A stretch of DNA of 36,265 nt from Alphaproteobacteria bacterium. GTDB lineage: Bacteria > Pseudomonadota > Alphaproteobacteria > Caulobacterales > Aquidulcibacteraceae. The position numbers and the translations under genes are program-made. Below the pieces are notes generated by a model that saw only the letters and a program-made list of their open reading frames with translations, did not search any database and had not been told where the DNA came from. The stretch lies in contig WGOB01000060.1 of the NCBI GenBank assembly GCA_016124255.1, forward strand, positions 1 through 36,265, given 5' to 3'. Shown here piece after piece: positions 1 to 36,265 of this stretch (its first letter is position 1; each line of letters begins with the position of its first letter).

Positions 1-64
1 ACTCTCGGCCCGGCGGCTTGGTCTCGCGCGCGCGGCGCGGCGGCGCGGGCGTGTGAGAGGACGG

Positions 65-82
65 AAAACGCGCTTGCGCGCA
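65..82 (-). terminator. Short hairpin and T-run at the ncRNA 3' end
   Basis: Minus strand GCGC (81-78), GNRA-type loop GCAA (77-74), GCGC (73-70), G, then TTTT (68-65). It follows immediately after the last anticodon-stem strand of domain 2. The stem is only 4-5 bp, so termination may be inefficient. Confidence 0.4.
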
Positions 83-186
83 ACTGGTGCGTCTGCCGTT
101 CCGCCACGAAGCGACAGCGCCTCGGCGGGAGTTGAACCCACATGCTCCGCCTACGGACGGTCTCCCGCCGTGCTTGGAGCGCCAGT
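83..186 (-). ncRNA. Permuted tRNA-Leu-like domain 2
   Basis: Order on the minus strand: anticodon-stem strand ACTGG (186-182), a 40-nt variable arm (181-142), T-stem GTGGG (141-137), T-loop TTCAACT (136-130), T-stem CCCGC (129-125). Next come 3' acceptor CGAGGCG (124-118), loop CTGT (117-114), 5' acceptor CGCTTCG (113-107), TGGCGGAA-type D-arm typical of tRNA-Leu (106-89), A88 and anticodon-stem strand CCAGT (87-83). ACTGG and CCAGT pair perfectly, so acceptor, D, T and anticodon stems can all form. The usual anticodon loop is absent because the permutation opens there. The variable arm has nested stems GCTCC/GGAGC and ACGG/CCGT, much longer than in ordinary tRNA-Leu. Confidence 0.63.
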
Positions 187-190
187 TCCC

Positions 191-212
191 GATAATCCGA
201 TCCATCCGGCCC
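191..212 (-). repeat. 22-nt element preceding permuted domain 2
   Basis: Minus-strand copy that begins GGGCCG and ends GGATTATC, 4 nt before the ACTGG strand of domain 2. It is 18/22 identical to the copy at 405-426. Mismatches fall at element positions 7, 8, 12 and 17. Confidence 0.6.
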
Positions 213-327
213 GCGCTCGCGGCGTCCCTGAAAGATCGGGGACGCCGCCGCACAGCGCATCGCCGGCCGTTTGGAGGAACGGGCGTGGGGCTGGACGGGA
301 AAGGCCGGACGCCGCGAAGCGCCCGTA

Positions 328-404
328 CCCGCTGCTCTACCAGACTGAGCTACGCGATCTTGCGATCACGGCGGGATTCGAACCCGCGACCTGCGCATTG
401 CAAA
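328..404 (-). ncRNA. Permuted tRNA-like domain 1
   Basis: Order on the minus strand: anticodon-loop-like TTTGCAA (404-398), stem strand TGCGC (397-393), variable segment AGGTC (392-388), T-stem GCGGG (387-383), T-loop TTCGAAT (382-376), T-stem CCCGC (375-371). Next come 3' acceptor CGTGATC (370-364), tetraloop GCAA (363-360), 5' acceptor GATCGCG (359-353), TA, D-stem GCTC (350-347), D-loop AGTCTGGTA, D-stem GAGC (337-334), A333, and stem strand GCGGG (332-328). Acceptor, T and D stems are intact. The anticodon stem is poor: three pairs, one G.G mismatch and one G.U. The TGC triplet resembles an alanine anticodon, but identity is not assigned because that stem is weak. Confidence 0.6.
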
Positions 405-426
405 GATAACCCGAACCAATCGGCCC
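405..426 (-). repeat. 22-nt element preceding permuted domain 1
   Basis: Minus-strand element that begins GGGCCG and ends GGGTTATC, lying directly before the 3' half of domain 1. It matches the element at 191-212 at 18 of 22 positions without gaps. A copy in front of each domain suggests a shared processing or folding signal, or duplication of a whole unit. Confidence 0.6.
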
Positions 427-516
427 ATTCCGCCAAAGCGGCCGGCGACGTGCGCAGAGCGTCGTCTCGTCCGGATCTGCTGATGCAGCCCAAGGCGATC
501 CGACCTGCGCCGCGCG

Positions 517-545
517 CGTATAGTGCATAATGCACTAATCCGCAA
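517..545 (-). promoter_or_regulatory. Sigma70-like promoter for the permuted-tRNA ncRNA
   Basis: On the minus strand TTGCGG (545-540) is followed after exactly 17 nt by TATACG (522-517), both close to the sigma70 consensus. It points into the ncRNA and predicts a start near 510. Interestingly the predicted start region carries GCGCAGGTCG (510-501), repeated exactly at 396-387 inside domain 1. Confidence 0.5.
521..537. promoter_or_regulatory. 17-nt palindrome within the ncRNA promoter spacer
   Basis: TAGTGCAT-A-ATGCACTA is a perfect inverted repeat around one central base. It fills the spacer and overlaps the -10 hexamer of the minus-strand promoter, the classical position for a repressor operator. 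The cognate regulator is not identifiable. Confidence 0.45.
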
Positions 546-619
546 GCGCTGCGATCCGCGCCTGGTGATCCATGCCTATCCCCGGCTGAATCGTGGATGA
601 GCGGGCGCCTCTTGCTGAC

Positions 620-635
620 TAGACCGATCGGTCTA
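620..635. promoter_or_regulatory. TetR-type operator palindrome
   Basis: TAGACCGATCGGTCTA is a perfect 16-nt palindrome 23 bp upstream of the FMN-protein start at 659. Palindromes with AGACCG half-sites are typical of TetR-family operators (NemR-like). No TetR gene is adjacent, so the regulator would act from elsewhere or lie outside the window. Confidence 0.5.
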
Positions 636-658
636 CATCATGTTGGGAGGTCGGTCTC

Positions 659-1285
659 ATGCCAAACGACGCCGCGCCGAGCAGTGATGTCGCTTTCACC
701 GCGACGGTGAAGGCGGTCCAGGAGGCGCGCGGCTCGCGTCAGACTTATGCGCGCATGGAGGCGCGCGGGGGCTTCCGCACGGCGATCACCGCGGACCTCG
801 CGGCGTTTCTCGCTGAAATCGACACCGCCTATCTCGCGACCGCCAACGCGGCAGGCCAGCCCTATGCGCAGCATCGCGGCGGCCCCAAGGGGTTCATCCG
901 TGTGCTCGACGAACGGACGCTGGCGTTCGCGGATTATCGCGGCAATCGCCAATACGTCACTCTGGGCAACCTCGCGGAGAACGCCAAAGCGTTCCTCTTC
1001 CTGATGGATTACGCGCATCGGCGCCGGATCAAGATCTGGGGCGAGGCGAAGGTCGTCGCCGGCGACGAGGCGCTCATCGCATCGCTGATGCCGGACGGCT
1101 ATGACGCAACGCCGGAGCAGGCGATCGTCTTCACGTTGCATGCGTGGGACATCAATTGCCCGCAGCACATTCCAATGAAGCTCGACGCCGCCGACGTCGC
1201 CGGCGCGCTCGATCACCTGAAGGACAAGATCGCCGCGCTGGAGGCGGAAAACGCCGCGCTGCGCGAGAAGCTCGGGAGCCTGTGA
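659..1285 (+). CDS. Pyridoxamine 5'-phosphate oxidase family FMN-binding protein
   Basis: 208-aa soluble protein of the split-barrel flavin-binding family. The central part (about residues 55-165) has the pattern of these proteins: a core AYLATANAAGQPYAQHRGG strand-turn-strand, then GFIRVLDERTLAFADYRGN and a segment with NLAENAKAFLFL. Such proteins bind FMN or F420-like cofactors and act as small oxidoreductases; the substrate cannot be told. The last 30 residues (LKDKIAALEAENAALREKL) are a strong heptad coiled coil, probably for oligomerisation and not a usual part of the family. The start is supported by GGGAGG at 645-650. A TetR-type palindrome lies at 620-635, suggesting inducible expression, for example by a reactive compound. 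Confidence 0.8.
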   Translation: MPNDAAPSSDVAFTATVKAVQEARGSRQTYARMEARGGFRTAITADLAAFLAEIDTAYLATANAAGQPYAQHRGGPKGFIRVLDERTLAFADYRGNRQYVTLGNLAENAKAFLFLMDYAHRRRIKIWGEAKVVAGDEALIASLMPDGYDATPEQAIVFTLHAWDINCPQHIPMKLDAADVAGALDHLKDKIAALEAENAALREKLGSL

Positions 1286-1308
1286 AAACGAGCGGGCTGG
1301 AAGCCCGC
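1285..1308 (-). terminator. Rho-independent terminator of the aldolase/oxidase operon
   Basis: Minus strand GCGGGCT-TCC-AGCCCGC (1308-1292) followed by TCGTTTT (1291-1285), 9 bp beyond the stop codon at 1317. It also abuts the end of the convergent FMN gene. Confidence 0.65.
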
Positions 1309-1316
1309 GGTCCAAG

Positions 1317-2456
1317 CTACCGCGAGCGGCCGCGCGCGCTCACGGGCCAGATGTCGATCAGCGTGTCGCCACGCACGACGTGGTAAGCGTCGTAGAGATT
1401 GACGGTCGGGTCGCAATGGGGCGCCGTCAGCGTCACCGGCGCGCCATGCGCGAACGTGTGGTCGCGCGCGATCAGCGCGCCGTGTTCGTCGCCCATGAAG
1501 ACGAACTTCGCCCCTTCCGGCGCGCCGGCGACGATCTCCGGCTGGCCCCCATCGGTGGAGAGCGCCTTGAAGCCGGCGTCGATCGTCGCCATGCCCGGCG
1601 TATTGGCGCTGATCACATGCGCATCGATGAAGAGCGCCGTCTCGAATGGCGCATCGCCCGCGCCAGTCAAATCGCAGAGCGCATACTGGCGGTCCATGAA
1701 CACGTATGAGCCGACCTGCCACTCGCTCAACACGCCGAGCGCTGCGTCGATACGGTGGGTGCCGGTGCCGCCGCCGGTAATGATCGCCGGCGCAAGCCCG
1801 GCCGTAGCGAGCGCTTCTATGACGCTTTGCAGATAAGCCGTGCGCTCTTCCAGCGCCGCGCGACGTTCTGCATAGCCCTCGATGTGCTGCTGCACGCCGC
1901 AATAATATTGCACGCCGCCATAGCGCAGCGACGGCTCGCGCGAAATCTGCTGCGCGAGCGCGACCGCCGCATCGGCCGAAGCGACGCCCGTGCGCCGGAT
2001 GCCGGGATCAATGTCGACATAGAGCGTCAGCGGACGTTGTGTCGTCGCGACCCGCGCCAGCGCCGCGACATTGCCTGGATGATCGGCCGTCACCTGCAGC
2101 GCGTCGACGCGCGCGTTGAGCGCGATCAGCCGCGCGATCGCCTGCGGCGTCACTATGGGCGAGGTGAGAAGGATGTCGCTGACGCCCGCGTCCGCCAGCG
2201 CCTCCGCTTCGCCGAGCTTGGCGCAGCACACCCCGATCGCGCCGGCCGCGATCTGCAGCTTGGCGATATCGGCGCTCTTGTGCGTCTTCGCATGCGGGCG
2301 CAGACGCACGCCGTGGGCGTTCGCGAACGCGGCCATGGCGTCGATGTTGCGCTGGAGCGCATCGCGATCGATCACCAGCGCGGGCGTGTTGAGCGCGCGC
2401 CGCGATCCTTGCTGGCCGATCAGCGGGCGATGGAGATCGAGTTCGTCGGCCATCAC
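1317..2456 (-). CDS. D-threonine aldolase / D-serine dehydratase-like PLP enzyme
   Basis: 379-aa fold-type III PLP enzyme with an alanine-racemase-like N-terminal barrel and a C-terminal DSD-type domain. Seen: TPALVIDRDALQRNI at the start of the barrel, RPHAKTHK with the likely PLP lysine at K57, a substrate/phosphate segment IITGGGTGTHR, and a C-terminal HCDPTVNLYDAYHVV that carries the probable metal ligands (H347 and following Cys/Asp). Enzymes of this family cleave D-threonine to glycine and acetaldehyde or dehydrate D-serine; related members act on 3-hydroxyaspartate, so the substrate is open. Its start overlaps the stop of the upstream oxidase by 4 bp (2453-2456), so the two are one translationally coupled operon. 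A terminator follows. Confidence 0.82.
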   Translation of the reverse strand: MMADELDLHRPLIGQQGSRRALNTPALVIDRDALQRNIDAMAAFANAHGVRLRPHAKTHKSADIAKLQIAAGAIGVCCAKLGEAEALADAGVSDILLTSPIVTPQAIARLIALNARVDALQVTADHPGNVAALARVATTQRPLTLYVDIDPGIRRTGVASADAAVALAQQISREPSLRYGGVQYYCGVQQHIEGYAERRAALEERTAYLQSVIEALATAGLAPAIITGGGTGTHRIDAALGVLSEWQVGSYVFMDRQYALCDLTGAGDAPFETALFIDAHVISANTPGMATIDAGFKALSTDGGQPEIVAGAPEGAKFVFMGDEHGALIARDHTFAHGAPVTLTAPHCDPTVNLYDAYHVVRGDTLIDIWPVSARGRSR

Positions 2457-3736
2457 GCCGCCTTCGCTTCACGGCGCACGCCGAACAGCGCCGCCAGATG
2501 GGCGTTGGCGAACTTGCCGCCTGGGTCATGCGCGGCGCGCACTGCGCAGAATTGCGCGGCCTTCGGATAGAGCGCGTGCACATCGGCTTCGCCCAATGTG
2601 TGCCGTTTGGCCCAATGGGGGCGGCCGCCGTGCGCGCGGAAGATCTGTTCCGCCTCGCGAAAAAGATCGCGCCATTTCATCTTGGCGTATTGGTGCATGG
2701 AGATGGACGCGCCCGCCCCGGCGTGAAACGGGCTCATCCAGATGTCGTCCTGCGCGACGGTGCGGAATTCGAATGGGAACGTCACCGGCAAGGATCTCTT
2801 GCGGATCCAGGCGATGACTTCCTTCAGCGCCGGCCAGCCCTGATCGCGCGGCAGTTCGTACTCCATCTCTTCGAACCGCACCGTGCGCTCGGAGGGAAAA
2901 ATTTGATAGGCCGGGCCCACGCGCCGGCGACGTACGCCTGCAGGCACGATCGCCTTCTGCATGCGCGCGGTCAGGAACGGCAGCGCGGCGCAGAGATCGC
3001 AGAGCCTGCGGAAATTGGTCTCGTCCATGTCGTTCAGGCGCGTGAGCGGTCCTTCCGACGGCGCGGGATTGAGTTTCTTTACGATCGCCTGCTCGCCGTA
3101 GGGAAACACGAAGAACTCGACATGCCGGTTCTCTGCGACCCATTGCGGCCAGCGTTCCTCGACCGCATCGAGCGGATAGGATTCAAGCCGCTCCTCCAGA
3201 TGATACGCCGGCAGCACATCGATCTCGATTGCGAGCGCGATCCCCATCAGCCCGAGCGAGAGCCGCTGCGCTTCGTATAGATCGCCGCGCTCATCGGGGC
3301 TGCACGTGACAATCGATCCGTCCGCCAGCATCAGCTTGAAAGCGCGCGCCGCGGTGGAGAGCGAGCCGAGATCGCGGCCCGTGCCATGTGTGCCGGTCGA
3401 GATCGCGCCGGCAAGCGATTGCGGGTTCACATCGCCCTGATTGATCAGCGACGCGCCCTGGTCCCACAGCGCCTGCGTGAGCTTGGCCAAGCTCCATCCC
3501 GCCGGCGCCCACGCCCGCGTGCGGGCCTCATTGAGGCGGAGTTCGCCTTCGAGTGCGGCGAGCGAGATCAGCGCGCCGTCGGTGTCGCACAGCGGCATGA
3601 ACGAATGTCCCGCGCCGACCACGCGCGCTTGACTCGCCTGCGCGACGATCGCGGCGAGGGCTGCCTCCGTCTTCGGCGCTTCATGCTGCGCGGGCCGCGC
3701 GCGCACACTCCCCGACCAGTTCGTCCATTCGGCCAT
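2453..3736 (-). CDS. FAD-linked sugar-lactone oxidase (D-arabinono-1,4-lactone/L-gulonolactone oxidase family)
   Basis: 427-aa VAO/PCMH-family flavoprotein. The FAD-binding domain shows VVGAGHSF (residues 39-46, with the His often used for covalent flavin attachment in this family) and GDVNPQSLAGAISTGTHGTG (101-120). The C-terminal ALO domain ends in the family pattern PHWAKRH...YP...F...R...DPGGKFAN, with LFG close to the end. Enzymes of this group oxidise aldonolactones or sugar alcohols with O2 or a dehydrogenase acceptor; the exact substrate is not evident. The start at 3736 is preferred over an upstream in-frame ATG at 3913 because GGAGAG precedes it and homology begins here. Coupled to the downstream PLP enzyme; divergent from the hydratase at 3898. 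Confidence 0.83.
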   Translation of the reverse strand: MAEWTNWSGSVRARPAQHEAPKTEAALAAIVAQASQARVVGAGHSFMPLCDTDGALISLAALEGELRLNEARTRAWAPAGWSLAKLTQALWDQGASLINQGDVNPQSLAGAISTGTHGTGRDLGSLSTAARAFKLMLADGSIVTCSPDERGDLYEAQRLSLGLMGIALAIEIDVLPAYHLEERLESYPLDAVEERWPQWVAENRHVEFFVFPYGEQAIVKKLNPAPSEGPLTRLNDMDETNFRRLCDLCAALPFLTARMQKAIVPAGVRRRRVGPAYQIFPSERTVRFEEMEYELPRDQGWPALKEVIAWIRKRSLPVTFPFEFRTVAQDDIWMSPFHAGAGASISMHQYAKMKWRDLFREAEQIFRAHGGRPHWAKRHTLGEADVHALYPKAAQFCAVRAAHDPGGKFANAHLAALFGVRREAKAA

Positions 3737-3897
3737 CAGCGCGCTCTCTCCTTGTGGACGGACGATAGAAGCGCCGTCGCTGCAGAGCAACGCGCCCGCA
3801 CTTGCTCCCGCCCACTCGGCGGCGGCCAGAGGGGGGCTTTCGCCGCGGGACGTAATGCGGCATCGTTCCGCGAGGTCGAACCATGACCGGAGGCGCG

Positions 3898-4740
3898 ATG
3901 AGCGAAACGCCATGGTCGGATTGGGTCGGGCGCAGCGAAACGCGCCGCGACCAGATCAGCGAGACGCCGGCGCGCGCGCTCGCGGCGACCTTGAATCACG
4001 ACGCGGATGCGGCGATCGGGCCGGGCGCTGAGATTCCTGCGCTTTGGATTTGGCTCTATTTCCTCCCGCTGGCGCCGATGCGCGACATCGGCGCGGACGG
4101 CCATCCCAAGCGCGGCGGATTCCTGCCGCCGATCCCGCAGCCGCGGCGGATGTGGGCGGGCAGCCGCTGCACCTTTCATGCGCCGCTGCGCATCGGCGAT
4201 GACATCGAACGCACCTCGACCATCCTCAAGATCGCGGAAAAGACCGGCAAGGCCGGCGTGATGACGTTCGTCACCGTCCGTCACGGCGTCAGCGCCGGGG
4301 GCGGCCTCGCGATCGAGGAAGAACAAGACATCGTCTATATCGACATTCCGTCCCGCTATGAACCGCCTCCGCCGACGCCGCTGCCGGCGTGCGCGTGGAG
4401 CGACGCTGTCGCGATCGATCCGGTGCTGCTGTTCCGCTATTCGGCGCTGACGTTCAACGGCCACCGCATCCACTACGACAAACCCTACGCGGTTGAGGTG
4501 GAGCGCTATCCGGGGCTTGTCGTGCATGGGCCGCTGCAGGCGACGCTGCTGTTCGACGCGGCGTTGAAGCGCGCGCCGGCGCGGAGGCCGAAGAGCTTCA
4601 GTTTTCGCGGCGTGCGGCCGCTCTTCGCGCACGAACGCGCCAGCCTGAACGGCCTGGAACGCGACGACGGCGCGTGGGACCTCTACGCCGCCAACGGCGA
4701 CGGCGCCGTCACCATGCAGGCGACAATGACGTGGAGCTGA
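3898..4740 (+). CDS. Mesaconyl-C4-CoA hydratase-like protein (FAS1-like dehydratase/HTD2 family)
   Basis: 280-aa double hot-dog protein. It has an N-terminal FAS1-like dehydratase domain (about 1-140: conserved GFLPPIPQPRRMWAGSR and the RIGDDIERTSTI segment) and a C-terminal hot-dog with SALTFNGHRIHYDKPYA, the hydratase signature carrying the catalytic His/Asp. In the family, mesaconyl-C4-CoA hydratase forms (S)-citramalyl-CoA in the 3-hydroxypropionate bicycle and in propionate/glyoxylate co-assimilation; fungal HTD2 relatives act in mitochondrial fatty acid synthesis. The start at 3898 is chosen for GGAGG at 3889-3893; ATG 3883 is an alternative. The next gene, 33 bp on, is a family III CoA transferase, which supports the mesaconyl-CoA role. 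Confidence 0.75.
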   Translation: MSETPWSDWVGRSETRRDQISETPARALAATLNHDADAAIGPGAEIPALWIWLYFLPLAPMRDIGADGHPKRGGFLPPIPQPRRMWAGSRCTFHAPLRIGDDIERTSTILKIAEKTGKAGVMTFVTVRHGVSAGGGLAIEEEQDIVYIDIPSRYEPPPPTPLPACAWSDAVAIDPVLLFRYSALTFNGHRIHYDKPYAVEVERYPGLVVHGPLQATLLFDAALKRAPARRPKSFSFRGVRPLFAHERASLNGLERDDGAWDLYAANGDGAVTMQATMTWS

Positions 4741-4773
4741 ACAGCGCAGGCCTGACAGGGTGAGGATACGTCG

Positions 4774-5988
4774 ATGGTGAAGATTCTTGAGGGCATGCGC
4801 ATTGTCGAAGGCGCCGCCTTCGTCGCGGCGCCGCTGGCGGGCATGACGCTGGCGCAGATGGGCGCCGACGTGATCCGCTTCGACCGCATCCGCGGCGGGC
4901 TCGATCATCAGCGCTGGCCGGTGACGGCCAAAGGGCGCAGCCTGTTCTGGGCGGGCCTCAACAAAGGCAAGCGCAGCCTTGCGGTCGACATGGCGACGCC
5001 GCGCGGCCAGGAAATCGTCACCCGCCTGATCTGCGCGCCGGGCGAACAGGCCGGCATCTTCCTCACCAATCTGCGCGTGCGCGGCTGGATGGACTACGAA
5101 GCGCTCAAGAAGCACCGCCAGGACCTGATCATGATGTCGATCACCGGCGACCGCCGCGGCGGGCCGCAGGTCGACTACACGGTCAATCCCGCCGTCGGCT
5201 TTCCCAACGCGACGGGGCCTGAGGGATCGAGCGATCCGGTCGGCCATGTGCTGCCGGCGTGGGATTGCATCACCGGGCAGCAGGCGGCGCTCGGCATCCT
5301 TGCGGCCGAGCGCCACCGCCGCCTCACCGGCGAAGGCCAGCTGGTGGAGCTTGCGCTCAAGGACATGGCTTTGGCGATGCTCGGCAATCTCGGCGTCATC
5401 GGCGAAGTCACCATCAACGGCGTCGATCGCCCGAAGATGGGCAACGCGCTCTACGGCGCCTACGCGCAGGATTTCGTGTGCAAGTGCGGCGGGCGGGTCA
5501 TCGTGGTGGCGCTCACCACGCGGCAGTGGGACAATCTCAAGGCGGTCACGCACACGCAGGAAGCATTCGAGGACCTGGCGGCCAAGCTCGGCGTCAAGCT
5601 CAGCCTCGAAGGCGAACGGTTCAAGCATCGCGCCGCGATCACCGCAGTGCTGCAGCCGTTCTTCGAGCAGCGCCGCATCGAAGATTTCGCGCAGAGCTTC
5701 GAGGAGCGCGGCGTCACCTGGAGCCGCTACCGCAGCTTCAAGCAGGCGGTGGCTGAAGATCCCGATTGCTCCACCGACAATCCGATGTTCTCGATGCTCG
5801 ATCATCCGGGCATCGGCGCTTACCTGACGCCCGGCAATCCGATCGCATTCTCGGCGGTGGAGCGGATCACGCCGGCGCGCGCGCCCAGCCTCGGCGAAAA
5901 CACCGACGAGATCCTGGTCGAGATCGGGTATTCCGATTCAGAGATCGCCGATCTGCACGATTCCAAAATCGTCGCCGGGCCGGCCTGA
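4774..5988 (+). CDS. Family III (CaiB/BaiF) CoA transferase, possibly mesaconyl-CoA C1-C4 transferase
   Basis: 404-aa CoA transferase. N-terminal pattern LEGMRIVEGAAFVAAPLAGMTLAQMGADVIRFD (in pieces from residue 5) is typical, and the probable catalytic aspartate is D164 in PAWDCITGQQAALG, followed by ERHRRLTGEGQLVEL. These enzymes form an aspartyl-CoA thioester. Next to a mesaconyl-C4-CoA hydratase-like gene, the most likely reaction is the intramolecular CoA shift of mesaconyl-C1-CoA to mesaconyl-C4-CoA (2-methylfumaryl-CoA isomerase). That role is inferred from context, since many CaiB proteins look alike. The gene ends 6 bp before the convergent efflux gene. No lyase or mesaconyl-C1-CoA hydratase gene was found in the window. 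Confidence 0.78.
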   Translation: MVKILEGMRIVEGAAFVAAPLAGMTLAQMGADVIRFDRIRGGLDHQRWPVTAKGRSLFWAGLNKGKRSLAVDMATPRGQEIVTRLICAPGEQAGIFLTNLRVRGWMDYEALKKHRQDLIMMSITGDRRGGPQVDYTVNPAVGFPNATGPEGSSDPVGHVLPAWDCITGQQAALGILAAERHRRLTGEGQLVELALKDMALAMLGNLGVIGEVTINGVDRPKMGNALYGAYAQDFVCKCGGRVIVVALTTRQWDNLKAVTHTQEAFEDLAAKLGVKLSLEGERFKHRAAITAVLQPFFEQRRIEDFAQSFEERGVTWSRYRSFKQAVAEDPDCSTDNPMFSMLDHPGIGAYLTPGNPIAFSAVERITPARAPSLGENTDEILVEIGYSDSEIADLHDSKIVAGPA

Positions 5989-5994
5989 TCGCGC

Positions 5995-7365
5995 TTACGA
6001 CGGCGATTGCCCCAGTCCCAGCGCCGCGGCGAGCGCAATCGCGGCCTGCGCGCGCTCGGCCTCGGCGACGGCGAGCGCGGCGTCGGCGTCATAGAGCGTG
6101 CGGTCCGCGGTCAGCACGTCGAGGAAGCTGGTGAGGCCGCTGCGATAGCGCGCCTGCGCCAGCGTCGCGGCATCGCGGGCGGAAGCGCGCGCTTGCGCTT
6201 GCGCGTCGACGCGCGCGCGCGCGTTGGCCAGCCGCGCACGCTGCGTTTCCACATCGGCGAGGCGATCGAGCACGGCTTGGCGCAGCTGCGCCGCCTCCGC
6301 CTCCGCCGCGTAATTCTCTGCGCGCGCCAGCGCGCGCAGGCGGCCGAAATTGAACAGCGGCGCGGTGAGCGCGATGGCGCTCTGGGTCTGGTCGCCATCA
6401 CTCAGCGCGCCGCTGAAGCCGCTGGGCGCCGACACGCTCAACAGCGCCGCCTCCAGGCTCACGCGCGGCCAGAGATCGGCCCGCGCGGCCGCGGCGGTGA
6501 AGCCGGCGCGCGCCAGACGCGCTTCGGCTGCGGCGATGTCGGGATGATGTGCGAGCACATCGGCCGGCGCGCTGAGCATCTGATCGGTTCTGATGTCGGG
6601 GATCGGCTGGGCCGCGGCCAGCGCTTGGCTCAACGCGCCCGGCTCTAAGCCGAGCAGCGCTTCCAGCGCCAATCGCGCCTCCGTTTCGGCCTGGGCGAAT
6701 TGGGGAAGCCGCGCGCGCGCGGCGTCTCGCGCCGCGCGCGCCTGTGCGGGGCTCAATCCGCTTTCGAGGCCCGCGCTGTAGCGGCTGTCGGACAGCGCGA
6801 AGCTCTCGGCGGCGGCGTGTTCGCCGGCGGCGGCGGCGGCGCGCTGGGCCTGGGCGCTGCGCAAGGCGATGTAGAGATCAGCGGCGGTGCGCCGCGCTTC
6901 GATGCGCGCCAGGCGCAGCAGCGCGTCGCGTTCGTTCGCGGTTGCGCCCGCAGCGCGCAATCGATTGCGGCTGGCGCCGAAGATATCAAGATCAAGGCCG
7001 ACGCCGAGTGAGGCTTGTTCAACGTCATAGGCTGGCGCGTCGGCGAGATCGGTTCGGCTCGCCTCGCCGTTCGCCGTGATGCTCGGCAGAAGCGATCCGC
7101 GCGCGGCGGCGACGCGCGCGCGCGCCTCCAGGTAGCGCGCTTCGGCTTCGGCGATGCTGTTGATTGCGCCGGCGCGGTCGATGAGATCGATCAGCGCGGG
7201 ATCGGATACGCCGTCGCGCCACCAGGCGTCGATCGCCGCGCCGGATCGCGGTGCACTTTCACCAAGCCATTGCGACGGCGCGGACGCGGGCGGATCGATG
7301 TTGGGCGCCGTCACGCATCCGGTTGCGATCGAGAGCGCGGCGAGCGCGGTGACGCGGGCTTTCAT
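5995..7365 (-). CDS. Outer-membrane efflux lipoprotein (TolC/NodT family)
   Basis: 456 aa with a lipoprotein signal: basic start, hydrophobic AALSIATG and Cys17 of the lipobox. The body is two repeats of long amphipathic helices rich in Ala and Arg (for example the stretch around EIARYLEARARVAAARGSLLP) interrupted by beta segments, the TolC arrangement. Typical NodT members are about 450-500 aa, so it is full length. It would form the trimeric outer-membrane exit duct for the adaptor/ATPase/permease encoded just upstream in the same operon. Its start overlaps the adaptor stop by 4 bp (7362-7365). Confidence 0.86.
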   Translation of the reverse strand: MKARVTALAALSIATGCVTAPNIDPPASAPSQWLGESAPRSGAAIDAWWRDGVSDPALIDLIDRAGAINSIAEAEARYLEARARVAAARGSLLPSITANGEASRTDLADAPAYDVEQASLGVGLDLDIFGASRNRLRAAGATANERDALLRLARIEARRTAADLYIALRSAQAQRAAAAAGEHAAAESFALSDSRYSAGLESGLSPAQARAARDAARARLPQFAQAETEARLALEALLGLEPGALSQALAAAQPIPDIRTDQMLSAPADVLAHHPDIAAAEARLARAGFTAAAARADLWPRVSLEAALLSVSAPSGFSGALSDGDQTQSAIALTAPLFNFGRLRALARAENYAAEAEAAQLRQAVLDRLADVETQRARLANARARVDAQAQARASARDAATLAQARYRSGLTSFLDVLTADRTLYDADAALAVAEAERAQAAIALAAALGLGQSPS

Positions 7366-8291
7366 TGCGGCGCCTCCGGCGCGATCAAGGGGCGCGCGGC
7401 GACGAACACATCCATCTGCTGGCCGACAAGCGCATCGAGCGCTGCGGGATCGAACGCGTAGATGGCCTCTACGACGCGCGTATCGACGCGCTCGGCGCCG
7501 CCGTTGAGATTGGTCTTCGGCCGCGCCTGCGGCTCCAGACGGACAAAGGTCAGCGGCACGCGGCGGCTCGCATCGCCGCGCAGCGCGCCCTCGGCGCGGG
7601 CGTCGGCGCCGATCCGGCCGAAATCCTCCTCATCGATCTGCACGCGCACGTGCAGCGTCTCAGTGGCGCCGAGCGCCATCAGCGGGTCGCTGATCAGACC
7701 GGCCTGCGCGAACTCGCCGGGGCGCACGTTTACGCGCAGCACCTCGCCCGCGATCGGCGCACGCGTGGTGTGCCGCGCGATCTCGACTTCAAGTTCGCGC
7801 ACGCGGGCGCGGGCCAGCGACAGATCGGCCTCGGCGCGATCGGCGGCGAAGCGCGCGCGGTCGCGCTCATCGGCGCTGGCGGCGCGGGGATCGGGCAAAT
7901 TGTCGAACAGCGCGAGGCGCGCCTGTGCATCGCGCACGGCGATCTGCGACACCGACAAGGACGCCCGCGCCGAGGAGAGCGCCGCTTCGGCTGCGCGCGT
8001 GTCCAATCGGAAGAGGGCCGCGCCGGCTTCGACCGCTTGTCCCGGGCGCACGTAAACGTCGCGCACGACGCCGGACAGCTCGGTCGCGATCTCGAGCGTT
8101 TCACTCGACGGCTCGACCACGCCGACCGCGGCGACGCTTGCGCCCAATTGCGCGCTCGCGCTCGGCGGGGGAATGGCGGGCGCGCCCGTGGCGGCGCCGG
8201 GCTGATCGATGGCGACCACCGCAAAGCCGATCGCGCCGATGGCGGCGATCGGCAATCCGGCGCGTTTGGCGAGATTCATGTCAATGCGCAT
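7362..8291 (-). CDS. HlyD/MacA-type periplasmic adaptor (membrane fusion protein)
   Basis: 309 aa. One N-terminal membrane anchor (LPIAAIGAIGFAVVAI), then a biotinyl-lipoyl-like half (GVVRDVYVRPGQAVEAGAALFRLD), a helical hairpin (about 100-170) and the second lipoyl half (RAPIAGEVLRVNVRPGEF) followed by a beta-barrel. It bridges the inner-membrane ABC transporter and the TolC-like protein. The start at 8291 is chosen because GGAGAG sits 7 nt upstream; ATG 8279 and an upstream ATG/GTG at 8315 are alternatives. It overlaps the ATPase gene by 11 bp and the outer membrane gene by 4 bp, so the four genes are one tightly coupled operon. DevB is the closest analogue by context. Confidence 0.85.
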   Translation of the reverse strand: MRIDMNLAKRAGLPIAAIGAIGFAVVAIDQPGAATGAPAIPPPSASAQLGASVAAVGVVEPSSETLEIATELSGVVRDVYVRPGQAVEAGAALFRLDTRAAEAALSSARASLSVSQIAVRDAQARLALFDNLPDPRAASADERDRARFAADRAEADLSLARARVRELEVEIARHTTRAPIAGEVLRVNVRPGEFAQAGLISDPLMALGATETLHVRVQIDEEDFGRIGADARAEGALRGDASRRVPLTFVRLEPQARPKTNLNGGAERVDTRVVEAIYAFDPAALDALVGQQMDVFVAARPLIAPEAPQ

Positions 8292-8985
8292 GACGGGGCT
8301 CTCCATGATCCGCATCCGGAGCGATGCGGCCGTCTTCGATGTGAAGGATGCGATCGGCGAAGCGGTAGATCCGGTCGTCGTGGGTGACGACGAGCACGGC
8401 GCGATCGGGGCTCTTGGCGGCGTCTTCCAGCAGGCGCATCACGCCTTGGCCGGCTTCGGCGTCGAGCGCGGCGGTCGGTTCGTCGCAAACGATGAGCGCG
8501 GGTTCGTGCACGAGCGCGCGCGCGATCGCGACGCGCTGCTGCTGCCCGCCGGACAATTGCCGCGGCAGTTTCCAGGCGTGATCGGCGAGGCCCAATTGCG
8601 CGAGCACGTCGGTCGCGCGCCTGGTCGCGGTTTCAGTTTTCGTTCCGTCGGCGATGAGCGGGATCGCGGCGTTCTCCGCAGCGGTCAGCGTGCCGATCAG
8701 GTTGTATTGCTGGAAGATGAAGCCGATGCGGCGGCGGCGAAACCGAACGAGCTCCGCGTCGCGCATCTGGTCGAGGCGTTCACCCATCACCTCCACGGCG
8801 CCGTCCGTCGGCGAAAGCGTGCCCGACAGGATGGAGAGCATCGTCGTCTTGCCCGAGCCCGAGGGGCCGACGAGAAACGTCATCGCGCCGTACGCGACAT
8901 CCAGCGAGACGCGGTGAAGCACACGAATGCTGCCCGCCCCGCTGGGGAATTCCATCACCACGTCCTGTGCGCGCGCTGCAAGCAT
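8281..8985 (-). CDS. ABC transporter ATP-binding protein (DevA/MacB/LolD type)
   Basis: 234 aa, a complete nucleotide-binding domain: Walker A GPSGSGKT (40-47), Q-loop FQQYNLI (91-97), signature LSGGQQQR (144-151), Walker B ALIVCDEP (163-170), and switch His in VVTHDDR. The insert-free, short form with IGFIFQQYNLIGTLTA is typical of the LolD/MacB/DevA group that powers mechanotransmission transporters instead of classical substrate translocation. It lies between the adaptor and the permease, 4 bp from the latter. No substrate is indicated by the sequence. Confidence 0.9.
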   Translation of the reverse strand: MLAARAQDVVMEFPSGAGSIRVLHRVSLDVAYGAMTFLVGPSGSGKTTMLSILSGTLSPTDGAVEVMGERLDQMRDAELVRFRRRRIGFIFQQYNLIGTLTAAENAAIPLIADGTKTETATRRATDVLAQLGLADHAWKLPRQLSGGQQQRVAIARALVHEPALIVCDEPTAALDAEAGQGVMRLLEDAAKSPDRAVLVVTHDDRIYRFADRILHIEDGRIAPDADHGEPRHAH

Positions 8986-8989
8986 GAGG

Positions 8990-10129
8990 TCAGCCCCGGA
9001 ACACGATGGCGGGATCCATCTTCAGCACGCGTCGTACGCTGAAGAATGCGGATGCGGATACGATGACAAAGACGACCAGCGCGGCGCCGGCCACCACCTG
9101 CCAATGCAGGCTGAAGCCCTGCAGGCTCGGATCGTTGCGCCCAAAGAAGATGAAGGCCGCGGTGCCGCCGATGCCGAGGCCGTAGCCGATGAAGCCGACG
9201 AGCCAAGCCTGGCCCATCACCATCTGCAGGATCTGCTGGTTGGTGACGCCGATCGCTTTCAGCGCGCCGAAATTCTTGAGGTTCTCGGTGATGAACATCG
9301 CCAGCGTCAGCGCGGTGATGACCACGGCCACCAATACGCCGAGCCCGATGGCGATCCCGAACGACAGCGGAATGCCGGTGTTGTTGATGATGAAATCGAC
9401 GCCGGCGCGCGCGAACTGATCGCGGGTGAGCGCGCGGAGGCCGGTCTGCGCCTCGATCCGCGCCGCGAGGTCGGCGGGCGAGACGCCGTCCCGCGCGCCG
9501 ACGAGCACGAAGGAAAGCTTGTTGCGCTCCGGCGGCGTGATCGAGATCGCGTCGGTGTATTTCATGAAGACGATGGGCAGGCCGGCGAAGGTGGTGAGCG
9601 CGCGGGTCTCGCCGGTGATCGTGACCCGGTTGTCGTTGATCTCCGCGGTCTGGCCGACCGGGTCGCGGCCGTCGGGGAAGACGAGATGCGCGGTGCCGCG
9701 GTCGATCACGATGGCGTTGCGGCCGCGGATCGCGTTCGCGGCCTCGGCGCGGTTGGCCGGGGGCAACCCGATCAGGCTCTGGTTGTCGACGCCGATCAGC
9801 GTGACCGCCGCCAGTGCTCCGTCCGCCGAGCGGAGCGTTGAGGGGCCCCGGAAATAGGGCGCGGCCCACGCCACTCCATCCACCGAGCGGACCCGATAAA
9901 GCGCCTGGTCGCTCAGCGCCTCGGGCTGGTCGGCCTGGCGCACGCGCGGGTCCATGACCCAGACCTGGGCCTCGCGCACGTCCAGCACCGGATTGGCGCC
10001 CCAGGTCAGAAGGCCAATGAAAATAGAGGTCTGCTGCGTCATGAGCAGGGTGGCGAAGCCGATCCCGAGCGCCAGGCCGAGATATTTCACCCGGTCCCCC
10101 ATCAGCATCTTGAGTGCGATGTTAAGCAT
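8990..10129 (-). CDS. ABC transporter permease (DevC/FtsX family)
   Basis: 379 aa with the FtsX/MacB topology: TM1 near residues 17-38 (YLGLALGIGFATLLMTQQTS), a large periplasmic domain (about 45-245), then three C-terminal TM segments (IGLGVLVAVVITALTLAMFI, a second near AWLVGFIGYGLGIGGTAAFI, and VVAGAALVVFVIVSASAFF). The C-terminal MDPAIVFRG is the usual end of DevC-like permeases. First gene of the four-gene efflux operon. Its start lies 39-90 bp from the paired ACTG-N7-CAGT sites, so the divergent TetR protein probably controls it. Confidence 0.87.
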   Translation of the reverse strand: MLNIALKMLMGDRVKYLGLALGIGFATLLMTQQTSIFIGLLTWGANPVLDVREAQVWVMDPRVRQADQPEALSDQALYRVRSVDGVAWAAPYFRGPSTLRSADGALAAVTLIGVDNQSLIGLPPANRAEAANAIRGRNAIVIDRGTAHLVFPDGRDPVGQTAEINDNRVTITGETRALTTFAGLPIVFMKYTDAISITPPERNKLSFVLVGARDGVSPADLAARIEAQTGLRALTRDQFARAGVDFIINNTGIPLSFGIAIGLGVLVAVVITALTLAMFITENLKNFGALKAIGVTNQQILQMVMGQAWLVGFIGYGLGIGGTAAFIFFGRNDPSLQGFSLHWQVVAGAALVVFVIVSASAFFSVRRVLKMDPAIVFRG

Positions 10130-10167
10130 GATCCCCCACGCTTCGGCGGCCGCTGGATCGGCGGCGA

Positions 10168-10218
10168 TTGAACTGGTACGTTCAGTTCAATAGCATGGAT
10201 CACACTGAACGGTACAGT
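10168..10218. promoter_or_regulatory. Two operator-like sites ACTG-N7-CAGT between the efflux operon and tetR
   Basis: Site 1: TTGAACTG (10168-10175), 7-nt spacer, CAGTTCAA (10183-10190), an 8-bp perfect inverted repeat. Site 2: ACTG (10204-10207), 7-nt spacer, CAGT (10215-10218), with the shared core ACTG-N7-CAGT. Centres are 32 bp apart, about three helical turns. Both lie between the divergent genes, and site 2 touches the ATG at 10219, which suits repression of both directions by the adjacent TetR protein. Confidence 0.55.
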
Positions 10219-10848
10219 ATGGTCAGAAAAGAAAATCCAGCGGTCGAAGCGCCGACCTCACCAAAGCGGGAGGCGATCCTGGAGGCGGCCAAGGCGCTCT
10301 TCCTGTCGGAGCCCTATGATCGGGTGAGCATGGACGCGGTCGCGGCCGCCGCGAACGTCTCGAAAGTGACGATCTACGCGCATTTCGAGAACAAGGAGCG
10401 CCTCTTCATCGCGGCGATCGGCGCAGGGTGCCTGGCGCTGTTCGACGAGGCGGTGATCGGCGCCAAGCGCTCCGACGACCTCACGACCGTGCTGGCCGAT
10501 CTTGGCTTCCGTTTCGTGCAGAACATCACCAACCCGGACGTGAGCGCGCTTCATGGCGTGATGATCGCTGAAAACCAGCGCGGCGGCGAACTGACGCAAT
10601 TGTTCTATGATGCGCTCGTTGCGCGCTCCACGGACGTGCTGGCCGCACTCATCCAGGAAGCGTGCGAAAGCGGGCGGCTCTCGTGCGAAGATCCCCATCG
10701 CGCGGCGATCCAGTTCATTGCGATGGTGCAGGGCGACTTCTTCTATCGCCATCAACTGGGCCTGGGCGCGCCGTCCGCCTCTGAGCTGCGCGACTATGCG
10801 CGCGATTGCGCGGCGATGTTCCTGCGCGCGTACGCGCCCGGGGGTTAG
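10219..10848 (+). CDS. TetR/AcrR family regulator of the efflux operon
   Basis: 209 aa. The N-terminal TetR helix-turn-helix is clear: REAILEAAKALFLSEPYDRVSMDAVAAAANVSKVTIYAHFENKERLF (about residues 17-63, recognition helix SKVTIYAHF). A C-terminal ligand/dimer domain of the TetR_C AefR-like type follows. The start is uncertain: 10219 fits domain length, while 10198 (ATG) and a TTG at 10168 would place the coding region over the operators. No good ribosome binding site precedes any of them, so the mRNA may be leaderless. Divergent to the DevBCA-like operon, hence likely its repressor. The 3' end overlaps the next, convergent TetR gene by the TTAG tetranucleotide. Confidence 0.83.
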   Translation: MVRKENPAVEAPTSPKREAILEAAKALFLSEPYDRVSMDAVAAAANVSKVTIYAHFENKERLFIAAIGAGCLALFDEAVIGAKRSDDLTTVLADLGFRFVQNITNPDVSALHGVMIAENQRGGELTQLFYDALVARSTDVLAALIQEACESGRLSCEDPHRAAIQFIAMVQGDFFYRHQLGLGAPSASELRDYARDCAAMFLRAYAPGG

Positions 10849-11510
10849 CGATCCGACAAGAGGCCGAGCCCATCGGCAATGGTTTCCAGCGCCGGACGGA
10901 GAATTGCGCGCGCCGTCAGCGGAGGCGGCAGCATGCCGGCGAGCTCGAGCATGATGGCGCCGTGGCATTGCGACCAGAGCATGTGCGCGCCGATCGCTGA
11001 CGCGCGTGCGGGGCGCCCCGGAATCCGTGGAGAGAGCGTGGCGCGTGCGCGGTCGCGCGCGGCGACGAGATCGGGATATCTGTCAGCCGTCGGCTGGAAG
11101 ACGTCGAACATCAGGCGGTACGCATGCCGGTTGCCGAACGCGAAGGCGAGGTAGGCCTCCATCCTCCCGCGCAGAAATGCGCGAGAGAACTTTCCGTCGG
11201 CCGGGGCGTCGGCTGAACCGCGCGCCTTGCGATCGAAGCTTTCGATGGCGTCGGCGAAGCGGTTGAACGCGCGCGTCCGGACGGCCGCGAGGATTTCGTC
11301 CTTGTCGGTGAAATAGCGATACGGGGTCATTTGCGAAACGCCGATCGCCTGCGCGAGTTCACGCATAGTGGCGCTCTCAACGCCTTTGGCCACGAACAGG
11401 GCTTCGGCCGCGTCGCAAAGGCGGTCGCGGAACGATTCGACATCACGCTTGGAGAGAGGCTTGGGCACGAGCGGCTCGTTGTTTCGCTTGCATCTGCGTG
11501 AAGCGCGCAT
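10845..11510 (-). CDS. TetR family regulator with WHG-type C-terminal domain
   Basis: 221 aa. DNA-binding domain about 25-75: RLCDAAEALFVAKGVESATMRELAQAIGVSQMTPYRYFTDKDEIL. The C-terminal part (AFGNRHAYRLMFDV, LWSQCHGAIMLELAG) matches the WHG/TetR_C_33 type. It is divergent from the DUF2306 gene with only 29 bp between, and that gap holds TTTACA-A-TGTAAA (11514-11526), a typical TetR operator, so it probably represses itself and the membrane protein. No clear ribosome binding site precedes the ATG, and the operator sits right at the start. It is not closely similar to the neighbouring TetR. Confidence 0.84.
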   Translation of the reverse strand: MRASRRCKRNNEPLVPKPLSKRDVESFRDRLCDAAEALFVAKGVESATMRELAQAIGVSQMTPYRYFTDKDEILAAVRTRAFNRFADAIESFDRKARGSADAPADGKFSRAFLRGRMEAYLAFAFGNRHAYRLMFDVFQPTADRYPDLVAARDRARATLSPRIPGRPARASAIGAHMLWSQCHGAIMLELAGMLPPPLTARAILRPALETIADGLGLLSDR

Positions 11511-11513
11511 AAG

Positions 11514-11526
11514 TTTACAATGTAAA
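11514..11526. promoter_or_regulatory. TetR-type operator TTTACA-A-TGTAAA
   Basis: Perfect inverted repeat of 6 bp around one base in the 29-bp gap between the divergent TetR and DUF2306 genes. An AT-rich TTTACANTGTAAA site is characteristic of TetR-family operators. Confidence 0.6.
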
Positions 11527-11539
11527 TTATAGGTGCACG

Positions 11540-12046
11540 ATGGTGGATCACGCTACCAGCGCGCCAGCGGCTGGCGCTTGGTCTTTGTCTGCGGGGGCGT
11601 GTGCGCTGATCGCCGCGGCGGCGTTTTCAGCCGGCTTCCTGCTCGCGCGGGCGCCTCGATACGACCTCATCCTGGCGGCGCCGGGTGTCGTTCAGGCGCA
11701 TCTCTACGCCGCGGTCGCGGCGCTCGGCGTGGGCGGGGCGTTGCTGCTCTGGCGCAAAGGCCGCACGTTCCATCGCTTCGTCGGCTGGATATGGGTCATC
11801 GCAGTCGGCGTCGCCATCGTCACGGCGGCGTTCATCATGGACGAAGAGTCGGGACGCTGGAGTTGGATCCATGCAGCCACCGCCTGGACCGCTCTTGCCT
11901 TGCCGATCGGCGTCCTCGCGGCCAAGCGCCACGACGTGAAACTGCACCGCCGCATGATGACGGCGCTCTACATCGCCGGCCTGATCGGCGCGCTGGCGCT
12001 GGCGTTCATCCCGGATCGTCTGATGTGGCGCGTGTTCTTCGGATAG
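11540..12046 (+). CDS. DUF2306 integral membrane protein
   Basis: 168 aa, four predicted TM helices: AWSLSAGACALIAAAAFSAG, VVQAHLYAAVAALGVGGALLL, FVGWIWVIAVGVAIVTAAFIM, and WIHAATAWTALALPIGVLAA, followed by a fifth weaker segment ALYIAGLIGALALAFIPD. The pattern H(L)YAA...GRTFHRFVGWIWV...HRRMM is that of DUF2306, a family of small inner-membrane proteins with conserved His/Arg that resembles quinone or haem-related membrane proteins. Its biochemical role is not known. Regulation by the divergent TetR gene is likely through the operator at 11514-11526. Confidence 0.75.
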   Translation: MVDHATSAPAAGAWSLSAGACALIAAAAFSAGFLLARAPRYDLILAAPGVVQAHLYAAVAALGVGGALLLWRKGRTFHRFVGWIWVIAVGVAIVTAAFIMDEESGRWSWIHAATAWTALALPIGVLAAKRHDVKLHRRMMTALYIAGLIGALALAFIPDRLMWRVFFG

Positions 12047-12058
12047 CGGCCGCGGCGA

Positions 12059-13237
12059 CTAACGGCTCAACTCCTTCATCGCGTCTTCCAGCCCCTTCAG
12101 CGTCAGCGGGAACATGCGGTCGGCGCCGATGATGTCCCGGATGAGGCCGACGCTGGGCGTGTGGTCCCAATGGGCGCGCGGCACGGGGTTGAGCCACACG
12201 ACGCGCTCGTAGATGTCCGTCACGCGATGCAGCCACAGCGCGCCCGGCTCGTCATTCCAATGCTCGACGCTGCCGCCCGGATAGGTGATCTCGTAGGGGC
12301 TCATCGTCGCATCGCCGACGAACAGGATTTTATAGTCGTGCGGGAATTTGTGCAGCACCTCGAACGTTGAGGTCTTTTCCGTGTTGCGGCGGCGATTGTC
12401 CTTCCACACGCTCTCATAAAGACAATTGTGGAAGTAGAAGAATTCGAGGTGCTTGAACTCGGTCTTCGCGGCGGAGAACAATTCCTCGCAGAGCTTGATG
12501 TGCGCGTCCATCGAGCCGCCGATGTCGAGGAACAAGAGCACCTTGATCGTGTTGCGCCGTTCCGGGCGCATGAGAATATCGAGATAGCCCTGCCGCGCGG
12601 TTGAGCGGATGGTGCCGTCGAGATCGAATTCGTCGGGCGCGCCGGTGCGCGCGAACTTGCGCAACCGCCGCAGCGCCACCTTGATGTTGCGGGTGCCGAG
12701 CTCGACGCTGTCGTCGAGGTTCTTGTACTCGCGCTTGTCCCACACTTTGACGGCGCGGCCATGGCGGCCCTTATCCTGGCCGATGCGGATGCCTTCGGGG
12801 TGGTAGCCGTTGTTGCCGAACGGGCTCGTGCCGCCTGAGCCGATCCACTTGTTGCCGCCCTCGTGGCGATCTTTCTGTTCTTCGAGGCGCTGCTTCAGCG
12901 TCTCCATCAGCTCGTCCCAGCCGCCGCGCTCTTCGATCTGATCCTTCTCTTCCTCAGTCAGGTATTTCTCGGTCAGCGCGCGCAGCCATTCCTCAGGGAT
13001 CAGACCCTCGATGGTCTCGTGCACATAATCGACGCCCTTGAACACAGAGCCGAACACGCGATCGAACTTGTCGATGTGGCGCTCGTCCTTCACCAGCGCG
13101 GCGCGGGCGAGGTAATAGAAATCGTCGATCTTGGGCGGGATGACGTCCTTATCCAGACACTCCACGAGCGTCAGATATTCCTTTAGGGAAACCGGGACTT
13201 TCGCCGCCCGCAGCTCAGTGAAGAAGCGCTGAAACAT
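12059..13237 (-). CDS. CoxE-like VWA domain protein
   Basis: 392 aa. N-terminal helical region (1-130, with acidic/basic coiled stretch EEEKDQIEERGGWDELMETLK), then a conserved linker (GGTSPFGNNGYHPEGIRIG) and a C-terminal von Willebrand A domain. The MIDAS motif is DIGGSMD at residues 238-244 (DxGxS variant). CoxE-type proteins work with MoxR AAA+ ATPases in metal-centre insertion or protein activation. The partner ATPase is at 17245-18096 on the opposite strand, about 4 kb away, instead of in the usual adjacent position. The start at 13237 replaces a longer frame to 13423 whose N-terminus has no family resemblance. It is last in a row of three same-strand genes. Confidence 0.84.
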   Translation of the reverse strand: MFQRFFTELRAAKVPVSLKEYLTLVECLDKDVIPPKIDDFYYLARAALVKDERHIDKFDRVFGSVFKGVDYVHETIEGLIPEEWLRALTEKYLTEEEKDQIEERGGWDELMETLKQRLEEQKDRHEGGNKWIGSGGTSPFGNNGYHPEGIRIGQDKGRHGRAVKVWDKREYKNLDDSVELGTRNIKVALRRLRKFARTGAPDEFDLDGTIRSTARQGYLDILMRPERRNTIKVLLFLDIGGSMDAHIKLCEELFSAAKTEFKHLEFFYFHNCLYESVWKDNRRRNTEKTSTFEVLHKFPHDYKILFVGDATMSPYEITYPGGSVEHWNDEPGALWLHRVTDIYERVVWLNPVPRAHWDHTPSVGLIRDIIGADRMFPLTLKGLEDAMKELSR

Positions 13238-13268
13238 AGGCTGAGGATGCGCGCAGGCGGGCTTGGGT

Positions 13269-13919
13269 TCAAGGGCCCGCGGCGTCGTCCGGCGTCTCGG
13301 CGCGGTCCTGCAGCGTGCGTCGCCAGAGCGCGTCGGCCATGCGCTCGGCCTGGGCGCGGGCGTCGTCGCTCGGCGCCGGTCGCGAGAAGCGGAGCTTGAT
13401 CGTCCAGCCGTCGACCACCGCAACGCTCACCCATGTGAACAGCGGCACGGCGTCCGGCGCGGCGACGAGGAACCCGGCGCTCAGGCTCTCGGGCGTGGTG
13501 GGCGCTTGGTCCGGCTGAAGCTCGATCGGCGTCAACGTCGCGTCGCGGAAGCGATCCTCGATCTGGGCGCGCGCACCGTCGAGCTGCTCCCGATTGGTGG
13601 TGGGCTCAGGATAGCGCGTCGCGTAAAGCGTAACGAAGGCGTCGCCCAGACGCAGATCGCAGGCGGCGTCTTCGCCGCGCGGCAGGCCGCTGAACAGTAC
13701 AATCCGGTGCGGCGCCGGGGGATAGAAGACGCACACCATGCCGCTGCCGCGATGGCGCACGCGCACGGCGCTGGTTTCGCCATCGCCTTCCATGGGGGCG
13801 AAGACATCTTCCACGCCCTCGCGGGCGATCAGCGCCGCGGCGGGGTCGCCCGTATCCTGCGCGGCGGCCGACGACGCCAGGACGACCGCGGCGAGCAGCA
13901 TGAACAGGGCGCTGCGCAT
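13269..13919 (-). CDS. Secreted protein of unknown function
   Basis: 216 aa with a Sec signal peptide (LFMLLAAVVLASSAAAQ, cleavage about residue 21). The mature part has two Cys (in GMVCVFYPP and AACDLRLGD) that could form a disulfide and a mixed alpha/beta pattern. Family not recognised. It sits 11 bp downstream of the FMN-type gene and 31 bp upstream of the VWA gene, so it is likely co-transcribed with them. Confidence 0.72.
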   Translation of the reverse strand: MRSALFMLLAAVVLASSAAAQDTGDPAAALIAREGVEDVFAPMEGDGETSAVRVRHRGSGMVCVFYPPAPHRIVLFSGLPRGEDAACDLRLGDAFVTLYATRYPEPTTNREQLDGARAQIEDRFRDATLTPIELQPDQAPTTPESLSAGFLVAAPDAVPLFTWVSVAVVDGWTIKLRFSRPAPSDDARAQAERMADALWRRTLQDRAETPDDAAGP

Positions 13920-13930
13920 GATCCTCTCCC

Positions 13931-14548
13931 TCAGTAGAGTTCGGTCTTGGCGTTGTGTTCAAGCATCTGATCGATCGCTTCGGCCGGCGCGTCGAGCTTG
14001 ATCTGATCACGGTAGATCTGCCCGGCGCTGGGCATTGCGTCGCGCGCGGTGAAGCGCGCCGGATCCCAAAGGCCCGCGCGTCGGATCGCCTTGGTGCAAT
14101 GGAGATAGACTTCCCGCACCTCAACAATCATCACCGAGCGGGGCGGCTTGCCGTGTTCGATAAAGCGTTCCATCAGCGCTGGCGCCGTCGTCATCCGCGC
14201 TACGCCGTTCACGCGCAGAAGGTCCTCAAAGCCGGGGATGAAAAAGAGCAGCCCGACGCTCGGCGCGACTGTGAGGTTCGTCAGCGTGTCGAGGCGGTTG
14301 TTGCCGGGCCGGTCGGGCATCGCGAGTTCAGCATCGCTCAGAACATGGACAAAGCCTGGCGCGCCGCCGCGGGGCGACACGTCGGCCAAACCGTCCGGCC
14401 GCGCCGTGCCGATGCACAGGAAGGGGGAGAGCGCGATGAAGCGCTTGGAATGAGGATCGAGCGTGGCGATCTCCTTGCGCACCGCGCCGTCGCTTGGCGC
14501 CGCGTAGATCGCGCGCAGATCAGTCTCGTCGTTGAGCGTATCGGTCAT
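13931..14548 (-). CDS. Pyridoxamine 5'-phosphate oxidase-like FMN-binding protein (MSMEG_1061 type)
   Basis: 205 aa split-barrel flavoprotein. Recognisable features: FIALSPFLCIGTARPDGLADVSPRGGAPGFVHVL, then the PDRPGNNRLDTLTNLTVAPSVGLLFFIPG segment typical of this subgroup (both in pieces), and VREVYLHCTKAIRRAGLW near residue 150. Function within the family is unknown, probably a flavin-dependent reductase. The start at 14548 has GGAGG 8-10 nt upstream; an upstream in-frame ATG at 14653 overlaps the terminator and is rejected. First gene of the three-gene group ending with the VWA protein. Confidence 0.82.
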   Translation of the reverse strand: MTDTLNDETDLRAIYAAPSDGAVRKEIATLDPHSKRFIALSPFLCIGTARPDGLADVSPRGGAPGFVHVLSDAELAMPDRPGNNRLDTLTNLTVAPSVGLLFFIPGFEDLLRVNGVARMTTAPALMERFIEHGKPPRSVMIVEVREVYLHCTKAIRRAGLWDPARFTARDAMPSAGQIYRDQIKLDAPAEAIDQMLEHNAKTELY

Positions 14549-14620
14549 GGGCGGTTCCTCCCGCCTATGGCCTCTAGCGTCGGCGTCGGCGCCGCGCAAC
14601 GCAGCGGACGCAGCAAAGAG

Positions 14621-14650
14621 AAACGCCGCCCTCTCGCAAGGGCGGCGTTT
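14621..14650 (-). terminator. Terminator after the beta-barrel gene
   Basis: AAACGCCGCCCT (14621-14632), 6-nt loop, AGGGCGGCGTTT (14639-14650): a 12-bp perfect stem flanked by A/T ends. On the minus strand it ends in TTTCTC after the hairpin, 51 bp past the stop of the outer-membrane protein at 14701. Confidence 0.75.
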
Positions 14651-14700
14651 CAAACTCAGACGTGCAAGCCGGACGCCAAACGCCCGACGCGCGCGGGCGC

Positions 14701-15288
14701 TCAGTAGCGCTTGGCCAGCACCAGCATGAAATCGTTGGTCGTGACTTCCGCATCGCCCACGTCCGGCACGCTGAAATAGCGGTAGCCGAGGCCGATGGAG
14801 TAGCCGTTGTTCATACGGAAATCGGCGCCGACGCCGACCTGGAACGCGAAGCCCGAATCGTCGAACTCGCCGGTGATGTAGTTGGCGTAGGAGAACGTCG
14901 TCTCGACCTGGGCCCAGCCCACGCCGCCGCCGCCGTAGAACGAGAAGTTCGGCGACACCGGGAAATTGTACCAGCCGTTGACCATGAACGCGAGAACCTC
15001 GGCGTCGCCCTCGACGTCATAGGCGTAGCCGGCGAAGCTGATCTCGTCAGTCTCGGCGCCGCGGAAGGAGACTTCCGCTTCCACGTCGAAATCATTGAAC
15101 GACGCGCCGAACGCGGCGCCGACCACGTAGCCGCTGTCGATCGAGATTTCGGCGTCATAGCCGTAATAGGAGCCAGTGATGTCATCCGGCGTGCTCACGC
15201 CGCCAAAGATCTTCACGATCTGCTCGGCGTTCGCAGCGCCCGGCACGGCGGCCACAGCCAGCGCGGCGCCAACAAGGACCTTCTTCAT
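14701..15288 (-). CDS. Outer-membrane beta-barrel protein
   Basis: 195 aa. Signal peptide MKKVLVGAALAVAAVPGAANA with cleavage at AANA-EQ. The mature part has alternating hydrophobic/polar strands typical of an 8-stranded OmpA/Opa-like barrel: for example YVVGAAFGASFNDFDVEAEV, FSFYGGGGVGWAQVE, and a C-terminal strand ending DFMLVLAKRY with a terminal aromatic residue. Length and C-terminus indicate a complete small porin-like or adhesion barrel. The start at 15288 is chosen over 15309 because it begins the signal peptide. Followed by a strong terminator. Confidence 0.8.
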   Translation of the reverse strand: MKKVLVGAALAVAAVPGAANAEQIVKIFGGVSTPDDITGSYYGYDAEISIDSGYVVGAAFGASFNDFDVEAEVSFRGAETDEISFAGYAYDVEGDAEVLAFMVNGWYNFPVSPNFSFYGGGGVGWAQVETTFSYANYITGEFDDSGFAFQVGVGADFRMNNGYSIGLGYRYFSVPDVGDAEVTTNDFMLVLAKRY

Positions 15289-15433
15289 GCAAAACCCCCT
15301 AGAGCGCATTCCCTAGCGCGTATCATGGTTGAGTAGCACGTTCGCGGGCCCGGGCGGAAGCGGGTTTGGGGCGGCAAAAGGGCCGAGTTTGCGCTCTGCG
15401 GCCAAAGCAGGGGGAAAGCGTGACCTAGAAACC

Positions 15434-17026
15434 TCACTCGGTCGGGAGGAACCGCGCCGGGATTGCCTCGAGAGCCGGCAAGAGCCTGTGGGCATAGTGT
15501 TTCCAGCGCCCTTTCGAGGTCGAAAAGATCGGCTGGCGCACCTGCCAGGCGCTCGGCGTGGCCACGCGACGTTGCGTTTCCGAAAAAGAGAGCACGCGGT
15601 CGTCCCAGTCCAGGCCGGCGAACTCGACCAGCCGGCGGCTTTGTCCCGGCTGATCGGCGACGACTGATTCGTACTGCAGCGTCAGCATGGCGTCGCCCAG
15701 AAGCGCCTCCCAGTGCTCCATGAATACGCGATAGCGCGCGTAATAGTCGCCGATCGCCTCCAACGACTGGTTGTAGGTGTGGTGGTGCGCGAAGTCGTGG
15801 GTGAAGCACGAGAGGCAGGTGTCGTAGGGGTGGCGCAGGCAATGGACGACGCGCAGGCGTGTAAACATCAGCCGCAGCAGCCCCAGGGCCTGGAAATTGT
15901 GGGGCATCTTGTCGGTGATCCGCAGCGCCCTGGGGTCGAGCGGGCGGATCTTGCGCAGATATTGGAAAGCGAAGGCGGCGATGGTGTCGCCGCTGAGCGT
16001 CGCGGCCGCCTCCGGGAACCGCCCGGTGCGGATGTAGTCGATGGCGCGGTAGGTGATCTGGGAAGCGTATTCCAGTTCGCCGGCCCCATGGACGTCCGGA
16101 TGCGAGGCGAGCATCTGCTCCGCCAGAGTCGTGCCTGAACGCGGCATGCCGACGATGAAGAGCGGCGTCTCATCGTCGACGCCGTAATCGCGGCGCGCGG
16201 CGAAGAAAGCGTCGTCGAACGTGTTGGTCAGGGCGTCGAAGTTCGCCTGCACGCGTGCGGGGTCATAGGTGAAGGCGTCCTGCTGCTTTGCGCGCAGCAC
16301 GAAATCGAACGCGCGGTCATAGTCGCCAAGATCGTCGAACGCCTTGCCGGCCGCATAGCAGAGAAGGCGCAGCGCCGCGCTCGCGGCCGGCGCCTCTTCG
16401 ATCGCTGCGAGAATGCCGTCGATCAGCGGATCGCCGGGCTTGACCGGGTCGAGGCGCGCGAGCGCGTGCCAGGGCGGAGCGAAGCCGGGATGCTCGTGCG
16501 TCAGCTTCTCAAACAGCGCCCGCGCCTGCGGCTTGTCGCCAAGATCGGAGTAGAGCCGCGCCTGTTCGTAATCGGCGGTGATCGAGCCGCCGCGCAGGCG
16601 CCGCAGCGTCTCGATGTAATAGGTCGCTTCGGCCACGTTGCCGGCGGCGCGGTGCGCCTGAACGATGTTGCCGTAGCTTTCCACGACATCCGGCGCGAGC
16701 GCGATGGCGCGCTCCAGCGCTTCGATCGCCTGTTCAAACCGCCGTGTCCGAAGGCATGCGCGGCCGAAATTGTTGAGGATCGCGCCATCCTTGGGGCGCA
16801 GGCGCGCGGCGCGTCCGATCAGATCGACGGCCGCTTCGTTACGGTTTCTCTCCGAATGAATGACGCCGAGCAGATTGAGCGCATCCGGCTGGCTCGGCGC
16901 GCGTTCGAGGATCTTGATGTAGGCGGCCTCCGCGCCGTCGAGATCGCCCTGCTGGTGGAGGGTGATCGCGGCTTGGAGATCGGCCTGCAGGCGCTGCAGG
17001 TCGGCGGCGGTCGGCGGCTTGCTCAC
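15434..17026 (-). CDS. TPR-repeat sulfotransferase
   Basis: 530-aa fusion. Residues 15-200 are tetratricopeptide repeats (QQGDLDGAEAAYIKILERAP, NFGRACLRTRRFEQAIEALE). Residues 285-530 are a sulfotransferase domain with the PAPS 5'-phosphosulfate loop IVGMPRSGTTL (291-301) and the 3'-phosphate-binding RHPYDTCLSC (398-407). It would transfer sulfate from PAPS to a hydroxyl of a carbohydrate, lipid or protein; proteins of this architecture are common in alphaproteobacteria and their acceptors mostly unknown. Monocistronic by spacing; divergent from the AAA+ gene. Confidence 0.87.
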   Translation of the reverse strand: MSKPPTAADLQRLQADLQAAITLHQQGDLDGAEAAYIKILERAPSQPDALNLLGVIHSERNRNEAAVDLIGRAARLRPKDGAILNNFGRACLRTRRFEQAIEALERAIALAPDVVESYGNIVQAHRAAGNVAEATYYIETLRRLRGGSITADYEQARLYSDLGDKPQARALFEKLTHEHPGFAPPWHALARLDPVKPGDPLIDGILAAIEEAPAASAALRLLCYAAGKAFDDLGDYDRAFDFVLRAKQQDAFTYDPARVQANFDALTNTFDDAFFAARRDYGVDDETPLFIVGMPRSGTTLAEQMLASHPDVHGAGELEYASQITYRAIDYIRTGRFPEAAATLSGDTIAAFAFQYLRKIRPLDPRALRITDKMPHNFQALGLLRLMFTRLRVVHCLRHPYDTCLSCFTHDFAHHHTYNQSLEAIGDYYARYRVFMEHWEALLGDAMLTLQYESVVADQPGQSRRLVEFAGLDWDDRVLSFSETQRRVATPSAWQVRQPIFSTSKGRWKHYAHRLLPALEAIPARFLPTE

Positions 17027-17244
17027 GGGACGCTCACAGGGTGCTCACGGGGCGGGACGCTAGGACCCTCGGCGTAAGCGCGCAACGCGGCGGAGTGCGC
17101 GGCGCGCGGCGCGATGGGCGTGTGCGGGCGCCCTAAAGGAAGGCGCAAACGTCGCGCCAGCCGCGCGCTTGCGCCCATACCGTGTCCCTGAATAGGGTGG
17201 TCGACGGCGGCGAACAGCCCCCCGCCCGCCACACCGGAGACGTC

Positions 17245-18096
17245 ATGCGCTTTGAAGGCACCGAAAATTACGTCAGCACGCCGGACCTGACGGTGGCGGT
17301 GAACGCCGCGATCACGCTGGAGCGGCCGATCCTGGTCAAGGGCGAACCCGGCACCGGCAAGACCCAGCTCGCCATCGAGGTCGCCAAAGCGCTGAAGGCG
17401 CCGCTGATCGAATGGCACATCAAGTCCACGACCAAGGCGGTGCACGGGCTCTACGAATATGACGCGGTCATGCGCCTCAGGGATTCGCAGCTGGGCGACG
17501 AGCGCGCGACCAATATCGAGAACTACATCAAGCGCGGCAAACTCTGGGAGGCGTTCGAGAGCGACAAGCGCCCCGTGCTGCTGATCGACGAGATCGACAA
17601 GGCCGACATCGAATTCCCGAACGATCTCCTCCAGGAGCTCGATCGCATGGAATTCTATTGCTACGAGCTCAATCGCACGATCAAGGCGAAGGACCGCCCG
17701 ATCATCCTCATCACCTCGAACAACGAAAAAGAGCTGCCGGATGCGTTCCTGCGGCGCTGCTTCTTCCACTACATCCGTTTCCCCGACGAAGAGACGATGG
17801 CCAAGATCATCGACGTGCACTTCCCGAAGGTGAAGCAACGCCTGGTGAGCGAGGCGCTGAAGATCTTCTACGACATGCGCAAAGTGCCGGGGCTGAAGAA
17901 GAAGCCGTCCACCAGCGAATTGCTGGATTGGCTCAAGCTGCTGATGACGGACGACATCGATCCGGAGACGCTGCGCCAGCGCGATCCGTCCAAGCTGATC
18001 CCGCCGCTGCATGGCGCGCTGCTGAAAAACGAGCAGGACGTGCAATTGTTCGAGCGGCTGGCGTTCCTGGCGCGCCGCGAGCAGCGCGGCAGCTAG
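17245..18096 (+). CDS. MoxR-family AAA+ ATPase
   Basis: 283 aa. Walker A GEPGTGKT (33-40), Walker B VLLIDEID (111-118), sensor 1 IILITSNNE and an arginine-finger region DAFLRRCF: a complete AAA+ domain with a short C-terminal helical lid. This subgroup (start MRFEGTENYV) is the one encoded with CoxE-like VWA proteins in alphaproteobacteria and acts as a chaperone for their targets. The start at 17245 has GGAGA at 17236-17240; in-frame ATG 17182 lacks homology. The VWA partner is at 12059-13237. Confidence 0.88.
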   Translation: MRFEGTENYVSTPDLTVAVNAAITLERPILVKGEPGTGKTQLAIEVAKALKAPLIEWHIKSTTKAVHGLYEYDAVMRLRDSQLGDERATNIENYIKRGKLWEAFESDKRPVLLIDEIDKADIEFPNDLLQELDRMEFYCYELNRTIKAKDRPIILITSNNEKELPDAFLRRCFFHYIRFPDEETMAKIIDVHFPKVKQRLVSEALKIFYDMRKVPGLKKKPSTSELLDWLKLLMTDDIDPETLRQRDPSKLIPPLHGALLKNEQDVQLFERLAFLARREQRGS

Positions 18097-18178
18097 AAGT
18101 CTCGGGCGAATTTCTGAATCGCCGCACTGGACGCGGCTTGGGGCCGCAACGGACCCAAGTCCGCGCGGCCCCGGCCCC

Positions 18179-18194
18179 GCCGCCGTGAGGCGGC
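18179..18194. terminator. Hairpin between convergent genes
   Basis: GCCGCC-GTGA-GGCGGC, a 6-bp GC stem with a GNRA-type loop, between the ends of the AAA+ gene (18096) and the unknown gene (18231). No T-run, so termination is uncertain. Confidence 0.35.
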
Positions 18195-18230
18195 AAACGG
18201 CGCCTTAAGCCCCAGACGCCGTCTTCGATG

Positions 18231-19178
18231 TCACGCGTCGGCGTCGTCTTCCTCCGAGTCGTCCTTCGGCTTCGTCGTCGTTCGCGTGAGAAGATCCAGG
18301 AGTTCGGGCAGCGTGACGTGATCGACCGCCATGCGCGAATTCAGCACCGTGACCAGCACCTTGCACCGGCGCCCCGCAAGAAAGGCGAGCACGTCCGGCG
18401 CCGCCGGGGAGACCTCCAAATTGGCGGGGCCGCGCACCTCCACCACGGCGTTGGTCTTGAGATCGAGCATCAGCGCGCGCGTCGGCTTGCTCGCGCCGAC
18501 CGGCCAGAGCGTCCAGAACTCCGCCTGCTTGGTGCGGAGGTATTCCTGATACCGGGCGGAAAACGGGCGCTCCGCGGCCCAGCAATTGCGCAGCGCCGCA
18601 CCGGCCACCGTCAGGTCGAGGCACGAGCGCAGGAGGCGCCACGTCGCGCCGCCGTCGCCGGCGATTTCGCGATGCTCGTAGATCGGCGTTTCGATCGTCT
18701 TGCGCGCGGCGGTCTCGCGGACGTGCTGGCCGTAATCGCGCGCGAACTCGCGGGCCTGGCGTTCGAGTTCGGTGAGGCTCATGTTTCCCGCCTTCGTCAG
18801 AATCCGGCGCGCGCGCTGGTAGAGCATCGCCACCTTCGTTTCGGCGACGTCAGAAATCCGCTGCGACGCCGCGCAGACCTCGTTCAGCGCGACGGCGAGC
18901 GTGGCGAAGCGCGCATGCTGCGCCGGCGACACCGCCACGACGTGACACGGGCGCCCGAGCGCGAGCGCTTCGCGTTCGGCGATCTTGTGCGGGCCGGCGA
19001 AATCATACGCGCGCGGAGGGCGGCGGCACGCGGGGTCCGCGCGCAAGCTCGCCGCAGCGAGCGTTGCAGCGCGCGCGGCGACGCCCGCGACGGACAGGTT
19101 GGCGAAGAACGGCGCAGTAAGCGCATCGACCTCTTCGGCGTTCACACACAGGCTTTCATTCGAGATGGTTTTGGACAT
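18231..19178 (-). CDS. Protein of unknown function, PcfJ-like core, paralogue 1
   Basis: 315 aa, start at 19178 supported by GAGGAG 6 nt upstream. Central pattern (about 200-280): WRLLRSCLDLTVAGAALRNC, then AEFWTLWPVGASK and NLEVSPAAPDVLAFLAGR. The same order (NC, Y, AEFW, G.P, R..N, PDV.F) occurs in the neighbour at 19488-20501, and the N-terminal LRADP..RRPPRA is also shared, so the two are paralogues. The G...(N/H)C...Y...G...L...P core resembles PcfJ-type plasmid proteins, but too weakly to name it so. C-terminus is acidic (KPKDDSEEDDADA). No function can be given. Confidence 0.7.
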   Translation of the reverse strand: MSKTISNESLCVNAEEVDALTAPFFANLSVAGVAARAATLAAASLRADPACRRPPRAYDFAGPHKIAEREALALGRPCHVVAVSPAQHARFATLAVALNEVCAASQRISDVAETKVAMLYQRARRILTKAGNMSLTELERQAREFARDYGQHVRETAARKTIETPIYEHREIAGDGGATWRLLRSCLDLTVAGAALRNCWAAERPFSARYQEYLRTKQAEFWTLWPVGASKPTRALMLDLKTNAVVEVRGPANLEVSPAAPDVLAFLAGRRCKVLVTVLNSRMAVDHVTLPELLDLLTRTTTKPKDDSEEDDADA

Positions 19179-19487
19179 GACGTTCTCCTCTTCGGCCGAT
19201 GGCCGACGCGGTCTGCGTTGAGTTGAACCGTGAATGCGCCGGGCCTCATTGGAGGCGTTGTTGTTGCGGCGTCTTCGCAGACTCCACTGTCCCGATGGAG
19301 CGTGCTTCACGTGTTGACGAGACTGATACAATCTCGTCGTGGAAGGTTCAAGCGGCGTCTTTCGACGTAGCAATGACGCGCCCGCTTGTGGCGCCGCGGC
19401 GACGCAGCGTTGTGCGGGCATTCGCGGCGCTCTGCGTTGCAGGCGGGCGGCGAAGCGCGCGTCTCGCGAACGCGCGCGCCGTTGCCG
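19179..19487. other. Intergenic region between the two paralogues, with an inverted repeat
   Basis: 309 bp with no convincing gene. It holds the leader of paralogue 1 (GAGGAG site near 19190) and the 3' flank of paralogue 2. GACGAGA (19316-19322), 9 nt, TCTCGTC (19332-19338) is a perfect 7-bp inverted repeat that could be an operator or a hairpin; there is no T-run. No convincing sigma70 promoter was found. Confidence 0.5.
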
Positions 19488-20501
19488 TCACCGCGGTTGT
19501 TCTTGGCCGCTGCGCGTCTCGATCAGATCGAGCAGGCGCACACGCACGCGGCGCGCCGAGACGGCGCTGCGCAGGCTGTCGATCAGCGCGCTCGTCACGC
19601 GCGCGCCAACCTGCGGCGCAGGCGCTTCGGTTTGCACGGTTCGTGCGGGCGTCGGCAGCGGCGGCGCAGCGGAAGGAGGCGACGGCGGCGCGGGCTGCGC
19701 AACCCGCATCGTGTGCGGCCCGCGCGCGCGCATGAACGCCGCGACGTCGGGCTCGGCAAGCGAGACGTAGCCGTTGCGGGCGCGGCGGATGTCGCCGACC
19801 ATCCGTGAGCCGGTCATCATCATGAGCAGGATGAGCGGATCGCCGCTCGGCGATTCCAGGATCCAGAATTCAGCGCTGCCGTTGATGAGGCGGCGCGCGT
19901 ATCCGATGTGCGTGCGGCGATGAAAGGCGGTGCAATTGCCCATCGCGTCGCCGATGCGTCCCAGTTCGCCGGTGGAGACGATCCGCCGCCAACGGCGCCC
20001 GCCAGTCACCGCGACCGCGTCGGCCGGACACCGGGGCAGATCCCGTGCGGCGCGTGCGGCGCGCAATTGTGCAATCCGGCGCCGGCGGCGCGCGAGCACG
20101 CGGGTCTTTTCGTCGATGGCGTCAAAGCTCATGTGATCGAGGTTGGCGAACAGGCGCGCGCTTTCGAGCCGCTGCACGGTCTCATGCCCGTAGGCTGCGG
20201 TGCTTTCGATCTGAAGATCGGCATGGGCGTCGCGCACGCGGGCGATGAACCGGCGCAGGAGCGCCGCAGAGGCTGAGCTGGCCACGAACCAGCTGAGCGG
20301 CGCGCCGACCTTCTCCGCGCGTTGCGCCCACGCGCCGGCGGCGGCGATCTCGCGAGCCCGCGGCGGGCGCGCGTTGCGCGGGTCGGCCCGCAATTGTTGC
20401 ATCAGCAACTTCAGGCAGCGCGCATACGCGACCGTCGGCGCATCCCGCGCCAGCGTCTCGGCCCGAAGGCGGATGTCGTTCTCGTTGATGTAGTTTCTCA
20501 C
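19488..20501 (-). CDS. Protein of unknown function, PcfJ-like core, paralogue 2
   Basis: 337 aa with a GTG start at 20501 chosen for GGGAG 7 nt upstream; an upstream GTG at 20555 is less likely. N-terminus NYINENDIRLRAETLARDAP, then LRADPRNARPPRA as in paralogue 1. Core (about 190-265): WRRIVSTGELGRIGDAMGNC, followed by YARRLINGSAEFWILESPSGDP and EPDVAAFMRARG. After residue 265 comes a proline/alanine-rich linker (PAPPSPPSAAPPLPTPA) and a C-terminal helical tail that paralogue 1 lacks. Positively charged stretch RRRRRIAQLRAARAAR suggests nucleic-acid contact, which is only an inference. Function unknown. Confidence 0.68.
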   Translation of the reverse strand: MRNYINENDIRLRAETLARDAPTVAYARCLKLLMQQLRADPRNARPPRAREIAAAGAWAQRAEKVGAPLSWFVASSASAALLRRFIARVRDAHADLQIESTAAYGHETVQRLESARLFANLDHMSFDAIDEKTRVLARRRRRIAQLRAARAARDLPRCPADAVAVTGGRRWRRIVSTGELGRIGDAMGNCTAFHRRTHIGYARRLINGSAEFWILESPSGDPLILLMMMTGSRMVGDIRRARNGYVSLAEPDVAAFMRARGPHTMRVAQPAPPSPPSAAPPLPTPARTVQTEAPAPQVGARVTSALIDSLRSAVSARRVRVRLLDLIETRSGQEQPR

Positions 20502-20686
20502 GCCCACACTCCCGCACTGGCGCGCTTCGGCGCCGGTTCGCGCTCGCGACCGCACGTCTCCCGCCGCGCTGTGCGCGCGACGACGTGCTCTTCACGAGCC
20601 ATTTTTGTTTGAGTGCGCCGGGCCTCGGCCCCCGGGCGGTCGCCAAAATAGGCGCGCCGTTCATGGTTTGCAATGCGTTCGCGCAG

Positions 20687-20717
20687 CGTGGGGGCGCGTC
20701 GCGGACGCGCCCCCACG
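20687..20717. repeat. Perfect 14-bp hairpin upstream of flbT
   Basis: CGTGGGGGCGCGTC (20687-20700), loop GCG, GACGCGCCCCCACG (20704-20717): a 14-bp perfect GC-rich inverted repeat in the 332-bp gap (20502-20833) between divergent genes. No T-run follows on either strand. Just after it, ACGTTCCTGCG occurs twice (20719-20729 and 20741-20751), 22 bp apart, about two helical turns, which suggests a protein-binding pair. Confidence 0.55.
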
Positions 20718-20833
20718 CACGTTCCTGCGATCGTCCCGAAACGTTCCTGCGGGATCGCCTCTCGCGTGCGCGCGGTCAGCTTTCGTTAACGAATGCAGTT
20801 CTAGGTGAACGTGTAGGAATCGGGGCGAAGGCG

Positions 20834-21262
20834 ATGCCGCTCAAACTGTCATTGCGGCCGGGCGAAAAATTCGTCGTCAACGGCGCGGTCATGCAAAATG
20901 GTGATCGCCGCGCTGCGCTTTCGCTCAAGAACAGAGCAAGCATACTCCGTGAGAAGGACATAATGTTGCCGGAGGATGCACAGTCTCCTGCGCGGCGCAT
21001 CTATTTCCCGGTGATGCTGCTCTACCTGGGCGAAGGCGTCGTGGAGGACGTCTATGCGGAATTCGCCGCGCGCCTCGCAGAATTCATGGGCGCGGTGCGC
21101 GACCCCGAGATCCTGACCGAATGCGTCGGCGTTTCGCGCGACGTGATGATGGGCGAGTACTACCGCGCGCTGATGCGCTGCCGGAAGCTGATCGTCTACG
21201 AAACCGAGAAATTGGACGCCCATGTCGATCCAGGCCTATCAGCGCGCGGCCGCGCAGGCTGA
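20834..21262 (+). CDS. flbT: FlbT, flagellin translation regulator
   Basis: 142 aa. FlbT hallmarks: MPLKLSLRPGEKFVVNGAVMQNGDRR at the N-terminus (in two halves), then LSLKNRASILREKDIMLPEDA and ARRIYFPVMLLYL. In Caulobacter FlbT binds the 5' untranslated region of flagellin mRNA and promotes its decay until the hook is complete; FlaF is its antagonist. It lies immediately upstream of flaF and flagellin, as expected. Its last 41 bp overlap flaF. The upstream region holds a strong hairpin and paired direct repeats. Confidence 0.88.
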   Translation: MPLKLSLRPGEKFVVNGAVMQNGDRRAALSLKNRASILREKDIMLPEDAQSPARRIYFPVMLLYLGEGVVEDVYAEFAARLAEFMGAVRDPEILTECVGVSRDVMMGEYYRALMRCRKLIVYETEKLDAHVDPGLSARGRAG

Positions 21263-21575
21263 GAGCCCGCGCGAGACCGAGTATCGTGCTTTCGGCCTGG
21301 TCACCCAAGGCCTGGTCCGCGCCCGCGAGCAGGGACGCGGCGATCTCAGCGCCTATGTCGAGGCGCTCGACGCCAACCGACGGCTCTGGATGGTGCTGGC
21401 CAATGATTGCGCCCAGAGCGGCAACGCCGCACCTGAAACGCTGCGCGCCAGCATCATTTCGCTCAGCCTGTGGGTGTCGCGGACGACGAGCGAGATCATC
21501 CGCGACGGCGGCGACCTCGACGACCTCATTGAGGTCAACCGGTCGATCATGGAGGGCCTCGCCGGGCGCACCTGA
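21222..21575 (+). CDS. flaF: FlaF, flagellin assembly/secretion regulator
   Basis: 117 aa. Conserved FlaF start SIQAYQRAAAQAESPRETEYRAFGLVTQGL (in pieces), then the NRRLWMVLANDCA motif, LRASIISLSLWVSRTTSEI and a short acidic C-terminal helix. FlaF is a secretion-associated flagellin chaperone that counters FlbT. The ATG at 21222 lies inside the end of flbT (41-bp overlap), so translation is coupled. The flagellin gene follows after 312 bp. Confidence 0.88.
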   Translation: MSIQAYQRAAAQAESPRETEYRAFGLVTQGLVRAREQGRGDLSAYVEALDANRRLWMVLANDCAQSGNAAPETLRASIISLSLWVSRTTSEIIRDGGDLDDLIEVNRSIMEGLAGRT

Positions 21576-21887
21576 GGGGGCGGATCGGGGTCTGCGGCGC
21601 GACGAGGGCGCCATAGTTCGTGTTGATGCTCGTGGACTGCCGGCCATGCACGCACGCGTCAGCCGCTCGGCGATTTTTGCCTAGCCTCGGCAAATTTTAC
21701 CGGGCGCTTCTTGCTTGGCGTTCAGGCGATTTGTCGCCGGATTAATCTTTGACCGCGCAAACGCGCTGCATTCCCCGCGATCCATTAACGAACAGCGCCC
21801 GGCGCATCGTTTGCACGCCGAGACGATGGGCAAAACGCCCAGCCCGCCAAAATGGCGGGAGAACGCATGTCCAGAAGGACCACATAA
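21576..21887. promoter_or_regulatory. Flagellin upstream region with an inverted repeat
   Basis: 312 bp without a gene. TTTGCC (21676-21681), 7 nt, GGCAAA (21689-21694) is a perfect inverted repeat that may bind an activator such as an FlbD-like protein. A TTAACGAA motif (around 21785) recurs upstream of flbT as TTAACGAA and could be a CtrA half-site, but no full TTAA-N7-TTAA was found. The last 40 bp hold AGAAGGAC in front of the ATG as a ribosome binding site. No reliable sigma54 or sigma70 pair was found. Confidence 0.4.
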
Positions 21888-23132
21888 ATGGCTAGCATCA
21901 ACACCAATTATGGTGCGCTCGTTGCGCTGCAAAGCTTGACGGCGACGACCAAGGAGCTCGACGAGGTCCAGAACCGCGTCAACACGGGCCTCAAGGTCTC
22001 CTCCGCCAAGGACAACGGCGCCATCTTCGCCATCGCCGAAGGCCAGCGCGTCCGTCTCTCCTCCATCGCCTCGGTCAACGACGGCATCTCCCGCGGCATC
22101 TCGGTGATCGACACCGCGCTGTCGGCCGGCGAAGCCATCGGCGACATCCTGAAGCAGATGAAGGAAAAGGCCGTCGCCGCGCAGGCGACCGACCTGTCCG
22201 ACGAGCAGCGCGACACGCTGCACGCCGACTTTGCGGCGCTGCGCGCCCAGATCGACCAGATCGCCAACGCCGCCACGTTCAACGGCTCGAACCTCGTCAA
22301 CGGCACCAACCTCACGGGCGGGTCCAACGAGTTCACCGTGCTGACGAGCGACGCGTCCGGTTCGGGCTCCAGCGCTTTCTCGCTGGACAACCTGGCGTTC
22401 AACGGGACCAACCCGTACGCGGCGTCGGCGACGCTGGCGACGGCCACGGGCCTCACGATCGCGGCGAACTCGACGGTCGACTTCTCGATCACGCAGAGCG
22501 GCGTGACCACGACGTACTCCGTCGCGGTCGCCGGCACCGACACCATCCAGGACTTCCTGGATGCGGTGAACTCCGGCACGAACGGCCAAGTCACGGCGAG
22601 CTACGATGACACCACCGGCGTCATCTCCTACAGCTCTTCGGCGGCGTTCAGCGTCCAGTTCGCGGTTTCCGGCACGGCGACCGACGACGACGGCTTCTTC
22701 GACAGCACCGACACGACCACCGGCGGCACGCTCGCCGCGGGCGGCGGCGGCGGCGGCTCGAACTCGATCATCGTGTCGGGCTTCGACTTCCGTCTCGGCC
22801 AGGCCGGCGCGCTGTTGACCGTCACCTCGCTGCTCGACGTCTCGACGACGGGCGGCGCGTCGGCGGCCTCCACGGCCATCGACACCGCGCTGACGGCCCT
22901 CAACGGCAACCTGGCCACCCTCGGCTCGCAAGCCAAGGCGCTCGACGTGCAGAAGACCTTCCTGTCGAAGCTCTCCGACACGATCGAAGCCGGGATCGGC
23001 AACCTCGTCGACGCCGACCTCGCGAAGGAATCGGCCCGCCTCCAGGCGCTGCAGGTGAAGCAGCAGCTTGGCGCGCAGGCCCTCTCCATCGCGAACCAGG
23101 CGCCGTCCATCGTTCTGTCGTTCTTCCGCTAA
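21888..23132 (+). CDS. Flagellin
   Basis: 414-aa secreted filament subunit. N-terminal D0/D1 starts ASINTNYGALVALQSL and includes RVNTGLKVSSAKDNGAIFAIAEG. C-terminal D1/D0 ends ARLQALQVKQQLGAQALSIANQAPSIVLSFFR (in pieces). Between residues about 150 and 300 is a Ser/Thr/Gly-rich variable domain with no match to the D0/D1 core; it includes a GGGGGG run encoded by repeated GGC. It is longer than typical Caulobacter flagellins of about 270-280 aa. Export is by the flagellar type III system, so no signal peptide is expected. Control by FlbT/FlaF is likely from context. Confidence 0.93.
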   Translation: MASINTNYGALVALQSLTATTKELDEVQNRVNTGLKVSSAKDNGAIFAIAEGQRVRLSSIASVNDGISRGISVIDTALSAGEAIGDILKQMKEKAVAAQATDLSDEQRDTLHADFAALRAQIDQIANAATFNGSNLVNGTNLTGGSNEFTVLTSDASGSGSSAFSLDNLAFNGTNPYAASATLATATGLTIAANSTVDFSITQSGVTTTYSVAVAGTDTIQDFLDAVNSGTNGQVTASYDDTTGVISYSSSAAFSVQFAVSGTATDDDGFFDSTDTTTGGTLAAGGGGGGSNSIIVSGFDFRLGQAGALLTVTSLLDVSTTGGASAASTAIDTALTALNGNLATLGSQAKALDVQKTFLSKLSDTIEAGIGNLVDADLAKESARLQALQVKQQLGAQALSIANQAPSIVLSFFR

Positions 23133-23148
23133 GCGGAACGACGGGGCA

Positions 23149-23174
23149 GGGGAGCGGGCCGGCACCCGCTCCCC
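23149..23174 (+). terminator. Hairpin after flagellin
   Basis: GGGGAGCGGG-6 nt-CCCGCTCCCC, a 10-bp perfect stem 17 bp after the flagellin stop, followed by ATCTCCCGCTCT. It has the position of a terminator or an mRNA-stabilising 3' hairpin that would limit expression of the FlaG-like gene. Confidence 0.55.
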
Positions 23175-23208
23175 ATCTCCCGCTCTAGGGACGCCATGAG
23201 ACGGAGCC

Positions 23209-23508
23209 ATGAAGACCGAGGCTATCTTCGCGCCCGCCGCGCTTCGCCTCGACGTCCAGCTGCCCGCGCCGATCAAGGCGGATGCTGGGTCTGAAGCGGT
23301 AGAAGCGGCGAAGGCGGACACAACGGCTGTGCAGCCTGCGCTGCTGGTCGCGGGCGAACTCGTCATCGAGATCGACGCGGCCGCGCAGCGGTTCGTGCAC
23401 AAATTCTTCGATCCGCGCTCGCAAGAATTGACGCTGCAATATCCCAGCGATCAGCAGCTTGCGTTTGCGCGCGGACTGAACGCATACCTGCGCGCGCGCT
23501 TCCCCTGA
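23209..23508 (+). CDS. FlaG-like protein
   Basis: 99 aa. The C-terminal half VIEIDAAAQRFVHKFFDPRSQELTLQYPSDQQL (read in pieces from about residue 52) fits the FlaG pattern, where a strand, the D..(S/T).(E/Q)..(R/L)Q.P turn and a helix follow in order. FlaG proteins influence filament length by an unknown mechanism. Located 77 bp after flagellin. The N-terminal 45 residues are low-complexity and Ala-rich. Annotated by pattern only. Confidence 0.6.
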   Translation: MKTEAIFAPAALRLDVQLPAPIKADAGSEAVEAAKADTTAVQPALLVAGELVIEIDAAAQRFVHKFFDPRSQELTLQYPSDQQLAFARGLNAYLRARFP

Positions 23509-23576
23509 GCGCGGCGTAAACGACCCCGCTACGCGCCGACGCCGCAGCCCGGCGTATGGATAATTTTGTGTAAACG

Positions 23577-23592
23577 TTAATCCTTTATTAAC
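23577..23592 (+). promoter_or_regulatory. CtrA-type binding site TTAA-N7-TTAAC
   Basis: TTAA-TCCTTTA-TTAAC is an exact match to the CtrA box used in Caulobacterales for cell-cycle control of flagellar genes. It lies 117 bp upstream of the start at 23709, pointing to CtrA control of the flagellin-C-terminus-like gene. No second copy was found in the window. Confidence 0.6.
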
Positions 23593-23708
23593 ACTTAACG
23601 CGCTTTGTGCGCGCAGCGAGCGGAAGCTCGCCGCGCGTCGCTTGTGCGCATCTCTGCGCTGGGCGCAGACTTGTTGGCGACGCCGCGCACAATCCGAAGG
23701 AGCGCGTC

Positions 23709-24467
23709 ATGGTCGGCACCGTCAATCCGTCCTCACTCACCAGCGCCGGCGCCGCGTTCGATGCGCGCCCGTCGCGGGACGCGCAGCGCCCGGCGGAATC
23801 AGATGGCCACACCACGCGCGCTGCGGGCGGCGAAGAGCGCGACCCCGCGCTCGCTTGGCGCGCGGCGCGTGAAAGCGCGCGCCTGGCGCTCGCCGATCTC
23901 GACCTCACGCTGTCCGCCGGCAACGCCGCCGCCGCGCTCGCGGCGCAGATCGGGGACGCTGCGCGCGCCAATGACGCCGCGCTTGTCGCGTCTCTGCTGG
24001 AAGAGTTCCGCGCCGGGGTTTCATCGGCCATCGAGGCCGGCGGGTCCGGCGCCGCCGGCGCCGTGGTGCGCGTTCAGATCGAAGCGGATGCGCCGCCGTT
24101 CGAGATCGCCGGGCTTGATCTGCGCGTAAAGGCCGAAGCCGGCGAGCGCGCGGCCGTGCAATTCACGACGTCTAGCGGCGCAGCCTCGCCTGACGATGCG
24201 GCCGCCGTCGCGCGCGCCGCCGACGAGACGCTCGCGCGCATCCAAGCCGAGCTCACGCGCTTGCGCGGCGCGGCGCAGCGGCTTGAAACCCACGATGCGT
24301 TTCTCGCCGCCGCCGAAGGCGCGTTGGCGGGCGGCGTGCGGGCCGATCTCAACGCCGAGACCGCGCGGTTGCTGGCGCTCCAGGTGCGCCAGGGCCTGGT
24401 TGCGGGCGCGGGCGCGATCGCCACCGCCAACCCCGAGTCCGTGCTCGGATTGTTTGCGCGCGACTAG
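23709..24467 (+). CDS. Flagellin-C-terminus-like protein of unknown role
   Basis: 252 aa with ATG at 23709 supported by AAGGAG at 23697-23702; upstream in-frame ATG 23607 overlaps the regulatory region. The last 70 residues run parallel to the flagellin C-terminal D1/D0 domain: LRGAAQRLETHDAFLAAAEG, then DLNAETARLLALQVRQGL and NPESVLGLF, with the same order as in flagellin (AKALDVQKTFLSKLS, ESARLQALQVKQ, VLSFF). It lacks the flagellin N-terminal D0 start (no INTN-type sequence), so it is probably not a filament subunit; it may be a hook-associated or minor filament part. The CtrA box upstream and position between flagellin and flgI support a flagellar role. Confidence 0.66.
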   Translation: MVGTVNPSSLTSAGAAFDARPSRDAQRPAESDGHTTRAAGGEERDPALAWRAARESARLALADLDLTLSAGNAAAALAAQIGDAARANDAALVASLLEEFRAGVSSAIEAGGSGAAGAVVRVQIEADAPPFEIAGLDLRVKAEAGERAAVQFTTSSGAASPDDAAAVARAADETLARIQAELTRLRGAAQRLETHDAFLAAAEGALAGGVRADLNAETARLLALQVRQGLVAGAGAIATANPESVLGLFARD

Positions 24468-24470
24468 ACC

Positions 24471-25700
24471 TCAGCCGCTCGTCTCCGGATCGCCGGCGCG
24501 CGCCGGCTTTTGCGCGGCGGCTTTCGCGGCCGCCTGCCGGATGCGCCGGCGCCGGGTCGGCCGATAGCGGAAGAACCGCACGATCGCGTTCGCGAACACG
24601 GTGGCCGCCGCCGCCGTCATCCCCACCGCGATCGAGATCAGCGTGACGACATTTGCGGTGAGCGCGCTTGTCCATGTCGTTGTGCCGTGCGCGGCGTGCA
24701 CGAGGGCGCGGCTGTCGGTCAGGCGCTTGGCGACGGCGGTCGCGCGATCGCCGCCGGCCTGCGCGACGAGCCGCAGGCGCGGCAAGTCTGCATTGCTGCG
24801 CGCCTGCGCCAGAAGCCGCCCCGCGCCGCGTGACGAGGTCGCCGCGGTCATCGCGCCGATGTCCTCAAGCAGCGCGGCGAAGGCGTCCAGAGCGCGCATG
24901 TCGGCGTGTGTGTGGAAGGCGCGCGCAACGCCGCGCCCGCCGTCGCTCTGCGCCGCCGCCGCGGCGACGGCGCCGCGCAACGGCCCGTCGGGAAACACAA
25001 TGCGTGCGCGCGCCTCGAGCGCGGCGGCGAAACGGCGGTGCAGGCGTCCCGCACGGCGCGCATCGCGCAGCGCGGCTGCGCCGCGCGCCGCGTTCGGCGA
25101 GATTGCGTCGCTGAACGCCACGTGCAGCGCCATCAGCGAAAGCGCCAGGTGATCGTCGTCGCGGCCTGCTATCCAGTTCTGCGCTTGCCGCTGCAGATCG
25201 CCGAGCCCGCCATAGCCGATGAACGCGGCGGAGTCGGGCGCGGCGTCCGCCTGCGCCATCCAGGCGGCCGCATCCTGGAATACGCCGCGCGTCTCGTTCG
25301 ACAGCAGTTCGGCCGCCGCCGCGGCAATCTCCGCGTCGGACGGATCGGCGTCGAGCGTGCGGTTGATCCGCGACGCGGCGCCGCCGCCCAGCATCGTCCG
25401 CGCACTGAGCACGAAGCCGCGCGCGGCGTGGGGATCGCCCTCGCGCAGTTCGCGCGCCACCAGTTCTTCCCAGCCGCGGCGGCGGCTCAAGCCCTGCGGC
25501 GCCAGCCGCGCGGCGATCTCTTCGACGGCGTTGCGGGTTTCAGCGCGCGCCGCCGGCGTCGAGGGGAAACCGAAGACGGCGGGATCGTCGAGCGTGTGCG
25601 CGAGGGCTGCGCCGGCGAACGGCGCAAGGAACAGGCACGCGTTCATCAGCAGCGCCGACAGCGCCCCGGACGCCAGAATCCTGCGCAGCACACTCAACAT
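24471..25700 (-). CDS. Uncharacterised two-TM protein at the end of the flgI operon
   Basis: 409 aa, family not recognised. N-terminal signal/TM helix (about 8-35, LASGALSALLMNACLFLAPF), a long Ala/Arg-rich helical middle region presumably periplasmic (about 40-345), a second TM helix (about 348-374, VVTLISIAVGMTAAAATVF) and a basic cytoplasmic tail (RYRPTRRRRIRQAAAKAA). The start at 25700 is chosen because it begins the TM helix. It lies 67 bp downstream of flbY on the same strand and is thus probably co-transcribed with flgI-cheL-flbY. Membrane topology is inferred from the sequence; no function can be given. Confidence 0.65.
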   Translation of the reverse strand: MLSVLRRILASGALSALLMNACLFLAPFAGAALAHTLDDPAVFGFPSTPAARAETRNAVEEIAARLAPQGLSRRRGWEELVARELREGDPHAARGFVLSARTMLGGGAASRINRTLDADPSDAEIAAAAAELLSNETRGVFQDAAAWMAQADAAPDSAAFIGYGGLGDLQRQAQNWIAGRDDDHLALSLMALHVAFSDAISPNAARGAAALRDARRAGRLHRRFAAALEARARIVFPDGPLRGAVAAAAAQSDGGRGVARAFHTHADMRALDAFAALLEDIGAMTAATSSRGAGRLLAQARSNADLPRLRLVAQAGGDRATAVAKRLTDSRALVHAAHGTTTWTSALTANVVTLISIAVGMTAAAATVFANAIVRFFRYRPTRRRRIRQAAAKAAAQKPARAGDPETSG

Positions 25701-25767
25701 CGTCCGCCTATTGCGGCGAGACCTTGGGTGCTCGTGCGCGCGCCCGCAAGGGGCGCCGTTGCGGCTG

Positions 25768-26211
25768 TCAGGCGGTCTTGTTGAGTGCGACGGGCGTGGG
25801 GCCGCTGGCGCCGGCGAACGCGCCGTCGGCTCCATAGGCGCCGGCGCCGGTGGTGTGGCGCGCCACCTCTTCCGCGATCGCCTGCACCAGGCCTTCGCTC
25901 AGAATCTTTACCGCTTCAAGCGCCAGCGTGTGCGCGGCGAGCGCTTCGTTCAGCGCTTCGGTCGCGCGCCGCAACGCGGCGTGCATCGTGGGCGCCGCGC
26001 CCGTGATCAGAGCGGGCTCCGCCTTGATCCGCGCCATCTCCAGACGGTAGGCGTTCACGAGGCGCGCCTTCTCCTCGGCGGCGTCGCCGTTGGGCAGGGG
26101 CTTGCGCGCTTCGATCAGCGCAGTCTCCTCGCGCAGAATGGCGATCAGGCGTTCAGTGAGCGCGAGCAATTGGCCGGCGCGGTCGGCGGCGTCGTCAGCG
26201 ATCAGCGCCAT
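25768..26211 (-). CDS. FlbY/FlgN-like flagellar protein
   Basis: 147 aa, almost all helical: ADRAGQLLALTERLIAILREETALIEARKP (in pieces) followed by a second long helix ALRRATEALNEALAAHTLALEAVK. This is the FlgN-like/FlbY architecture, short two-helix chaperone-like proteins that in Caulobacter follow cheL and are needed for flagellar assembly. GGAGG precedes the ATG. The start lies 17 bp inside the end of the cheL-like gene. The assignment rests on size, helix pattern and operon position. Confidence 0.72.
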   Translation of the reverse strand: MALIADDAADRAGQLLALTERLIAILREETALIEARKPLPNGDAAEEKARLVNAYRLEMARIKAEPALITGAAPTMHAALRRATEALNEALAAHTLALEAVKILSEGLVQAIAEEVARHTTGAGAYGADGAFAGASGPTPVALNKTA

Positions 26212-26554
26212 CGCGATCCTCCGTAGGCTGAGCTTGGATGGTCTGGAGACGCTGCAACTCGGCGACGATCGCGTCGGCCAGACCCACGCCGCCGGCCTTG
26301 GCCATGCTCTGCGCGTAGCGCTCCACCAGCATCGGGCGGAACATCTGTTCGCCGTCGCCGCCGCCGCCCAAGCCGTCCGTGTCGAGCGCGGAGAACGCCG
26401 GCTGCAGCAATTCCGCCAGCACCATGCCCTCGAATTCCTCCGCGACGCGACGGATCTCCTGCATCTGCGCATCGAGCGGCGCGCGCAGGAGCGGGCGCGG
26501 GGCGGAGAGCGCGGCGAGCGCGGGAAGCGTGCGGAGCGGGGCCGGCTCAGCCAT
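26195..26554 (-). CDS. Rod-binding protein, FlgJ N-terminal/CheL type
   Basis: 119 aa. The FlgJ rod-binding core reads IRRVAEEFEGMVLAELLQPAF (in pieces) then GGGDGEQMFRPMLVERYAQSMAKAGGVGLADAI, with the GE.MF...L.E.YA..MA..GG.GLA pattern of the family. It lacks the muramidase domain of enterobacterial FlgJ, as in CheL of Caulobacter. It caps or scaffolds rod assembly in the periplasm. The ATG at 26554 shares one base with the flgI TGA, so translation is coupled; GTG 26557 is an alternative. Confidence 0.83.
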   Translation of the reverse strand: MAEPAPLRTLPALAALSAPRPLLRAPLDAQMQEIRRVAEEFEGMVLAELLQPAFSALDTDGLGGGGDGEQMFRPMLVERYAQSMAKAGGVGLADAIVAELQRLQTIQAQPTEDRDGADR

Positions 26555-27678
26555 CACATCACCTCGATTTCCGCCTGGATCGCGCCGGCCGCCTTCAGCG
26601 CCTGCAGGATCGAGATCATGTCGCGCGGGCTGACGCCGAGCTTGTTGAGGCCGTCCACCAGATCGCGCAGGCGCACGCCTTCGATCACGGCGAGATCGCC
26701 CATGTCTTCGTCGACGTTCACGCTCGTCTGCGGCACGACGACGGTCTCGCCGTCGCTGAGCGGGGCGGGCTGCGACACGCGGGGGCTTTCATTGACGGAA
26801 ATCGTGAGGTTGCCCTGCGCCACCGCGACGGTGGAGACGCGGACGTTCTCGCCCATCACGACGACCCCGGAGGTCTCGTCGATCACGATCCGGGCCGGGG
26901 TGTCGACAGCGACTTCGAGCCCTTCGATCTGTGCGATGAGCGCGACCATGTCGCCGGCGTAGCTTTGTCCGCGGCGCACGGCGACCGAGCCCGGCGAGAG
27001 CGCGCGCGCGGCGTCGCCGCCCAGCGCGCCGTTGATCGCCTGCGCGATCCGCCGCGCGGTGGTGAAGTCTGGATTGCGCAACGCCAGGCGCAACTCGTCC
27101 TGCGCGGCGATGTCGAAGGCGAGTTCGCGCTCAACCAGCGCGCCGGAGGCGATGCGTCCCGCCGTCGGCACGCCGCGCGAAACCGACGAGCCGGACTGGC
27201 CCTGCGCCGAGAACCCGCCGATGGCCACGGGTCCCTGCGCCACGGCGTAGACCTGCTGATCGGCGCCCATCAGCGGCGTCACCAGCAATTGCCCGCCCGC
27301 CAGCGAGCGCGCATCGCCGAGCGCCGAGACCGAGACGTCGATCCGCGATCCCTGCGCCGCGAACGGGGGCAGGTTCGCCGTCACCATGACGGCGGCGACG
27401 TTGCGGGTGTTGAGATTGCCGTTGGTGGAGGAGACGCCCATGCGCTCCAGCATCGCGGCGAGGCTCTCGCGCGTGAACGGCGAATTGCGCAGACTGTCGC
27501 CGCTGCCGGCGAGGCCCACAACGAGGCCGTAGCCGACGAGCTGGTTCTCGCGCACGCCCTCGAAATCGGCGATGTCCTTGATCCGCGGCTCAGCGAACGC
27601 CGGCGCCGCAAACGGCGCGTTGAGCGCCAGCGAGGCGCAGGCGAGCGTCAGCGCGCGCGCGAACACGGAACGACCCAT
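26554..27678 (-). CDS. flgI: Flagellar P-ring protein FlgI
   Basis: 374 aa. Signal peptide with cleavage after AFA-EPRIKDIADFEGVRENQL, then the family-defining VGYGLVVGLAGSGDS and FTRESLAAMLERMGV. Internal features GGQLLVTPLMGADQQVYAVAQGP and C-terminal LVDGLNKLGVSPRDMISILQALKAAGAI are also typical (in pieces). FlgI forms the periplasmic P ring around the rod. Full length compared with the usual 365-375 aa. First gene of the operon flgI-cheL-flbY-unknown. flgA and flgH, often nearby, are not in the window. Confidence 0.95.
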   Translation of the reverse strand: MGRSVFARALTLACASLALNAPFAAPAFAEPRIKDIADFEGVRENQLVGYGLVVGLAGSGDSLRNSPFTRESLAAMLERMGVSSTNGNLNTRNVAAVMVTANLPPFAAQGSRIDVSVSALGDARSLAGGQLLVTPLMGADQQVYAVAQGPVAIGGFSAQGQSGSSVSRGVPTAGRIASGALVERELAFDIAAQDELRLALRNPDFTTARRIAQAINGALGGDAARALSPGSVAVRRGQSYAGDMVALIAQIEGLEVAVDTPARIVIDETSGVVVMGENVRVSTVAVAQGNLTISVNESPRVSQPAPLSDGETVVVPQTSVNVDEDMGDLAVIEGVRLRDLVDGLNKLGVSPRDMISILQALKAAGAIQAEIEVM

Positions 27679-27873
27679 GCCTCCGTTCCTCGCGCGATGC
27701 GGTTAAAGAACCCTCTTTTTTTGCGCGCCTGCGCGGTGACGGAAGTCCCGCGGTCGCGGCGCGCGGTGATCGGCGGCCGGCCATGCGGTCGCGGGCGTGT
27801 TTACACCGCACCCGGCGGCGCGGTCTCGCGCGCGTCGCTCCAAGGACCGGTGCGGGCGCGCGCGCCAGTGCCG

Positions 27874-28287
27874 CTAGTGCGGTTCCGACCCGAAATACTC
27901 GTGGGGGAAGGGCGTCGCGGGGCCAAGCCAGCGCGGCTGTCCACCGCGGGCTTGCCGGGTGTCCTGGCGCCATCGTCCGGCGCTGTCCGTCCATTCATGG
28001 ACGTCGGGTCTGCGATCGTCGTCCACGTCCGACCACACCGACCAACCGTCGTCGGCGTCGCGGCTCCACCACAGGCGAACGCCTTGTCGCCGGCCCGCGT
28101 ATGCGTGCTTTGCCGATACGAAACCGTGTCCTTCATCGTATTGCTGGAAGCGATCGATCTGACGCTCCGGCCAGAAACAGATCGCGCCCATCAAGCCCAA
28201 GCAGCAGGCGATAAGGAGCGCGCGGTCTTGCGATGCAGCCGCCATCCCCGCAGCAGTAACGCTTTCAGCCCAACGGGCCAATCGCAC
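27874..28287 (-). CDS. Small membrane-anchored protein of unknown function
   Basis: 137 aa with GTG at 28287, 6 bp after the rplI stop; ATG 28245 is an alternative. One TM segment (ALLIACCLGLMGAICFWPE, about 24-42) then an outward domain with WSRDADDGWSVWSDVDDDRRPDVHEW (in pieces), where D.DDD.RPD resembles a calcium-binding-like loop. It lies after the ribosomal operon and before flgI. No family recognised; its coding status is moderate because codon bias alone supports it. Confidence 0.5.
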   Translation of the reverse strand: MRLARWAESVTAAGMAAASQDRALLIACCLGLMGAICFWPERQIDRFQQYDEGHGFVSAKHAYAGRRQGVRLWWSRDADDGWSVWSDVDDDRRPDVHEWTDSAGRWRQDTRQARGGQPRWLGPATPFPHEYFGSEPH

Positions 28288-28293
28288 GCTGGC

Positions 28294-28875
28294 TTATTCT
28301 TCGCGGGCGCCGGGTTCGTTGGCGGCGGAGACGCTGGCGATCGCCTGGGCTTGCGCGTCGGCGACGGCGCGGTCGGCTTCCAACGCGGCGGCGACCACGT
28401 CTTCGCCCTTGGCCTGCCGCTCGGCTTCATCGGTGGAGCGCGCCACATTGACGGTGATCGTCACCGTCACCTCCGGATGCGGCTTCACTTTCACAACGTG
28501 CAGCCCGATCGCCTTGATCGGCTTGTCGAGCACGACCGAATTGCGCGCGATCTGCATGCCTTCCGCGGCGATCGCCTCGGTCACGTCGCGGGCGGAGACC
28601 GAGCCATAGAGCTGGCCGCCTTCGCCGGCCTGACGGATAAGCACGTAGCTCTTGCCGTCGATCTTCTCTGCGCTGGTCTGGGCGGCGGCGCGGGCCTCGG
28701 CGTTGCGGGCCTCGATCTCGGCGCGCTGGGCCTCGAACCGCTTACGGTTTTCTTCCGTGGCGCGGAGCGCCTTTTTCTGCGGCAGCAGATAATTGCGCGC
28801 GAAGCCCTGGCGGACCTTCACCTCGTCGCCGATGCCGCCAAGGTTCTCCACGCGCTCAAGCAGGATGACTTGCAT
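28294..28875 (-). CDS. rplI: 50S ribosomal protein L9
   Basis: 193 aa, starts [32 protein letters not shown] (in pieces), the universal L9 N-terminus that binds 23S rRNA near L1. A long connecting helix (about 40-75) and C-terminal domain follow ([11 protein letters not shown]). The alphaproteobacterial acidic/Ala tail is long (E/A-rich to the end). Third gene of rpsF-rpsR-rplI, 12 bp after rpsR. Confidence 0.96.
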
Positions 28876-28887
28876 GGGTCAGTCTCC

Positions 28888-29157
28888 TCACTGGACCGCG
28901 TAGGGGAGGAGCGCGAGATAGCGCGCGCGCTTGATCGCCTTGGCGAGGATGCGCTGCTTCTTCTGCGACACCGCCGTGATCCGGGAGGGCACGATCTTGC
29001 CCTTCTCGGAGATGTAGCGCTGCAAGAGCTTCACGTCCTTGTAGTCGATCTTCGGCGCGCCGGCGCCGGAGAACGGGCACACCTTGCGCCGCCGTCCGAA
29101 CGGACGGCGCGCGGGGATGTTGGTCATGTTGAGCTTGTTGACGCCGCCTTTGGCCAT
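28888..29157 (-). CDS. rpsR: 30S ribosomal protein S18
   Basis: 89 aa. [25 protein letters not shown] and the [33 protein letters not shown] core are the S18 hallmarks (in pieces). S18 binds 16S rRNA with S6. Located 3 bp after rpsF. Confidence 0.96.
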
Positions 29158-29160
29158 GGC

Positions 29161-29565
29161 TCAATCCTCCTCGCCCGAATTGTCTTCGCCGCTGTCGGCG
29201 TCGTCGCGGCCTTCGCGGCGTTGCCGGCGGCGCTCGTCGCGGTCGCGCCGCGCCAAAACCGGCGAGGGCTCGGGATCGAGTTCGTCCACGCGGATCGTGA
29301 TGTAACGCAGCACGTCTTCGTTGATGCGCTGGCGCCGCTCGAGTTCGTGGACGGCCTCGGGCGTGGCGTCGATGTTGATGAGGCAATAGTGCCCCTTGCG
29401 GTTCTTGCGCACGCGGTAGGCGAGATTGCGCAAGCCCCAGTATTCAGTCTTGCCAATCTTGCCGCCCAGTTCATTGATCGTGTGGGTCACGTCTTCGACG
29501 AGCGCGTCGACCTGTTGCGGCGAGATATCCTGCCGCGCGATGAGCACGTGTTCGTAATAGGCCAT
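29161..29565 (-). CDS. rpsF: 30S ribosomal protein S6
   Basis: 134 aa. [22 protein letters not shown] and [17 protein letters not shown] are typical of S6. The C-terminal tail [29 protein letters not shown] (in pieces) is charged and acidic, like those extended by RimK in some bacteria. First gene of the operon; divergent from fabD. AGAGGAT serves as ribosome binding site; the longer frame to 29772 is not supported. Confidence 0.95.
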
Positions 29566-29759
29566 AATCCTCTTCCTGGATGACCCGCGGCGCTCAGGCG
29601 GGGGAAGGCTCCCGCCCCAACGATGGACCCCGGACGCGAAAAAGAAGCGCCGGGGCCGCGAGGTCTGACGAAGCGCGGGAAAATACGGATCGCGCCCCAA
29701 AAGGCAAGCCGAAACCGAGGCGCTCGCGCGCGGGCTGCGAAGATGCTTTAGAGGCTCCC

Positions 29760-30701
29760 ATGACCATAGCATTCCTGTTTCCGGGGCAAGGCTCGCAAGC
29801 GCCCGGCATGGGCAAGAGCCTTCACGACGCCTTCGGCGCGGCCCGCGAGGTGTTCCAGGAGGTGGACGACGCGCTCGGCGAACGGCTCTCCGGGCTGATC
29901 TTTGAAGGGCCGGCCGACACGCTCACCCTCACCGCCAACGCGCAGCCCGCGCTGATGGCGGTCAGTCTCGCCGCGATGCGCGCGCTCAAGGTCGAGTTCG
30001 GGGTGGACGTGACGCGGGCCGCCTATGTCGCGGGGCATTCCCTCGGTGAATATTCCGCGCTGGCCGCCGCCGGCGCGCTGACGGTCTCGGACGCGGCCCG
30101 GCTCCTCCGCATTCGCGGCGACGCGATGCAGGCGGCGGTCCCGGTCGGCGCGGGGGCGATGGCGGCGCTGATCGGCAAAGTCGATCTCGCGCTCGCCGAG
30201 GCGATCGCGGAGGCCGGCGCCGCGGCGGGGATCGTGGTCGTCGCCAACGACAATAATGTCGGCAATGTCGTGATCTCGGGCACGAAGGCGGGCGTGGACG
30301 CCGCGATCGCGGCGGCCAAGGAGAAGGGCGTGCGCGCCGTGCCGCTGGCGGTGTCGGCGCCGTTTCATTCGCCGCTGATGCAGCCGGCCGCGGACGCGAT
30401 GGCGGAAGCGCTGGCGGCGGCGACGATCGCGCCGCTGGCCGCGCCCTTGGTGGCGAACGTGACGGCCCAGCCGGTCACGGCGCCGGCGGAGGTGCGCCGG
30501 CTGCTGGTGGAGCAGGTGACGGGCCGGGTGCGCTGGCGCGAGAGCGTGAACTGGATGGCCGGTCCCGGCGGGGTCTCGCGGTTCGTTGAGACCGGCGCCG
30601 GCAAGCAGCTCACCGGCATGGTCAAACGGAACGCGCCCGACGCGGAGGCGCTGGCGCTCAACGAACCCGCCGATCTCGAAGCGTTCGCGAAGAGCGTGTG
30701 A
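29760..30701 (+). CDS. fabD: Malonyl-CoA:ACP transacylase FabD
   Basis: 313 aa. [16 protein letters not shown] at the N-terminus, nucleophile GHSLGEY (92-98, Ser94), and [15 protein letters not shown] preceding it are family signatures. It loads malonyl groups onto ACP for fatty acid synthesis in the cytoplasm. Start at 29760 sits 195 bp from the divergent rpsF. fabG, often next, is absent: the next gene is convergent. Confidence 0.95.
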
Positions 30702-30732
30702 CGGAACGCGCGTTTCCAGCCCGCACAAAAGG

Positions 30733-30742
30733 CCCCCCCCCC
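30733..30742. repeat. Run of ten C between convergent genes
   Basis: Homopolymeric C10 in the 66-bp gap between fabD (ends 30701) and the DUF885 pseudogene (ends 30768), followed by CGCGCGGG. Such runs are prone to length change or assembly error; no gene is affected. Confidence 0.6.
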
Positions 30743-30767
30743 GCGCGGGAGAAGGGAGAAGAAGCGC

Positions 30768-32645
30768 TCAACCCGGCGCCATGCCGCCGGTGGCGGCGAC
30801 CCATTGCTCCACCAGCTGGCGTGTGACCGAGAGCGGGGTTGCGCCGTTCAGCAGGACAGTGTCGTGGAAGCCGCGCAGATCGAACTGCGCGCCCATCACG
30901 CCCCTGGCCCATTCGCGCATCGCCGCGATCGCCTGGCGCCCGACCATGTAGCCGCAGGCCTGGCCCGGCCACACGCTGTAGCGCTCGATCTCGGTGACGA
31001 TGTTGGATTCCTCATCGCCGGTGGCGGCGACCATGGACTGGATCGCCTGTTCGCGGGACCAGCGCTTGGCGTGCATGCCGGTGTCCACCACCAGCCGCGA
31101 GGCGCGGAACGCGGCCGATTGCAGATAGCCCAGCCGGCCGAGGCGATCGTCCGCATACATGCCCATCTCGTCGGCGAGCTGTTCGGCGTAGAGGCCCCAG
31201 CCCTCCTGGTAGGGGTTGAAGCCTAGGATCGCGGAGCGGAAGAACGGCAGGCCCTCGGATTCCTGCGCCAGAGCGATCTGCCAGTGATGGCCCGGCACGC
31301 CTTCATGATAGGTGAGCGTCGGCAGGGTGAATTTCGGCCATTCGTTCGCCGGGTCGCGCAGATTGATGTAGTACGCGCCGGGGCGCGATCCATCGAGCGC
31401 TGCCGGCTGGTAATAGCCGCCGGGCGCGCCGGCTTAGGTGTATTCCGGCACCCGCTTGATCTCAAGGCGCGCGCGCGCCTGGCGGCCCATCACTTCCGGC
31501 ATCCGCGCCTCGATCGCCTGCACCTGCGCATTGAGCGCGGCGAGGAGCTGTTCGCGGCCTTCATCCGTGGACGGATAGATCTGGTCCGGGCGCTGCGCGA
31601 TCTGGCGCACGCGCTCGGCGATCGTGCCGCGCGTCAAGCCTTCGGCGCGTAGGATCTGATCCATCTCGCTGTTGAGCGCGGCGACGAGTTCGACGCCCAT
31701 CGTGTGGATCTCATCGGCGGTCATGGCGGTGGTGGTGTTCTGGCGGAGCGCTGCGGCGTACATCTCAGCGCCGCGCGGCAGCCGCCAGCATCCCGCGTCA
31801 TGCACCGCGCCGCGCCGCGTTTGGCGCAGCGCCGCGATCTGGGCTGCGTAGGCGGGCAGCACCTCGCCGGCGAGGATCTGGCGCGCGTTCTCGGTCAGCG
31901 CCGCGCGATCGGCGTCGGCGAGGCCTTCCACGTTCGCAAGCTTGCCGGCGAACGAGGATACGAGCGGGTTGGCGTCGCCGGCGAGCCCGGCGAACGCTTC
32001 AAGCTGCGTGATCGCCTTGTCGATCGCGAAATCCGGCGGCGAGACGCCGGCGGCGACATCCGCGCGGTGGCGCTCGGTCTCGGTGGCCACGTTGCGCGCG
32101 AAGGCGCGCATGCGGGCGAGATAGGCGTCGGCCTGGTCGCGGCTGGCGACCGGGTGAACGCTGGCGAGAAAATCCGGCGTCTGCGTGTAGGCGCCGGTGA
32201 GCTGGGAGACGACATAGGGCGTGCCCGCGCCGGCGGTGTTGGGGAATTGCATCGTGGCGAGCAGATCGTCGAGCGCGGTGACCACCACCTCGCGCGAGAC
32301 CACGTCCTGGCCGTGCAGGGCGGCGGGATCAATCGCGCGGGCGCGCGTCAGTCCGCTCTCGATGATCGCCTTGAAGCGCGCCTGCGCCGCGACGGAGGAA
32401 TCGGCCAGCCGGTCGATATAGCGCCCGCCCGCCATCTCCTCTGGAACGGCGAGATAGGTCGCGAACTCCGGGATCTCGCGCAGATAGGCGGTGGAGAGCT
32501 CGTTCATCAGCGTCTGGATGGACGAGGGACCGGCGGTCGCTTGCGCATCCGGCGTCGGCGCCGCCTCCATCGTGCCGGCGCAGCCGGAGAGCACCGCCAA
32601 GCTTGCAGCGCCCGATCCGAGCACAGTGCGTCGTGTGAATTGCAT
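30768..32645 (-). pseudogene. DUF885 family exported protein interrupted by an in-frame TAA
   Basis: A single reading frame of 625 codons with one TAA at 31434-31436 after codon 403. N-terminal part: Tat-like signal (TRRTVLGSGAAS) and lipobox LSGC, then DUF885 helical body. The stop follows VPEYT; translation beyond it reads AGAPGGYYQPAALDGSRPGAY, then YHEGVPGHHWQIALAQE, which is the conserved DUF885 core with a HE..PGHH metal-binding-like motif, and continues to 30768. The frame is kept on both sides, so the change is a point nonsense mutation, a sequencing error, or readthrough. DUF885 proteins are M32-like metallopeptidase relatives. As written, the product lacks its catalytic part. Confidence 0.82.
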
Positions 32646-32789
32646 GTCATGTCCCCTCGAAGATGCGGCGCCGTGCGCCCGTGCTTGGTTCTGATTTTAA
32701 GGCCTTTGCGGCGGAACGCATCCCGGGCGCGACGAGCTGTCGGCGGGTCTCGTGCGCAAGATGCCGCGCGCGGCGGGACTGGAGGCGCC

Positions 32790-33134
32790 TCAGCCCTCGA
32801 CCGCCTGCTGGCCGTGCTCGCCGGTGCGGATGCGGATCACGTCGTTCAGATCGTGCACCCAGATCTTGCCGTCGCCGATCTTGCCGGTGTGGGCGGCTTC
32901 CTGGATCGCGGCGCACACCCGTTCCACCAGCGCCGGGGCGATCGCGACCTCAACCTTCACCTTCGGCAGCAGCTTCACCTCATATTCCGCGCCGCGATAC
33001 ACTTCCGTCTTGCCGCGCTGGCGGCCGAAGCCGCGCACCTCGGACACAGTCATGCCGGCCACGCCCGCGTCCTTGAGCGCGTCCAGCACCGGATCGAGGC
33101 GCGAAGGCTTGATGATGGCGGTGACGAGCTTCAT
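32790..33134 (-). CDS. PII nitrogen regulatory protein
   Basis: 114 aa. MKLVTAIIKPSRLDPVLDAL and the T-loop RGFGRQRGKTEVYRGAEYEV (34-53, in pieces) with uridylylation site Tyr51; C-loop IGDGKIWVHDLNDVIRIRTGE. PII proteins sense 2-oxoglutarate and ATP/ADP and control glutamine synthetase and AmtB. No glnA or amtB lies in the window, so GlnB versus GlnK cannot be decided; start at 33134 (33188 would add a non-family tail). Confidence 0.92.
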   Translation of the reverse strand: MKLVTAIIKPSRLDPVLDALKDAGVAGMTVSEVRGFGRQRGKTEVYRGAEYEVKLLPKVKVEVAIAPALVERVCAAIQEAAHTGKIGDGKIWVHDLNDVIRIRTGEHGQQAVEG

Positions 33135-33200
33135 GGCGTTCCTGAAACCTGTCCGTTTGTCATAATCGCAAGGCGTGGGCGCCGCCAAGCCGGTTCGCGT

Positions 33201-33908
33201 CTAGGTCGCGCGCGCCGACTGCGGCGCGCCGACGCGTCGCCGGGCCGGCGCGCTCGGCGTCGCCGTCAGGCGCTTGACCGCCTCCATCAGGAGCAGCCCG
33301 CCGAACGGGCTCCACAACACGCCGCCGGCGCGCTCGAATGGGTAGGCGAGGCGCGATAGCCACCGGACAGGCGGCAGATAAAGCGCCCGCGCGCGCGCCG
33401 CCGGCTCAAACATCCCGTCCGACAACAGCGTCGCCAGCTGGCCGCGCGAGTACGGCCGGCCGTGCCCGAAAGGCGTGTGCTCGGCGCGGGCCCAAAGCCC
33501 CGCGCGATTGGCGACGATCACGACGAGGCGGCCCTCCGGCGCCATGACGCGCCACACCTCGCGCAGCAGCGCGCGGGCGCTGTCTGCCTCCTCCAGGGCG
33601 TGCACGATCAGCACGCGGTCGAACAGCGCATCCATGAACGGCAGGCGCGTCTCGTCGGCAAGGCAGGCAAGCCCGCGTGCGCCGCTGGGCCAAGCGTGGG
33701 CGCCTTGCGCGGCGGGCATCGCCAGCGCCACGCGCCGCGCGCCGGCGCGGAAGCGATCGAGATAGGGCGCAGCATAGCCGAGGCCCAGGACGTCGCGCCC
33801 ATCGGCATGCGCCCACAGGCTCGCAAGGCGGCGCGCGGCCATCCGTTGCGCGACCCGACCAAGCGGGGCGGCGTAGAAACGCTGGAGAGTCGCAACATCG
33901 ACGCGCAT
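33201..33908 (-). CDS. SAM-dependent methyltransferase (class I)
   Basis: 235 aa. Motif I is degenerate (DVLGLGYAAPYLDRF), followed by the acidic ETRLPFMDALFDRVLIVHALEE strand and REVWRVMAPEGRLVVIVANR, the usual Methyltransf_11 pattern. The C-terminus is hydrophobic/basic. It is divergent from gloB (48 bp apart), a neighbourhood common in alphaproteobacteria. Substrate unknown. Confidence 0.78.
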   Translation of the reverse strand: MRVDVATLQRFYAAPLGRVAQRMAARRLASLWAHADGRDVLGLGYAAPYLDRFRAGARRVALAMPAAQGAHAWPSGARGLACLADETRLPFMDALFDRVLIVHALEEADSARALLREVWRVMAPEGRLVVIVANRAGLWARAEHTPFGHGRPYSRGQLATLLSDGMFEPAARARALYLPPVRWLSRLAYPFERAGGVLWSPFGGLLLMEAVKRLTATPSAPARRRVGAPQSARAT

Positions 33909-33956
33909 CGCGAAATCGCCTTTTTGCGTCAGCGCCGTTTCGGCTTAGGATCGCGC

Positions 33957-34718
33957 ATGCTCGAAATCCATCAATTCCCCTGCCTGGAAGATAATTACGG
34001 CATTCTGGTTCACGATCCGGAAAGCGGCGAGACGACCACGATCGATACCCCCGACGCCGACGCCATCCTCGCGGCGTGCGCGGCGAAGGGCTGGCGCCTC
34101 ACGCAGATCTGGAACACGCATTGGCATCCGGACCATGCCGGGGGCAACGCCCCGCTTAAGGAAAAGACCGGATGCCTCATCACCGGCCCGGCCGAAGTTT
34201 CGCGCATCGGGATGGCGCCGGATCGCGTCGTGGTGGAGGGCGACGGCGTGCATCTGGGCGAAGCGCAGGCCGCGGTGATCGATGTCGGGGGCCATACGCT
34301 GGGGCACATCGCATACTACATCGCCAAGGAGAACGTCGGGTTCGTCGGCGATTCGCTCTTTGCGCTCGGCTGCGGGCGGATGTTCGAAGGCGAGCCGAAG
34401 CAATTCTGGACGAGCCTCTCCAAGCTCGCCGCGCTGCCTGACGACACCACGCTCTATTGCGCGCATGAATACACCGCCTCGAACGCGAAGTTCGCGTTGA
34501 GCGTCGATCCCGACAATGCAGCGCTGCAGACGCGCGCGGAAGAGATCAAGCGCCTGCGCGCGGCGAACAAGCCGACGGTGCCGATGGTGCTGGCCGAGGA
34601 GAAGCGCACCAATCCGTTCCTGCGTGCGCCGATCCTCAAGGCTCGGCTTGGGATGGCCGATGCGCCGGACCACGAAGCGTTCGCGAGAATCCGCGAGATG
34701 AAGGACAATTTTCGGTGA
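33957..34718 (+). CDS. gloB: Hydroxyacylglutathione hydrolase (glyoxalase II)
   Basis: 253 aa metallo-beta-lactamase fold. Binuclear metal motif THWHPDH (54-60), then GGHTLGHIAYYI, GDSLFALGCGRMFEGEP and YCAHEYTASNAKFALSVDP. It hydrolyses S-lactoylglutathione to lactate and glutathione in methylglyoxal detoxification. The start at 33957 (AGGA just upstream) is preferred; an upstream frame to 33462 has no homology. Its TGA overlaps the GTG of the cupin gene by 4 bp. Confidence 0.93.
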   Translation: MLEIHQFPCLEDNYGILVHDPESGETTTIDTPDADAILAACAAKGWRLTQIWNTHWHPDHAGGNAPLKEKTGCLITGPAEVSRIGMAPDRVVVEGDGVHLGEAQAAVIDVGGHTLGHIAYYIAKENVGFVGDSLFALGCGRMFEGEPKQFWTSLSKLAALPDDTTLYCAHEYTASNAKFALSVDPDNAALQTRAEEIKRLRAANKPTVPMVLAEEKRTNPFLRAPILKARLGMADAPDHEAFARIREMKDNFR

Positions 34719-35122
34719 TCAGCGCCGCAGCGATCATCCGTACGCTGAACATGCGCCCGCATCCCGAGGGCGGGCATTTCGTCGAGACCTTCCGCGACGA
34801 GGCCGGGGTCAAAGGCCGCGCGCATGCGACCGCGATCTATTTCCTCCTGCAGCGGTTCGAGGTGTCGCACTGGCACCGGATCGACGCGACGGAAATCTGG
34901 CTCTGGCACGCGGGCGCGCCAATCGAACTGAAGATTGACGAGGCGACCGTCGTGCTCGGGCGCGACATCGCCGCGGGCGAGCGGCCCCAGGCGGTGGTGC
35001 CGGCGCATGCGTGGCAATCAGCGCGCAGCCTTGGGGATTGGACGCTGGTCTCCTGCGTCGTCGCGCCCGGTTTCGAGTACGCGGGCTTCGAACTCGCGCC
35101 GCCGAACTTCGCGCCGCAATGA
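34715..35122 (+). CDS. DUF985 cupin-family protein
   Basis: 135 aa. RPHPEGGHFVETFRD, SHWHRIDATEIWLWHAGAP and the C-terminal CVVAPGFEYAGFELAP match the DUF985/cupin_5 family. One small beta-barrel; the HWHR...E...W residues probably bind a metal or small molecule. Role not known. GTG start coupled to gloB by the GTGA overlap. Confidence 0.82.
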   Translation: MISAAAIIRTLNMRPHPEGGHFVETFRDEAGVKGRAHATAIYFLLQRFEVSHWHRIDATEIWLWHAGAPIELKIDEATVVLGRDIAAGERPQAVVPAHAWQSARSLGDWTLVSCVVAPGFEYAGFELAPPNFAPQ

Positions 35123-35131
35123 TTGGTTGGT

Positions 35132-35209
35132 CATGGCGCGAAGGCGCCGTGACGGAGACCCCATCGCCGAGGCGCGCCGATTGGCATAACCGGCGCGATC
35201 CAGCGCCGG
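35132..35209. terminator. Two hairpins between convergent genes
   Basis: CATGGCGC-GAAG-GCGCCGTG (35132-35151, one wobble) and CCGGCGC-GATCCA-GCGCCGG (35190-35209) lie in the 93-bp gap between the cupin gene and the exported protein gene. No T-run follows, so they may reduce read-through without being classical terminators. Confidence 0.4.
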
Positions 35210-35215
35210 CGCGCC

Positions 35216-36001
35216 CTAATCCAGGCGGCGATTCTCGGTGAGCAGCACGTTCGAGATCGTGTGCGAGGAGGGGCGCCCGGCATAGCCTTGCGCGGGGTTG
35301 ACGCCGATCGCGAGTTCGCCGTCGCGCAGCTGTGCGCGGGCCTGGTCGCTGCGCTGGATCGTGATGCGCACGACCGATGCGCCCGGCGGCGCCTGCGCCA
35401 CGCCGGCGATTGCGCGCTCCGCCGCGTCGATGATCAGGCCGGCTTCGGCGCCGCGGGCTTCGCGGGGCGCGGTGATGATGATCGGGCGTCCGAGGCGCTG
35501 GGAGGCGATGGTGGAGAGCTGCGTCATGCGCCGCTGATATTGCGCGACCTCGATCGGCGCCGGCGTCAGCCGGGGCGCCGCGCCTTCGGCGCCCGCCGCT
35601 TCGCCGTTGCGGTGCAGGCGGGTGTAGATCGTCACGCCGCCGTTCGGCGTGATGCGCAGCCGAATCTGATCGGCGTCGTCGCGATAAAGTTCGCCGCCGC
35701 CCGATGCGCCGACCGAATGCAGGACGTGCACTTCGGACTCGCCCTCAAACTGCAGAAGCGCTGTGCGCCCCGAGCGGTCAAAGGTGAAGCGCACGCGCGA
35801 ATCCGGCGTCGAATAGCGCGTCGACGGGCCGATGCGCATGTCGTTGGGCTGGCCGTTGAAGCCGGGCGGGAGTTGCTGCGCCTCTGCGGGCGCGCCGACC
35901 CCTGCGCCGAGACCTGTGAGAGCCAGAGCGGCGGCGACCGCGCCCGTGAAGCTCAGCGGACGCGAATTTGGGGGACGAGAGGCCGCGCCGCTCTGGCTCA
36001 T
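35216..36001 (-). CDS. Exported protein of unknown function (DUF4908-like)
   Basis: 261 aa with a Sec signal peptide (AVAAALALTGLGAGVGAPAEAQ, in pieces; cleavage near 42). The mature part has RFTFDRSGRTALLQFEGESEVHVLHS and GELYRDDADQIRLRITPNGGVTIYTR, a beta-rich block, then a helical QYQRRMTQLSTIASQRLGRP and a final VRITIQRSDQARA. It resembles the alphaproteobacterial DUF4908 group, but I am not certain. Role unknown; monocistronic. Confidence 0.7.
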   Translation of the reverse strand: MSQSGAASRPPNSRPLSFTGAVAAALALTGLGAGVGAPAEAQQLPPGFNGQPNDMRIGPSTRYSTPDSRVRFTFDRSGRTALLQFEGESEVHVLHSVGASGGGELYRDDADQIRLRITPNGGVTIYTRLHRNGEAAGAEGAAPRLTPAPIEVAQYQRRMTQLSTIASQRLGRPIIITAPREARGAEAGLIIDAAERAIAGVAQAPPGASVVRITIQRSDQARAQLRDGELAIGVNPAQGYAGRPSSHTISNVLLTENRRLD

Positions 36002-36265
36002 GGGGCCGCTTATGCCCCCTAGAAACGGGCGGTTTTTGGACTTCGTTGCGGCGGCTTCACACCTGTTGTCAAAATGTCACGATCTATTGGCGCGCCGGAA
36101 CCGCGACGGGGACGCCATTGTGGCGGCGCGCCGAGGGCCGGAACCGGCCGTGCTCGTCGAAGCGCTTTGACACTGCGATCGGCGTCCCGCCGTACGGCAA
36201 CGAGAACGGGCGGTGCGAACGATCATCGCGGGGTAAACGCGGCTGCTCCCGCAAGGCCGGCGCCG
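36002..36265. other. Right end: no supported gene
   Basis: 264 bp without a convincing gene. It contains the promoter region of the exported protein and the start of whatever lies to the right. Plus-strand ORFs here have no recognisable homology. Confidence 0.5.

Follow-up and report, generated by a model that had tools for sequence, protein, structure and literature searches.

A bacterial contig, C88 of a 97-contig host genome, very probably carries two tandem genes for bacterial Y RNAs at its end, likely served by one regulated promoter. The window, meaning the whole 36,265-base stretch of DNA that we analysed, starts at base 1 of this contig, and both genes lie on its minus strand, Y RNA 1 at 262–446 and Y RNA 2 at about 42–218. 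Y RNA 1 is of the known YrlA type and Y RNA 2 contains a permuted class II domain of tRNA-Leu type; such a permuted Y RNA with a long variable arm appears to be a new variant. An earlier note on this DNA had described one non-coding RNA at 65–510 and left the leucine-like, class II nature of the second unit, which is the novel part of the locus, unremarked. The feature is larger, extending from a promoter-like element at 517–545 through Y RNA 1 (446–262) to Y RNA 2 (about 218–42), and comprises two complete modules, perhaps co-transcribed. This reading draws on the architecture, a Ro60-linked motif, a Ro60 gene in the same genome, covariation among class I units and likeness to tRNA-Leu, all of them features of sequence.

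Both units show the same order on the minus strand, with a T arm followed by the 3′ acceptor strand, a loop of four nucleotides, the 5′ acceptor strand and the D arm. Unit 1, whose permuted tRNA-like domain spans 334–387, has the T arm GCGGG-TTCGAAT-CCCGC (387–371), the acceptor hairpin CGTGATC-GCAA-GATCGCG with its GNRA loop (370–353), which covaries in relatives, and the D arm GCTC-AGTCTGGTA-GAGC (350–334). In unit 2, the T arm GTGGG-TTCAACT-CCCGC (141–125) leads into the acceptor hairpin CGAGGCG-CTGT-CGCTTCG (124–107) and the D arm (GCG...CGC, 104–89; GCGGAACGGCAGACGC with the adjoining anticodon-stem strand ACCAGT, 104–83). A class II variable arm GCTCC...GGAGC with an inner ACGG/CCGT helix occupies 144–180, and ACTGG at 186–182 pairs with CCAGT. 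The pairing reported in the earlier note is borne out on the minus strand, with seven of seven acceptor pairs including one G.U in each unit, four-nucleotide loops and five of five pairs for ACTGG/CCAGT. Further out, Y RNA 1 has a closing stem (433–446 with 262–274), a Ro60-type motif (405–426) followed by a hairpin, and a 3′ strand CACGCCCG within 276–287. The corresponding parts of Y RNA 2 are the Ro60-type motif GCCGGATGGATCGGATTATC (210–191), a hairpin GCGC-GCAA-GCGC (69–81) and a 3′ strand CACGCCCGC within 42–53. Between the two Y RNAs lies a perfect 10-bp hairpin, GCGGCGTCCC/GGGACGCCGC (219–248, minus strand), that has no T run and is possibly a processing signal.

A chance origin of this arrangement is improbable, as the earlier note had argued. 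A descriptor requiring a fully paired 5-bp T stem, a TTCRANY loop and a 7/7 acceptor around a loop of 3–14 matched twice in the 36,265 bases, both times at the two units, and 100 dinucleotide shuffles of the window yielded a mean of 0.54 T arms and no acceptor match. Adding a strict D-arm score to the descriptor let one of the two units pass.

At gathering thresholds, Rfam gave no matches in the window. Up to an E value of 1, the sole match within positions 1–900 was unit 1 to the YrlA family RF02553 (49.7 bits, E 5.4e-10), aligned over model positions 23–85 of 114, which comprise the T arm, acceptor hairpin and D arm. This misses the gathering score of 69 bits; none of the 60 family genomes attains that score, indicating that the model is narrow. 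Unit 2 scored 15.8 bits (E 3), far under the gathering score. The fold of unit 1 (252–446) is that of a complete Y RNA, with end-to-end stem and folded tRNA-like domain (z −3.07, equalled by none of 200 shuffles). By sequence, unit 2 has the same closed-acceptor permuted domain and the same stem with its Ro60-linked motif. In its fold (20–240), GCGCGGGC is paired to GCCCGCGC and both the variable arm and the T arm are present, but the minimum-energy structure displaces the acceptor; with a z of 0.02, unit 2 folds no better than shuffles and has no thermodynamic support.

According to an excerpt of the ARTEMIS work (PMC11472068), bacterial Y RNA (YrlA, PDB 6CU1) can be superposed on tRNA when circular permutation is allowed for, so bacteria were already known to have a permuted tRNA-like RNA. 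With this solved structure and the RF02553 match of unit 1, the lack of a bacterial precedent asserted in the earlier note falls away. YrlA resembles the window units in having a T arm and a D arm with a closed acceptor hairpin between them, in its large end-to-end stem and in its association with Ro60/Rsr. It differs from unit 2, whose D arm is that of a tRNA-Leu, whose class II variable arm is long and whose anticodon stem is retained, and also in that the window units, in this assembly, do not adjoin a Ro60 gene.

The sole Ro60 gene found in the host lies on contig C84 and encodes 548 amino acids (vWA_Ro60 E 1.9e-63; TROVE E 7.3e-43, over cut-off). Directly upstream of it sits a third permuted unit, its acceptor capped by GCAA (RF02553 20.9 bits, E 0.1). 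The window units are on C88, which ends at base 1 beside unit 2. A kinase, a PP2C phosphatase and a VWA protein stand in a row near the C84 Ro60 gene (locus L011, G000 contig C84, 3–5044), with a TIR-domain protein on the opposite strand.

Across the family, RF02553 matches occur in 11 of 60 genomes, all of them among the 14 that are TROVE-positive at E up to 0.001 (13 over cut-off). Twenty of the 21 matches lie at most about 1.1 kb upstream of TROVE, the exception being the window. Tandem units are usual, since eight of the 11 matching genomes have two or three matches; the tandem order reported in the earlier note holds. An RF02553 match on its own, outside a Ro60 context, is weak, because at E up to 0.001 the model also matches in 7 of 14 control genomes. 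Perfect T arms in 14 Ro60 loci show the same placement, with 31 of 34 lying within 1.7 kb upstream of TROVE on the same strand. A 7/7 permuted acceptor follows in 14 of these 31, versus 28 of 1,257 in viral control loci, which are tRNA-rich and were chosen for tRNA-Leu-like patterns.

We also aligned 15 units, namely 14 of the 21 family RF02553 matches and the C84 unit (L011); the other seven matches were not found by the descriptor or had a broken D arm by it. The acceptor helix is paired throughout, and five of its seven pairs show double changes, the compensatory changes in relatives that had been proposed earlier as a check. Whole-structure covariation is 0.305, compared with 0.171 in shuffles (0/500 as high) and 0.03–0.095 in slid versions, in a test that is not independent, the rows having been picked by a descriptor that requires acceptor pairing. 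Given this preselection, the T-arm count in Ro60 loci is the more independent support.

The 5′ strand of Y RNAs carries the Ro60 site, and in both window units the motif G.CGR-N9-NTTATC (GNCGR...TTATC) stands upstream of the T arm on this strand. In unit 1 it reads GCCGATTGGTTCGGGTTATC (from 424), identical to the sequence in loci L045 (G057) and L055, and in unit 2 it starts at 210; on the 3′ side, both units have CACGCCCG, able to pair with the 5′ strand. We wrote the pattern after inspecting the window together with its relatives. Across 20 long-type Ro60 loci, 206,639 bases in all, it has 37 matches, a few of them lying away from any Y RNA, and Ro60 genes of other phyla also have it nearby. 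Fifteen of the 20 loci contain it, and L051, L059, L065, L067 and L071 do not; L054 was left out of the 20, being taken as the same contig as L051 (9,476 bases each). The 34 control loci, 102,024 bases together, have no match; this set excludes L077 and L078, which both show the window's own two units. Viral loci have nine matches in 1,284,523 bases. A further copy lies at 13134 in the window. The motif was not found beside the units of the family's short-type Ro60 loci (L036–L044).

Animal Y RNAs and stem-bulge RNAs (sbRNAs) are not known to contain a tRNA-like domain. Vertebrate Y RNAs and nematode sbRNAs carry a UUAUC motif according to an excerpt of PMC4726728, where the window has GNCGR...TTATC; the same excerpt treats bacterial Y RNAs as not homologous with the vertebrate clades. 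A Y RNA locus of Verrucomicrobia UBA6082 (L060:4851-4924) matches the nematode sbRNA family RF01656 at 42.4 bits, with a gathering score of 38.

Upstream of both genes is a candidate promoter, TTGCGG-N17-TATACG (517–545, minus strand), whose spacer holds the palindrome TTAGTGCATTATGCACTA (521–538). Allowing up to two mismatches, the palindrome has two sites in the host genome, one here and one before the Ro60-linked unit on C84. Among the five genomes searched it is confined to Y RNA/Ro60 loci, with one site in G010 before Ro60, two in the Y cluster of G057 and none in G011 or G012. Common to the five sites are a TTG element and a 17-nt spacing to a TANNNN hexamer. A permuted unit was not found in G010, despite the element before its Ro60 gene. 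Since the window and C84 share the element, we infer a probable co-regulation of the Y RNAs in the window with the Ro60 locus. Another palindrome, AGACCGATCGGTCT (621–634), lies upstream of a PNPOx-like gene (659–1285) and is possibly a repressor site.

The order of the halves, with the 3′ half before the 5′ half in both units, is also that of the permuted tRNA genes of red algae and some archaea, whose precursors are circularised and cut. That the window units are genuine genes of this kind, as the tRNA precursor suggested earlier would require, is highly improbable. ARAGORN found no tRNA in the window. With its halves swapped, unit 1 is called as a tRNA in 16 of 16 constructs; these had ACCA added, however, and no amino acid could be assigned in nine of them, the other seven giving four different amino acids depending on the junction. 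Reordered unit 2 was called in none of nine constructs, and neither unit yields a definable anticodon on reordering. Algal and archaeal permuted tRNAs become mature tRNAs after splicing, whereas the window units have no defined anticodon and no open acceptor: their acceptors are capped by GCAA and CTGT and lack CCA, and the anticodon end continues into the Ro60-type stem. Five ordinary tRNA-Leu are already present in the host, and bacteria are not known to have the enzymes that splice permuted tRNAs in archaea and algae. Both units are absent from the 41 RF00005 matches of the host genome; this list is incomplete, because an ordinary tRNA-Leu(CAA) on contig C78 is missing from it too.

The permuted, two-piece tmRNA of alphaproteobacteria likewise places its 3′ tRNA part before its 5′ part and offers a bacterial case of the same order, yet the chance that the window encodes one is close to nil. 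The window has no match to tmRNA families: the Rfam library searched included the permuted tmRNA family RF04321, gave no gathering-level match in the window and, up to E 1 in positions 1–900, matched YrlA only. Moreover, both units have ordinary D arms, which tmRNA does not.

We compared unit 2 with the 37 host tRNA sequences that ARAGORN finds in 35 loci. For its 5′ half, all five host tRNA-Leu rank first with scores of 33–39, compared with 21 for the next tRNA and a median of 12. For its T arm and acceptor, tRNA-Leu(TAA) and tRNA-Leu(TAG) rank first (29 and 25; next 21). The anticodon stem, open at its loop end, resembles the stem of tRNA-Leu(CAG), and the class II variable arm at 144–180 is kept. 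YrlA-type units have TAGCTCAG D arms, unlike unit 2. In the titles and abstracts searched, we found no Leu-type class II Y RNA; Chen 2014, Wang 2018 and Sim & Wolin 2018 may have one.

BLAST of unit 2 against the 60 family genomes returned its own copy and fragments of 19–28 bases. A permuted-Leu pattern matched in 34 of 398 phylum-sample genomes, and the window alone reached a 7/7 acceptor among the 54 matches listed (30 loci, 24 strings), the next best two having 6/7. Locus L070 (Anaerolineales) is an independent case of a Leu-type Y RNA unit. There, the unit lies inside a Y RNA, within a cluster of several Y RNAs directly after Ro60 in which ARAGORN finds no tRNA, and its fold forms the T arm, acceptor and D arm (z −1.35).

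Some Ro60 loci of other phyla lie within tRNA arrays, and the other family and phylum genomes searched yielded no copy of unit 2, as might be expected if the window held a decayed tRNA-array remnant or a chance set of tRNA fragments. We regard this as very unlikely. No shuffle (n = 100) reproduces the units, the acceptors covary in relatives, and L070 repeats the same order and motif; unit 2 jointly keeps a 7/7 acceptor, a 5/5 T stem, a 5/5 anticodon stem, the variable arm and the Ro60-type motif. As a separate observation, the Ro60 genes of Polyangium, Bradyrhizobium and Minicystis (L058, L059, L061, L069) sit inside arrays of 26–38 predicted tRNA/tmRNA genes per 12 kb. TROVE has been linked with archaeal tRNA clusters, according to a passage of PMC6333295.

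In viral contigs, a 7/7 acceptor occurs in at least five of at least 160 distinct permuted-Leu pattern matches. Six viral contigs, four of them with a 7/7 unit, were tested for TROVE, and one gave 18.8 bits, missing the cut-off of 23. Neither unit 2 nor the L226 unit had a BLAST match among 50,697 phage records. A Ro60 match was present in 341 phage records, and we inspected the Ro60 loci of three named phages: YrlA-type units are present in those of Cashline and Sparky and none in that of Pinkcreek, and a Leu-type unit is found in none of the three. One viral contig (L112, IMGVR_UViG_3300045107_000413, 705–975, minus strand) has a permuted Leu-type unit whose acceptor loop is CTGT as in the window, with an 11-bp outer stem and a neighbouring hairpin with CTTAAAA (anticodon-like UAA).

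On these grounds, we propose a mechanism for the two Y RNAs. The lower stem of each RNA presents the Ro60-type motif, with GNCGR...TTATC on the 5′ strand and CACGCCCG on the 3′ strand, and would dock on the host Ro60 ring encoded on C84, by analogy with Rsr/YrlA and RYPER. The tRNA-like effector domain stands at the far end of the stem and is entered via the anticodon position, which permutes the tRNA order circularly and turns the acceptor end into a closed hairpin. This domain would then recruit, or compete for, a partner that binds tRNA, for instance PNPase, a tRNA nuclease or tRNA-modifying enzymes. Unit 1 is of the ordinary class I (TAGCTCAG) type and unit 2 is a class II, tRNA-Leu-type mimic that keeps its variable arm, possibly with a tRNA-Leu-specific partner. 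That YrlA is modified by DusA and TruB and has PNPase as a known partner is described in an excerpt of PMC8394870. Expression of the window RNAs, their binding to Ro60, their partner and their function are what we infer; of the roles listed in the earlier note, the one that proved apt was that of a tRNA mimic or a ligand for a tRNA-binding protein.

The tRNA-like domains might instead act as decoys that soak up a tRNA nuclease or enzyme, one acting on tRNA-Leu in the case of unit 2, rather than as a tether for PNPase. A competitive-inhibitor role has been proposed for YrlA, according to an excerpt of PMC7790460, and Leu-type permuted units do occur in viral contigs; of six contigs tested, one has the sub-cut-off TROVE score (18.8 bits against 23). 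Unit 2 is without an anticodon loop, the usual target of tRNA nucleases. We consider decoy action rather unlikely, although it is compatible with the preferred reading of two Y RNA genes.

It is possible, and we put it forward tentatively, that Y RNAs hold a repertoire of tRNA mimics that includes class II tRNA-Leu, through which a Ro60 particle would address a partner with specificity for one tRNA type, and that the join between Ro and tRNA modules is topologically free. The long variable arm in tRNA-Leu mimics would be kept as an identity element. The join would combine a closed acceptor with an open Ro stem in the window, an open acceptor with a closed Ro stem in Myxococcota, and in phages a second tRNA would replace the Ro stem. 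A Y RNA locus that holds an ordinary mimic next to a different, leucine-type one makes the partner and tRNA specificity of Ro60 particles testable. Our results suggest that such RNAs escape both the Rfam YrlA model and tRNA-finding programs and may be under-annotated in bacteria and phages.

Beside Ro60 in Minicystis rosea (L061:6902-7023 and 7031-7154) and Polyangium (L058:6879-7002 and L069:6880-7004) lie tRNA-like RNAs in ordinary order (RF00005, 45–51 bits). Their anticodon arm carries a long insert with a GNCGR...GGTTATC-type motif, which reads GGTTAAC in L069; compared with YrlA, they have the same two modules permuted the other way. We also observed tRNA-in-tRNA RNAs, in which an ordinary outer cloverleaf has its anticodon arm replaced by an inner, circularly permuted tRNA. 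One is in Burkholderia phage FLC9 (L274:694-840; LC667451.1, about 129,244–129,372), at a site for which no annotation was found; its minimum-energy fold is without the inner T arm. Two more stand in a row on a viral contig (L205:7520-7680 and 7680-7835, IMGVR_UViG_3300026430_000073), and in their folds the outer cloverleaf has its acceptor and D arm and the inner tRNA its T arm and acceptor, the second without an inner D arm. The inner tRNA is Leu-type in FLC9 and in the first of this pair.
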